Source: a virus
IMG/VR virus record: IMGVR_UViG_3300023104_000013
Span: 1 to 37,967 of that record
Strand: one strand, 5' to 3'
Length of the DNA stretch: 37,967 nucleotides
Shown here one piece after another: positions 1 to 37,967 of this stretch. Positions within the stretch are counted from its first letter, which is position 1. Each line of letters starts with the position of its first letter. The position numbers and the translations under genes are program-made. A model generated the notes under the pieces. The model had not been told where the DNA came from and did no database searches. It saw only the letters and a program-made list of their open reading frames with translations.

Positions 1-127
1 GGTTTCACTAACGTTCACTAAATGGGGTGCAGAACGTTTAATTAAACGCATGAAAGCCAACAAAGGAAAGAAGTGGACATATAATGACTGATCTCGAACC
101 CACTAACTTGCTTGACGAAGCCAACGA
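1..127. repeat. 127-bp exact direct repeat, left copy (contig-end overlap)
   Basis: Bases 1-127 match 36895-37021 without a mismatch, and the sequences split at base 128 (g here, a at 37022). A repeat of exactly 127 bp, an odd k-mer size common in short-read assembly, followed by a homologous but diverged continuation, looks like a branch node in an assembly graph rather than a biological terminal repeat. If so, the genome unit is 36,894 bp and circular or circularly permuted. A real tandem duplication in the phage is the alternative. Confidence 0.85.
2..91 (+). CDS. Partial small basic protein (3' end only)
   Basis: The open frame runs in from the window edge and stops at TGA 89-91. The 29 visible residues are identical to the C-terminus of the gene ending at 36985, so this is the same gene seen at the other end of a circular genome. 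The tail is rich in Lys and Arg and ends in WTYND. The next gene starts inside it at base 84. Function unknown. Confidence 0.7.
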   Translation, partial: VSLTFTKWGAERLIKRMKANKGKKWTYND

Positions 128-212
128 GGACCTCGAACTGTACAGACTTCACCGTGTTGGTCGTCAGCACATGACATTCACTGAGCTATGGCTAGAATGG
201 ATTCACCTTTAA
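84..212 (+). CDS. Small hypothetical protein, 42 aa (copy A)
   Basis: Starts at ATG 84, overlapping the preceding gene's end by 8 bases, and stops at TAA 210-212. It is acidic at the N-terminus (MTDLEPTNLLDEANEDLELY) and then carries a basic/aromatic stretch. A copy at 36978-37106 differs at only 3 of 42 residues, which supports real coding. No family recognised. It is followed directly by a terminator-like hairpin and a strong promoter, so it closes one transcription unit. Confidence 0.65.
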   Translation: MTDLEPTNLLDEANEDLELYRLHRVGRQHMTFTELWLEWIHL

Positions 213-227
213 CTGGGTGTTTCTTTT
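204..227 (+). terminator. Short terminator-like hairpin before promoter A
   Basis: CACC (204-207) can pair with GGTG (216-219) and is followed by TTTCTTTT. The stem is short, but the same arrangement is kept in the diverged copy at about 37098-37121, where the loop has changed and the stem has not. It lies at the end of one gene and just upstream of a promoter, as expected for a unit boundary. Confidence 0.45.
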
Positions 228-236
228 AGTTAGGGC

Positions 237-265
237 TTGTAATACTCTGCCATATGCGCTATAAT
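237..265 (+). promoter_or_regulatory. Promoter with operator-like palindrome in spacer (copy A)
   Basis: -35 TTGTAA (237-242), 17-bp spacer, -10 TATAAT (260-265). The spacer holds TGCCATATGCGC, shared in either orientation by promoters at 3788, 31866, 35461 (one base changed) and 37131. The leader downstream can form TATAAC/GTTATA with GGAAAG in the loop, so the ribosome-binding site sits on a small hairpin before ATG 293. Confidence 0.8.
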
Positions 266-292
266 GAGGCTATAACGGAAAGGTTATACGAT

Positions 293-508
293 ATGAGTGT
301 TAGAAACAGCCATGCAAGACAGTCAAAGAACTACATTATCAAAAACATTGGTACAGTTCAGTATATGTTTAAAGCAGCACCTTGGGCATCTATGAGCAAG
401 TTAAGATACATTGCTAACAAGGCAGTGAGTGGAAAAGTTGAATTAGACGAAACTAAAAGATTAATTGAGCTACAAGAAGATGGCAGCTTAATCTATAAGG
501 TACTTTAG
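293..508 (+). CDS. Small basic hypothetical protein, 71 aa
   Basis: First gene after the promoter. I chose ATG 293 because an in-frame ATG at 254 lies upstream of the -10 box and cannot be in this transcript. GGAAAGG lies about 10 bases upstream. The protein is basic at the N-terminus and looks helical, with no recognised domain. It is missing from the second copy of this module at the right end of the window, where the promoter leads straight into the METQYL gene. It is therefore an accessory gene in the population. Confidence 0.65.
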   Translation: MSVRNSHARQSKNYIIKNIGTVQYMFKAAPWASMSKLRYIANKAVSGKVELDETKRLIELQEDGSLIYKVL

Positions 509-516
509 GGAGTAGT

Positions 517-636
517 ATGGAAACACAATACCTAGATCAAGAAGCACAGTACGAACAAGAACGATTGAACGATGAGCTACGTGAAGCAAAGTCACACATC
601 CGAGCATTTAGCGTTGCAACTGAGGAGAACGAATAA
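517..636 (+). CDS. Small acidic hypothetical protein, 39 aa (copy A)
   Basis: ATG 517 to TAA 634-636, with the stop overlapping the next ATG (TAATG). It is rich in Glu, Gln and Arg and probably one helix. The copy at 37185-37304 differs at 6 of 39 residues, all after residue 24. In that copy it is the first gene after the promoter. No known family. Confidence 0.65.
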   Translation: METQYLDQEAQYEQERLNDELREAKSHIRAFSVATEENE

Positions 637-800
637 TGAAAGAACAGAAATTAGATATTACAATCAAGGTGACTATCCCTGAAGGTTCGATTGAGAAAAC
701 TGATATTGCAAAGGTTGCAAGTGACGCTGTAGAAAAATATGTAAAGAAACAACTTACGGAGTACTTTGCTTTTCAGACAACATGGGGAGTAAAAGGATAA
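636..800 (+). CDS. Small hypothetical protein, 54 aa
   Basis: Starts in a TAATG overlap with the upstream gene and ends in another TAATG overlap at 800. It begins MKEQKLDITIKVTIPEG and continues with a charged helix (residues about 20-42), suggesting a small alpha/beta fold. It is absent from the diverged copy of the module at 37.3 kb, so it is a gain or loss relative to that variant. Function unknown. Confidence 0.6.
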   Translation: MKEQKLDITIKVTIPEGSIEKTDIAKVASDAVEKYVKKQLTEYFAFQTTWGVKG

Positions 801-997
801 TGGAACGTCCACTAGAACTATTTATTACCGACCCGGCCGTAGAGAGAAACAAACAGACCCTTAAGCTATTAAAGAAACTCGAGACCCTCTCAACCGATAG
901 CAAGCAGCAAATTGCTAACATCATCAAACGAGTAGAGAAGTACCAGAAGTTCCTAGAAGACGAGATCAAAGCATTAGACGAGGACTTCAAGTCATGA
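800..997 (+). CDS. Small helical protein ending LDEDFKS, 65 aa (copy A)
   Basis: I prefer ATG 800 (TAATG coupling) over an in-frame ATG at 782. Most of the protein is predicted coiled helix. The C-terminus LDEDFKS is shared with the 51-aa protein at 37297-37452, and the stretch TDS...I.NI..R...Y....E.E is similar, but the N-termini differ. It overlaps the downstream winged-helix gene by 4 bases (ATGA), and that pairing is kept in both copies, so the two may act together. Confidence 0.65.
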   Translation: MERPLELFITDPAVERNKQTLKLLKKLETLSTDSKQQIANIIKRVEKYQKFLEDEIKALDEDFKS

Positions 998-1242
998 GCC
1001 AATCAACCCAACTACTTAAGATGCTACGTAAAGCTGGGAAGCATGGTGTAGAGAACTACAAGTTTCCTCAACAAAATATTCTTCGTTACAGCGGCAGGAT
1101 TGCAGAGCTACGGGCAGAAGGTTTTAACATCTACTGTGAACGTGTCTTTGTAAAGGGAAGAGCTACTGGAACCTTCCGCTACTTCTTAAATGAACCGAAG
1201 CCTATTAAGCTTAGTTTCAACCCATTTAGGAAGAAAGCATGA
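994..1242 (+). CDS. Small winged-helix DNA-binding protein, 82 aa (copy A)
   Basis: The pattern LLKMLRKAGKHGVENYKF, then RY..RIAELRAEGFNIYCERV and FRYFL, is that of small phage winged-helix proteins (helix, recognition helix with R.aeLR..G, then a beta wing). This is recognised by pattern only. The copy at 37449-37697 is about 91% identical (7 of 82 residues differ). Encoded just downstream of the operator-bearing promoter, it is a candidate repressor or early regulator. That link is inference. Confidence 0.7.
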   Translation: MSQSTQLLKMLRKAGKHGVENYKFPQQNILRYSGRIAELRAEGFNIYCERVFVKGRATGTFRYFLNEPKPIKLSFNPFRKKA

Positions 1243-1400
1243 ACTATACACACCTAAAGTTACATTGGAGTCACAAACTAAAGCTCAAACGATTCTTTCT
1301 AGAAGGCTATACTAACGAAGAACTTGCCATAATGTATAAAGTACCGCAGCACGTTGTTGTGCGTGTTACACGGCTTCTCAGCAAGCCAGAGAGGATTTAA
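1239..1400 (+). CDS. Small helix-turn-helix-like protein, 53 aa
   Basis: ATG 1239 overlaps the end of the winged-helix gene (ATGA). The segment LKRFFLEGYTNEELAIMYKV followed by PQHVVVRVTRLL resembles a sigma-region-4/HTH unit: a helix, then 'yTneELA..y.v...vV...'. At the right end of the window the same slot is taken by an unrelated 51-aa gene (37694-37849), so this position is a swap site. A DNA-binding role is inferred. Confidence 0.55.
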   Translation: MNYTHLKLHWSHKLKLKRFFLEGYTNEELAIMYKVPQHVVVRVTRLLSKPERI

Positions 1401-1401
1401 G

Positions 1402-1545
1402 ATGAGTTTACCAATTGCACTTATCATATCGGTAGTATCTACTTGCATTCTAACCCCATTACTTGGTTATTGGGCATTAATCATTTTAGTACCTTTAGGT
1501 ATATTATTAGGTTATTTAGTCATGAAGCCTGAAAATGAAAAGTAA
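1402..1545 (+). CDS. Small membrane protein, 47 aa
   Basis: ATG 1402 is preceded by AGAGGA at a good distance; an in-frame ATG at 1354 lies deep in the preceding gene and is less likely. Two hydrophobic segments (IALIISVVSTCILTPLLGYW, then ALIILVPLGILLGYLV) suggest a hairpin in the membrane. Absent from the right-end copy of the module. Could affect the host envelope; no family recognised. Confidence 0.6.
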   Translation: MSLPIALIISVVSTCILTPLLGYWALIILVPLGILLGYLVMKPENEK

Positions 1546-1627
1546 GATATTTAACACATTAGCGTACAGTGGCTGGGCAATCCTTGGACTGTTCATCGTT
1601 ACTGGCTTTATTATGGGGGCACTGTAA
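1535..1627 (+). CDS. Single-helix membrane peptide, 30 aa (copy A)
   Basis: ATG 1535 overlaps the previous gene; the TAA at 1625-1627 overlaps the next ATG. After MKSKIFNTLA comes one hydrophobic helix (WAILGLFIVTGFIMGAL). The copy at 37839-37931 differs at only 2 of 30 residues although the gene before it is different. That conservation makes this very short gene credible. Confidence 0.6.
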   Translation: MKSKIFNTLAYSGWAILGLFIVTGFIMGAL

Positions 1628-1908
1628 TGACTAAGCTATTAACTGAGCAAGAGCTAGATGGTGAACTACAGGATGCTGCTGACCAATTTATTTCAGATGG
1701 AAGTGGAGCTATTGACCTTAATAGTTATGTAAAAAAGATATTACATATGATTCAATCCCAGAAGCAAGCTTACTTAAAGCAAGCACTTGATAATATTTAC
1801 AATCATATTCCCAGCTCACACGCTGTTATTCATACTGATCAAGGTCATGATTTGTATCAAGAATTAGTATTATATATTGCAGATTATGAGAAAGGTCTAA
1901 AGAAATGA
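1627..1908 (+). CDS. Small helical hypothetical protein, 93 aa
   Basis: TAATG-coupled start. The protein has an acidic N-terminal helix, a glycine break near residue 25, a middle segment with ILHMIQSQKQAYLKQALDNI, and a C-terminal helix. The layout (short helix, variable loop, helix with 'I..I......YL..ALD.I...IP') recurs in the proteins at 1905, 2261, 2602, 3068, 3501 and 4998, which I take to be a diverged family. No function known. Confidence 0.65.
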   Translation: MTKLLTEQELDGELQDAADQFISDGSGAIDLNSYVKKILHMIQSQKQAYLKQALDNIYNHIPSSHAVIHTDQGHDLYQELVLYIADYEKGLKK

Positions 1909-2261
1909 GCCGACGTAATGATGACAACTGGCCAGAGAAGATAGTAATGCCAAGTACTAACCCTGAAACCAATGAGGATCTAAAGAGCCAGCTGCATCAA
2001 ATGATTGTAAAAGGAAACCGTGGCGGTACCATTGGTGGGCTGAGAGACGATTTATTCAATTTTATCAATCAACACGTAGCTAGAGAAGTAAAGGCTGCAC
2101 GTATTGATGAGAATAACTGGATATACGAAGAGGCCAAGCGTCTACAAACTCAAAAAGCTATACGACTCCCAGAGTTTATTAAAGGAATAAATACAGCTGG
2201 CCGAAACATTGAAGGAATGTACTTTAATCGTCTTGCTGAATTACAGAAGGAGGAAGCCTAA
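1905..2261 (+). CDS. Small helical hypothetical protein, 118 aa
   Basis: ATGA overlap with the gene before and TAATG coupling with the one after. Residues about 25-75 fit the local paralogue pattern: L...LHQMI, a Gly-rich loop, then F..FINQHVAREVKAARIDEN. The phrase 'ARIDE' recurs in the 3501 gene ('DARIDERSK'). Likely a soluble, mainly helical protein. Function unknown. Confidence 0.65.
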   Translation: MSRRNDDNWPEKIVMPSTNPETNEDLKSQLHQMIVKGNRGGTIGGLRDDLFNFINQHVAREVKAARIDENNWIYEEAKRLQTQKAIRLPEFIKGINTAGRNIEGMYFNRLAELQKEEA

Positions 2262-2602
2262 TGACAAATTATGGCCCAGACTATAACAATCAACCTATCC
2301 CCGAACGAGTAGAGCAGCCTGACACCAACACACACCCAGAGCAAGAGAGCCTGCGAGAGAAAATATACAAACTGCTTGTTGAAGACCAAGCAACAGCAGT
2401 TCAAGAAACTTTCATTGGTGATTTGCAAGAGTATGAAACTGATGAAATTATGCACCTTATCGAACAAGACCGTGAACAGGCGGTAAGGGAAGCAGAGATG
2501 AAAGCGTGGGACAAGGGTCATGAAGACTGTTTCAATTATCATGTGAGTGAAGGTGCAATAGGTAGCAATGATAACCCTTATACCCAAGAGAGGAGCAAAT
2601 AA
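2261..2602 (+). CDS. Small acidic hypothetical protein, 113 aa
   Basis: Begins in a TAATG overlap at 2261 and ends at TAA 2600-2602, overlapping the next ATG. It has a Pro/Asn/Gln-rich N-terminal 30 residues, then LREKIYKLLVEDQ, a loop, and IMHLIEQDREQAVREAEMKA, again the two-helix pattern of its neighbours. The C-terminal third is polar. No catalytic motif seen. Confidence 0.6.
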   Translation: MTNYGPDYNNQPIPERVEQPDTNTHPEQESLREKIYKLLVEDQATAVQETFIGDLQEYETDEIMHLIEQDREQAVREAEMKAWDKGHEDCFNYHVSEGAIGSNDNPYTQERSK

Positions 2603-2985
2603 TGCCAGGACATTTTGGTCAACCACAAGACTGGAGTCAAGCTCGTGAAGAGTTGTTGCAAAACCCAGGGGTTAAAGCTGCATACGATCAGATTAGCAAG
2701 GATGAAGAGCTAAAAATTAACATTCACAAACTCTTAAAAGAAGAATTACTTCTTATAGACCCCAAGACTTCATACCGTGATTTCACTCTTAAACTCTTTT
2801 CTCTTATCAAAGCCTATGGCTATTCAGAGCGTTTGGATGAACTAAGCGGTATAGGCTTTGATGAAGATACTCAAATGATAGTTACCAACTCGGGCACTAA
2901 AGCGAACATGACCCTGCAAAACAGGGACACAGAGCTTACCGCACTCAAAGCTAATCAGCTATCCCAGCAGAAAGAAGGTAAGTAA
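2602..2985 (+). CDS. Small helical hypothetical protein, 127 aa
   Basis: TAATG-coupled on both sides. The middle (INIHKLLKEELLLIDPKTSY, then LKLFSLIKAYGYSERLDEL) fits the same helix-loop-helix family as its neighbours. The first 30 residues (EELLQNPGVKAAYDQI) resemble the 'L.dp.vkaaYd' lead-in found near some antitoxin-type HTH domains, but no HTH follows, so I do not call one. Confidence 0.6.
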   Translation: MPGHFGQPQDWSQAREELLQNPGVKAAYDQISKDEELKINIHKLLKEELLLIDPKTSYRDFTLKLFSLIKAYGYSERLDELSGIGFDEDTQMIVTNSGTKANMTLQNRDTELTALKANQLSQQKEGK

Positions 2986-3071
2986 TGAGTGATATAGCAA
3001 AAGCAGCTGGCGTCATCATCGCTTTGATAATTCTAATGACACTTTTAATAATTGTGGAGGTAAAGCTGTGA
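2985..3071 (+). CDS. Single-helix membrane peptide, 28 aa
   Basis: ATG 2985 lies in a TAATG overlap; TGA 3069-3071 overlaps the GTG start of the next gene. After MSDIAKAAG comes one long hydrophobic helix (VIIALIILMTLLIIV). Overlap on both sides and lack of any spare sequence support translation. One of several one-helix peptides in this region. Confidence 0.5.
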   Translation: MSDIAKAAGVIIALIILMTLLIIVEVKL

Positions 3072-3367
3072 CTAAATCATATCGTGAAGAACAAGAAGCA
3101 ATACTCAGCAAATTTTACCATGAAGCTAATCTAAATGGCCTTGCAGGGTATGGTGTCGATCACCCATCGTCTGTACACGAGCCTGTTATTAACGAAGCCC
3201 TCGAATCCCTACAACTACTACATGAACGTGAGGTTACAGAAGCCCGTATTAGTGAATTAAGGCGAATGGTTGTTTTGCTACCGTCTAGGTATAGTCAGGA
3301 TTTACTTGATAGAATACATGAAATAAGAAACGATGCTAAACGTGCAGGATTAAAGGAAGAGTCATGA
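3068..3367 (+). CDS. Small helical hypothetical protein, 99 aa
   Basis: GTG start at 3068 in a GTGA overlap; GGAGG lies about 10 bases upstream. It carries an N-terminal acidic helix, a Gly/His loop, and 'EREVTEARISELRRMVVLLP', which matches the second helix of the local paralogue family. It ends in an ATGA overlap at 3364. Function unknown. Confidence 0.6.
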   Translation: MTKSYREEQEAILSKFYHEANLNGLAGYGVDHPSSVHEPVINEALESLQLLHEREVTEARISELRRMVVLLPSRYSQDLLDRIHEIRNDAKRAGLKEES

Positions 3368-3504
3368 ATAACACCAATACTAATAAGGAAAGTACTATGA
3401 AGAAACAAATTACCGAAGTCGAACGTTTAGCAATCATTTATGGTCTAGTTATGCTGGCATTTGGGCTAATGATTGGATTTGTATTAGGGTGGATATTCTC
3501 ATGA
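3364..3504 (+). CDS. Small membrane protein, 46 aa
   Basis: ATG 3364 in an ATGA overlap. The Asn/Thr-rich start (MNNTNTNKEST) is followed by an internal Met at residue 12, preceded by GGAAAG, that may be the true start. One hydrophobic helix follows (AIIYGLVMLAFGLMIGFVLG). The stop overlaps the next gene (ATGA at 3501). Confidence 0.55.
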   Translation: MNNTNTNKESTMKKQITEVERLAIIYGLVMLAFGLMIGFVLGWIFS

Positions 3505-3773
3505 CCGACACTAATAAACGTATAGACAACTTGCTTGAAAACTTCGACAAGGGTTATGTAAGTTACAAAGAGGCTAAAGCAGAGATACTACAGCTGATAC
3601 GAGATGCTAGGATAGATGAGCGCTCTAAGGTTGATTACGAACTAGAAGTTTTACAAGATATTATAGATGAAAACCCGGCATTTACTGACGAGTTTAAACA
3701 AGGGGTTAGGAATGCCCGTGCAGAGATCAGTGAGAACACTAAGGATATTGTTAACGAATTAAAGGAATCTTAG
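3501..3773 (+). CDS. Small helical hypothetical protein, 90 aa
   Basis: I start this at ATG 3501 (ATGA overlap) rather than the in-frame ATG at 3489. Sequence: KRIDNLLENFDKGYVSYKEA, then ILQLIRDARIDERSK and LQDIIDENPAFTDEFKQG. It is the clearest member of the helical family of this region. It is the last gene of the run; a promoter follows 15 bases later. Confidence 0.65.
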   Translation: MTDTNKRIDNLLENFDKGYVSYKEAKAEILQLIRDARIDERSKVDYELEVLQDIIDENPAFTDEFKQGVRNARAEISENTKDIVNELKES

Positions 3774-3787
3774 TAGCATAAAGACTC

Positions 3788-3816
3788 TTGACATAGCGCA
3801 TATGGCATGATACACT
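3788..3816 (+). promoter_or_regulatory. Promoter with operator-like palindrome (inverted orientation)
   Basis: -35 TTGACA (3788-3793), 17-bp spacer, -10 TACACT (3811-3816). The spacer carries GCGCATATGGCA, the reverse complement of the element in the 237, 31866 and 37131 promoters. The element is quasi-palindromic around CATATG, so a dimeric protein could read both orientations. AAAGG precedes ATG 3841. Confidence 0.8.
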
Positions 3817-3840
3817 GAGCCTATAAAAGAAAGGTCTACC

Positions 3841-3957
3841 ATGACAGATTCACACAAAGCAGAGATTGCAGTCCAGGTTATCATCGCAGCAGGCATCCTT
3901 GCCTTCGTTGCCGTTGGTGCTGGTGTCATCTACCTCGCTATCACTGCTCAGTTCTAA
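3841..3957 (+). CDS. Single-helix membrane peptide, 38 aa
   Basis: The only gene between the 3788 promoter and the 3972 terminator, so it has its own transcript. After MTDSHKAEIA comes one hydrophobic Ala/Gly/Val helix (VIIAAGILAFVAVGAGVIYL) and a short tail (AITAQF). AAAGG sits about 8 bases before the ATG. A separately regulated membrane peptide is noteworthy; role unknown. Confidence 0.65.
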   Translation: MTDSHKAEIAVQVIIAAGILAFVAVGAGVIYLAITAQF

Positions 3958-3971
3958 GCGCTATACACTAA

Positions 3972-3998
3972 GAAGCCTCGTTATGGGGTTTCTTTTTT
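3972..3998 (+). terminator. Rho-independent terminator
   Basis: GAAGCCTC (3972-3979) pairs with GGGGTTTC (3985-3992) using two G-U pairs over a 5-base loop, then TTTTTT. It lies 15 bases past the stop of the single-gene unit. Confidence 0.8.
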
Positions 3999-4040
3999 AT
4001 TTCTCTTATGCTATGATCTGAATATAAACAGGGGTAACTT

Positions 4041-4163
4041 ATGAGCGATTCAATTAACTTAGCGATACGGGCAGCGCAAATACGTAATGGAGTCGCACAA
4101 GAAGACCCCGAACAAGTCATTCTTAAAACTAAAGCTATCTTAGAAGTGGATGACTCACTGTAA
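4041..4163 (+). CDS. Small hypothetical protein, 40 aa
   Basis: ATG 4041 with AGGGG just upstream; TAA overlaps the next ATG (TAATG). Two short amphipathic helices are likely. No family recognised. An extended -10-like TGCTATGAT lies about 25-30 bases before the gene, without a convincing -35, and may start this transcript. Confidence 0.55.
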   Translation: MSDSINLAIRAAQIRNGVAQEDPEQVILKTKAILEVDDSL

Positions 4164-4282
4164 TGACTAAACCTAAAAGAGAGCGTATCAATCTTATGCC
4201 ACTTGCTTACCTCGTGTTCTGGCTGGGACTATTTGGCTGGTTCATTTCGATCGTTCTTGGAGAATATGGAGTTTACAACTAA
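4163..4282 (+). CDS. Small membrane protein, 39 aa
   Basis: TAATG-coupled at both ends. A basic N-terminus (MTKPKRERIN) precedes one hydrophobic, aromatic-rich helix (AYLVFWLGLFGWFISIVLG). The positive-inside pattern puts the N-terminus in the cytoplasm. Function unknown. Confidence 0.55.
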   Translation: MTKPKRERINLMPLAYLVFWLGLFGWFISIVLGEYGVYN

Positions 4283-4563
4283 TGGCTAACGCTAAAACAA
4301 CTCGTAAGAAGAACGCTATCCCTCGCTTTATCGTCCAGATTGTTGACACTCATACGATTAGCAAGAACAACAAAGGCGAGAAATCTTACCTTAACGTTAG
4401 CGCCGCGAGTGACAAGCTCAGTGACTTCCTGACCCCATACTCAGAACAAGAGTCAGCCAGCCACCAGGGGGCTTTAAATGAGTTTGAGAGCATGGTTATG
4501 TTCTTTAAGGATGACATAGTGGAAGCAGAAGTGGTTAAGCTTGAGGATAAGAAAAGTGAATAA
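4282..4563 (+). CDS. Small hypothetical protein, 93 aa
   Basis: TAATG-coupled start. Basic N-terminus (NAKTTRKKNA), then IPRFIVQIVDTHTIS and a charged segment, then an acidic C-terminus. Possibly a small alpha/beta nucleic-acid- or protein-binding protein, but nothing specific is recognisable. Confidence 0.6.
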   Translation: MANAKTTRKKNAIPRFIVQIVDTHTISKNNKGEKSYLNVSAASDKLSDFLTPYSEQESASHQGALNEFESMVMFFKDDIVEAEVVKLEDKKSE

Positions 4564-4774
4564 GTTTGAATACAAAGCTGTACATACTCCGCTAAGGTTC
4601 AACAAGATATGGTTGGAAGAAGATGGTCAGCGTAGGGTTGCAATCTATAAAAGGCAACGAGAAAATGAAGAGTATACTCCCGCGCCTTATCTATTACCTG
4701 AAATAGTCAAAGGTGCATTAATCGGTGGAATTGTAGGTTTCGTTGTTTCACTATTGTTAGGAAGTATTCTATGA
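4556..4774 (+). CDS. Small membrane protein, 72 aa
   Basis: I place the start at GTG 4556, which overlaps the previous stop, with GAGG about 9 bases upstream; an in-frame TTG at 4541 is possible. The N-terminal 50 residues are charged and soluble. The C-terminus is one Gly/Val-rich membrane helix (ALIGGIVGFVVSLLLGSIL), giving a tail-anchored topology. It ends in an ATGA overlap. Confidence 0.6.
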   Translation: MNKFEYKAVHTPLRFNKIWLEEDGQRRVAIYKRQRENEEYTPAPYLLPEIVKGALIGGIVGFVVSLLLGSIL

Positions 4775-4998
4775 GTAAAGACCAATACACAGTACACGAC
4801 AGCCCCCGCATGAAACCTAAGACTGTTAAGGTTGCTATAGACTTTGAGGGTAAATACGATGGTATCCTCCCACAGCCAGTGACATATGAAGGTATGAGCG
4901 CAAGAGAGTTTGTTGAGACATACGTTAAGGGATTAGAGTCAACAGGGGCTAAAGTTGCTGCGGTTGAATACTGGGTAAACGTAAAGGCAGATAAGTAA
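4771..4998 (+). CDS. Small hypothetical protein, 75 aa
   Basis: ATGA-overlap start; TAATG overlap with the next gene. The sequence has an alpha/beta feel: a beta strand (TVKVAIDFEG), a helix (AREFVETYVKGLESTG) and a strand (VAAVEYWVNV), i.e. a compact beta-alpha-beta fold. No family recognised. Confidence 0.6.
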   Translation: MSKDQYTVHDSPRMKPKTVKVAIDFEGKYDGILPQPVTYEGMSAREFVETYVKGLESTGAKVAAVEYWVNVKADK

Positions 4999-5237
4999 TG
5001 AAAGAAGCAGAAGAAAAAATCAATGCTATAGTTGATGAGCTTTACTTTGATTTTAGCTATGACGAAAAAGATTTATACAATGCAATTCAAGAATTAGTAA
5101 ACGAAGTTAGGTTAGAAGAACTTAATAGTTTAATTGGGTTAGATTTACTAGGTACAATTAAAAGGTTTGAAAATATGAATGAATACTTAAATCGTAGAGT
5201 TGGTGAGATTGTAAGCGATCAAAAGGATATTGAGTAA
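4998..5237 (+). CDS. Small helical hypothetical protein, 79 aa
   Basis: TAATG-coupled at both ends. Pattern: INAIVDELYFDFSYDEKDLY, then IQELVNEVRLEELNSL. It fits the helix-loop-helix paralogue family seen at 1.6-3.8 kb. Codons here are AT-richer than in the packaging genes that follow. Confidence 0.6.
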   Translation: MKEAEEKINAIVDELYFDFSYDEKDLYNAIQELVNEVRLEELNSLIGLDLLGTIKRFENMNEYLNRRVGEIVSDQKDIE

Positions 5238-5389
5238 TGGTTCTTGCACTTACGACTGGCAGTGACAAACAGTGCATCGTTAAGGGCACGAACTATAGTG
5301 ACTTGATACTTAAGCTTGAGAACACTTTAGGCGTCTATTCTGGCAACGATCTTCCTATTACAGTATGTGAGATAGAGGAGGACAACTAA
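5237..5389 (+). CDS. Small hypothetical protein, 50 aa
   Basis: Starts in the TAATG overlap at 5237 and ends in a TAATG overlap with terS (TAA 5387-5389). The sequence (MVLALTTGSDKQCIVKGTNY, ending TVCEIEEDN) suggests a small beta-rich protein. GGAGG near its end serves terS. It sits at the boundary between early genes and packaging genes. Confidence 0.55.
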   Translation: MVLALTTGSDKQCIVKGTNYSDLILKLENTLGVYSGNDLPITVCEIEEDN

Positions 5390-5817
5390 TGCCTGACAAG
5401 CCCCTCACTGTTAAGCAGAAGAAGTTTGTTAAAGAGTACGTTGCTAAGGATGGAAATGGGCAAGAGGCTGCTAAGGCTGTATACGGTGTAAGCAATGATA
5501 ACTCAGCTCGTCAGTTAGCGAGTGAAAATCTAACAAAACCTAATATTAAGTTTGCGATCGAACAAGCCCTTGAGAAACACGGCATTACAATGGATGCAGC
5601 AATCAAGCCTATCGCAGATGGACTACTCGCGGATAAGGTATCTATCAGTGGTCAAGGGGACCAGGCGTTTGCCGAAGTTACTCCCGATCACTCCACACGA
5701 CTCAAGGCATCTGGCATGGCACTCCGTCTTATGGGTGCAGACAAAGGCGAGAACGTCCCGGGCGGTATTCACTTCCACCAGCACTTAGAGACAAAGAAGG
5801 CTGATTATGACTTCTAG
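5389..5817 (+). CDS. terS: Terminase small subunit
   Basis: 142 aa. The N-terminus (LTVKQKKFVKEYVAKDGNGQ, then EAAKAVYG and ARQLASENLTKPNIKFAIEQ) is the helix-turn-helix 'T.kq..Fv.ey...gn...Aa..aGy' signature of Terminase_2-type small subunits, which bind the packaging site on DNA and form a ring that loads the large subunit. A second helical part likely gives oligomerisation, and a short tail (GGIHFHQHLETKKADYDF) the contact to TerL. GGAGG precedes the ATG. The 3' end overlaps an HNH gene by 11 bases. Confidence 0.85.
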   Translation: MPDKPLTVKQKKFVKEYVAKDGNGQEAAKAVYGVSNDNSARQLASENLTKPNIKFAIEQALEKHGITMDAAIKPIADGLLADKVSISGQGDQAFAEVTPDHSTRLKASGMALRLMGADKGENVPGGIHFHQHLETKKADYDF

Positions 5818-6298
5818 TTTTCTAGTGTGTGAATTATGCGGTGTGGCTTACGATGTAGGTGCAAAAACGTGTACCAATAAGTGGTGCATAAAGCCTGTAG
5901 TAACCCCTGTAACAAACCAACTACAAACAGTTGTGAAAGTAAGCAAGGCAGAATCACCTATAGCTTTTAAAACAAAAGCAAAACGTAAACCTATCTATAA
6001 AAAGGTTGAACCAGGTATGGCTAGATGGATCAGTATTGTTACTAGGGCAAAACGCAAGGGATTAGACTGTAACGTTACTCATCAAGATATTCTAGATATT
6101 ATAGAGCTGCCATGCGTTTACTGTGGCTCAACAGAGAGAATAGAAGTTGATAGAAAAGATAGCTTTAAGGGATATACGACGGATAATGTAGCGCCAGCCT
6201 GTCACCGCTGTAATACTATTAAGAGCAACGTTGTCTCTTATGACGAAATGATATTTATTGCAGATTACTTGGGATGGCGTAATGGTCAACAACTTTAA
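5807..6298 (+). CDS. HNH homing endonuclease inserted between terS and terL
   Basis: 163 aa. An N-terminal zinc-ribbon-like part has CELCG and CTNKWC; the C-terminal HNH-like part has PCVYCGS, then IEVDRKDSFKGYTTDNVAPA and CHRCNTIKSN. The 'D(R).D..KGYt.dNv.p.C..CN..K' pattern is typical of free-standing phage HNH nucleases. It overlaps terS by 11 bases and the chosen terL start by 17, so insertion cost almost no sequence. It is AT-richer than the terminase genes, in keeping with transfer. Homing nucleases next to terL are common; some HNH proteins also aid terminase cleavage, so a packaging role is possible. Confidence 0.85.
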   Translation: MTSSFLVCELCGVAYDVGAKTCTNKWCIKPVVTPVTNQLQTVVKVSKAESPIAFKTKAKRKPIYKKVEPGMARWISIVTRAKRKGLDCNVTHQDILDIIELPCVYCGSTERIEVDRKDSFKGYTTDNVAPACHRCNTIKSNVVSYDEMIFIADYLGWRNGQQL

Positions 6299-7769
6299 AC
6301 CAGAGACATATGAATCGTTCATGGCGAACGAGTTTACAATTATTGACAAGTCTCGTAACGAAGTCCCCTTTGACCTTAACAGGGCACAATTAGACTTCCT
6401 ATATAACCTTGCGCCACTTAACAACGTGCTCAAGAACCGCAAGCAAGGTATCTCATCTGTTTCACTCGGTATTGCAGTAACAAAGTTCCTTATGGGCAAG
6501 AACGAACGTTGTGTCTCTGTCTCATTCATTGATTCATCAGCTCACCAACAGTTACAGCGTGCTAAACACTTCCTCGAGTCCTATCAGCGCCTTAATGGTG
6601 TCCGTATGCCGCTCAAGTACGATAACAAGAGCGAATGGGTCTACGCTCCGACTGATGAGCAAGGCAACGTCCTCTATACCAATACACTACGTGTGGGTTC
6701 AGCTAAGTCTAAGAGCTTTGGCCGTGGTGATGACATTACATTCCTACACATTACCGAGGCAGCCTTTGCGGGTGATCTCGAAGCTTTGCTCTCAGGCATC
6801 GGTGAAGCAGTTACCACTGACTCTATAACCATCCTTGAGACGACAGCCAATGGCTATGACCAGTTTAAGAAGCACTGGGACGAGACAGAGGCAGGCCGTA
6901 CCACCTATAAGAACTTCTTTTATGATCCGTTCTGGACGTATTCTAAAGAGTTTGTGGAAGAGAAGCGCAAGAACCTTGGTCGCCTCGGAGCGCAGGAGTA
7001 CCCCTACACAGCGAAAGAAGCCTTCCTAACGTCAGGTCTACCATACTTTAACCACGTGGCCATGATGGACTACGAAGAGAAGGTGCGAGACCGAGAGACA
7101 ATCCAGACACCACTGAATAAGGATATGTTCAGGGTGTACCGTAAGTTACGCCGCGGTGAGTTTATTATGTTCTTCCTCGATACCGCAGGAGAAGGCTCAG
7201 ACCTTAACTCAGGCCAGGGACTCAGCAAAGACTACCTTGATGTGCCTATTAACCTCTCCTATGAGGGCTCGGTCATTGACGTTACTCCTCAGTTAAAGAT
7301 CGCATTGGAATGGATCTACGAACAAACGGGCGTGAAGCCAGTCGTCGCCTATGAGACGAACAACGGTGGTGGCTACGAGCTAGAGCGACTTAACCGTCTT
7401 AATACCAACCAGAAGTACATTGTGTATCGTCAGTATGTCTTGAACCCACAGACGAAGCGCCTCGAGCGTACGGATAAACTAGGCTGGAATACTAACAGTG
7501 CAACACGCCCTGCTATGCTTGCGGGTATCGAGGAGGTAGTGAACAACGGGTTAGTGACGCTGTACCATACATCAACCGTTACGCAGATGTTCTCATTCGT
7601 GAAGCATCGTACAGCATCGGGTTGGCGAGCAGAGGCAGAGACAGGCGCACACGACGATGAAATCATGTCGCTTGCCGGTGTTTGGCAGTTACATGGGACT
7701 GAGAAGCCAGAAGAAGTTTACGAAGACGAATCATCCAACACGGGCAATATTGAGTCATTAATATATTAA
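6282..7769 (+). CDS. terL: Terminase large subunit (ATPase-nuclease)
   Basis: 495 aa from ATG 6282 (in-frame ATGs at 6258 and 6321 are alternatives). Walker A-like KNRKQGIS lies near residue 51, in the variant 'K.RQ.GiS' form of many phage terminases; the Walker B region is DDITFLHITEAAF near 151, with catalytic Glu in ITEA. RNase-H-like nuclease acidic residues are visible as FFLDTAGEG (Asp near 300), VVAYETNNGG (Glu near 358) and TGAHDDEIMSLAG (Asp near 458). It drives DNA into the prohead and cuts the concatemer. Full length and intact. Confidence 0.95.
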   Translation: MVNNFKPETYESFMANEFTIIDKSRNEVPFDLNRAQLDFLYNLAPLNNVLKNRKQGISSVSLGIAVTKFLMGKNERCVSVSFIDSSAHQQLQRAKHFLESYQRLNGVRMPLKYDNKSEWVYAPTDEQGNVLYTNTLRVGSAKSKSFGRGDDITFLHITEAAFAGDLEALLSGIGEAVTTDSITILETTANGYDQFKKHWDETEAGRTTYKNFFYDPFWTYSKEFVEEKRKNLGRLGAQEYPYTAKEAFLTSGLPYFNHVAMMDYEEKVRDRETIQTPLNKDMFRVYRKLRRGEFIMFFLDTAGEGSDLNSGQGLSKDYLDVPINLSYEGSVIDVTPQLKIALEWIYEQTGVKPVVAYETNNGGGYELERLNRLNTNQKYIVYRQYVLNPQTKRLERTDKLGWNTNSATRPAMLAGIEEVVNNGLVTLYHTSTVTQMFSFVKHRTASGWRAEAETGAHDDEIMSLAGVWQLHGTEKPEEVYEDESSNTGNIESLIY

Positions 7770-7778
7770 AGGGGTAAC

Positions 7779-7916
7779 ATGGCTAAAAAACACATACATA
7801 ATTGGATTGCAAGCTACTACGAAATTGTATACGTTGGCGATGGCAAAAACGTTAACTATAAGTTATCTTCTGTCTACTGCGCTGAGTGCGAAGAAACAAA
7901 GGAAGTATCATGTTAG
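7779..7916 (+). CDS. Small hypothetical protein, 45 aa
   Basis: AGGGG lies just before ATG 7779. Two cysteine pairs are not complete: VYCAECEETKEVSC gives C..C and a final Cys, and HIHNW supplies His, so a small zinc-binding knuckle is possible. The stop overlaps the next start (ATG 7910). The start (KKHIHNWIASYYE) resembles the 63-aa protein at 34276 (HLHNWFLGEY), which also ends with Cys residues; the two may be related. Confidence 0.55.
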   Translation: MAKKHIHNWIASYYEIVYVGDGKNVNYKLSSVYCAECEETKEVSC

Positions 7917-8134
7917 ACTTTGGCGAGAAACGATCACTAGACAAGTACGAGAACGGTAAACCCGTTGCGCAGTACAAGTGGACCAAGATAAAAGAACCAG
8001 TCCGTGATGACTCGGAGGAGCTATCGAAGTTCATCCAGTTCCAACGTGACCACAAGGACTCGAAAGAAGTCAGCTTTAAACGCACCTTCTCTGATAAGGG
8101 GAATCGGTTTATTGAGAAAGAATACAGGGATTAA
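7910..8134 (+). CDS. Small charged hypothetical protein, 74 aa
   Basis: I chose ATG 7910, preceded by AAGGAAG at 6-7 bases, over an in-frame ATG at 7886. Highly charged (MLDFGEKRSLDKYENGKPVA, ending FSDKGNRFIEKEYRD) and without hydrophobic segments. It sits between terL and portal; a packaging-related role is only suggested by position. Confidence 0.6.
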   Translation: MLDFGEKRSLDKYENGKPVAQYKWTKIKEPVRDDSEELSKFIQFQRDHKDSKEVSFKRTFSDKGNRFIEKEYRD

Positions 8135-8136
8135 TC

Positions 8137-8505
8137 ATGGAACTTGAACCAGGCATCGACTACTGGGTGGCGATCAAGAAGTACCGTGTCCGGATTCACC
8201 GTAAACGTATCACCTATAAAGTCGGGGTCTTTGAGAAGCTCGAGGACGCGATTGAAGCTAAGCGGGCTTTCCTCGAGCAGTACGAGATCACGGAGCACGA
8301 ATCAGCGGCCGTGCCACAGTATTCAAAAGAATGGTTCAAACGTGAACACGCGAAGCAGATGGAAAAGTTTAAGCTGATCTACTCTACCCCTACAAAAGGG
8401 AAGCCGATGTTCATTACGCTACCTGATAACTACCAAGATGGCCATGAATCCTCAACTGATTACCTGCGCCTCAAACAAAGCCTACAAAATGATGGTTACG
8501 AATAG
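8137..8505 (+). CDS. Hypothetical protein with AP2-like N-terminal segment, 122 aa
   Basis: Starts 2 bases after the upstream stop. Residues about 8-48 (DYWVAIKKYRVRIHRKRITY, then KVGVFEKLEDAIEAKRAFLE) resemble an AP2/integrase-type three-strand DNA-binding unit: 'W.a.i...' followed by 'G.F...e.Ai.Ak..'. The remaining residues are unclassified. The AP2 reading is pattern-based and tentative. It is the last gene before a new promoter. Confidence 0.6.
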   Translation: MELEPGIDYWVAIKKYRVRIHRKRITYKVGVFEKLEDAIEAKRAFLEQYEITEHESAAVPQYSKEWFKREHAKQMEKFKLIYSTPTKGKPMFITLPDNYQDGHESSTDYLRLKQSLQNDGYE

Positions 8506-8506
8506 T

Positions 8507-8535
8507 TTGTATAACTGAACCGTTAACAATATACT
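8507..8535 (+). promoter_or_regulatory. Candidate late promoter upstream of portal
   Basis: -35 TTGTAT (8507-8512), 17-bp spacer, -10 TATACT (8530-8535). It lies in the only sizeable gap between terL and the structural genes. It lacks the CATATG palindrome of the early promoters, so it would be controlled differently. It would transcribe portal, scaffold and capsid genes. Confidence 0.55.
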
Positions 8536-8550
8536 TTAACTATCAAAGCT

Positions 8551-8589
8551 ACTGAGGTTTCCCGGGGCTATTCAACAGGAATACTCAGT
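8551..8589 (+). promoter_or_regulatory. Leader hairpin holding the portal start codon
   Basis: ACTGAG (8551-8556) pairs with CTCAGT (8584-8589). The right arm includes the first bases of the GTG start (8588), and the ribosome-binding AGGA (8577-8580) is in the loop. Such a fold would hide the start codon while leaving the Shine-Dalgarno open, which could tune portal translation. Six base pairs only, so modest confidence. Confidence 0.4.
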
Positions 8590-10693
8590 GGCCAAAGCTT
8601 ACCTAACAAAAGAGAATTTTTCAGACCGATGGGAAGATGCCAAGACATACATGGCACCTATCTTCGAGCCGCTTGCCGAATATGAGCGTATCGCCCGTAA
8701 CCGTCCTCACCCTGGAATTAATAAAGCCTACCCCAAGAATACTGATGGGACACTGGCTGCTATTATCCAAGAACAACCAAAGCGTACCATTCAGCAAATC
8801 CCTACCGGTAAGGTAAAGACGGACGGCGATCCGATTAAGTCAATCGTGGCTAACTTTGTCCTGACTCAGCGGATTATCCCGAACGCTATCTCACAAGCTG
8901 ACGTCCTCCAGAAGTCTTGGGGTATTATGAGCAAAGCCTTGACCTTCGGCTCATACGGCTCAATGACCTTCTTTGGGAAGCACAACGACTACACTGGTGC
9001 AGACTTTAAACTGTTCTACATTAAGGACGCTTTCTTTGAACGCGGGAAGCTCACCTTTGCTGATTGTAATATCTTCTTCGTGCGCTCTTGGTACCAACCA
9101 AGTGATATTGATGCTCTGATCGAACGCCACAAAGATAACGAGTTTAGCAAGTGGAACGTCAAGAAGCTCGAAGAACTGAAAGACCAGATTAAAAAGAAAG
9201 AGCAAGAAGCGCAGTCATCTGGTGAGAAGGAACGTAACCGCGCTGTTGAAGCGATTGAACTAGTCACTGGGTTCCAAGATGGCATTAAAGCCAAGTTCTA
9301 TGTCTTTGCCCCTGACCTAGGTGATGGCCCTGACGGTATCGTCGGTGAGTTTGAGAACGAAGACCCTCGTGGTGTCATGCCAATTCAATGGCTCTACGCG
9401 AACATCGACTTCGAGAACCCACTTGGCCGTGGGGTTGTTGAGCTATCAGGTGGTACCCAGAACGTCATCGACTCAATGCTCCAGTCATACCAGTACATGC
9501 GCGCCCTCCAGCTCGCCCCTCCGATGGTCAAGACTGGCTCATGGAACAAGACCCAGGCGAAGCTCCAACCAAACGCCCTGATTGATCTTGGGACTGACCC
9601 GTCTAACTCTTTGACTCCCCTTAAGCTTGATACTACTGCTCTGACTAACTTCTCCGGTGATTATGGCCTCTTTAAGTCACAGATCATTGCCCTCAATAAC
9701 AACGGTGATACCTCTATTAGTAGCGAAGTTGGTAACCCAGGCTTCTCAAAGACCAGCGCTGGGGTAGAATCACAGAACCTTAAACTCGGTGTCTCCGATA
9801 ACTACATGCGGAAGCAGTTTGAAGCCTGGTTTGGTGATGTCTCTGAATCAATGCTCAACATTGAATTTGCTAACAAGCACGGTAAAGAAGAACTGCAACT
9901 GGATAAAGATACGGCTGATAAGATCCGTGAGATTAACCCAGAGCTGGTAACTGACGATGACAAGTTCGTCATTGACTACGATGAATACCAGGACACCCTT
10001 AAGTTCACAGTTGATGCCTCAACATCTGACAAGGCCAGCACACAGGCACAGCTTGAATCACTTGACTCACTGCTCCAGCGCATCGAAGGTTCACCACTCT
10101 TATCCGGTCTGCTCCAACAATACCCCGACAAGGCCGTCGAATTATTCAACCGCTTCGCGTCACTTACGGGTGTTGAAGACCAAGAGAAGCTGGCGATTGA
10201 TATGGACCAGTTTAAAGCTGACCAAGAAGAAGCCGAGGCTATGGCTCAACAACAAGCTCAGGCCCAGGCGATGCAACCACAACTCCCTGCTGAGCTGCCA
10301 CTTGACCCAAGTATGATTCCTGAGGGAGAAGTCATGCAACAGCCGGTTGATCCTATGGTGGAACAACTGCCACCTGAACTGATGGAAGCTCCTCAGGCAG
10401 GCTTAGAACAGCTTGCAGGTCCTATTGAAGCGCCAATCGAAGAAAGCTTTGCGCAACCTATCGACCAACCGATGCAAGAAGAGTTTGCACAACTCCCCGA
10501 CCCACTGGAAGATGGTGTCATTAATGAGGACGACCTCATTGGCTTTACCGACTTTGAAATTGAAGCCATCCAAGACATGCAGGAACGTAACATTGATAAC
10601 GAGATCATCGCTCAAGCGATTGTCATGATTCGAGAAGACGTCCCACTCGAAGACGTCGCTGAAATCGTTGGCCAACTAGAGAGGAACATCTAA
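8588..10693 (+). CDS. Portal protein
   Basis: 701 aa, GTG start with AGGA 7 bases upstream. Assigned from position right after terL and before scaffold/capsid, from its size, and from portal-like features: a first domain with long helices, a central stretch (NIDFENPLGRGVVELSGGTQ) typical of the portal stem/clip region, then a long C-terminal part. Residues about 545-645 are low-complexity, rich in Gln, Pro, Glu and Ala, and the C-terminus is acidic and helical. Portals form the 12-subunit ring for DNA passage and connect head to tail. No frameshift or insertion. Confidence 0.85.
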   Translation: MAKAYLTKENFSDRWEDAKTYMAPIFEPLAEYERIARNRPHPGINKAYPKNTDGTLAAIIQEQPKRTIQQIPTGKVKTDGDPIKSIVANFVLTQRIIPNAISQADVLQKSWGIMSKALTFGSYGSMTFFGKHNDYTGADFKLFYIKDAFFERGKLTFADCNIFFVRSWYQPSDIDALIERHKDNEFSKWNVKKLEELKDQIKKKEQEAQSSGEKERNRAVEAIELVTGFQDGIKAKFYVFAPDLGDGPDGIVGEFENEDPRGVMPIQWLYANIDFENPLGRGVVELSGGTQNVIDSMLQSYQYMRALQLAPPMVKTGSWNKTQAKLQPNALIDLGTDPSNSLTPLKLDTTALTNFSGDYGLFKSQIIALNNNGDTSISSEVGNPGFSKTSAGVESQNLKLGVSDNYMRKQFEAWFGDVSESMLNIEFANKHGKEELQLDKDTADKIREINPELVTDDDKFVIDYDEYQDTLKFTVDASTSDKASTQAQLESLDSLLQRIEGSPLLSGLLQQYPDKAVELFNRFASLTGVEDQEKLAIDMDQFKADQEEAEAMAQQQAQAQAMQPQLPAELPLDPSMIPEGEVMQQPVDPMVEQLPPELMEAPQAGLEQLAGPIEAPIEESFAQPIDQPMQEEFAQLPDPLEDGVINEDDLIGFTDFEIEAIQDMQERNIDNEIIAQAIVMIREDVPLEDVAEIVGQLERNI

Positions 10694-10998
10694 TGGACGA
10701 CTTACTCCCTAATGATGGCCAAAGCTTTAACCCACTGGCACTCCCCGAAGATCGTCAAGAAGAAGATCAGCTAGAACTTGCTAAAGCGGCACAGGCCTAC
10801 CCGCTGCTTGATGAGCTAATCACTGATACTGAGGACAAGCTGAAAGAGTCTGATTCTTTGTCTGGTCTGGGTATCACTAGTGCCATGCCCCAGATTCAGG
10901 TACAGATCATTAACGAAGGCAACAAGAAGTACCAGGCGTTGTTGACCTCACACATTGACTGGCTGAAAGGACTCAAAGACATCTACGAAAGCAGGTAG
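10693..10998 (+). CDS. Hypothetical protein between portal and scaffold, 101 aa
   Basis: TAATG-coupled to portal. Acidic and helical (MDDLLPNDGQSFNPLALPED, then LELAKAAQAYPLLDELITDT). The position suggests a virion-assembly role such as a head cofactor; no family recognised. It is followed by a 101-base gap with three hairpins. Confidence 0.6.
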   Translation: MDDLLPNDGQSFNPLALPEDRQEEDQLELAKAAQAYPLLDELITDTEDKLKESDSLSGLGITSAMPQIQVQIINEGNKKYQALLTSHIDWLKGLKDIYESR

Positions 10999-11012
10999 GT
11001 TGCATCCTGGTC

Positions 11013-11074
11013 ATCACCCCACTGGTGATCGGGATAGAGCCTATCCAACTCTCGAATCGTTCACGCTACGAACG
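11013..11074 (+). other. Three tandem hairpins upstream of scaffold gene
   Basis: Perfect stems in a row: ATCACC/GGTGAT (11013-11018/11024-11029), GGATAG/CTATCC (11032-11037/11041-11046) and CGTTC/GAACG (11058-11062/11070-11074). None is followed by a T-run, so they are not simple terminators. They could mark an RNA processing or stability site that raises scaffold/capsid mRNA over portal mRNA. GGAGG then precedes the scaffold ATG. Confidence 0.55.
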
Positions 11075-11099
11075 TAAAACATAATGGAGGACTTGAAAC

Positions 11100-11906
11100 A
11101 TGCCAGAAGATGACGGTTTCGCACTAGATGTAAACGACTTTAAGTCTGAAGAAGACCAGTCACCAGAGGTAGAGACACAGGACACTACCCCCACAGAATC
11201 ATCAACTGAGGAGACAAAAGAAACTGTAGAAGCTGAATCAATCGAATCAGACGACGAGACCGAGGAAGATAGTGGGGACACTACCGAGGAATCAACCGAT
11301 GAGGAGGATGACAAGCCCAAGGCAAAGAACAACGCAGAGAATCGCAAACAACAGCTCAACCAAGAGATACGAGACTTGGTAGCAACTCGGGATAAGACCC
11401 GCCGTGAGGTGGAGAACTTAAACCAACAGTACTACCGCCCAGCAACCGCCGAGCAACTCGTTGAACAAGGTATGGACAATGTGGACGCGAAGTTTGAAGC
11501 AATGAAACAAGAGCTGGCCCTTCGGGACTACACCGCTCAAGTAACAGAAACAACAAACGCCGTGAACACCGAAGTATTGCAAGTATTCTCAGACTTCCCG
11601 CAGTTCGACCCTGAAAGTAGCGACTACGATAAGGAACTAGCAGCCGAAACTGCCAAGACTTACCAGGAAATCGCTGGTATTAGAGAAGACCCGAATACGG
11701 GGCAAGTAGTCGATGTGAAAGTGTTGCCTTACAACTTTTATAAATTCGTTGCCAATACTCAGAAGAAATCCCTGACCCGAGGTGAAGTATCAGCTAGGAA
11801 GAACGTCGAGAAGCAATTCGCGACCGCGGAGAACCCAGTGCAAACTGCCAAAGCTCCGACTCCTAAGAAAGATAGCTTCGAAGAAGGCTTTGATTCCATC
11901 AAGTAG
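11100..11906 (+). CDS. Capsid scaffolding protein
   Basis: 268 aa. The first 80 residues are extremely acidic (Asp/Glu/Ser/Thr), then a long coiled-coil stretch (residues about 82-110, QQLNQEIRDLVATRDKTRRE), then a helical C-terminus ending in a Lys/Pro-rich segment. This profile, directly before the major capsid gene, is typical of scaffold proteins that line the inside of the prohead and leave before DNA fills it. GGAGG lies about 10 bases before ATG. No protease domain seen. Confidence 0.8.
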   Translation: MPEDDGFALDVNDFKSEEDQSPEVETQDTTPTESSTEETKETVEAESIESDDETEEDSGDTTEESTDEEDDKPKAKNNAENRKQQLNQEIRDLVATRDKTRREVENLNQQYYRPATAEQLVEQGMDNVDAKFEAMKQELALRDYTAQVTETTNAVNTEVLQVFSDFPQFDPESSDYDKELAAETAKTYQEIAGIREDPNTGQVVDVKVLPYNFYKFVANTQKKSLTRGEVSARKNVEKQFATAENPVQTAKAPTPKKDSFEEGFDSIK

Positions 11907-11932
11907 GCGACATAACCTAAGGACATAAACTA

Positions 11933-12751
11933 ATGGCTCAAAACCTCGCAAGCAAGTACAGCGCCAAAGTTGTCGAACGCTTCAAATTGAAGTCTTTGAC
12001 TGACAAAGCTGTCAACAACGACTACGACTGGACTGGTGTTAACTCAGTTAGCGTCTACTCAGTAGCAACCGCTGCAATGGGTACTTACACTCGTTCAGGA
12101 CAAAACCGATACGGTACAGTCACAGAAGTTGACACAACCATCCAAACACTAACCCTCGCCCGTGACCGTGCGTTTACGAAGTCAATTGACCGCCGTAACC
12201 GTGACGAATCAATGGGTGTCACAGAAGCTGGTAAATTCCTCGCTCGTCAACTCGACGAAGTTATAACCCCAGAGATCGACGTATATCGTCTTGCCGCTCT
12301 TGGAACCGCTGCATCTGTTGGTGTAACAGCTGGTGCAACCACCACTGCTAACGCTTACTCAAACTTCCTTGCTGTTCAGACTACAATCACAGACAAGAAA
12401 GTCCCACTAACTGGTCGTATTGCTTTCATGACAGCAAACTACTACGCACTTTTGAAGCAGAGTAACTTTATTCTTGATTCAGAAGACGCAATGGGTTCAC
12501 GTCACTCAGGTAACTACGGTACAGTTGACGGTACAACAATCCAAGTTGTTCCTAGCTCATACATGCCTGCACTTACTGACCTGATCATTACACACCCTGT
12601 TGCAATGGTTAGCCCAATGGTGCTTGAAAGCTACAAGACACACGTTGACGCCCCTGGTATCAATGGTTGGCTCGTAGAAGGCCGTGTCGTTTACGATGCA
12701 TTCGTTTTGACAGCTAAAGCTGACGCGATTGCTAAACACACTACAGCCTAG
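11933..12751 (+). CDS. Major capsid protein
   Basis: 272 aa. It directly follows the scaffold gene with a good ribosome site (AAGGA). Segments such as TIQTLTLARDRAFTKSIDRR, then GKFLARQLDEVITPEIDVYR, match the long spine helix and E-loop region of HK97-fold coat proteins of the kind found in small siphoviruses and podoviruses, and the C-terminal half has the beta-rich P-domain pattern. Short for the fold but complete. Codon choice is more uniform than in neighbours, as expected for the most expressed protein. Confidence 0.85.
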   Translation: MAQNLASKYSAKVVERFKLKSLTDKAVNNDYDWTGVNSVSVYSVATAAMGTYTRSGQNRYGTVTEVDTTIQTLTLARDRAFTKSIDRRNRDESMGVTEAGKFLARQLDEVITPEIDVYRLAALGTAASVGVTAGATTTANAYSNFLAVQTTITDKKVPLTGRIAFMTANYYALLKQSNFILDSEDAMGSRHSGNYGTVDGTTIQVVPSSYMPALTDLIITHPVAMVSPMVLESYKTHVDAPGINGWLVEGRVVYDAFVLTAKADAIAKHTTA

Positions 12752-12779
12752 TTACTAACTAAATAAAAGGAGATCTCAC

Positions 12780-13061
12780 ATGGCAGAACCATATGCAGAC
12801 ATCAAAGAAGATGCAGAACGCCTCACAAAGGCTCGTCTTGCAGCACAGAACAACAACATCACTGAGAACGACCTAAAAATCGAACCAGTCTTGCAAGCTG
12901 TGACACCTAACGATGCAGAAGCGAAGAAAGCCAACACTGGCGGTATCGACGTTGCTGGATCACCTGAATCATTCAGCGGACCTGTCTCTGACGGTTTCAA
13001 TGATGGTGCAGTCGAAGAAGCATCAACCGCTTCTGTCAAAGCTAGTAAAACAGCGAAATAG
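12780..13061 (+). CDS. Hypothetical virion-associated protein, 93 aa
   Basis: AAAGGAGA sits just before ATG 12780, one of the strongest ribosome sites in the window, implying high expression together with the capsid protein. Acidic helical first half (AEPYADIKEDAERLTKARLA) and Gly/Ser/Ala-rich second half. Could be a head decoration or minor capsid protein; inferred from place and expression only. Confidence 0.6.
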   Translation: MAEPYADIKEDAERLTKARLAAQNNNITENDLKIEPVLQAVTPNDAEAKKANTGGIDVAGSPESFSGPVSDGFNDGAVEEASTASVKASKTAK

Positions 13062-13068
13062 TTCAGAC

Positions 13069-13086
13069 GGGGCAGTGGGGTGCCCC
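13069..13086 (+). other. GC-rich hairpin after capsid region
   Basis: GGGGCA (13069-13074) pairs perfectly with TGCCCC (13081-13086) across a 6-base loop. No T-run follows, so it may act as a partial terminator or an RNA stabiliser that sets the step-down from capsid to tail gene expression. Confidence 0.55.
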
Positions 13087-13116
13087 TCCAAATTAACCTA
13101 ATTAGAGATTACAATT

Positions 13117-13479
13117 ATGGCAAAACTCAAAGTAATACAATACGATCCTTTTAAGCGTGGAGATACAGCGGTCTTTGCTTTCCAATTCACGCCTCCATAC
13201 GAAGGGTTTGACTGGGATACTATCACAGCAGATATTGCCATGACCGACGTCTCTAATCCTGTCGATAACGTCGGGGCCGCAATGGTCCGACTTGACCAAG
13301 ACCTGACGACAGATGTCGATAACATTGCTACCGTTTCAGCTCAGCTCACCGTAGCAGAAAGCAAAGCTCTCTCGGCTGAGACTGAATACAAGGTTGAGAT
13401 TCAGCTCAAAGAAGGCAGTACAAATGTGGCCACGCCTATCACTGGTAAGGTAACCGTAGTACAGGACTACATCATCTAA
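13117..13479 (+). CDS. Putative tail/baseplate beta-sandwich protein, 120 aa
   Basis: Predicted all-beta: 'FKRGDTAVFAFQFTPP', 'TADIAMTDVSNPVD', then 'VAQLTVAESKALSAETEYKV' alternations. It resembles the N-terminal Ig-like attachment domain of BppU-type baseplate or fibre proteins ('kGDt..f.f.......w.g.ta...i.......'). It is TAATG-coupled to the fibre gene that follows, so it probably attaches fibres. Similarity is by pattern. Confidence 0.55.
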   Translation: MAKLKVIQYDPFKRGDTAVFAFQFTPPYEGFDWDTITADIAMTDVSNPVDNVGAAMVRLDQDLTTDVDNIATVSAQLTVAESKALSAETEYKVEIQLKEGSTNVATPITGKVTVVQDYII

Positions 13480-14711
13480 TGATCGACAAACGTTACTTAG
13501 TCTCCGTAGATCTCTCTAGCCTCAACCAAGGGGTTGTGGTGAGTAACGCGTCGGTATCACAGACCCAAGTCGCAGCGACAACCTTTTTAACGGGACCTAA
13601 GGGCGCAGACGGTACGCCTGGCACCAATGGAACAAACGGTGTTGGTGTTCCTGTCGGTGGCACAACCAACCAGGTGCTCTCGAAGATTAACGATACTAAC
13701 TACAACACTCAGTGGGTCACCCCAAGTAGCGGTAGTGGAACAGTCACGTCAGTTAACGGAACGGGCGCGAATGGTGTCTCGATCAGTGGCGGACCTATCA
13801 CGACTACAGGCAGCCTTACAATCGGTCTGGGGGCTATCACCCCGACCTCAGTTGCTTCAACCGGCACAGTCACCGGCACAAACCTGTCAGGTACTAACAC
13901 CGGAGATCAGAACTTAACGCCGTACTTTAATAAAAGTGTTGATACGTCTGACGCGATTACCCAAGGAACGACTAACCTTTTCCTCACGACCGCAGAACGA
14001 ACAAAGCTGACGAATACCTCAGGGACAAATACCGGTGATCAGACTACAGTGACGGGTAACGCGGGAACTGCTACCACACTCCAGACTGCGCGTACTATTG
14101 GCACATTAACCGGAGACGGGACGAGTGCCGGGTCAATCTTCAACGGTTCAGCCAATAATACAAACGTCCTTACGCTTGCTACGGTTAACTCAAACGTCGG
14201 CTCATTTGGATCAGCTTCGAGTGTGGGCGTTCAAACGGTCAACGCCAAAGGGCTGACTACTGCTGCCTCGTCAGTTGCGATTCAGATTGCTGAGTCCCAG
14301 GTTACTAACTTAGTTTCTGACCTCGCTGCGAAGCAAGGAACACTCACGCTCACAACGACTGGTACCTCTGGGGCATCAACCCTAGTAGGTAACACATTGA
14401 ACATCCCGAACTACGCAGGTGGCGGCGGAAGCGCTGGCATAACTCGATCTATAGCGACTGTTTCAACGACCCTTACAGGCGGTTCTACGGCATTAGTAGA
14501 CTATGTATACTTTCTCGGTACGGGTGCAGTTTATACGCAACCCACAGCAGTTGGCAATACAAACTTCTACACGCTCAAAAACATCACTACAAGCAACATG
14601 ACCGTTAACTTTACCAGTGGTCAGACTGCTGATGGAGGAACACTCGTATTAGCACAAGACGAGACCGTTACATTAATTTCAGATAACGCCAACTGGCGAA
14701 TAGGAGCATAA
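13479..14711 (+). CDS. Tail fibre protein with short collagen-like segment
   Basis: 410 aa. Near residue 38 there is a collagen-like run (GPKGADGTPGTNGTNG). Gly/Thr/Ser-rich beta repeats follow, including GTNLSGTNTGDQ and SGTNTGDQTTVTGNAGTA, a motif style common in trimeric phage fibres. The C-terminal 90 residues look like a compact beta domain (VDYVYFLGTGAVYTQPTAVG). The product should be a trimeric receptor-binding fibre. TAATG overlap with the preceding gene. Confidence 0.8.
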   Translation: MIDKRYLVSVDLSSLNQGVVVSNASVSQTQVAATTFLTGPKGADGTPGTNGTNGVGVPVGGTTNQVLSKINDTNYNTQWVTPSSGSGTVTSVNGTGANGVSISGGPITTTGSLTIGLGAITPTSVASTGTVTGTNLSGTNTGDQNLTPYFNKSVDTSDAITQGTTNLFLTTAERTKLTNTSGTNTGDQTTVTGNAGTATTLQTARTIGTLTGDGTSAGSIFNGSANNTNVLTLATVNSNVGSFGSASSVGVQTVNAKGLTTAASSVAIQIAESQVTNLVSDLAAKQGTLTLTTTGTSGASTLVGNTLNIPNYAGGGGSAGITRSIATVSTTLTGGSTALVDYVYFLGTGAVYTQPTAVGNTNFYTLKNITTSNMTVNFTSGQTADGGTLVLAQDETVTLISDNANWRIGA

Positions 14712-14713
14712 CC

Positions 14714-15535
14714 ATGTCATACACACCAAAGACACCTAATGGGCAGGCAACCATGGCGAATAGCCAGCCAGTTGTCATTGCCTCCGATCAATCAACGCTT
14801 AAAACAAAACTAGCAACAGATATAAACCCTACTACAGGGAATATTACAACCGCTACATCAGTTGTTACAGCAACCAATCTATCTGGAGCTGGAGCTGCTA
14901 CTATTCAAATATCGGGCACATATGTTGGTGTTAACGTTACATTTGAAGCAACAGTAGATGGTACTATCTGGATACCTATTTTTGCCCAACAAGCATCTAG
15001 TGCAACGCCTACAGTGGTTTCGACAACTGGCGTACTTACAACCAACTCAACAAATATTTGGAATGTTTCTCCCCTTCTAGGTCAGCAACAAATTCGTGTC
15101 CGTGCTACTGCGTGGACATCAGGCACAGCAGTTGTTATCATTGAACCATCGGCACAGTTTACTCAGTATCAAGTCAACGTAGCGACTATGCCAACCACTA
15201 CCGTTACGGGTACGGTTGCAACCACGCAATCAACCAGTCCTTGGGTGACTCGTGAAGCGGTGGCAACAACACCGACCATTACCCAGGTAACCCCAGCAAC
15301 CACCAGTACAACGCTTAAAGCCCTGAACGCTAGCCGTAAAGCCATCATCCTTGTAAACGGTGGGACAAGCGATTGTTACGTAGCCTATGGAGCAACGGCG
15401 TCACTGACAGCTTATACATTCTTACTACCTTCCCTCGCCACCACCACAATCCGTGGCGAAGAATACTCCGGTGTGATAACAGGTATTTGGAGTGCAACCG
15501 GTGGCAATAATATGCAAGTGACGGAGATCGTCTAA
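14714..15535 (+). CDS. Virion surface/fibre-associated protein, 273 aa
   Basis: The start (YTPKTPNGQATMANSQPVVI, then ASDQS) is a phrase seen in many phage structural proteins. A beta-sandwich-like segment follows (IQISGTYVGVNVTFEATVDG, then W and VRATAWTSGTAVV) and a C-terminal beta domain. Binding to carbohydrate or to the fibre tip is plausible. AGGAG precedes ATG; TAATG coupling to the next gene. Confidence 0.65.
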   Translation: MSYTPKTPNGQATMANSQPVVIASDQSTLKTKLATDINPTTGNITTATSVVTATNLSGAGAATIQISGTYVGVNVTFEATVDGTIWIPIFAQQASSATPTVVSTTGVLTTNSTNIWNVSPLLGQQQIRVRATAWTSGTAVVIIEPSAQFTQYQVNVATMPTTTVTGTVATTQSTSPWVTREAVATTPTITQVTPATTSTTLKALNASRKAIILVNGGTSDCYVAYGATASLTAYTFLLPSLATTTIRGEEYSGVITGIWSATGGNNMQVTEIV

Positions 15536-16053
15536 TGCCTGCAATTAACTCACCGACCCCAGACGCTACTACTATAACGAAAGGTAAAATCCAATTAGCA
15601 GGTGACATTGGCGGAACTGCGGCAGCTCCTACTGTAGTTCGTGTCACCCTTAACCCATATAAGTTTCGCGTCTACCGCACAGCAGCTTTTAGTACACCGA
15701 ACAATACAACCGGAAAACTGCTATTTGATACTAAATCGTTCGATACAGGGACCAACTTTGATGTGGTAACCAATAACCGCTTTACGACACCTGTCGCTGG
15801 CTTCTACCACTTTGATGCTAAAGTATCGTATGCCAACCAAAACGCCTATCTTATGATTTATGTGAATGGCGTTGAGGTCTCACGTGGCCCACAGATCGTT
15901 GGCACAGCTGTACTAGGGGCAATGGTTTCAGACACCTTACAGCTGGCAGCCAGTGACTACGTTGAAGTCTTCTTGTTTTCAGCCGCTGTTTCGACCGGTT
16001 CGACAGGCTCGAACAATACTTATTTCTCAGGATTCTTAATAAGCTTAACGTAA
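15535..16053 (+). CDS. Receptor-binding protein with C1q/TNF-like domain, 172 aa
   Basis: The N-terminal 40 residues (TITKGKIQLAGDIGGTAAAP) are a common tail-fibre lead-in. Residues about 45-172 match the C1q/TNF jelly-roll pattern: VYRTAAFSTPNNT..., 'FDVVTNNRFTTPVAGFYHFD', 'AYLMIYVNGVEVSRG', 'LQLAASDYVEVFLFS'. Such trimers bind surface ligands at virion tips. The domain family is common in phages of Gram-positive hosts. I infer the receptor-binding role. Confidence 0.75.
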   Translation: MPAINSPTPDATTITKGKIQLAGDIGGTAAAPTVVRVTLNPYKFRVYRTAAFSTPNNTTGKLLFDTKSFDTGTNFDVVTNNRFTTPVAGFYHFDAKVSYANQNAYLMIYVNGVEVSRGPQIVGTAVLGAMVSDTLQLAASDYVEVFLFSAAVSTGSTGSNNTYFSGFLISLT

Positions 16054-16061
16054 GGAATTAT

Positions 16062-16604
16062 ATGCCCGATATTTCACCCTCAAATACACCGCTTAATGCA
16101 CTCACAACAGATATGCTGAGTGATACCATCCCGATGTCGGATGACCCAACCAAGGTGCCGACATCACGCGCGGTCCGAGAAACCGATCAAAACCTGTTTG
16201 CCCAAGTCGCCAAAAAAACTTCTATTCGCTACTGTGATAACGGCGTCTTTAAAAATGGTACGCCAAATACAGGTGACATCATTGTCTTCACAGATTCCGT
16301 CACAACTTCAGGAGGAAGTGCTACCTTTTACGTGACCTCTGATCATACAGCGGCAGGGACCGCACTCTGCACCTCGCTTTCAGCCGATTCATTTCAACCA
16401 AACTACCGCGACTCAACCGGCATTTATCTTCCGGGTACAGTGACCGTTGCGGGTAATCTTAAATCTATTTCACAGGCGTTTGCTAAGCAGACCTTTACCG
16501 GTATCACGATCCTCACCAGTGTTAACGTCCTTGGTTCAACAACCAATGTGGCGATTCCTGATGGAGTGGTTGTGAAGGCTGGTTTCTGGGGCATTGCAGC
16601 CTAA
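16062..16604 (+). CDS. Putative fibre tip/virion protein, 180 aa
   Basis: N-terminus (LTTDMLSDTIPMSDDPTKVP, then TSRAVRETDQNLF) matches the short attachment segment used by phage fibre accessory proteins. The rest is beta-rich with few charges. Last of five consecutive fibre/adsorption genes. Ends in TAATG overlap with a membrane-type gene. No specific family. Confidence 0.55.
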   Translation: MPDISPSNTPLNALTTDMLSDTIPMSDDPTKVPTSRAVRETDQNLFAQVAKKTSIRYCDNGVFKNGTPNTGDIIVFTDSVTTSGGSATFYVTSDHTAAGTALCTSLSADSFQPNYRDSTGIYLPGTVTVAGNLKSISQAFAKQTFTGITILTSVNVLGSTTNVAIPDGVVVKAGFWGIAA

Positions 16605-16792
16605 TGGCAACTGAACGAGAGTTTATTGTTAATAAGAAGTTCCTGATTGTTTTTGTATCAATTCAGGTGCTCTTTTTGATTTTGACCGCCTATATCCTGC
16701 TTTCACCGAAGACGGTAACCGTTCAAGTTCAAAAAATAGATAACTCATTTGACATTACCCAGCCACTAACAATTCGTCCACCCGAGCTCTAG
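16604..16792 (+). CDS. Small single-pass membrane protein, 62 aa
   Basis: TAATG-coupled. One hydrophobic helix (KFLIVFVSIQVLFLILTAYI, residues about 13-32) and a polar C-terminal half. Odd within a structural cluster; it might be a virion-bound or assembly membrane peptide. Its stop (TAG 16790-16792) overlaps the left arm of an inverted repeat. Confidence 0.55.
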   Translation: MATEREFIVNKKFLIVFVSIQVLFLILTAYILLSPKTVTVQVQKIDNSFDITQPLTIRPPEL

Positions 16793-16824
16793 GTTAACTA
16801 CATATCAGGTTATATACTTAACCT
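16791..16824 (+). promoter_or_regulatory. 7-bp inverted repeat in gap before ejection genes
   Basis: AGGTTAA (16791-16797) and TTAACCT (16818-16824) are perfect inverted repeats. TATACT, a possible -10, lies inside (16813-16818), but no good -35 is 17 bases upstream. The remaining bases to 16908 contain small stems (GACT/AGTC) and then AAGGAAA before ATG 16909. It could be a protein-binding dyad over a promoter, or an RNA hairpin. Confidence 0.4.
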
Positions 16825-16908
16825 ATCGAGACTATATCTAAAGAGTAGTCGTTCTAAGGACTCCTGGACGGTAAAATACAACTTATTTTATTACAAGGAA
16901 ATTATACA

Positions 16909-18045
16909 ATGGGATTTTTCGGCGACGTAATTGACAATGTGGGAACATTCTTTAATGCTCCTGAACTTGGTCTATCTGAAAGCGCAACAGGTGGTAAAGC
17001 AACAAGTAACACGGGTCGTGTTCAATACTACCAGGGCAATACACCCCAGACAGTTAGGTTATCAAATGGCCAAGTTGTTGCTGATCCAAACCAGCGCGAC
17101 TTTTTAAATGCGCTTAACTCTAAACAACCAAGCTATTCAGCAGGTACCGGTGCGCCGACAGGACAGGCTTCAGTTGGTGTGCAACAATCTGGTGGCGGCG
17201 GCGGCGTTTATAGTACGAGTGCTGGTGGCGGAGGCGGCGGAGCCTACGTCGATCCTGCAGCGATTCAGTACTATAACGACCAAGAAGCACAGGCTCGTCA
17301 AGCTATTGCTCGTTTGAACGCTCAACGTGGTATTGGTGAAGGCAATATTAATAACTCCTACCAAAGTGCGCTTAACCAACTGCTCGGCACGAACGCCCAA
17401 GCAGAACGTGACGCTGGATTAACAAAGCAGCGCACGATTGATGACAACGTCACCGCTCGTTCTACCGTTGACCAGACCGTTGCTCGCCAAGCGCAGGGGC
17501 TCCGTCGTTTGCTTGGTAACTCATCAAGCGCCGCTGAATATGCCGCTCCGCTTGCCGTTGCTCGTCAAGGTAACCAACAACAGGGTGCTATCCAGACAAC
17601 CTTTGGGCGTAATCTGCAGAACATCGACATCGCCGACGAAGACCGTAAGCGTCAGTTTGGTCAATCACAAGAAGACCTCAACAACCAAGTGACACAGCAA
17701 CGTAATGCGCTTAACGCTGGACTCCTGCAGACCGAAGCTGGCCTTAATGAGACACTCTCGGGTATCGCCCTCCAACGCGCTCAAGCTCAAGGCCAGAACT
17801 ACGCCCAGGCTCGTGGTCAACTCACCCCATACAATGATCGCGTCAGCTCACTGCTCTCACAGATCGACCAATTGGGTGCTAACCCTAGCATTGCGGCTAA
17901 GAACGTGAGCTTCACTGCGCCGACACTTGATCAGTACAACACGTCAGGTATCAACGTAGCACAGGGACAAAGCCCACAACAAGCGCAGGCCGGACAATAT
18001 GCAAACTTACTTAATGCGGAAGACCGCAAGAAAAAACTATTCTAA
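16909..18045 (+). CDS. Internal virion (ejection) protein, 378 aa
   Basis: N-terminus MGFFGDVIDNVGTFF is an amphipathic helix. A polyglycine patch lies near residue 97 (SGGGGGVYSTSAGGGGGGAY), then a very long Gln/Ala/Asn/Arg-rich coiled region with many NALN and RQ repeats. No enzyme motif. With the next two genes it forms a three-gene set like the ejection proteins of T7 (gp14-16) or P22 (gp7, 16, 20). That function is inferred from order and composition. Confidence 0.65.
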   Translation: MGFFGDVIDNVGTFFNAPELGLSESATGGKATSNTGRVQYYQGNTPQTVRLSNGQVVADPNQRDFLNALNSKQPSYSAGTGAPTGQASVGVQQSGGGGGVYSTSAGGGGGGAYVDPAAIQYYNDQEAQARQAIARLNAQRGIGEGNINNSYQSALNQLLGTNAQAERDAGLTKQRTIDDNVTARSTVDQTVARQAQGLRRLLGNSSSAAEYAAPLAVARQGNQQQGAIQTTFGRNLQNIDIADEDRKRQFGQSQEDLNNQVTQQRNALNAGLLQTEAGLNETLSGIALQRAQAQGQNYAQARGQLTPYNDRVSSLLSQIDQLGANPSIAAKNVSFTAPTLDQYNTSGINVAQGQSPQQAQAGQYANLLNAEDRKKKLF

Positions 18046-18473
18046 TGGACTTACTCGGTAACCTTAAAAAACTTCTTGGTATTCAAGAAAAGCCGCAGTG
18101 GCAAAACCGTGTCCCAGTCGGTCAAGCATTGTCAAAAGATGACATTGCGCGCCTTCCCCAACAAAGTCGTGAACTTGCACAGGTATATAACCAAAACCCA
18201 GAAGATGAACGAGTTGCCAGTCTTGACCCTGCTATGTTTGGCTACGCAGCAGACCAAGCACCAAGTACTGCTAACTTCAACCGAATTACTCCAGGTTACC
18301 AAGTTGCAGCCCAGAACTATGAAGCCAATTTCAACAGGGGAACTACAAATAGCCCTTACTTAGTTGGCAATGGTGCAATTGACCCAGTTAACTTTGGTTA
18401 TCCTTCTGACGGCCCAGCTCCAGTACAACGCCCAGGCGTAATGAACTTCGACAAACTTCTAAGACGACGATAG
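18045..18473 (+). CDS. Putative small internal virion protein, 142 aa
   Basis: TAATG-coupled to the previous gene. A short basic amphipathic N-terminus (MDLLGNLKKLLGIQEKPQWQ) is followed by a low-complexity Pro/Asn/Gln/Ala-rich body and an Arg-rich end (FDKLLRRR). Probably a membrane-interacting or DNA-contacting minor virion protein. No family known to me. Confidence 0.55.
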   Translation: MDLLGNLKKLLGIQEKPQWQNRVPVGQALSKDDIARLPQQSRELAQVYNQNPEDERVASLDPAMFGYAADQAPSTANFNRITPGYQVAAQNYEANFNRGTTNSPYLVGNGAIDPVNFGYPSDGPAPVQRPGVMNFDKLLRRR

Positions 18474-18483
18474 GAGCGCCCAC

Positions 18484-21400
18484 GTGGCATACACTAAGAA
18501 ACAGCGAGCCGATAAAGGTTTTGACTTCTTTGATGATAAGGGTAAGAAAATTACCATTGAGCAGTATACCCAAGCCACGGGAGCAAATGGTTCGAACCTC
18601 CGTCAAGAGTTAGCGAAGTCAGGTGATAAGACTTCGCAAAACATTATACGTAATGATGCATTGGGTAAGCTATTAGTTGGGGTACGAGACTTCGCAGCAG
18701 GTGCAAATGAGGCTGCTTTTACTGGCGCTTCAAAAACACTTGCTGCATTATTCACTCCTGTTAAAATTGGTGAAAGTAAAGAAGCTACCAAAAAGCGCAC
18801 AGAAGACATTGCGAAAATTATTGTACCGACTAATGATAAAGGCGTAAGCCCTCTAGGACAAAACGCAAATCTTGACAGTACAGCGGGTATGGTTGGTCAA
18901 GCTGTTGGTGAGACAGGTAAAATTGCCACTGAGGTTGCTTCAAGCGCCCTACCAGGTGCCGCAGCTGAAAAAGCGGTAAGAGCATCGTCTCTATTGTCCA
19001 AAGCTATCCCAGCAACTAACACGGCTTCTAAGATAACTCGTACGGTTGTTCCCGCTGTTGCTGGTGGCGCAGTAAGTACAGCCATTAACCAACTTGAAGC
19101 ACCCGAACAAGATGCTGCACAGAATTTTGCAACAGGAGCTGCCATTGATATAGGTACAAGCTTACTTGGTCCTGCGGCATCGGCTGCATCTCGTATTCTC
19201 AAAAACCCTGCTAGTCGCCAAGAGGCTACGAATATTGCCAAGCAGATTGTTAAAGCCCCTGTCGAGGTAGTAAATCAAGCTCGTCCATCAGTCATTGCAG
19301 CTCAAGACCCTCGGGTAATGGGCTTTGATGACCAATATACAAGTCTCGCTCAGCAGTTTGATAACACAGCCGACACGGCCTCTCGTCAAGCAATCTCGAA
19401 GGCAATGGCTATGAACCGAGTTGAACGACTTAATACCCAGAAGCGTGTCCAACGTGAGATCGGTGAAGGTGGTTACGTGAAGTTACCAGGCAACGATGCA
19501 ACACCAGAACTTCCCCAAACTCCTGAGTCTATCATTCCAAATGCAGCACCTCAAGTTGATATTCCTCGCCCTACCCGTCAGTCACAGTTCGCTGCCCAGA
19601 CTGCACCAAATAGTGGCAACCTCTCGGATGAACTCGCTCAACGTGTCCGACAGTCTGCCCCTGACTATGACCCTGTAACAAACAAGGGTTCGCTAGAAGA
19701 CTCTGTCAAATATCTCGCAGATACCGGAGTAGATAACGCCTCAAGTGATGTTCTCTCTCGATTAGATAGCCCTACGGCCTCTTCTAAAGACATCTCAGAC
19801 GGTTTAGCGACCGCTACGGCACTCGATCTACGTGGCGACGAAACCAGCCTGAGACTCGCTACAGAGATCTACGACAAATTGTCTGCCTCTCTGACTAAAG
19901 CCGGACAAACTGTTCAGGCAGCAAAACTTATTAACCGACGGACAGGTCAAGGCCTTCTATTTGATGCCCAACGACAACTTACAAAAGCTGACGTCAAAAT
20001 TCTTCCTGAGCAACGACAAGCTTTGCAAGAGCTAGCTAATCGAGTAGACAATACAGTTGGTGAAGAAAAGACACGTGTGATTGCCGAAGTCCAACGTGAA
20101 GTCAATAAGCTCATCCCATCTGATCTTGTGGATAAAGTAGTCGGAACCTGGAAGGCTGGACTACTTACAGGTATTCGTACCACAACCGGTGGTGCACTCT
20201 CGAACGCCCTTTTCCGTGGGCTCCGGGAAGCCTCTCGTCCTGGTGCGGTCGCCGCTGACATGGTAGCTTCACTCTTTACTGGTAAGCGCTCCAGTGTCCT
20301 CACGCAAAAAGGGGTCTGGTCTGGGACAGGTGAAGGACTTGTGAAAGCAGGCAAATATCTCAAGTCTGGTGTCGATGAACGTGCCTTTACGGCTGACGGC
20401 AAGTATATTGACCGTGAGCTTAACTTTAAAAATAAAGCCCTGCAAACATACGTAAATGGTGTTTTCCGAGTCATGGGTGCCGCTGACCGCCCGTTCTATT
20501 ACTCCCAGTTCAAGAACTCGATTGCTGAAGCGACGATCGTCGAAGCCAAGAACCTCAAACTGAAAGGTAAAGACTTTGATGCCTACGTTGAGAATGGCCT
20601 GAAGAATCCGAGCGATGACGCTGCACAATACGCCACTGATGTCGCGAACCAGGCAGTCCTGGCTAATGATACCCTACTCTCTAATGGGGTAAACGGAGTG
20701 CGTCAATCTATTGAAAAACTAGAAAACCCAATCGTCCGAGGTGGTGCTAAGTTTACCCTTGGTATTCTCGCGCCGTTTACAAAGGTGCCTTCAGCCTTCT
20801 TGTCGCGTGTCATTGACTTCACTCCCCTAGGTGCGATTAAAGAAGTTGCTTTACAAGCTGGGAAGAAACAACTCAACCAGGCAAAACTCGTCCAGGCTAT
20901 CTCGGAAGCGGGAACAGGAACGGGGCTTATCTACCTCGGTGCGGTCCTTGCTAATGAAGGACTGTTAACGGGTAACTATCCAAACGATCCAAAAGAAGCT
21001 GCTCGCTGGAAAGCTGAGGGGATTATCCCAAATGCGATTAAGGTCGGCGATACCTACTATTCTCTTAACTACGCTGGTCCGGTTGGGGCACTCTTTAACG
21101 TCGGTAAAGCGATCACCGACGCTTCTAAAGAAGGTGCCGACGCAGTTGCTGCCGCCATCGCGGGTGGAACGCAGCTTGCGACCGGAACCTTGGAACAATC
21201 ATTCCTATCAGGTATCTCAGGAGCTTTGGACGCGATTCAAGACCCCCAGCGCTACGCCGCTAACTTTGTGAAGTCTCAAGCTGGCTCAGTTATCCCAACC
21301 CTCTTAAATGATATTGGGAACGCCACTGATGAGACCCAGCGCCAAGCTAATACTGCTGGCGAAGCGATCTTATCGCGTATTCCTGGTGCCCGGACTGTCC

Positions 21401-22083
21401 TTAACGCTAAGTCAGACGCCTTTGGTAATGAACTAACCCAGGCAAATGACTCACCAATCGGGCGTCTAGTTGATCCACTTCGTCCCTCTAATGCGATTGA
21501 ATCACCGTTAACTGATGAACTAGGCCGCCTTAAAGAGGCTGGACAATTCATTTACCCACTTACCGATAAGACGATCAAAGCAGGGGGCGAAACAATTAAA
21601 CTCGATGCGGACCAACAAAAGACCTTTAATGACGGGGTCGGCCAAGAGACGCAGTTAATCTGGAGCAACATTATTAACAGCCCAGAGTACCAAGCTCTAA
21701 GCGATGAAGAGAAGAAAGAAACTCTGGCCAACGCTCAAACCGATATTAGCGCCGTCGGGAAAAAGCAGTTCCTTGAATCAATTCAGAACCAAGCGACAGC
21801 CGATAAGATCACCTATACCAAGCGTCAAGAGAAATATGCCGCTGGAACCATTGACCCAACCCTTTGGATTCCTGGTGATAACATCGCTTCAACGTCACCT
21901 ACTAAAAAGAAGACGGATACCGCCAATGACAAAAAGACAGGCTCTAAGAAGACAGGGTCAAAGAAAACCAGTGGAAGTCGCCGGGTTGGCTTTAAGGCCC
22001 CTAAGTCTGGTGCCTTTAAGCGTACTCAGTCAACTGCTGCCCTTCGTAAGCTGCTCCAGGATGCTGGGAAGAAGCTGTCGTGA
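18484..22083 (+). CDS. Large internal virion (ejection) protein, 1199 aa
   Basis: GTG start with AGGAG 7 bases upstream. Largest gene of the window. The N-terminal 300 residues are Ala/Gly-rich amphipathic helices, a middle region is helical (SLRLATEIYDKLSASLTKAG and similar), and several weakly hydrophobic segments follow. The last 60 residues are strongly basic with repeats KKTGSKKTGSKKTSGSRR, able to bind DNA. No lytic transglycosylase motif seen. Size and place fit the gp16-type protein that builds a channel for DNA entry. Overlaps the HNH gene by 4 bases (GTGA). Confidence 0.7.
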   Translation: MAYTKKQRADKGFDFFDDKGKKITIEQYTQATGANGSNLRQELAKSGDKTSQNIIRNDALGKLLVGVRDFAAGANEAAFTGASKTLAALFTPVKIGESKEATKKRTEDIAKIIVPTNDKGVSPLGQNANLDSTAGMVGQAVGETGKIATEVASSALPGAAAEKAVRASSLLSKAIPATNTASKITRTVVPAVAGGAVSTAINQLEAPEQDAAQNFATGAAIDIGTSLLGPAASAASRILKNPASRQEATNIAKQIVKAPVEVVNQARPSVIAAQDPRVMGFDDQYTSLAQQFDNTADTASRQAISKAMAMNRVERLNTQKRVQREIGEGGYVKLPGNDATPELPQTPESIIPNAAPQVDIPRPTRQSQFAAQTAPNSGNLSDELAQRVRQSAPDYDPVTNKGSLEDSVKYLADTGVDNASSDVLSRLDSPTASSKDISDGLATATALDLRGDETSLRLATEIYDKLSASLTKAGQTVQAAKLINRRTGQGLLFDAQRQLTKADVKILPEQRQALQELANRVDNTVGEEKTRVIAEVQREVNKLIPSDLVDKVVGTWKAGLLTGIRTTTGGALSNALFRGLREASRPGAVAADMVASLFTGKRSSVLTQKGVWSGTGEGLVKAGKYLKSGVDERAFTADGKYIDRELNFKNKALQTYVNGVFRVMGAADRPFYYSQFKNSIAEATIVEAKNLKLKGKDFDAYVENGLKNPSDDAAQYATDVANQAVLANDTLLSNGVNGVRQSIEKLENPIVRGGAKFTLGILAPFTKVPSAFLSRVIDFTPLGAIKEVALQAGKKQLNQAKLVQAISEAGTGTGLIYLGAVLANEGLLTGNYPNDPKEAARWKAEGIIPNAIKVGDTYYSLNYAGPVGALFNVGKAITDASKEGADAVAAAIAGGTQLATGTLEQSFLSGISGALDAIQDPQRYAANFVKSQAGSVIPTLLNDIGNATDETQRQANTAGEAILSRIPGARTVLNAKSDAFGNELTQANDSPIGRLVDPLRPSNAIESPLTDELGRLKEAGQFIYPLTDKTIKAGGETIKLDADQQKTFNDGVGQETQLIWSNIINSPEYQALSDEEKKETLANAQTDISAVGKKQFLESIQNQATADKITYTKRQEKYAAGTIDPTLWIPGDNIASTSPTKKKTDTANDKKTGSKKTGSKKTSGSRRVGFKAPKSGAFKRTQSTAALRKLLQDAGKKLS

Positions 22084-22553
22084 TAAACAAAATAAACGGT
22101 GTTTATAAGACACAACTGCCAGAATACAGCGTCTGGTGTGATATGAAAAAGCGTTGCAATAACCCTAAATCAAATCACTATAAAGATTACGGCGCTAGAG
22201 GTATAAAAGTTTGCCCAAGTTGGGAGCGATCATTCATGGAGTTTTATCTTGATATGGGAGCAAGGCCGGAGGGTTTAACCCTAGATAGGATTGATTGTAA
22301 TGGCGACTACTCGCCCGATAATTGCCGATGGAGTACCAGAAAAGTCCAATCTATAAATCAAAGGATATTTATCAGTAACAAAACAGGTCATGCTGGTTTA
22401 TCTTTTCACTCTAGAGACAAGAAGTGGGTCGCATATATAAACGTTAATGGAAAATTTAAAAGTCTTGGTTATTTCGTAAATAAATCTGATGCATTAAAAA
22501 AACGACTAGAGGCTGAGGAAATATATTATGATCCATTACTCAAGCTGGGATAA
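22080..22553 (+). CDS. HNH homing endonuclease with AP2-like DNA-binding domain
   Basis: 157 aa, GTG start inside the GTGA overlap. HNH part: YSVWCDMKKRCNNPKSNHYK, DYGARGIKVCPSW, 'GARPEGLTLDRIDCNGDYSP' and DNCRWSTRKVQ, the standard His-Asn-His core of phage HNH-AP2 enzymes (GYSPDNCRW). C-terminal AP2-like three-strand domain: GLSFHSRDKKWVAYINVNGK then SLGYF..K.DAL. Markedly AT-richer than its flanks, consistent with invasion between ejection and tail genes. Confidence 0.9.
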   Translation: MINKINGVYKTQLPEYSVWCDMKKRCNNPKSNHYKDYGARGIKVCPSWERSFMEFYLDMGARPEGLTLDRIDCNGDYSPDNCRWSTRKVQSINQRIFISNKTGHAGLSFHSRDKKWVAYINVNGKFKSLGYFVNKSDALKKRLEAEEIYYDPLLKLG

Positions 22554-22595
22554 CCATATGCACAACTTTATACTTAAGACAGGAAAATACCACTT

Positions 22596-23282
22596 ATGAT
22601 AGTCTCTGAATTAATCGCTAAATCAAACCTCGCCGCTAACGGTAAAGCCACTGCATTAGCTACTACCTCACCTCGCTATACACAGTTCTTGGCGATCGCA
22701 AATATGCTTCAGGATGACTGGATGAGCGAGCCAGATATTCAGTGGCAATCACGCTATGAGAAGCTTTCTCTTGGCAATATCACCTCTGACCGTGTTTCCT
22801 TGGATGAAGATATTTATGAGTTTTCAAAACGAGAAGGCGACTACATCACGATTCAATCAGCTACTGACCCTCGCTCTGTTGCTTACTATTCACTCGTTTC
22901 ACCTGATGAGTTTCGACGTTACCGCTCTGACATGATCTGTACCATCATTGGTGATGAACTAGTTTTTGGGCATACCTTTATCCCAACTGACTCGTACTAT
23001 GGTGGTGAAGTGATCGTCCCAGTCATTATGAAACTTGACCCACTGGTGAATCCAACTGACGAGATACTGGTTGATGACCCAAACTGGCTTGTTTATATGA
23101 CTGCTGCTGAACGCGTCCGCAATACGGTTACAAAGCTAGGACAGTACCCGGCACTAGTCCAGAAGGCTAATAACCTCATGCTGAAGATGAAAGAAAAAAA
23201 TAACGGTCAGGTCAATACTATTGAGCTTTATCCATCTGTAATTGGGGAAACTTTTGACGCTGACTGGGGATATAATAACTAA
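22596..23282 (+). CDS. Putative tail adaptor / tubular protein A-like, 228 aa
   Basis: The N-terminal helices (ELIAKSNLAANGK, then YTQFLAIANMLQDDWMSEPD) and later WLVYMTAAERVRNTVTKLGQ are like the helical-bundle adaptor that sits under the portal in podoviruses (T7 gp11, P22 gp4). It is directly followed by the large tail protein, the same pair order as gp11-gp12. Assigned on length, order and helical layout; no single diagnostic motif. Confidence 0.55.
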   Translation: MIVSELIAKSNLAANGKATALATTSPRYTQFLAIANMLQDDWMSEPDIQWQSRYEKLSLGNITSDRVSLDEDIYEFSKREGDYITIQSATDPRSVAYYSLVSPDEFRRYRSDMICTIIGDELVFGHTFIPTDSYYGGEVIVPVIMKLDPLVNPTDEILVDDPNWLVYMTAAERVRNTVTKLGQYPALVQKANNLMLKMKEKNNGQVNTIELYPSVIGETFDADWGYNN

Positions 23283-25258
23283 TGGCTTTTCAACCCGCTG
23301 CGATTAAAGCTCCGAAGATCGAGCGGCTTTCTTTGCGTTCATGGATGGAAGGATATAACTCAACCCTCGATGTTGGACGAACCCCCCAAAAAGGACTAGT
23401 CGGCGCAACCAACGTCCTGGTCTATCAAGACGGTACGATTGGTCCTCGCCCTTCACTGGTTAAGTACGGTGAATCTCCTGTCGGCACTATCCTCGGTGAA
23501 GTCGGCGAGTTTCTTAACTCAACGACGCTAGAGAAGTGGCTCATTACGCTCCAAAACGTATCGGGGACGACAAAAGTCGCCATCGCCAAAGACGGCGGCC
23601 CATGGACAGTGATTGATGGGAAAGTGTATGACAATACCGCCCCGGCTCACTTCGTCCAGATTGACAATAAAGTACTCATTATGAACGGCATAGACGCCCT
23701 CAGTTACTTTAATATCCCGACCAGCTTAGTTGTACCCTTTGTTGCCCTTCCTACCCCTACAGCGCCTGTCATTACGCCTACAGGGCTTTCTGGTACTACC
23801 TATACGTACTTCTACACAATCACCGCTAACTCTACGGTTGGTGAGACTGCCGCTGCTCCAACTGATTCCCAGCAAGTATCGTTAGTGCGGGGTGCTTGGG
23901 ATACGACCACGAACTTCCTCACGATCAACTGGACAGCCGTCGCCGGGGCTCAGAGTTATAACGTCTACATGGGTGAAACGGCTGATGCGCAGTTCCTGAT
24001 TGCCTCGGCTATTACCGGACTTACCTATAAAGATGACGGTACCGCCAGTAAAGACGTTACCCGTACGGCTCCTATTGCTGATACGACTGAGGGTCCAAAG
24101 GTTACCCGTGGTCAAGTCATTAACGGTCAAGTCTTCCTGACCGGTGATAAAGATAATCCTCGCTACGTTCGCTATGGTGGTTCTGGTATCTCAGCCCTTG
24201 ATTTCTCTCCATACGGTGGTGGTGGCTGGGTAGAGATCGGCCGCGGAACGAAAGAGTTCCCTGTCGTCGTCAAACCTTTCCGTACTGGCCAGGGTACCCC
24301 AACGCCTATGGTGATCTGCCGCGGCACAAATGGCTCTGGTAAGCGCTACACCATGACAAATGCTTCTGTCACAGTTGGTGATGAGATTATCCCCTACTTC
24401 GATGTTAAAGAAGATAACGGCCAAGATGGAACTGACTCGCCAGATGGTGTCGTTTCGTATCGTGACTCCCTGTGGTACCCATCACGTGGTGGCTTTAAAA
24501 CAACCGGAACGCGCCCACAGCTTCAAAACATCCTCTCGACAAATACCGTCTCAGAGACCATCCAACCCGATGTCACAAACCTTAACATTCAATCAATGGA
24601 TAAAACCGTTGGCCTTGCCTACGATGGCCGGATCTATTGGGCACTACCGGTAGGGTCTGCCAGTAACAACCAGATCTGGGTACTCGACCTTGACCGTGAT
24701 GGTGCTTGGATGCTACCGTTTAACATTTCGGCTGATTGGATGAACCTGTACGAGGATAACTCTGGTAATACGCACCACCTCGTCTTGCAGAATAATACTA
24801 TCTTTGAGCTGACCGACTCACAAGCCACGATGGATAATGGCCAAGCCTTTCCAACTAATATTACAAGCGGACAACTCCGTTTCTCCGAAGACGGTGAAGA
24901 GTGGGCCACTGTCACTCGCGTCACCTTTGTCTTCCTGCGCCCTCGGGGCACAATTAACGTGGCCGTTTCAGGAAAGACAGAAGACTCCCAACTCGCGACT
25001 GTCGGTGCAGATTCATTTGAAAGCGTCTCAACTGCCGTTGGTTGGGGTGAAGCCGCCTGGTCAGTGCTGCCGTGGTCAACAACTCTCACCGTGCCAATTT
25101 CCTACGGTAATGCCCGTGAAAAGATCCCTATTGAGATCGAAGAAGACATGAACTGGGTGACCTGGTCAGTTGATACCACCGAATCTAATACTTCATTCCA
25201 GCTGTCAGACATCATTATCGAGTTCGTTAAAATTGGCCTGCTCGATTCAGACGGATAG
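23282..25258 (+). CDS. Tail nozzle / tubular protein B-like, 658 aa
   Basis: Starts in a TAATG overlap. The opening (LSLRSWMEGYNSTLDVGRTP, then GLVGATNVLVYQDGTIGPRP) resembles the first strands of T7 gp12/P22 gp10-type tail proteins ('gG.n.......l.. Ea....N........g...kRp'). An FN3-like beta-sandwich is visible at residues about 160-260, and propeller-like repeats follow. It would form the distal tail tube/nozzle. Three of four bases after it is a 46-base gap with AAAAGGA. Confidence 0.65.
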   Translation: MAFQPAAIKAPKIERLSLRSWMEGYNSTLDVGRTPQKGLVGATNVLVYQDGTIGPRPSLVKYGESPVGTILGEVGEFLNSTTLEKWLITLQNVSGTTKVAIAKDGGPWTVIDGKVYDNTAPAHFVQIDNKVLIMNGIDALSYFNIPTSLVVPFVALPTPTAPVITPTGLSGTTYTYFYTITANSTVGETAAAPTDSQQVSLVRGAWDTTTNFLTINWTAVAGAQSYNVYMGETADAQFLIASAITGLTYKDDGTASKDVTRTAPIADTTEGPKVTRGQVINGQVFLTGDKDNPRYVRYGGSGISALDFSPYGGGGWVEIGRGTKEFPVVVKPFRTGQGTPTPMVICRGTNGSGKRYTMTNASVTVGDEIIPYFDVKEDNGQDGTDSPDGVVSYRDSLWYPSRGGFKTTGTRPQLQNILSTNTVSETIQPDVTNLNIQSMDKTVGLAYDGRIYWALPVGSASNNQIWVLDLDRDGAWMLPFNISADWMNLYEDNSGNTHHLVLQNNTIFELTDSQATMDNGQAFPTNITSGQLRFSEDGEEWATVTRVTFVFLRPRGTINVAVSGKTEDSQLATVGADSFESVSTAVGWGEAAWSVLPWSTTLTVPISYGNAREKIPIEIEEDMNWVTWSVDTTESNTSFQLSDIIIEFVKIGLLDSDG

Positions 25259-25304
25259 CATAACCAACTCACACTACTTATAATTAAGATACAAAAGGAC
25301 TACC

Positions 25305-26180
25305 ATGGCAATTATTACGGACAAATTCCACAAAGCTTCCAACGGCACCCGTGCCGAAGCAACCACACTCACAGCTCAAAAAGCACTGGGTGCCTCTTCG
25401 ATTTCTACTGCTGCCTTGAACGGTTGGGCAACGGACACTCCAGTTGATTTTCAGCTCTATACTACCGATACATCAGGTAACATCGTTCCTGGTTCTCAGT
25501 CTGACTGGACCGGTATCGTTTCTGGTACCACTATTACACAACTCATACTGACGGGTGGGTCTGATAGCATTTACCCGATTGGAACCATCGTCGTCTGTTT
25601 GCCAACCGCTAACTGGGCTGATTCGATGGTCGAAGGCATCCTAACTCACGCGAACCCTAATGGTTCCCTTATTCCAGCAGCTGTTACTACGTCCCTAACA
25701 GGAACCACCCTGCCCGCTAACTCAGTGGCGACGTCGTCGCTGGCTGATGGCGCGGTCACGACACCAAAGCTAGCCGCTGGTGCCGTGACTCCAGTGAAAA
25801 TTGCCGATAGTGCCACCACATGGACGGGTTGGAGTGCCGCGAACTTTGGGACGACCGAAACCTCACTTGGCACCAAGTCAGTCGTTGTCCCTGCTGGCTG
25901 TAATGCCCTCGAAATTGTCGGTTCACTTCGTGTTCAAAACGCCGATAATAACCAAAAAGACATGCTGGTATATATCCGTGATGCTGGAGCCACTACTAAC
26001 CAAACACATAAAGCCTATGTCACCAATAACCTGCAGTTCCACGGAGCAAACGTCCCGATTACCGACCGTATTACTGTAACGGGTGGTACCACGGTGACTC
26101 TCGACCTTCGCGCCCAGACTACCAATAACAACGCGATGAGCGGTAGTGGTAAGATCATCATTAAACCAATCGTCGTCTAA
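25305..26180 (+). CDS. Tail fibre / receptor-binding protein, 291 aa
   Basis: N-terminal 110 residues form a compact module (GTRAEATTLTAQKALGASSI, then TPVDFQLYTTDTSGNIVPGS). Short fibre linker repeats follow: LPANSVATSSLADGAVTTPK then LAAGAVTPVKIADSA. The C-terminal 110 residues are a beta domain of the kind that caps fibres. Opens the second adsorption cluster after the tail proteins. AAAAGGA precedes ATG. Confidence 0.7.
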   Translation: MAIITDKFHKASNGTRAEATTLTAQKALGASSISTAALNGWATDTPVDFQLYTTDTSGNIVPGSQSDWTGIVSGTTITQLILTGGSDSIYPIGTIVVCLPTANWADSMVEGILTHANPNGSLIPAAVTTSLTGTTLPANSVATSSLADGAVTTPKLAAGAVTPVKIADSATTWTGWSAANFGTTETSLGTKSVVVPAGCNALEIVGSLRVQNADNNQKDMLVYIRDAGATTNQTHKAYVTNNLQFHGANVPITDRITVTGGTTVTLDLRAQTTNNNAMSGSGKIIIKPIVV

Positions 26181-26193
26181 TAAAGGAGATACC

Positions 26194-26274
26194 ATGACTG
26201 AAACTCGCAAAAACCCCGAAACAGGTAAAGAAGAAGTCCGTGAAGAGGGTGATACCTTTTGGAGCGTTAAGTAA
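26194..26274 (+). CDS. Very small protein, 26 aa
   Basis: AAAGGAGA lies 5 bases before ATG 26194; TAA 26272-26274 overlaps the next ATG. The peptide MTETRKNPETGKEEVREEGD is highly charged and ends TFWSVK. The ideal ribosome site and tight coupling make it likely that it is translated, either as a functional peptide or to load ribosomes on the next gene. Confidence 0.55.
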   Translation: MTETRKNPETGKEEVREEGDTFWSVK

Positions 26275-26600
26275 TGGCTGTTGATGCTGGTACTGCTACC
26301 TTTTCATCTGGAACGGGGTCTAAAACTATTTCACTTGGCTTTACACCAGCCTGGATAGAAATTGAATTTGGCGGCTCAACAATCAAGCACTCACATGGCT
26401 TTGTATATTCTGGGTTTCAGTATGTTTACCCTGACAACGATTCGGTAATTACAAATAGCAAATGTATTCAGGTCAAAAACACTGCTGGTACTATTATTCT
26501 TGAAGGCACTTGGACATCATTTCCAACCAATCAGGTTGTATTTAATATCACTACTCAAACTGGCTCTGTCCCCCAGATGCTGCTGAAATACGGTAATTGA
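26274..26600 (+). CDS. Small beta-rich virion protein, 108 aa
   Basis: TAATG-coupled. Begins VDAGTATFSSGTGSKTISLG followed by FTPAWIEIEFGG, a pattern seen in small phage fibre-tip or 'H-type lectin-like' beta proteins ('tGtG.k.i.lGF.P..ie'). Likely a receptor-contact subunit acting with the 291-aa fibre. Family assignment is tentative. Confidence 0.55.
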   Translation: MAVDAGTATFSSGTGSKTISLGFTPAWIEIEFGGSTIKHSHGFVYSGFQYVYPDNDSVITNSKCIQVKNTAGTIILEGTWTSFPTNQVVFNITTQTGSVPQMLLKYGN

Positions 26601-26602
26601 TT

Positions 26603-27043
26603 ATGAAGAGCAAGTTTATTACTCTCGCGGCGATAATGCTTGTTCTTTTAAATATAGGTTCTTTTACATACGCAATGCAAAGTGCTAAAGAAGTAAACCG
26701 ATTAAATACGGTTGTTTCATCTCTTCCAACTGAGCCAATCGTATATGTCGGTAAGGACGGGCAAACCCCAAAACTAGGTATTGATTACTTTATACCAAAA
26801 AACGGTAAAGACGGTGTAAACTCAATTAGCTTTAGTAATACCGTAACTGAAACGCTTATTAAAGAAGTACCGATTGTCGGTCCAGCTGGTGAAAACGGAG
26901 TGAATGGAGTTGACGCGTCAGAGCTACAATTACGGGTGAACGAACAAACTAAAGATGTCGAAAAGAAATATTCGACTGATAGATACTGGGAAGTTCTAAT
27001 ACCGTGTGGAAGTTTGATGAAGGAATGCCCTTATGCAAACTAA
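26603..27043 (+). CDS. Membrane-anchored or secreted protein with collagen-like motifs, 146 aa
   Basis: I use ATG 26603, just after the previous stop; TTG 26597 is less likely. Hydrophobic N-terminal helix (KFITLAAIMLVLLNIGSFTY) is an uncleaved anchor or signal peptide. The body has GKDGQTP, NGKDGVN, VGPAGENGVNGVDA, i.e. G-x-y steps like a short collagen helix, and two C-terminal cysteines (CGSLMKECPYAN) that could form a disulfide. It begins the lysis-end cluster. Function unknown. Confidence 0.55.
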   Translation: MKSKFITLAAIMLVLLNIGSFTYAMQSAKEVNRLNTVVSSLPTEPIVYVGKDGQTPKLGIDYFIPKNGKDGVNSISFSNTVTETLIKEVPIVGPAGENGVNGVDASELQLRVNEQTKDVEKKYSTDRYWEVLIPCGSLMKECPYAN

Positions 27044-27368
27044 CACCGACAAAGACTTCCAAGACGTCCGTGATAAGGTCAACCAGATCGACCAACGTGT
27101 TAACGAAAAAATACTTCCAGCTTTAACTGATATTCAAGTGACACTCGCAAGTATGTCGTTCGTCAAAGTCAGTGAATATACAGACGATCGAGAAAAAGAT
27201 GCAAAGAAACATGAGAAGTTTGAAAAGTTTATGATTGATGCACAACCAGCGGTGAAGTTCTTTAATGCTCTTAACTCTCGTTGGACACAAGTATTAATCG
27301 GTGCTATCATTGCCGGTGCTATCTTCGCTGTTGTCTCTCAAATCCCTAACCTAGGAGTAGGTAAATGA
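27033..27368 (+). CDS. Holin-like coiled-coil/TM protein (XhlA-type), 111 aa
   Basis: A soluble coiled-coil N-terminal part (FQDVRDKVNQIDQRVNEKIL) and one C-terminal membrane helix (WTQVLIGAIIAGAIFAVVSQ). This is the layout of XhlA-like holin partners found near endolysin genes. Together with the r1t-type holin downstream it may time lysis. Overlaps the preceding gene by 11 bases and the next by 4. Confidence 0.6.
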   Translation: MQTNTDKDFQDVRDKVNQIDQRVNEKILPALTDIQVTLASMSFVKVSEYTDDREKDAKKHEKFEKFMIDAQPAVKFFNALNSRWTQVLIGAIIAGAIFAVVSQIPNLGVGK

Positions 27369-28060
27369 AAAAGAAAAATCTTTTTGCAAAAATTAATATA
27401 GTCCTGTTCCTGCTACTGGTTGCTTTCCTGTTATTTGTCCTTTTTGTTCCGGCTGAACCACTCAAGATTAACAGTATTAAAGTTGAAGGCACAAGTTTTA
27501 AGGCAGGTGGCGAAATGAAAGTGGTGATTGACCGCTGTAAATACGTTGATGCGAGTGTCCCCGGAACCGCCTCACGCTACTTTGTGGATGCGGATGACCC
27601 AACCAAGCCGGATACCTTCCTATCGTCTACTGATGATCTTGGGGATAAAGGCTGTGCCGTCGTCCCGCGCACGATTGACATTCCCTCACACATTAAAGAC
27701 GGTGTCTATAAAATTAAGTTCATTACAAGATACTACCCGTCGATCCTGCGTGAACCCGTTACTATAGAATATATAGCGCCACAAGAATTTACCATTGAAG
27801 GCCAAGAGCTATCAGCCCAATTAAATAGTATCTATCAACAGCTCCAAGCTATTCAGACCCGCACAGGCACGTCTGTCACGCCGCTTGAATCCCAAACCAG
27901 TAATTCCATCCCCCTCGTCATGATGCAGGGTACACAGCCCGTTACACCAGCCCAGACTCCGCAGTCTGAGTCGAGTCCAGAAACTGTACAGCCCGAGGAC
28001 CGGGGTTTACTTCGCTCGACTATCGACACTGTTAACAACTTAATACGAGGAATTTTATAA
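27365..28060 (+). CDS. Membrane-anchored extracellular protein, 231 aa
   Basis: Basic N-terminus and one helix (INIVLFLLLVAFLLFVLFVP, residues about 10-30), then an outside beta-sandwich-like domain (residues 35-135; two Cys in 'DRCKYVDAS' and 'KGCAVVPR' may pair), then a Ser/Pro/Gln-rich stalk and an amphipathic C-terminus. The beta domain resembles Ig-like host-surface domains. Position beside the endolysin suggests a lysis or superinfection-exclusion role; unproven. Confidence 0.55.
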   Translation: MKKKNLFAKINIVLFLLLVAFLLFVLFVPAEPLKINSIKVEGTSFKAGGEMKVVIDRCKYVDASVPGTASRYFVDADDPTKPDTFLSSTDDLGDKGCAVVPRTIDIPSHIKDGVYKIKFITRYYPSILREPVTIEYIAPQEFTIEGQELSAQLNSIYQQLQAIQTRTGTSVTPLESQTSNSIPLVMMQGTQPVTPAQTPQSESSPETVQPEDRGLLRSTIDTVNNLIRGIL

Positions 28061-28701
28061 TGGCAACAGCATGGCGTTTAGCCGGAAGTTTAACAAGATT
28101 ACGGGGACAGATTAACGATGCTTACCCGAATCGAAATAAAGCAAGTGATGGCACGATTGGGGATGCTGCCCACGCAGCGAGTGATTCCGACCACAACCCA
28201 AATGCCCAAGGCGTCGTAACCGCCTTTGACGTCACCCATGACCCGGCTAACGGGCTAGACATCGCCGCACTGGCTGAGCAGATCGTCAGCTCAAAAGACT
28301 ACCGTGTTAAATACCTGATTCGTAACCGAGAGATACTAATACCGGCTAATGGCTGGCGTTGGACACCGTATTCAGGGGCTGACCCGCATACCAGTCACCT
28401 GCATATTTCTGTCGGCAACGATTATGATAATTCTAAAGATTGGACCATTAAAGGAGAAACCGTGAGCATTTACACCCAACCACTATCAGAAGCAGATATT
28501 AAACTACACTATTCAAAGCGCCTCTTCCGTGAAGCAACGGCAGCTGAGATCGCGAACGCTGGGAAGACGACCTGGGGCAAAGTCCTCGACGACAACGTCA
28601 CCGAACTTGGCAAGCGTTTACAAGCAGCTGAAAGCAAAGTCCAAGCTGACTACGTTGAAGCAGGGCAAGTCCTCGGCCAAACCCTATACCGTAAAAAGTA
28701 A
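28060..28701 (+). CDS. Endolysin, M15-type (D-Ala-D-Ala) peptidase
   Basis: 213 aa, TAATG start. Zinc-peptidase motifs: SDSDHNPNAQGVVTAFDVTH (His45, Asp57 region) and 'DPHTSHLHISVG' (His113/His115 region), the layout of M15 peptidases in phages of Gram-positive bacteria. This domain covers residues 1-130; residues 145-213 are a helical tail, possibly a wall-binding or multimerising part. No signal peptide, so a holin is needed; the holin gene follows after 27 bases. Confidence 0.85.
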   Translation: MATAWRLAGSLTRLRGQINDAYPNRNKASDGTIGDAAHAASDSDHNPNAQGVVTAFDVTHDPANGLDIAALAEQIVSSKDYRVKYLIRNREILIPANGWRWTPYSGADPHTSHLHISVGNDYDNSKDWTIKGETVSIYTQPLSEADIKLHYSKRLFREATAAEIANAGKTTWGKVLDDNVTELGKRLQAAESKVQADYVEAGQVLGQTLYRKK

Positions 28702-28728
28702 GATAACTAACATTTAGGAGAAATAATT

Positions 28729-28977
28729 ATGAGTGCATTAACATCAGCAACATTTTGGAAAGATACAGCCGAACGTGCAATCAAGACGTTCGCTCAAGTC
28801 GCTGGAGCTACCATTATCGCATCTGGAGTACTCGGTATCCTTGATCTCAACTACGTACAGGTACTATCAATATCGGGACTCGGTACCTTGTTATCTGTTC
28901 TGACAAGCATCGGTTCAGCAACAACAGGGGACAGCAACAGTGCCTCTCTTGTTGTGGAAACTGTTGACTTAAAATAG
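28729..28977 (+). CDS. Holin, r1t-like
   Basis: 82 aa. 'FWKDTAERAIKTFAQVAGAT' is the N-terminal signature of r1t-type holins (F.....eR..kTFaQ...a....). Two membrane helices follow (ATIIASGVLGILDL and VLSISGLGTLLSVLTSIGSA), then a polar tail. TTAGGAGA gives a strong ribosome site. It would make holes in the membrane for the adjacent endolysin. Last gene before a candidate internal promoter. Confidence 0.85.
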   Translation: MSALTSATFWKDTAERAIKTFAQVAGATIIASGVLGILDLNYVQVLSISGLGTLLSVLTSIGSATTGDSNSASLVVETVDLK

Positions 28978-28979
28978 TA

Positions 28980-29008
28980 TTGTTAAACTGCTTACGTAAG
29001 AGTATGCT
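28980..29008 (+). promoter_or_regulatory. Candidate promoter giving a leaderless transcript
   Basis: -35 TTGTTA (28980-28985), 17-bp spacer, -10 TATGCT (29003-29008). The spacer holds the perfect palindrome CTTACGTAAG (28991-29000), in the same place as the CATATG dyad of the early promoters. Expected transcription start is about 29014-29016, only a few bases before ATG 29018, and there is no Shine-Dalgarno, so the mRNA would be nearly leaderless. Confidence 0.5.
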
Positions 29009-29017
29009 TACAGTATT

Positions 29018-29206
29018 ATGGAACTAATCCGTAGCCTACCAGAAACCGAACTTAATCGAATCTTGGAAGAAACTAAGACCGGTGAGTACGCTGTAGCACG
29101 TGAATTACTCCAAACCGAATTAGCCCGTCGTAGTCTTAGCCTTGTAGCGGACTATACGGGCTTTTTTGACGCTCAGAATGACTGCATTGTCAGAGGCGAA
29201 GACTGA
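29018..29206 (+). CDS. Small helical protein, 62 aa (leaderless start)
   Basis: No ribosome site before ATG 29018; the promoter above ends 9 bases upstream. Begins ELIRSLPETELNRILEETKT and continues REL LQTELARRSLSLV with an acidic tail. Two amphipathic helices are likely. Function unknown; distinct regulation makes it a possible regulator or counter-defence protein. Confidence 0.55.
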   Translation: MELIRSLPETELNRILEETKTGEYAVARELLQTELARRSLSLVADYTGFFDAQNDCIVRGED

Positions 29207-29207
29207 T

Positions 29208-29606
29208 ATGGAAAAGGCTATCCCGACACTTCACGGTGTTGCGATTAGCCCTTTTGAACTTGGACTGCCAGAATCACGCTTAGACCTCTCTAATGACCGT
29301 AACTGGAACAATCACCATCAAGCCTTTGCTGCCCGATCTTTCGGAGCTTTAGCTTTATTCCAAACTTTTCGTGACCTCGAACGTCACCAGTTCATTATGC
29401 CGGTTGATCAGCACGATACGCTGCACCGCCTCTACGGCCCTCCAAAGATGCCGACCATCAAAGAAGCAATGGATGTCGTGGTTGAAGCGTATGATGGCTC
29501 AGAACGGCTTAGACGAGGCTCAGCGGGTAATCCTACGTTCCAAGTTGTGGGGCTGGATGTCATGAACCTAGTAACGAGAGATTATAACAATAGGAGAGCT
29601 GCGTAA
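29208..29606 (+). CDS. Hypothetical protein, 132 aa
   Basis: I use ATG 29208, right after the previous stop, over an in-frame upstream start at 29166 that lies inside the previous gene. Mainly helical with several His (NNHHQAFAARSFG; LERHQFIMPVDQHDTLHRLY) and an Arg-rich end (YNNRRAA). The His spacing does not match a known metal site. TAATG coupling to the next gene. Confidence 0.6.
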   Translation: MEKAIPTLHGVAISPFELGLPESRLDLSNDRNWNNHHQAFAARSFGALALFQTFRDLERHQFIMPVDQHDTLHRLYGPPKMPTIKEAMDVVVEAYDGSERLRRGSAGNPTFQVVGLDVMNLVTRDYNNRRAA

Positions 29607-29803
29607 TGAGTGAAATCTTACAGAATTATTTAGAAATGCCAGTTCAACGTTTAGACGAACGTGGCCGTGAGCTATCATGGTCTATCAATAATATTGAGCA
29701 TTGCCCTGAACGTAAAGCGCAAATTCAGCATGAACTTAGTATGATAGCTTTTGAGATGTACTATAGACACCAAGATGGTGAGTTTGTTTTCTTAGAAAAA
29801 TGA
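29606..29803 (+). CDS. Small hypothetical protein, 65 aa
   Basis: TAATG-coupled. Helical and acidic with Cys (INNIEHCPERKAQIQHELSM). It is the last rightward gene before a 970-base stretch with no rightward gene. No terminator hairpin follows directly, only structured non-coding sequence. Function unknown. Confidence 0.55.
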   Translation: MSEILQNYLEMPVQRLDERGRELSWSINNIEHCPERKAQIQHELSMIAFEMYYRHQDGEFVFLEK

Positions 29804-29879
29804 TACAATAGCAGCAGTACTTTTATATTTTGAATCAATTTTACAGATAATTGAAAGCTCATGAACGGGATGTGATCAC

Positions 29880-30125
29880 CTAGCGTTAAGTACTACGCTA
29901 GCCAGGCCCACCGCTAGTCGTTCTCGTTAAGCAGGTTAAGCCGAGTCTGCATCTTCGTGAGCTGGCCAATTGTCTATAACAATTAAAGGTAGCTGTGAGG
30001 TGTAGATTAAGCTTTATAAAAATCGTTGGGCTAGTCGTACCAGAGATACAAGAGAATACCTTGTCACCTCTCACATACCTTTAATAAAAATACCGACTGC
30101 CCGGGGTAACGGAAACAGTCGGTAT
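29880..30125. ncRNA. Candidate structured RNA in long intergenic region (block A)
   Basis: The stretch 29804-30383 has no convincing gene but many stems: CTAGCGT/ACGCTAG (29880-29886/29895-29901), AATTGT/ACAATT, a longer imperfect pairing of TGTGAGGTG with CACCTCTCACA about 75 bases later, ACAAG/CTTGT, and the perfect 10-bp ATACCGACTG/CAGTCGGTAT (30090-30099/30116-30125). Stems continue to about 30240 (CCGTC/GACGG, GACAA/TTGTC). It could be a large non-coding RNA or a structured 3' region. Strand is not settled. No tRNA-like TPsiC arm seen. Confidence 0.45.
30085..30125 (-). terminator. Leftward terminator-like hairpin
   Basis: Read on the minus strand, the perfect 10-bp stem ATACCGACTG/CAGTCGGTAT with a 16-base loop is followed by TTTTTATT. 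It would stop any leftward transcript leaking through the 30327 hairpin before it reaches the late genes head-on. Confidence 0.55.
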
Positions 30126-30283
30126 AAAAAGGCCTACCTAGCCGTCGTAAGGTACCAAGACGGTACAATACGCAGACAATAACGCTTGTCCAAGGCGGTA
30201 CTCCAATAGCTGGTTATTTGCTACTGGATAATCTTATGTAAGCATAGGCTTCTTAATGTTTTCTGTAATTAATTTCACAATGC

Positions 30284-30289
30284 TATAAT
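30284..30289 (+). promoter_or_regulatory. Candidate extended -10 promoter for a short RNA
   Basis: TGCTATAAT (30281-30289) is a full extended -10 box. No good -35 is seen. A transcript from here would reach the terminator at 30327-30357 after about 55-60 bases, with no open reading frame of note, so it would be a short non-coding RNA or a decoy transcript. Confidence 0.35.
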
Positions 30290-30326
30290 TAGGTTGTGCC
30301 ATCCCATGCTCGTCAAGGAAAGAATA

Positions 30327-30357
30327 AACCTCCGCTAAATACGGAGGTTATTTTATT
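30327..30357. terminator. Bidirectional terminator between convergent units
   Basis: AACCTCCG (30327-30334) pairs with CGGAGGTT (30342-30349) over a 7-base loop. ATTTTATT follows on the plus strand, and TTTATTCTTT follows on the minus strand. It lies between the rightward late genes and the leftward operon. Confidence 0.8.
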
Positions 30358-30383
30358 CCTGCCACAAGCAGTAGGCCGAAGCC

Positions 30384-30539
30384 TTATTTATTATAAACTT
30401 GTAAGAAATATTCTTTAATCACTTTACCACTTTGATAAGTAGTGGTCACTTTCTTTTGTCTATAAATCTTTCTCAAACGCCATACATTTAATAAAGGAAT
30501 TTTCCAGTAATCAAAATGAGTTACTTGGATTACCTTCAT
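30384..30539 (-). CDS. Small basic protein, 51 aa (leftward operon, gene 4)
   Basis: Minus strand ATG at 30539-30537, TAA at 30386-30384. Sequence MKVIQVTHFDYWKIPLLNVW then RLRKIYRQKKVTTTYQSGKV, ending EYFLQVYNK. Very basic, with a mix of strands and a short helix; could bind nucleic acid. It ends just before the bidirectional terminator, as expected for the last gene of the operon. Weak ribosome site (GGAACGG). Confidence 0.55.
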   Translation of the reverse strand: MKVIQVTHFDYWKIPLLNVWRLRKIYRQKKVTTTYQSGKVIKEYFLQVYNK

Positions 30540-30563
30540 ACTAGCCGTTCCAAGTATCTGTCA

Positions 30564-30737
30564 TTATCGTACCAACAGTGCTGCACCAACAACTGGCACG
30601 AAGATACAGACAAGCACGCCAAATACAGCCGAGACGGCAATGACGCCAGCCTTATTGCTCCAGAATGAGCTTAATGTAATATACGCTACCGTGTAACCAG
30701 CTAGTGCTGCGAATATGATGCTAAGTAGTAGGGTCAT
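30564..30737 (-). CDS. Small membrane protein, 57 aa (leftward operon, gene 3)
   Basis: Minus strand ATG at 30737-30735 with AAGGAGA 5-6 bases upstream, TAA at 30566-30564. Two hydrophobic helices: TLLLSIIFAALAGYTVAYIT and GVIAVSAVFGVLVCIFVPVV, linked by LSSFWSNKA. The ribosome site is close to ideal, so I am fairly sure it is translated. Could act on the host membrane, for example superinfection exclusion or a holin-like role. Confidence 0.65.
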   Translation of the reverse strand: MTLLLSIIFAALAGYTVAYITLSSFWSNKAGVIAVSAVFGVLVCIFVPVVGAALLVR

Positions 30738-30771
30738 GGGGTCTCCTTAAAAGTGTACTCTCATTATATCA

Positions 30772-30990
30772 TCATTCTGATTTTTGGCTGGCAGCAACGT
30801 ATTCTGCAGGTACGGAAACATCAATTTCTAGTGCACCTGAATCGGCTAGCCATACTACTGCCTTACGAACATCGCGCCATTCTCTATATTCTTTGCGTTG
30901 CTCTCGACCATTTTTATCTCGCCATTTAACTATCTGTACATTTGGGTCAATATTGTAGACGTTGAATGCGTGTTTATTATAGTCACCCAT
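30772..30990 (-). CDS. Hypothetical protein, 72 aa (leftward operon, gene 2)
   Basis: Minus-strand start overlaps the end of gene 1 at 30990. Sequence includes VQIVKWRDKNGREQRKEYRE then WRDVRKAVVWLADSGALEID. Looks like a small beta-beta-alpha fold with a charged centre. No family recognised. Small soluble proteins in a separate operon are often early host-takeover or anti-defence factors, but nothing here proves it. Confidence 0.6.
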   Translation of the reverse strand: MGDYNKHAFNVYNIDPNVQIVKWRDKNGREQRKEYREWRDVRKAVVWLADSGALEIDVSVPAEYVAASQKSE

Positions 30991-31265
30991 TACATTACCC
31001 GCTTACATAGCCATGAGAAGTAACGTTGCGGGTCTTTTCCTTTATTAACAGCTAATTCAAGGTTATTGTTTATGACTGCTTCTGAAAGCTTCCAGCCAAC
31101 CTTACAATAAAAGTCTCTATTATCGGTCGCGTGTAATTTGGCCATCATTCGATCAGCTAATGAATCTACCTGACTGGCTGTACGTTTAACTACATTGTCA
31201 ATGACATTGTTATTTAATCTCTGATTTACATTGTCAATGTCATTGCTGAGTGGTCGGTCGAACAT
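30990..31265 (-). CDS. Hypothetical helical protein, 91 aa (leftward operon, gene 1)
   Basis: Minus-strand ATG at 31265-31263 with AGGGGT upstream. The Asn/Asp-rich N-terminus (NDIDNVNQRLNNNVIDNVVK) is followed by helices with LADRMMAKLHATDNRDFYCK and FSWLCKRVM. Composition is odd: Asn-rich and Val-rich repeats 'IDNV' occur twice. First gene of the leftward unit; upstream region holds the dyad at 31298-31314. Confidence 0.6.
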   Translation of the reverse strand: MFDRPLSNDIDNVNQRLNNNVIDNVVKRTASQVDSLADRMMAKLHATDNRDFYCKVGWKLSEAVINNNLELAVNKGKDPQRYFSWLCKRVM

Positions 31266-31297
31266 ATTTACCCCTATTTTTAAATACCTTAAATAGC

Positions 31298-31314
31298 TCG
31301 GACTGCGAGTCCGA
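31298..31314. promoter_or_regulatory. Perfect dyad upstream of leftward operon
   Basis: TCGGACT-gcg-AGTCCGA, a 7-bp perfect inverted repeat, sits 33 bases upstream of the leftward start codon. Nearby TATATA on the minus strand (31330-31336) is a possible -10, without a clear -35, so the dyad would lie in the leader or over the start site. It could be an operator or an RNA hairpin. Confidence 0.45.
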
Positions 31315-31363
31315 TTACTACAGATGGTTATATATAAAAGCCGTAGACCGCGCGATCATGGGC

Positions 31364-31389
31364 AAAGAAAAACACCGCTCGGGGCGGTG
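31364..31389 (-). terminator. Leftward terminator
   Basis: CACCGC (31373-31378) and GCGGTG (31384-31389) form a perfect 6-bp stem. On the minus strand TTTTTCTTT follows. A leftward terminator here, upstream of the leftward operon, implies that something to its right (31.4-31.86 kb) is transcribed leftward. Confidence 0.65.
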
Positions 31390-31394
31390 CTTCT

Positions 31395-31497
31395 ATTCAG
31401 TCAAACTTCACTTATAATTGTAGTGTAAGTAACAGATAATAGCAATACCCCGGAAGTATAATTCGGGACATTCAGAGAAATTGAAGTTTGACTGAAT
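31395..31497. ncRNA. Candidate structured RNA closed by a 16-bp perfect stem (block B)
   Basis: ATTCAGTCAAACTTCA (31395-31410) is the exact reverse complement of 31482-31497. Inside are two smaller stems, CTTA/TAAG (31411-31414/31426-31429) and CCCGGA/TTCGGG with one G-U pair (31449-31454/31462-31467): a three-way-junction shape. The leftward terminator at 31364-31389 is directly adjacent, so a leftward RNA of about 130 bases is the simplest model. No reading frame of note. It could also be a protein-bound DNA site. Confidence 0.55.
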
Positions 31498-31736
31498 GTC
31501 TTGCTTAATACTATATACCATCACACTAACGATTACAACCCACATTAAAATAGAGCCAAGCGTGTAGCAAAGCCCTATTAGGTGTATATGTTATGAATAG
31601 AGGTATAAGACTCTATAAGGGGCATTACTCCCTTAGTGTGCACTTGGTAGGGTGCTGAGGTACGTAGCTGCTCCTGGAGGGAAGGTAGGCTAATAAGGAA
31701 ATAATAACGCAAACTTAAGCGGTTTGCAATGGGAAA
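31498..31736. other. Non-coding stretch with further small stems
   Basis: No supported gene. Visible elements are TAGAG/CTCTA around 31598-31617 nested within GCCC/GGGC, and GCAAAC/GTTTGC near 31710-31728. They may belong to the same leftward RNA as block B or to a replication-origin region; direct repeats typical of iterons were not seen. Confidence 0.35.
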
Positions 31737-31760
31737 TAAAATAACCCCCGTGAGGAGGTT
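31737..31760 (-). terminator. Leftward terminator-like hairpin
   Basis: AACCCCC (31743-31749) pairs with GGAGGTT (31754-31760) with one mismatch across GTGA. On the minus strand it is followed by ATTTTATTT. To its right, AATTCAG and CTGAATT (about 31767 and 31815) and ATGCC/GGCAT form another nested hairpin. Confidence 0.55.
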
Positions 31761-31865
31761 AAGTAAATTCAGTGAAAGGCTAATACGATATTAATGCCGA
31801 GGCATAAAAGATTATCTGAATTCACCACTATCATAACAGATTACCGATATTCTTGCATAGGGGGC

Positions 31866-31894
31866 TTGAATTACTCTGCCATATGCGCTATAAT
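31866..31894 (+). promoter_or_regulatory. Promoter with operator-like palindrome
   Basis: -35 TTGAAT (31866-31871), 17-bp spacer, -10 TATAAT (31889-31894). The spacer ends TGCCATATGCGC, identical to the promoters at 237 and 37131. Drives the ERF-to-NinG gene run. GAAAGG precedes ATG 31921. Confidence 0.8.
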
Positions 31895-31920
31895 AGAGAT
31901 AGTTTAAAGAAAGGACTACG

Positions 31921-32016
31921 ATGACAATTAAAGTAACTCAGATCAACAGTGAATACACACTAGGAACAGAAAATGGTATCGACTACCACGTGTACCCGGA
32001 TGGGCACTATGCCTAA
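31921..32016 (+). CDS. Very small protein, 31 aa
   Basis: First gene after the promoter, with AAAGG about 8 bases before ATG. Sequence MTIKVTQINSEYTLGTENGI then DYHVYPDGHYA, probably a few beta strands. Ends inside the start of the next gene. Function unknown. Confidence 0.5.
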   Translation: MTIKVTQINSEYTLGTENGIDYHVYPDGHYA

Positions 32017-32185
32017 TCTATTAATAGGATTCTACATCATACTTGCTTTAGTATGGTTATTTTTCCTAGTTGTTTATTTATTGGGAATACTTGAACCAAA
32101 TAAGATTATGATTGCGTGTGCGTTTTTAGTTACAGCAATATACTTCTTTATTAAAGCTGCAGATAAAATAGAGGAATCTAACTAA
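32009..32185 (+). CDS. Small membrane protein, 58 aa
   Basis: I choose ATG 32009, overlapping the preceding stop, over an in-frame GTG/ATG at 31973. Two hydrophobic helices (LLIGFYIILALVWLFFLVVY and IMIACAFLVTAIYFFIKAA) with a short loop, and a charged C-terminus. Stop overlaps the next ATG (TAATG). Unknown function. Confidence 0.6.
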   Translation: MPNLLIGFYIILALVWLFFLVVYLLGILEPNKIMIACAFLVTAIYFFIKAADKIEESN

Positions 32186-32255
32186 TGAAACAACTATACA
32201 AAGAAGAAAGGATTAAATAATGGCTACTAACGTATATACAGAAGGGAAGTGGTAA
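32185..32255 (+). CDS. Two tandem 11-aa mini-ORFs
   Basis: MKQLYKEERIK (32185-32220) and MATNVYTEGKW (32220-32255) are chained by TAATG overlaps between two real genes. The second has AGAAAGGA upstream. They may only keep ribosomes moving through the operon, or be decayed genes. Each is too short to call functional. Confidence 0.3.
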
Positions 32256-32482
32256 TGAGTAAGGAAGTTGGAACGTTTGATATTTCAGATATAGATGAAC
32301 CTTGGTGGGAATGTGTTAAGTGCAAAAAACGTGTTAAATATGGTAAAAGTCATGAACACGCAAGAGTATATACATACAAGTTAAGAGCTGGTCAAATAAT
32401 TCACATTGGTGGCTTTCCAGTAAAAATAACTACAGATACTATGGTTGAGTCTGGAAGTCTCATATCCGAGGAAACCCAATAA
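32255..32482 (+). CDS. Small zinc-knuckle-like protein, 75 aa
   Basis: ATG 32255 (TAATG coupling, AAGGGAAG upstream) is preferred over an in-frame start at 32249. 'WWECVKCKKRVKYGKSHEHA' gives C-x2-C followed by an H-x-H, a plausible zinc site. The rest is beta-rich (YTYKLRAGQIIHIGGFPVKI). It precedes the ERF gene. No family name can be given. Confidence 0.6.
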   Translation: MSKEVGTFDISDIDEPWWECVKCKKRVKYGKSHEHARVYTYKLRAGQIIHIGGFPVKITTDTMVESGSLISEETQ

Positions 32483-32506
32483 TGTTTTATATAGAGGAGA
32501 AACAAA

Positions 32507-33175
32507 ATGGAACTAGATAAATTAGCACCAGCACTTGTAGGCCTTCAGGCTGACCTTACGCCTGTAACTAAGTCTGCGGTCAACCCGTTCTTTAAAAGCC
32601 ACTACGCGCCGTTACCTGAGGTTATGGAGGCAGTTCAACCATTATTAGCTAAGCACAAGCTAGCAATCACACAGTTCCTAAGTCATTTAGACGGTCAAAG
32701 CGCCATGCGAACGATCTTGCTCCACGAGTCAGGGCAGTACATTGAAGACACCCAACCACTACTACTCGTAAAGAATGATCCTCAAAGTCAAGGTAGCGCC
32801 ACCACGTATGCCCGACGCTACGGTGTGATGTCAGTTCTCGGTGTTGTGGCAGATGACGATGACGATGGTAACAAAGCGACTCAAGCCCGCCAATCAGCCC
32901 CTAAAGAGGTTATAACGAAACGCTCAGACACTACTAATACAGCAGAAGCGTTTGGAGAAGAACAAGAGACAGTATTAGCACGGGCAAAGAAAGCGATTAA
33001 TAAAGAACTTGAAGCTCAAGACTACCTATTGCCACTCCAAAAGACAGTGTTTATTAACAAAGTGTTGAAAAAGAATACCATTGATACGATCTCAGATGCA
33101 GAGTTGGTCGATGATGCGCTTTACAACGAAAAGGATATTCCTTCACCACTTGATAGGGGAGAACAGTATGAATAA
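32507..33175 (+). CDS. erf: ERF-family single-strand annealing protein
   Basis: 222 aa. ERF superfamily signs: 'VNPFFKSHYAPLPEVMEAVQ' near residue 25, 'LAITQFLS' and 'DPQSQGSATTYARRYGVMSV', then LGVVADDDDDGN, the characteristic GSa.TYarRY..... D.DDDgN run. ERF proteins anneal complementary single strands and can help circularise phage genomes by recombination. GGAGA precedes ATG. The acidic C-terminal part is typical. Works with the NinG-like nuclease downstream. Confidence 0.9.
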   Translation: MELDKLAPALVGLQADLTPVTKSAVNPFFKSHYAPLPEVMEAVQPLLAKHKLAITQFLSHLDGQSAMRTILLHESGQYIEDTQPLLLVKNDPQSQGSATTYARRYGVMSVLGVVADDDDDGNKATQARQSAPKEVITKRSDTTNTAEAFGEEQETVLARAKKAINKELEAQDYLLPLQKTVFINKVLKKNTIDTISDAELVDDALYNEKDIPSPLDRGEQYE

Positions 33176-33362
33176 ACTACTAAATGAAGAGGAACTGTGT
33201 GAATTCATGGATTCACTCGGATGGATCTATGGCGCATACGACGATCAACATTTCCATAAATTTAGTGGAGGAGATAATAACTCTATTTCAAATCGCGCTG
33301 CACAAGAATTGTATGATTCATTCCAGAAAGAGAAAGAAAAGTATGACCGAAATACTATCTAA
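33168..33362 (+). CDS. Small acidic hypothetical protein, 64 aa
   Basis: I use ATG 33168, which overlaps the ERF end and has GGGGAGAA upstream, not an in-frame upstream start. Helical N-terminus (NKLLNEEELCEFMDSLGWIY), a Ser/Asn/Gly loop and a charged C-terminal helix (YDSFQKEKEKYDRNTI). Overlaps the next gene by 20 bases. Confidence 0.55.
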   Translation: MNKLLNEEELCEFMDSLGWIYGAYDDQHFHKFSGGDNNSISNRAAQELYDSFQKEKEKYDRNTI

Positions 33363-33579
33363 CCTACTAAGAAATAAACTATATAACATCCGTGAAACAT
33401 ACGTATCAGACCCATTACTTATATCAACAGAATATAATAATGAGATTGACGCCATTAAAACCTTAATGGTTCACATATCTAAAACCAACCCATCGGCCTA
33501 TGAGAATGGTGAAATAATCTACTTAAAAGATATATTGGAATTACTAGATGGGGCAAAAGATAAGGAGACACAAACGTAA
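33343..33579 (+). CDS. Small hypothetical protein, 78 aa
   Basis: ATG 33343 chosen, as the longer in-frame version reads through the previous gene. Helical (MTEILSNLLRNKLYNIRETY; then NEIDAIKTLMVHISKTNPSA). The ending 'YLKDILELLDGAKDKETQT' is another helix. TAATG overlap with the YopX-like gene. Function unknown. Confidence 0.55.
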   Translation: MTEILSNLLRNKLYNIRETYVSDPLLISTEYNNEIDAIKTLMVHISKTNPSAYENGEIIYLKDILELLDGAKDKETQT

Positions 33580-33917
33580 TGAGAGAAATTAGATTCAGAG
33601 CTTGGGATGGAACAGATATGATATATGATTATCAAATGTTTACGTTTTTCCATGATCAGTTGATTTGTGAGGGCGACACAATAGCATTGCAGTTTACGGG
33701 TTTACAAGACAAGTATTCCAGAGAGATTATTGAGGGAGATATTGTCAATCTTAATGGCATTAATTCTTTTGTAGAATATAGAGATGGAGCGTTTGTACTT
33801 AGGTCGCCGAGGATTAATCCAACACCTAATTTAGCAGATGTGTTGAATCTTATTCCCCTTGAAATTGTAGGAAATATTTATCAGAACCCAGAACTACTTA
33901 ACGGAAACAAAGGATAA
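33579..33917 (+). CDS. YopX-family protein
   Basis: 112 aa. The start MREIRFRAWDGTDMIYDYQM, then 'LQFTGLQDKYSREIIEGDIV' and the end 'EIVGNIYQNPELL' are the hallmarks of YopX proteins (k.RaWd...M, qyTGLkDknGkeIyeGDiv, IGNiyenpeLL), known from SPbeta and many phages of Firmicutes. Its exact function is not established. It lies in the recombination cluster and overlaps its neighbours tightly. Confidence 0.9.
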   Translation: MREIRFRAWDGTDMIYDYQMFTFFHDQLICEGDTIALQFTGLQDKYSREIIEGDIVNLNGINSFVEYRDGAFVLRSPRINPTPNLADVLNLIPLEIVGNIYQNPELLNGNKG

Positions 33918-33921
33918 CATC

Positions 33922-34164
33922 ATAGCGGGCAGTAAAGAAACAGGACTGAAAGCAAAAGCGACTATGATCGCTAAGGCTGGGGGTGAGGAAGCTTACAGCA
34001 AGCAGCAGTCCGAGAATGGCAGGAAAGCTAAGGGGATTAAGAAACCCACTAGCGGTTTTGCTTCCCAAGATAAAGAAAAGCTTCGAGAGATCAGCCGTAA
34101 AGGAGCACTGGCTATGCACGCTAAACGTAAAGCACTAAAGGAACCGGAGGGGTATGAAGAATAA
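33922..34164 (+). CDS. KGG-repeat (stress-induced acidophilic repeat-like) protein, AUA start
   Basis: 80 aa if started at ATA 33922, with AAAGGA ending 7 bases upstream. Opening AGSKETGLKAKATMIAKAGG and later 'SENGRKAKGIKKPTSGFASQ' and 'EISRKGALAMHA' fit the KGG family consensus (AGtk.GG.KAa.t........iG.kGG....tGGFA...e.Ar.aGakGG). A start at ATG 33964 would remove the conserved first 14 residues and has no good ribosome site. Family members are small basic proteins, probably DNA-associated. Confidence 0.65.
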   Translation: MAGSKETGLKAKATMIAKAGGEEAYSKQQSENGRKAKGIKKPTSGFASQDKEKLREISRKGALAMHAKRKALKEPEGYEE

Positions 34165-34279
34165 ACCTAGCATTTTAGACCGCTTTGTTATTTCTTATGA
34201 GTACGACGAACACTTACCAGAGATTAGAAGCAGAATAAAACGATACAACAATAAGCTCGCAAAGAAGAGGAAGTCATGA
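34154..34279 (+). CDS. Small basic protein, 41 aa
   Basis: GGAGGGG lies directly before ATG 34154; overlaps both neighbours (ATGA at 34276). Basic C-terminus (IRSRIKRYNNKLAKKRKS) suggests nucleic-acid binding; otherwise unclassified. Confidence 0.55.
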   Translation: MKNKPSILDRFVISYEYDEHLPEIRSRIKRYNNKLAKKRKS

Positions 34280-34467
34280 GTGATAGACCACATTTACATA
34301 ATTGGTTTTTAGGTGAATACGTACCATCTGAATTTAAAACTCAGACAATTAATGGGGGTGCGTTTTTTGGTAGTGTAAAGATACCAACTGGCGAGATGAC
34401 AACTGCATATTCAGTATTCGTATGCTTATGCGGTGCAACTAAAGAAGTAATACACGAGGAGGAATAA
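34276..34467 (+). CDS. Small hypothetical protein, 63 aa
   Basis: ATGA-overlap start after GAGGAAG. It opens SDRPHLHNWFLGEYVPSEFK and ends with VFVCLCGATKEVIHEEE. The His-Asn-Trp start and Cys-x-Cys end echo the 45-aa protein at 7779 (HIHNWIASYYE ... CAECEETKEV), which suggests a common zinc-knuckle-like family. TAATG coupling follows. Confidence 0.55.
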   Translation: MSDRPHLHNWFLGEYVPSEFKTQTINGGAFFGSVKIPTGEMTTAYSVFVCLCGATKEVIHEEE

Positions 34468-34595
34468 TGCCAGATACTGAACTAGCTAAAGAGCTGACTG
34501 AGCAGATTTACTCATTTCTCGACATCTGTGCCATGTATGAGACAGAACCAACTGTGTTGAAGTTCGCGCAGCATTTGGTGGAGAGCTATTCGTAA
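34467..34595 (+). CDS. Very small helical protein, 42 aa
   Basis: AGGAGGA lies just before ATG 34467 and TAA 34593-34595 overlaps the next ATG. PDTELAKELTEQIYSFLDIC then AMYETEPTVLKFAQHLVESY: two helices. Ribosome site and coupling support translation. Confidence 0.6.
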   Translation: MPDTELAKELTEQIYSFLDICAMYETEPTVLKFAQHLVESYS

Positions 34596-34957
34596 TGGGT
34601 ATTAATAAGGATTTAGGACTACCTTTTGGCGTTGGTATGCAACGGGTCGCGTTATGTTTTGATATTGACGGCACTCTAATTGATGGCGATCACAAGTATG
34701 TCAGCATGATAAAAGTATTAGTAGTACTCTCTGAACAAAATTGGAAGAACGTACGTATCATTGTATGGAGCGGTGGTGGGCGTGAATATGCGGAGACAAT
34801 TGTACGTAGACTAGGACTTGATGCCTTAAAGAATCTTCAGGTCATGGGTAAGTTGCAGTACAGAGAACTGGTCGATAGCGGATATAAAATCGTAGCTTTC
34901 GACGACGTCCAAGACACCCGACTCGGTGATGTTAACTTAATTGTTAGAAACAAATGA
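34595..34957 (+). CDS. HAD-superfamily phosphatase-like protein
   Basis: 120 aa. Motif I 'LCFDIDGTLIDGD' (DxDGT/L, residues about 18-30), motif II-like 'IIVWSGGGREYAETIVRRLG' and a C-terminal 'KIVAFDDVQDTRLGDVNLIV' with Asp residues of motif IV. Short, without a cap domain, as in polynucleotide-kinase 3'-phosphatase-type phage HADs. The substrate could be a nucleotide or a nucleic-acid end, given the recombination genes around it. GGAGAG precedes ATG 34595; a start at 34637 is possible. Confidence 0.8.
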   Translation: MGINKDLGLPFGVGMQRVALCFDIDGTLIDGDHKYVSMIKVLVVLSEQNWKNVRIIVWSGGGREYAETIVRRLGLDALKNLQVMGKLQYRELVDSGYKIVAFDDVQDTRLGDVNLIVRNK

Positions 34958-35469
34958 TAAAAAGTAACCCTTGCAAAGAGTGTGGATCAATCTACCACAG
35001 CGCGATGTATCACAAACCACGCAAAGAGATTAAACGCTCACCTATCAAACAAAAGACCGAAATCATCCCCGTCAAAGGACGTATTAAACGACCACGAAAG
35101 AAGACAGTCACGCGATCACAGTTAGTTAAGAAATTAGATAGCGTGTTTTCCCAGTACATCCGTCAAAGGGATGATCTCAAGGGATGCATTACGTGTGGAG
35201 TAGTTAAGCCTGTATCAGAGATGCAAAACTGTCATTTCTACTCACGGGGACGCTTACCGACACGCTGGGATGAAACTAATTGCCACAGTGGCTGCTATCG
35301 TTGCAATGTCCTTTTAAAGGGCAACTACATCAACTATACAAAGTATATGATTGACCGATACGGTCGCCAATATGTTGATGAATTGGAAATAAAGTCACGC
35401 TCTGATATTAAGATATCATCTGTTGAGCTAAAGGAGATGATAGAAAAGTACAGCAAACTCTTGACATAG
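34954..35469 (+). CDS. ninG: NinG/Rap-like recombination endonuclease
   Basis: 171 aa, ATGA overlap with the HAD gene. Zinc site CKECG near the start; then 'RSQLVKKLDSVFSQYIRQRD' and 'CITCGVVKPVSEMQNCHFYS' followed by 'RWDETNCHSGCYRCNVLLKG', the NinG pattern (kLd..fS.yIR.RD...C.tCg......m..gHf..R.....RwD..N.h..C..CN). Lambda NinG (Rap) resolves recombination intermediates; with ERF it forms a recombination pair. The stop codon region overlaps the -35 of the next promoter. Confidence 0.9.
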   Translation: MIKSNPCKECGSIYHSAMYHKPRKEIKRSPIKQKTEIIPVKGRIKRPRKKTVTRSQLVKKLDSVFSQYIRQRDDLKGCITCGVVKPVSEMQNCHFYSRGRLPTRWDETNCHSGCYRCNVLLKGNYINYTKYMIDRYGRQYVDELEIKSRSDIKISSVELKEMIEKYSKLLT

Positions 35470-35489
35470 CGCTTATGGCATGCTATCAT
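35461..35489 (+). promoter_or_regulatory. Promoter with variant operator, inside ninG end
   Basis: -35 TTGACA (35461-35466), 17-bp spacer, -10 TATCAT (35484-35489). The spacer carries GCGCTTATGGCA, one base different from the element at 3788. Leader TAACC...GGTTA again places GAAAGG on a small hairpin before a codon ATG at 35522. The transcript enters the structured RNA block C. Confidence 0.75.
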
Positions 35490-35522
35490 TACTACATAAC
35501 CAAATTGAAAGGTTATACGAAA

Positions 35523-35805
35523 TGAAGCAACGGTGGCACTCCAGTACAGATCGTCATAGACATCTCAACCACCAAGCTTCACCATTAACAAACAAGATCG
35601 GTAGCCCCTACCTGAACAACGTACCTACTAAGGAGTGCAAGCCTCCCACGAGATAGCGTCAAGGTGTTTGGGTAAAGGCTACCGATACACAAACATTAAA
35701 AATTGAGCGTAGTAGTGCTGGTAACTATATCTAACGGTTGCGTTGGGTTTATCCCTGCAAAATCGCGGCTCGTGACAAACATATTGCTAGCACCATACGC
35801 TCAAT
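35523..35805 (+). ncRNA. Three-domain structured RNA upstream of lysozyme gene (block C)
   Basis: Three domains in a row, each closed by perfect stems. Domain 1: TGAAGC/GCTTCA with inner GGTGG/CCACC (35523-35581). Domain 2: ATCGGTAGCC/GGCTACCGAT (35597-35606/35677-35686), with GGAG/CTCC inside. Domain 3: ATTGAGCGTA/TACGCTCAAT plus inner GTGCT/AGCAC (35702-35711, 35715-35719/35789-35793, 35796-35805), holding AACG-gttg-CGTT and GGG/CCC hairpins. A 44-codon frame (35522-35656) runs through domains 1-2 but has no clear protein character. It begins right after the 35461 promoter, so it is a long structured leader or a separate RNA. Confidence 0.65.
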
Positions 35806-35825
35806 ACACAAACAGAAAGAAAATC

Positions 35826-36451
35826 ATGACAAAAAAAGAAGCAGCAATTAAAGACATCAAACAAGCAAAGACAATCCGCGTTAAGACACTGGTTATTAGC
35901 CTCTTGGTTGCAGCAGCAATCCTCGGAAGCTTTATCGGTGGCTGGATGACACGCAGTAACTTTGACGCAACCATTAAAGCGCAAGTCAGCTCACAAGTAC
36001 GTGAACTAACTGCGTCAAAAAACTAAGCCCGTTACAGACTGTCAGTACCGAGCAAATACCAAAGACAGTAGAACAAGCACCTGAACAAGTTCAAGCCCCA
36101 CAGGCAGCCTTAGAACCGGTTGTGAGCCATACCAGCGAGGATGTAGCACAACCAAGTAGCTGTAACATAGTAAATAGCTACGATTGGGACGTCAGAGTCG
36201 CCCGAGCGATCTGCTTAGCGGAAAGTTCAGGCAACCAAAACGCCGTCGGAGATGACTACGTTATTAATGGCTTACACGCTGCCAGTTGTGGACTGTTTCA
36301 GATTAGAACACTCAAAGGTCGTCCAAGTTGTGAAGAACTGAAAGACCCCTCGACAAATGTTGCTTGGGCATATAAAGTTTCTAATAACGGGACAAATTGG
36401 AAACCGTGGTCAGTTTTTAACAACGGTAAGTATCTTAAATATATGGAATAA
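35826..36451 (+). CDS. Membrane-anchored lysozyme/transglycosylase made by -1 frameshift
   Basis: Frame 0 from ATG 35826 gives 66 aa with one membrane helix (residues about 19-40, VKTLVISLLVAAAILGSFIG) and stops at TAA 36024. Immediately before the stop is the slippery heptamer A AAA AAC (36017-36023). The -1 frame is open from there to TGA-free end 36451, adding 142 aa: a Pro/Gln/Glu linker (VEQAPEQVQAPQAALEPV) and an SLT/lysozyme-like domain with CLAESSGNQNAVG (Glu near 133) and CGLFQIRT. Frame -1 alone has no start with a ribosome site. Product 208 aa: anchor, linker, wall hydrolase. An earlier in-frame TTG at 35703 is unlikely. Confidence 0.7.
36017..36069 (+). promoter_or_regulatory. Programmed -1 frameshift signal
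   Basis: X XXY YYZ heptamer A AAA AAC at 36017-36023, directly followed by TAA. A possible stimulating stem ACTGTC/GACAGT lies at 36038-36043/36064-36069, 14 bases downstream, a little further than usual. No Shine-Dalgarno-like stimulator is seen upstream. A single-base error in the 6-A run would give the same picture. Confidence 0.6.
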
Positions 36452-36636
36452 AGTTGCCCGATGCCAAAGTATGGTGATGTGAATTGTATCCGAAAGGGCT
36501 TGCTCATCACCTAACCTTTGGCCAAGAGTCCGTAACCACAGGAACCTGTTGGTTGGCAACTGGAACCGTTTCGCTAGAAGCACGTGTGTAACGTTCACAT
36601 GGACAATAAGCCTGCCGTAAGGTAGTTGCTTCTAGC
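36452..36636 (+). ncRNA. Two-domain structured RNA after lysozyme gene (block D)
   Basis: Domain 1 is a three-way junction: AGTTGCC/GGCAACT (36452-36458/36555-36561) encloses a long arm GCCAAAG/CTTTGGC (36463-36469/36516-36522) plus GGTGATG/CATCACC (36473-36479/36505-36511), and a second arm AACCA/TGGTT (36534-36538/36550-36554). Domain 2: GCTAGAAGCA/TGCTTCTAGC (36573-36582/36627-36636) encloses CGTGTG/CACATG and CTGCC-gtaa-GGTAG, the last with a GNRA loop. Every stem is perfect or has one G-U. It starts one base after the stop codon. No known class recognised. Confidence 0.7.
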
Positions 36637-36665
36637 TTTCCAAGATACATAAACAGTCGTATAAG
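36637..36665 (+). promoter_or_regulatory. Candidate promoter for the 36680 gene
   Basis: -35 TTTCCA (36637-36642), 17-bp spacer, -10 TATAAG (36660-36665), starting right at the end of structured block D. No CATATG dyad. Weak consensus match; may be fortuitous. Confidence 0.35.
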
Positions 36666-36679
36666 ACATAGAAGGCGTT

Positions 36680-36985
36680 ATGCCGGTGTTGAGTTTCAAC
36701 TCGCATGCTGTTAGAAAGAAATTAAAGGTTGCAGCAGCGCTTTATAAATTTTCTAGCGTAATATTGCTCGTCACTGGCATAATACTTTCTATACGAACCA
36801 TACCATTAATAAAGGAAAGTAAGATGCACTACGCAATTAAGAAAACAGTTACAGATTTACCATGGCGATATGGCGTATACGTGAACCATGGACTGGTTTC
36901 ACTAACGTTCACTAAATGGGGTGCAGAACGTTTAATTAAACGCATGAAAGCCAACAAAGGAAAGAAGTGGACATATAATGACTGA
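36680..36985 (+). CDS. Membrane-anchored small basic protein with internal start, 101 / 53 aa
   Basis: ATG 36680 (AGAAGG upstream) gives 101 aa: basic N-terminus, one membrane helix (residues about 18-42, VAAALYKFSSVILLVTGIIL), then a basic domain ending KANKGKKWTYND. An internal ATG at 36824 has an excellent ribosome site (AAGGAAAG) and would give the basic domain alone (53 aa). Both forms may be made. The C-terminal 29 residues are repeated at the left edge of the window. Function unknown. Confidence 0.6.
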   Translation: MPVLSFNSHAVRKKLKVAAALYKFSSVILLVTGIILSIRTIPLIKESKMHYAIKKTVTDLPWRYGVYVNHGLVSLTFTKWGAERLIKRMKANKGKKWTYND

Positions 36986-37021
36986 TCTCGAACCCACTAA
37001 CTTGCTTGACGAAGCCAACGA
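36895..37021. repeat. 127-bp exact direct repeat, right copy
   Basis: Identical to bases 1-127. Beyond 37021 the sequence is a diverged version of 128-1627 with some genes missing or replaced. It marks the join of a circular or circularly permuted genome, or a duplicated module. Confidence 0.85.
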
Positions 37022-37106
37022 AGATCTGAGACTCTACAGACTTCATCGTGTTGGTCGTCAGCACATGAGTTTTAATGAGCTGTGGCTCGAATGGATTCAC
37101 CTTTAA
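36978..37106 (+). CDS. Small hypothetical protein, 42 aa (copy B)
   Basis: Counterpart of the 84-212 gene, differing at 3 of 42 residues (LRLY for LELY; MSFNELW for MTFTELW). Codon changes between copies are mostly silent elsewhere, which supports selection on the protein. A hairpin-plus-T-run and a promoter follow as in copy A. Confidence 0.65.
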   Translation: MTDLEPTNLLDEANEDLRLYRLHRVGRQHMSFNELWLEWIHL

Positions 37107-37130
37107 CCGGGTGTTTCTTTTAATTAGGGC

Positions 37131-37159
37131 TTGCATCCTCATGCCATATGCGCTATAAT
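37131..37159 (+). promoter_or_regulatory. Promoter with operator-like palindrome (copy B)
   Basis: -35 TTGCAT (37131-37136), 17-bp spacer with TGCCATATGCGC, -10 TATAAT (37154-37159). The -35 and the first bases of the spacer differ from copy A, while the palindrome and -10 are unchanged, which argues that the palindrome is under selection. Leader hairpin TATAAC/GTTATA is kept. Confidence 0.8.
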
Positions 37160-37184
37160 GAGGTTATAACGGAAAGGTTATACG

Positions 37185-37304
37185 ATGGAAACACAATACC
37201 TAGATCAAGAAGCACAGTACGAACAAGAACGATTGAACGATGAGCTACGTGAAGCGAGGGCACACATCCGAGCATTTGTTGTTGCAGGAGAATGCGATGA
37301 ATAA
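37185..37304 (+). CDS. Small acidic hypothetical protein, 39 aa (copy B)
   Basis: Counterpart of 517-636; identical for the first 24 residues, then varied (ending VVAGECDE). Here it is the first gene of the transcript. Overlaps the next gene by 8 bases. Confidence 0.65.
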   Translation: METQYLDQEAQYEQERLNDELREARAHIRAFVVAGECDE

Positions 37305-37452
37305 CGAGAAAGCGATCGAACTAGTAAAAGAACTAAAATCTTTGGCAACCGATAGTGCTGCTGAGATCACGAATATCTTACTCCGATTACAAGACTATCA
37401 ACACTACCTTGAAGAAGAACAGAAACAATTAGACGAGGACTTTAAGTCATGA
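37297..37452 (+). CDS. Small helical protein ending LDEDFKS, 51 aa (copy B)
   Basis: ATG 37297 has AGGAG 6-7 bases upstream; a longer in-frame version from 37240 reads through the previous gene. It is similar in its C-terminal two thirds to the 65-aa protein at 800-997 (TDS..EITNI..R...Y..YL), but shorter and more diverged than the genes around it, so it evolves faster or came by exchange. Confidence 0.6.
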   Translation: MNNEKAIELVKELKSLATDSAAEITNILLRLQDYQHYLEEEQKQLDEDFKS

Positions 37453-37697
37453 ACCAATCCACTCAACTACTCAAGATGCTGCGTAAGGCTGGTAAGCATG
37501 GTGTTGAGAACTACAAATTTCCACAGCAAAACATTCTTCGTTACAGTGCCCGGATCGGTGATCTACGCTCAGAAGGCTTTAATATCTACTGCGAACGCGT
37601 CTTTGTAAAGGGACGAGCCACCGGAACATTCCGTTACTTCTTAGACGAACCAAAGCATATTAAGCTGAGTTTCAACCCATTTAGGAAGAAAGCATGA
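37449..37697 (+). CDS. Small winged-helix DNA-binding protein, 82 aa (copy B)
   Basis: About 91% identical to 994-1242. The changes fall mainly in the recognition-helix region (RYSARIGDLRSEGF against RYSGRIAELRAEGF), which could alter DNA specificity. Strong conservation across diverged copies supports a core role. Confidence 0.7.
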   Translation: MNQSTQLLKMLRKAGKHGVENYKFPQQNILRYSARIGDLRSEGFNIYCERVFVKGRATGTFRYFLDEPKHIKLSFNPFRKKA

Positions 37698-37849
37698 ACA
37701 ACATCGAAGAAGACGACATCGGTATGATGACCAGTATGAAGCTATGGGACAAGAAGCTTACACGACTGTCAGATGAATTACTCATCTACGTCCAGCAACG
37801 AGCCTATTCAATACTAGAATCACGAAACGGAGAGAACTATGAAAAGTAA
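37694..37849 (+). CDS. Small acidic hypothetical protein, 51 aa
   Basis: ATGA overlap start. Occupies the place that the HTH-like gene (1239-1400) has in copy A but is unrelated to it: NNIEEDDIGMMTSMKLWDKK then LTRLSDELLIYVQQRAYSIL. Helical, acidic. Gene swap between variants. Confidence 0.6.
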   Translation: MNNIEEDDIGMMTSMKLWDKKLTRLSDELLIYVQQRAYSILESRNGENYEK

Positions 37850-37931
37850 GATATTTGACACATTAGCGATTAGTGGCTGGGCAATCCTTGGACTGTTCAT
37901 CGTTACGGGCTTTATTATGGGGGCACTGTAA
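37839..37931 (+). CDS. Single-helix membrane peptide, 30 aa (copy B)
   Basis: Counterpart of 1535-1627 with two changes (IFDTLAISGW for IFNTLAYSGW). The membrane helix is unchanged. Overlaps the preceding gene by 11 bases and the next ATG by one. Confidence 0.6.
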   Translation: MKSKIFDTLAISGWAILGLFIVTGFIMGAL

Positions 37932-37967
37932 TGCCAACAGGACTAGACGAAACACTCGAGACATACC
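37931..37967 (+). CDS. Partial gene at window end
   Basis: ATG 37931 in a TAATG overlap; 12 codons visible (MPTGLDETLETY), no stop before the edge. It differs from the gene in the same position in copy A (1627), so a different but perhaps related small protein follows in this variant. Confidence 0.4.
   Translation, partial: MPTGLDETLETY

Follow-up and report, generated by a model that had tools for sequence, protein, structure and literature searches.

The two-frame locus and its predicted enzyme

The stretch of DNA studied here, referred to as the window throughout, is a virus record of 37,967 bases. It contains a short membrane-protein ORF that runs into a lysozyme-like reading frame shifted by -1. 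The following features describe the locus:

34954..35469, + strand: NinG homologue, upstream (Pfam PF05766, E=1e-22)
35826..36026, + strand: 0-frame ORF (66 aa), from ATG 35826 to the stop TAA at 36024-36026
36017..36023, + strand: slippery heptamer A_AAA_AAC, in register (X_XXY_YYZ) with the 0 frame
36023..36451, + strand: -1 frame extension, a Pro/Gln-rich linker and then the SLT_3 lysozyme domain
36122..36124, + strand: GTG, the sole in-frame codon at which a free lysozyme might start, leaving the domain whole
36188-36412, + strand: SLT_3 match within the -1 frame extension

The 0-frame product has a positively charged N-terminus, a single transmembrane (TM) helix with a peak hydropathy of 2.26 (19-residue span) and a short tail; its reading frame terminates with TCA AAA AAC TAA at 36015-36026. 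Following a TGA, the -1 frame is free of stops from 36005 up to its own stop, whose last base is 36451, and comprises 142 residues after the slip. ORF, heptamer and register were re-read from the sequence, and the original prediction, an anchored lysozyme made by -1 frameshifting, proved correct in its coordinates and its two-frame layout. It had also held that the -1 frame offers no usable start. GTG 36122 is in fact present; no Shine-Dalgarno-like sequence lies ahead of it, and judged by sequence its use as a start is unlikely.

Compared with Pfam SLT_3 (PF18896), the -1 product reaches 64 bits (E=1.9e-17) at a curated cut-off of 27, and a profile comparison links it to EtgA and to an insect lysozyme (about 8e-9). 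The glutamate of an A/C-E-S motif (E67 of the -1 product) is invariant in all 17 loci described below and, by analogy, may be the catalytic residue; the SLT/lysozyme-like domain with a plausible catalytic Glu that had been read from the window alone is borne out. Modelled with AlphaFold2 from a 17-row alignment, the -1 product reaches a mean pLDDT of 80.8, with block means of 82-95 across the domain. In Foldseek the model comes closest to c-type lysozymes (E 0.037, probability 1.00, TM about 0.5), which gives moderate support to a lysozyme-like fold. We regard the -1 product as a predicted muramidase of the SLT_3 / lysozyme fold.

Relatives, slip motif and predicted downstream pseudoknot

The first relative found, one virus represented by two contigs without a difference in the stretch read, shares 66% identity with the window protein across the domain and has the same layout; its junction differs, reading TCA AAA CAA TAA, and no ATG, GTG or TTG precedes the domain. 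Altogether, 16 distinct relatives were collected from phage contigs and from prophages of Patescibacteria-like genomes, giving 17 loci with the window (the window, L003, L004, L051, L054, L058, L061, L068, L069, L107, L109, L111, L112, L113, L115, L118 and L122). Every one of these diverged loci combines a short TM ORF with a lysozyme in the -1 frame relative to it, a recurrence in 16 further places that puts the layout beyond chance. Over the 30 codons that follow the TM stop, stops are absent from the -1 frame and number 44 and 28 in the two others. This openness is partly a product of how the loci were delimited, but the domain motif does not start until 27-57 codons past the TM stop.

Five of the two-frame loci reside in bacterial genomes that belong to a single class and are small (0.6-1.3 Mb). 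Ribosomal protein L30 was found in none of these five carrier genomes and L23 in all five; this pattern and the small genomes suggest to us that the class is Patescibacteria, probably Saccharimonadia. Among 393 genomes of the class, 16 gave matches: five with two frames, ten with a continuous TM-lysozyme frame and one of another kind. Prophages with the two-frame layout sit on a 165-kb contig and on one of 578 kb, the latter holding one of the five loci of this class. By eye we noticed that an ORF resembling a RecG C-terminus lies upstream in both L051 (153-761) and L061 (ahead of the anchor), where it possibly marks an integration site of these prophages. In a wider sample of the phylum, the newly inspected loci were all single-frame lysozymes. 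A DNA search of the phage collection returned no close relatives of the window, plasmids yielded none, and a scan with the anchor gave no match beyond the already known L113. At the protein level, the phage collection returned lysozymes of the virion or 'entry' kind and comparable genes, for the most part from actinophages, and some scans returned mostly unrelated tail lysozymes.

An in-register A_AAR (codon pairs NNA AAR) occurs in the shift window of 16 of the 17 members, against 7.35 expected from the remainder of the same TM ORFs, a count equalled in 0 of 200,000 simulations. The remaining member, L061, offers an in-register T_TTA_AAC. Of the forms seen, G_TYA_AAA is the most frequent, placed 0-5 codons ahead of the stop. 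Thus, the A AAA AAC heptamer is present and in register in the window as first described, and the search of related genomes recovered the two-frame layout, but what the relatives share is the tetramer A_AAA rather than the identical heptamer. Likewise, a slip exactly at the stop codon fits the window, but several relatives would slip a few codons earlier. In E. coli, AAR codons are shift-prone within heptamers, and A_AAA, assayed with the IS3 pseudoknot, ranks last of six active tetramers, which range from 0.26 to 5.6% (PMC4066793); output could consequently be low in the members that lack a heptamer.

The comparison adds a predicted pseudoknot that the earlier, single-sequence reading did not contain. 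Downstream of the slip site, 75-nt windows fold more stably than their shuffles, with a mean z of -1.20, against -0.15 in 102 control windows. Inspection suggested H-type pseudoknots, for which a search with stacking energies and shuffles was therefore written; slip positions had been assigned before this test, and stem-1 offsets of 3-9 nt were searched alike in members and shuffles. An H-type pseudoknot is possible just downstream in 13 of the 17 loci, in 11 of them without mismatch. At or below -18 kcal/mol and without mismatch, 11/17 members compare with 12/680 control windows. The combined Fisher p over all 17 is about 4e-18 with dinucleotide shuffles and 4e-13 with shuffles of the -1-frame codons. 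One stem-1 mismatch has to be admitted in the window (p=0.002) and in L003 (p=0.0013). The predicted elements in the window are:

36024..36029, + strand: spacer TAAGCC, 6 nt, containing the 0-frame stop
36030..36035, + strand: stem 1, 5' arm CGTTAC, with one T.C mismatch; geometry as in L122
36038..36043, + strand: stem 2, 5' arm ACTGTC
36045..36050, + strand: stem 1, 3' arm GTACCG
36064..36069, + strand: stem 2, 3' arm GACAGT

The pseudoknots of the window and L122 are identical in geometry. In eleven members the spacer is mostly 5-7 nt, stem 1 has 4-8 bp, loop 1 1-5 nt, stem 2 5-7 bp and loop 3 10-15 nt. Stem sequences are unrelated between members, and the pairing is kept. The same search gave no significant pseudoknot for L061, L068, L109 and L004. 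At L058 and L107, plain folding yields a nested hairpin that rivals the pseudoknot model, so that the region downstream of the slip site is structured and may form either. These two loci have homologous anchors, and their nested stems past the slip site resemble each other, but their lysozyme domains come from different branches.

Readings of the overlap

Taken together, these comparisons leave the frameshift interpretation of the window gene well supported. Very probably, we are dealing with one gene that yields two products, a bare anchor and an anchored lysozyme, by a -1 slip with the help of a pseudoknot. Ribosomes staying in frame would make the 66-residue membrane anchor. A minority, stalled by the H-type pseudoknot 6 nt downstream, would slip by -1 at A_AAA_AAC and produce a protein of 208 residues in which the same anchor is followed by the Pro/Gln-rich linker and an extracytoplasmic lysozyme. 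The fusion would be oriented with the N-terminus of its anchor inside and the lysozyme outside the cytoplasm, and the efficiency of slippage would fix the ratio of both products. The single-frame TM-lysozymes of the same class, the apparent exchange of modules at a constant frame relation and the lambda-like gene order, both described below, also speak for this reading.

Alternatively, the locus could hold two separate overlapping genes, a small membrane protein and a lysozyme translated from its own start (GTG 36122) or coupled to the upstream stop. Apart from the GTG of the window, this reading can draw on the start codons of the relatives, counted in all 17 loci between the point where the -1 frame opens and a fixed domain motif: 11 loci could start a free lysozyme, two of them with an ATG (L004, L107) and nine with a GTG or TTG but no ATG. 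These starts share no common position, however, 15 of the 17 members are without ATG, and six (L003, L054, L068, L069, L115, L122) contain no ATG, GTG or TTG before the domain at all. Homologues with a separate lysozyme start, which had been named as evidence against frameshifting, thus do not emerge as a pattern. Coupling of the ATGA type was rejected: where the TM ORF stops, the -1 frame reads ATA, GTA or CTA and never ATG, GTG or TTG. Moreover, separate genes would leave unexplained the enrichment of the slip motif, the pseudoknots and the stop-free linker upstream of the candidate starts. We consider this reading improbable.

Lower still in probability is transcriptional slippage, in which RNA polymerase would gain or lose an A on the A6 run such that some mRNAs encode a single-frame fusion. 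The window has its six As and L051 and L109 have seven, but the other 14 members have just 3-5 consecutive As at the site, too few for efficient transcriptional slippage, and this mechanism would not predict a downstream pseudoknot; on the sequences compared, it is unlikely. Finally, despite the homopolymer at the junction, a sequencing error (a wrong A count was a danger that the original prediction itself had named) can be excluded on sequence grounds and a decayed gene split by an indel has next to no chance, since the same layout stands in 16 other loci with A-runs of 3-7, including the prophages on the two long contigs, and the lysozyme domains are conserved.

Within the preferred reading, a -1 frameshift, both halves of the gene appear to have histories of their own. 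The lysozyme-domain tree implies four changes between the one- and two-frame states, at least three of which are forced by well supported branches. By BLAST, the window anchor is nearest to L113 (49% identity) and the window lysozyme to L003 (66%), while the L058 anchor is nearest to L107 and the L058 lysozyme to L051. Since the nearest relatives of anchor and lysozyme differ, the modules appear, as far as sequence similarity tells, to have been exchanged between phages and reshuffled with the frame relation kept constant. As a tentative and rather speculative extension, anchor, slip site and pseudoknot might form a recoding module that is joined to interchangeable lysozymes in phages of Patescibacteria, in which the bare anchor would act as a pinholin- or antiholin-like partner and slippage would set the lysis clock.

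Genomic setting, known systems and meaning

Besides NinG, an ERF gene at 32507 precedes the anchor-lysozyme gene. Past the redundant ends of the record follow small ORFs, the terminase small subunit (5389) and terminase (6258), and further on a weak portal match (8588) and the major head protein (11933). The resulting order, ERF, NinG, anchor-lysozyme gene, terminase, is lambda-like; nin region, lysozyme and terminase is the order of the lambda lysis genes. This favors, without proving, a role in host lysis.

Several further observations were made in the window. Its ends (1-1629 and 36895-37933) repeat each other in four blocks of 82-95% identity, giving the impression of a roughly 36.9-kb genome that was joined to itself through a strain variant. 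The non-coding region upstream of the anchor ORF (35522-35820) folds far better than its shuffles (z -5.85) into two long hairpins, each followed by ATACACAAACA, and has no Rfam match. The region downstream of the lysozyme (36452-36830) is strongly structured as well (z -4.74), with a similar ATACATAAACA at 36645. Rfam and ARAGORN gave no match within the window. A C1q domain match (15535-16053, E 5.4e-8) lies near virion genes. At 27033-27368, a 111-residue protein with a C-terminal TM helix has the look of an XhlA-type holin; PHROGs gave no match to it.

It is conceivable, though on balance we doubt it, that the frameshift is real and its product serves purposes other than lysis at the end of infection, such as wall remodelling, protection of the prophage against other phages, or action on neighbouring cells. 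Such an alternative bears on function and leaves the frameshift itself untouched. In its favor, the gene is surrounded by recombination genes (ERF, NinG, YqaJ- and NinB-like neighbours), the possible holin recognized by eye is encoded elsewhere, and genomes of the same class also contain TM-lysozymes in a single frame. The match to the gene order of the lambda lysis region speaks against it, as does the fact that no other lysozyme was recognized among the ORFs scanned.

In tailed phages, programmed frameshifting has mainly been described for tail chaperones and a few structural proteins. SAR endolysins (Lyz of phage P1, R of phage 21) are single-frame lysozymes whose N-terminal TM segment contains many small residues. 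The predicted fusion may be similar, with a single Ala/Gly-containing TM helix ahead of its lysozyme, but it would draw on two frames. The single-frame TM-lysozymes of the same host class likewise combine an N-terminal TM helix with a homologous lysozyme domain; unlike the two-frame genes, they have a continuous frame, no recoding and a short linker.

With the tail assembly chaperones (G/GT of lambda, 17.5/17.5* of SPP1), the gene would share the -1 slip and an N-terminus common to both products (PMC6316719), but it belongs to another gene class and genome region, its extension is an enzyme and its 0-frame product a bare anchor. The IS3 / IS911 insertion sequences likewise combine an in-register slip tetramer or heptamer with a stimulatory structure, a pseudoknot in IS3, to produce an extended fusion (PMC4066793). 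There the product is a transposase, whereas here it would be a membrane-anchored phage lysozyme, with G_TYA_AAA as the usual motif.

The original prediction had supposed that frameshifting had not been described for a lysozyme. This stands for the anchored form: a literature search, with the original paper on the Lactococcus lysin outside its reach, found no frameshifted, membrane-anchored phage lysozyme. It does not stand for lysins in general, as the PRFect paper counts lysins among known frameshifted genes, citing for Lactococcus a lysin that consists of two overlapping genes (PMC10885494); the likeness to the present gene lies in this listing. By tblastn against 50,697 annotated phage records, matches were named virion, entry or other enzymes; the surroundings of one were inspected. 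Frameshifting by -1 with a pseudoknot is already known; within the literature searched, a phage lysozyme predicted to be anchored in this way is what appears to be new.

If this is true, slippage would set how much of a wall-cutting enzyme is held at the membrane, and it would do so in phages whose hosts are small-genomed bacteria, a group with poorly explored viruses. Annotation can easily overlook such enzymes, as gene callers would yield a short hypothetical protein and a poorly started lysozyme, and the frameshift idea is directly testable with standard reporters.
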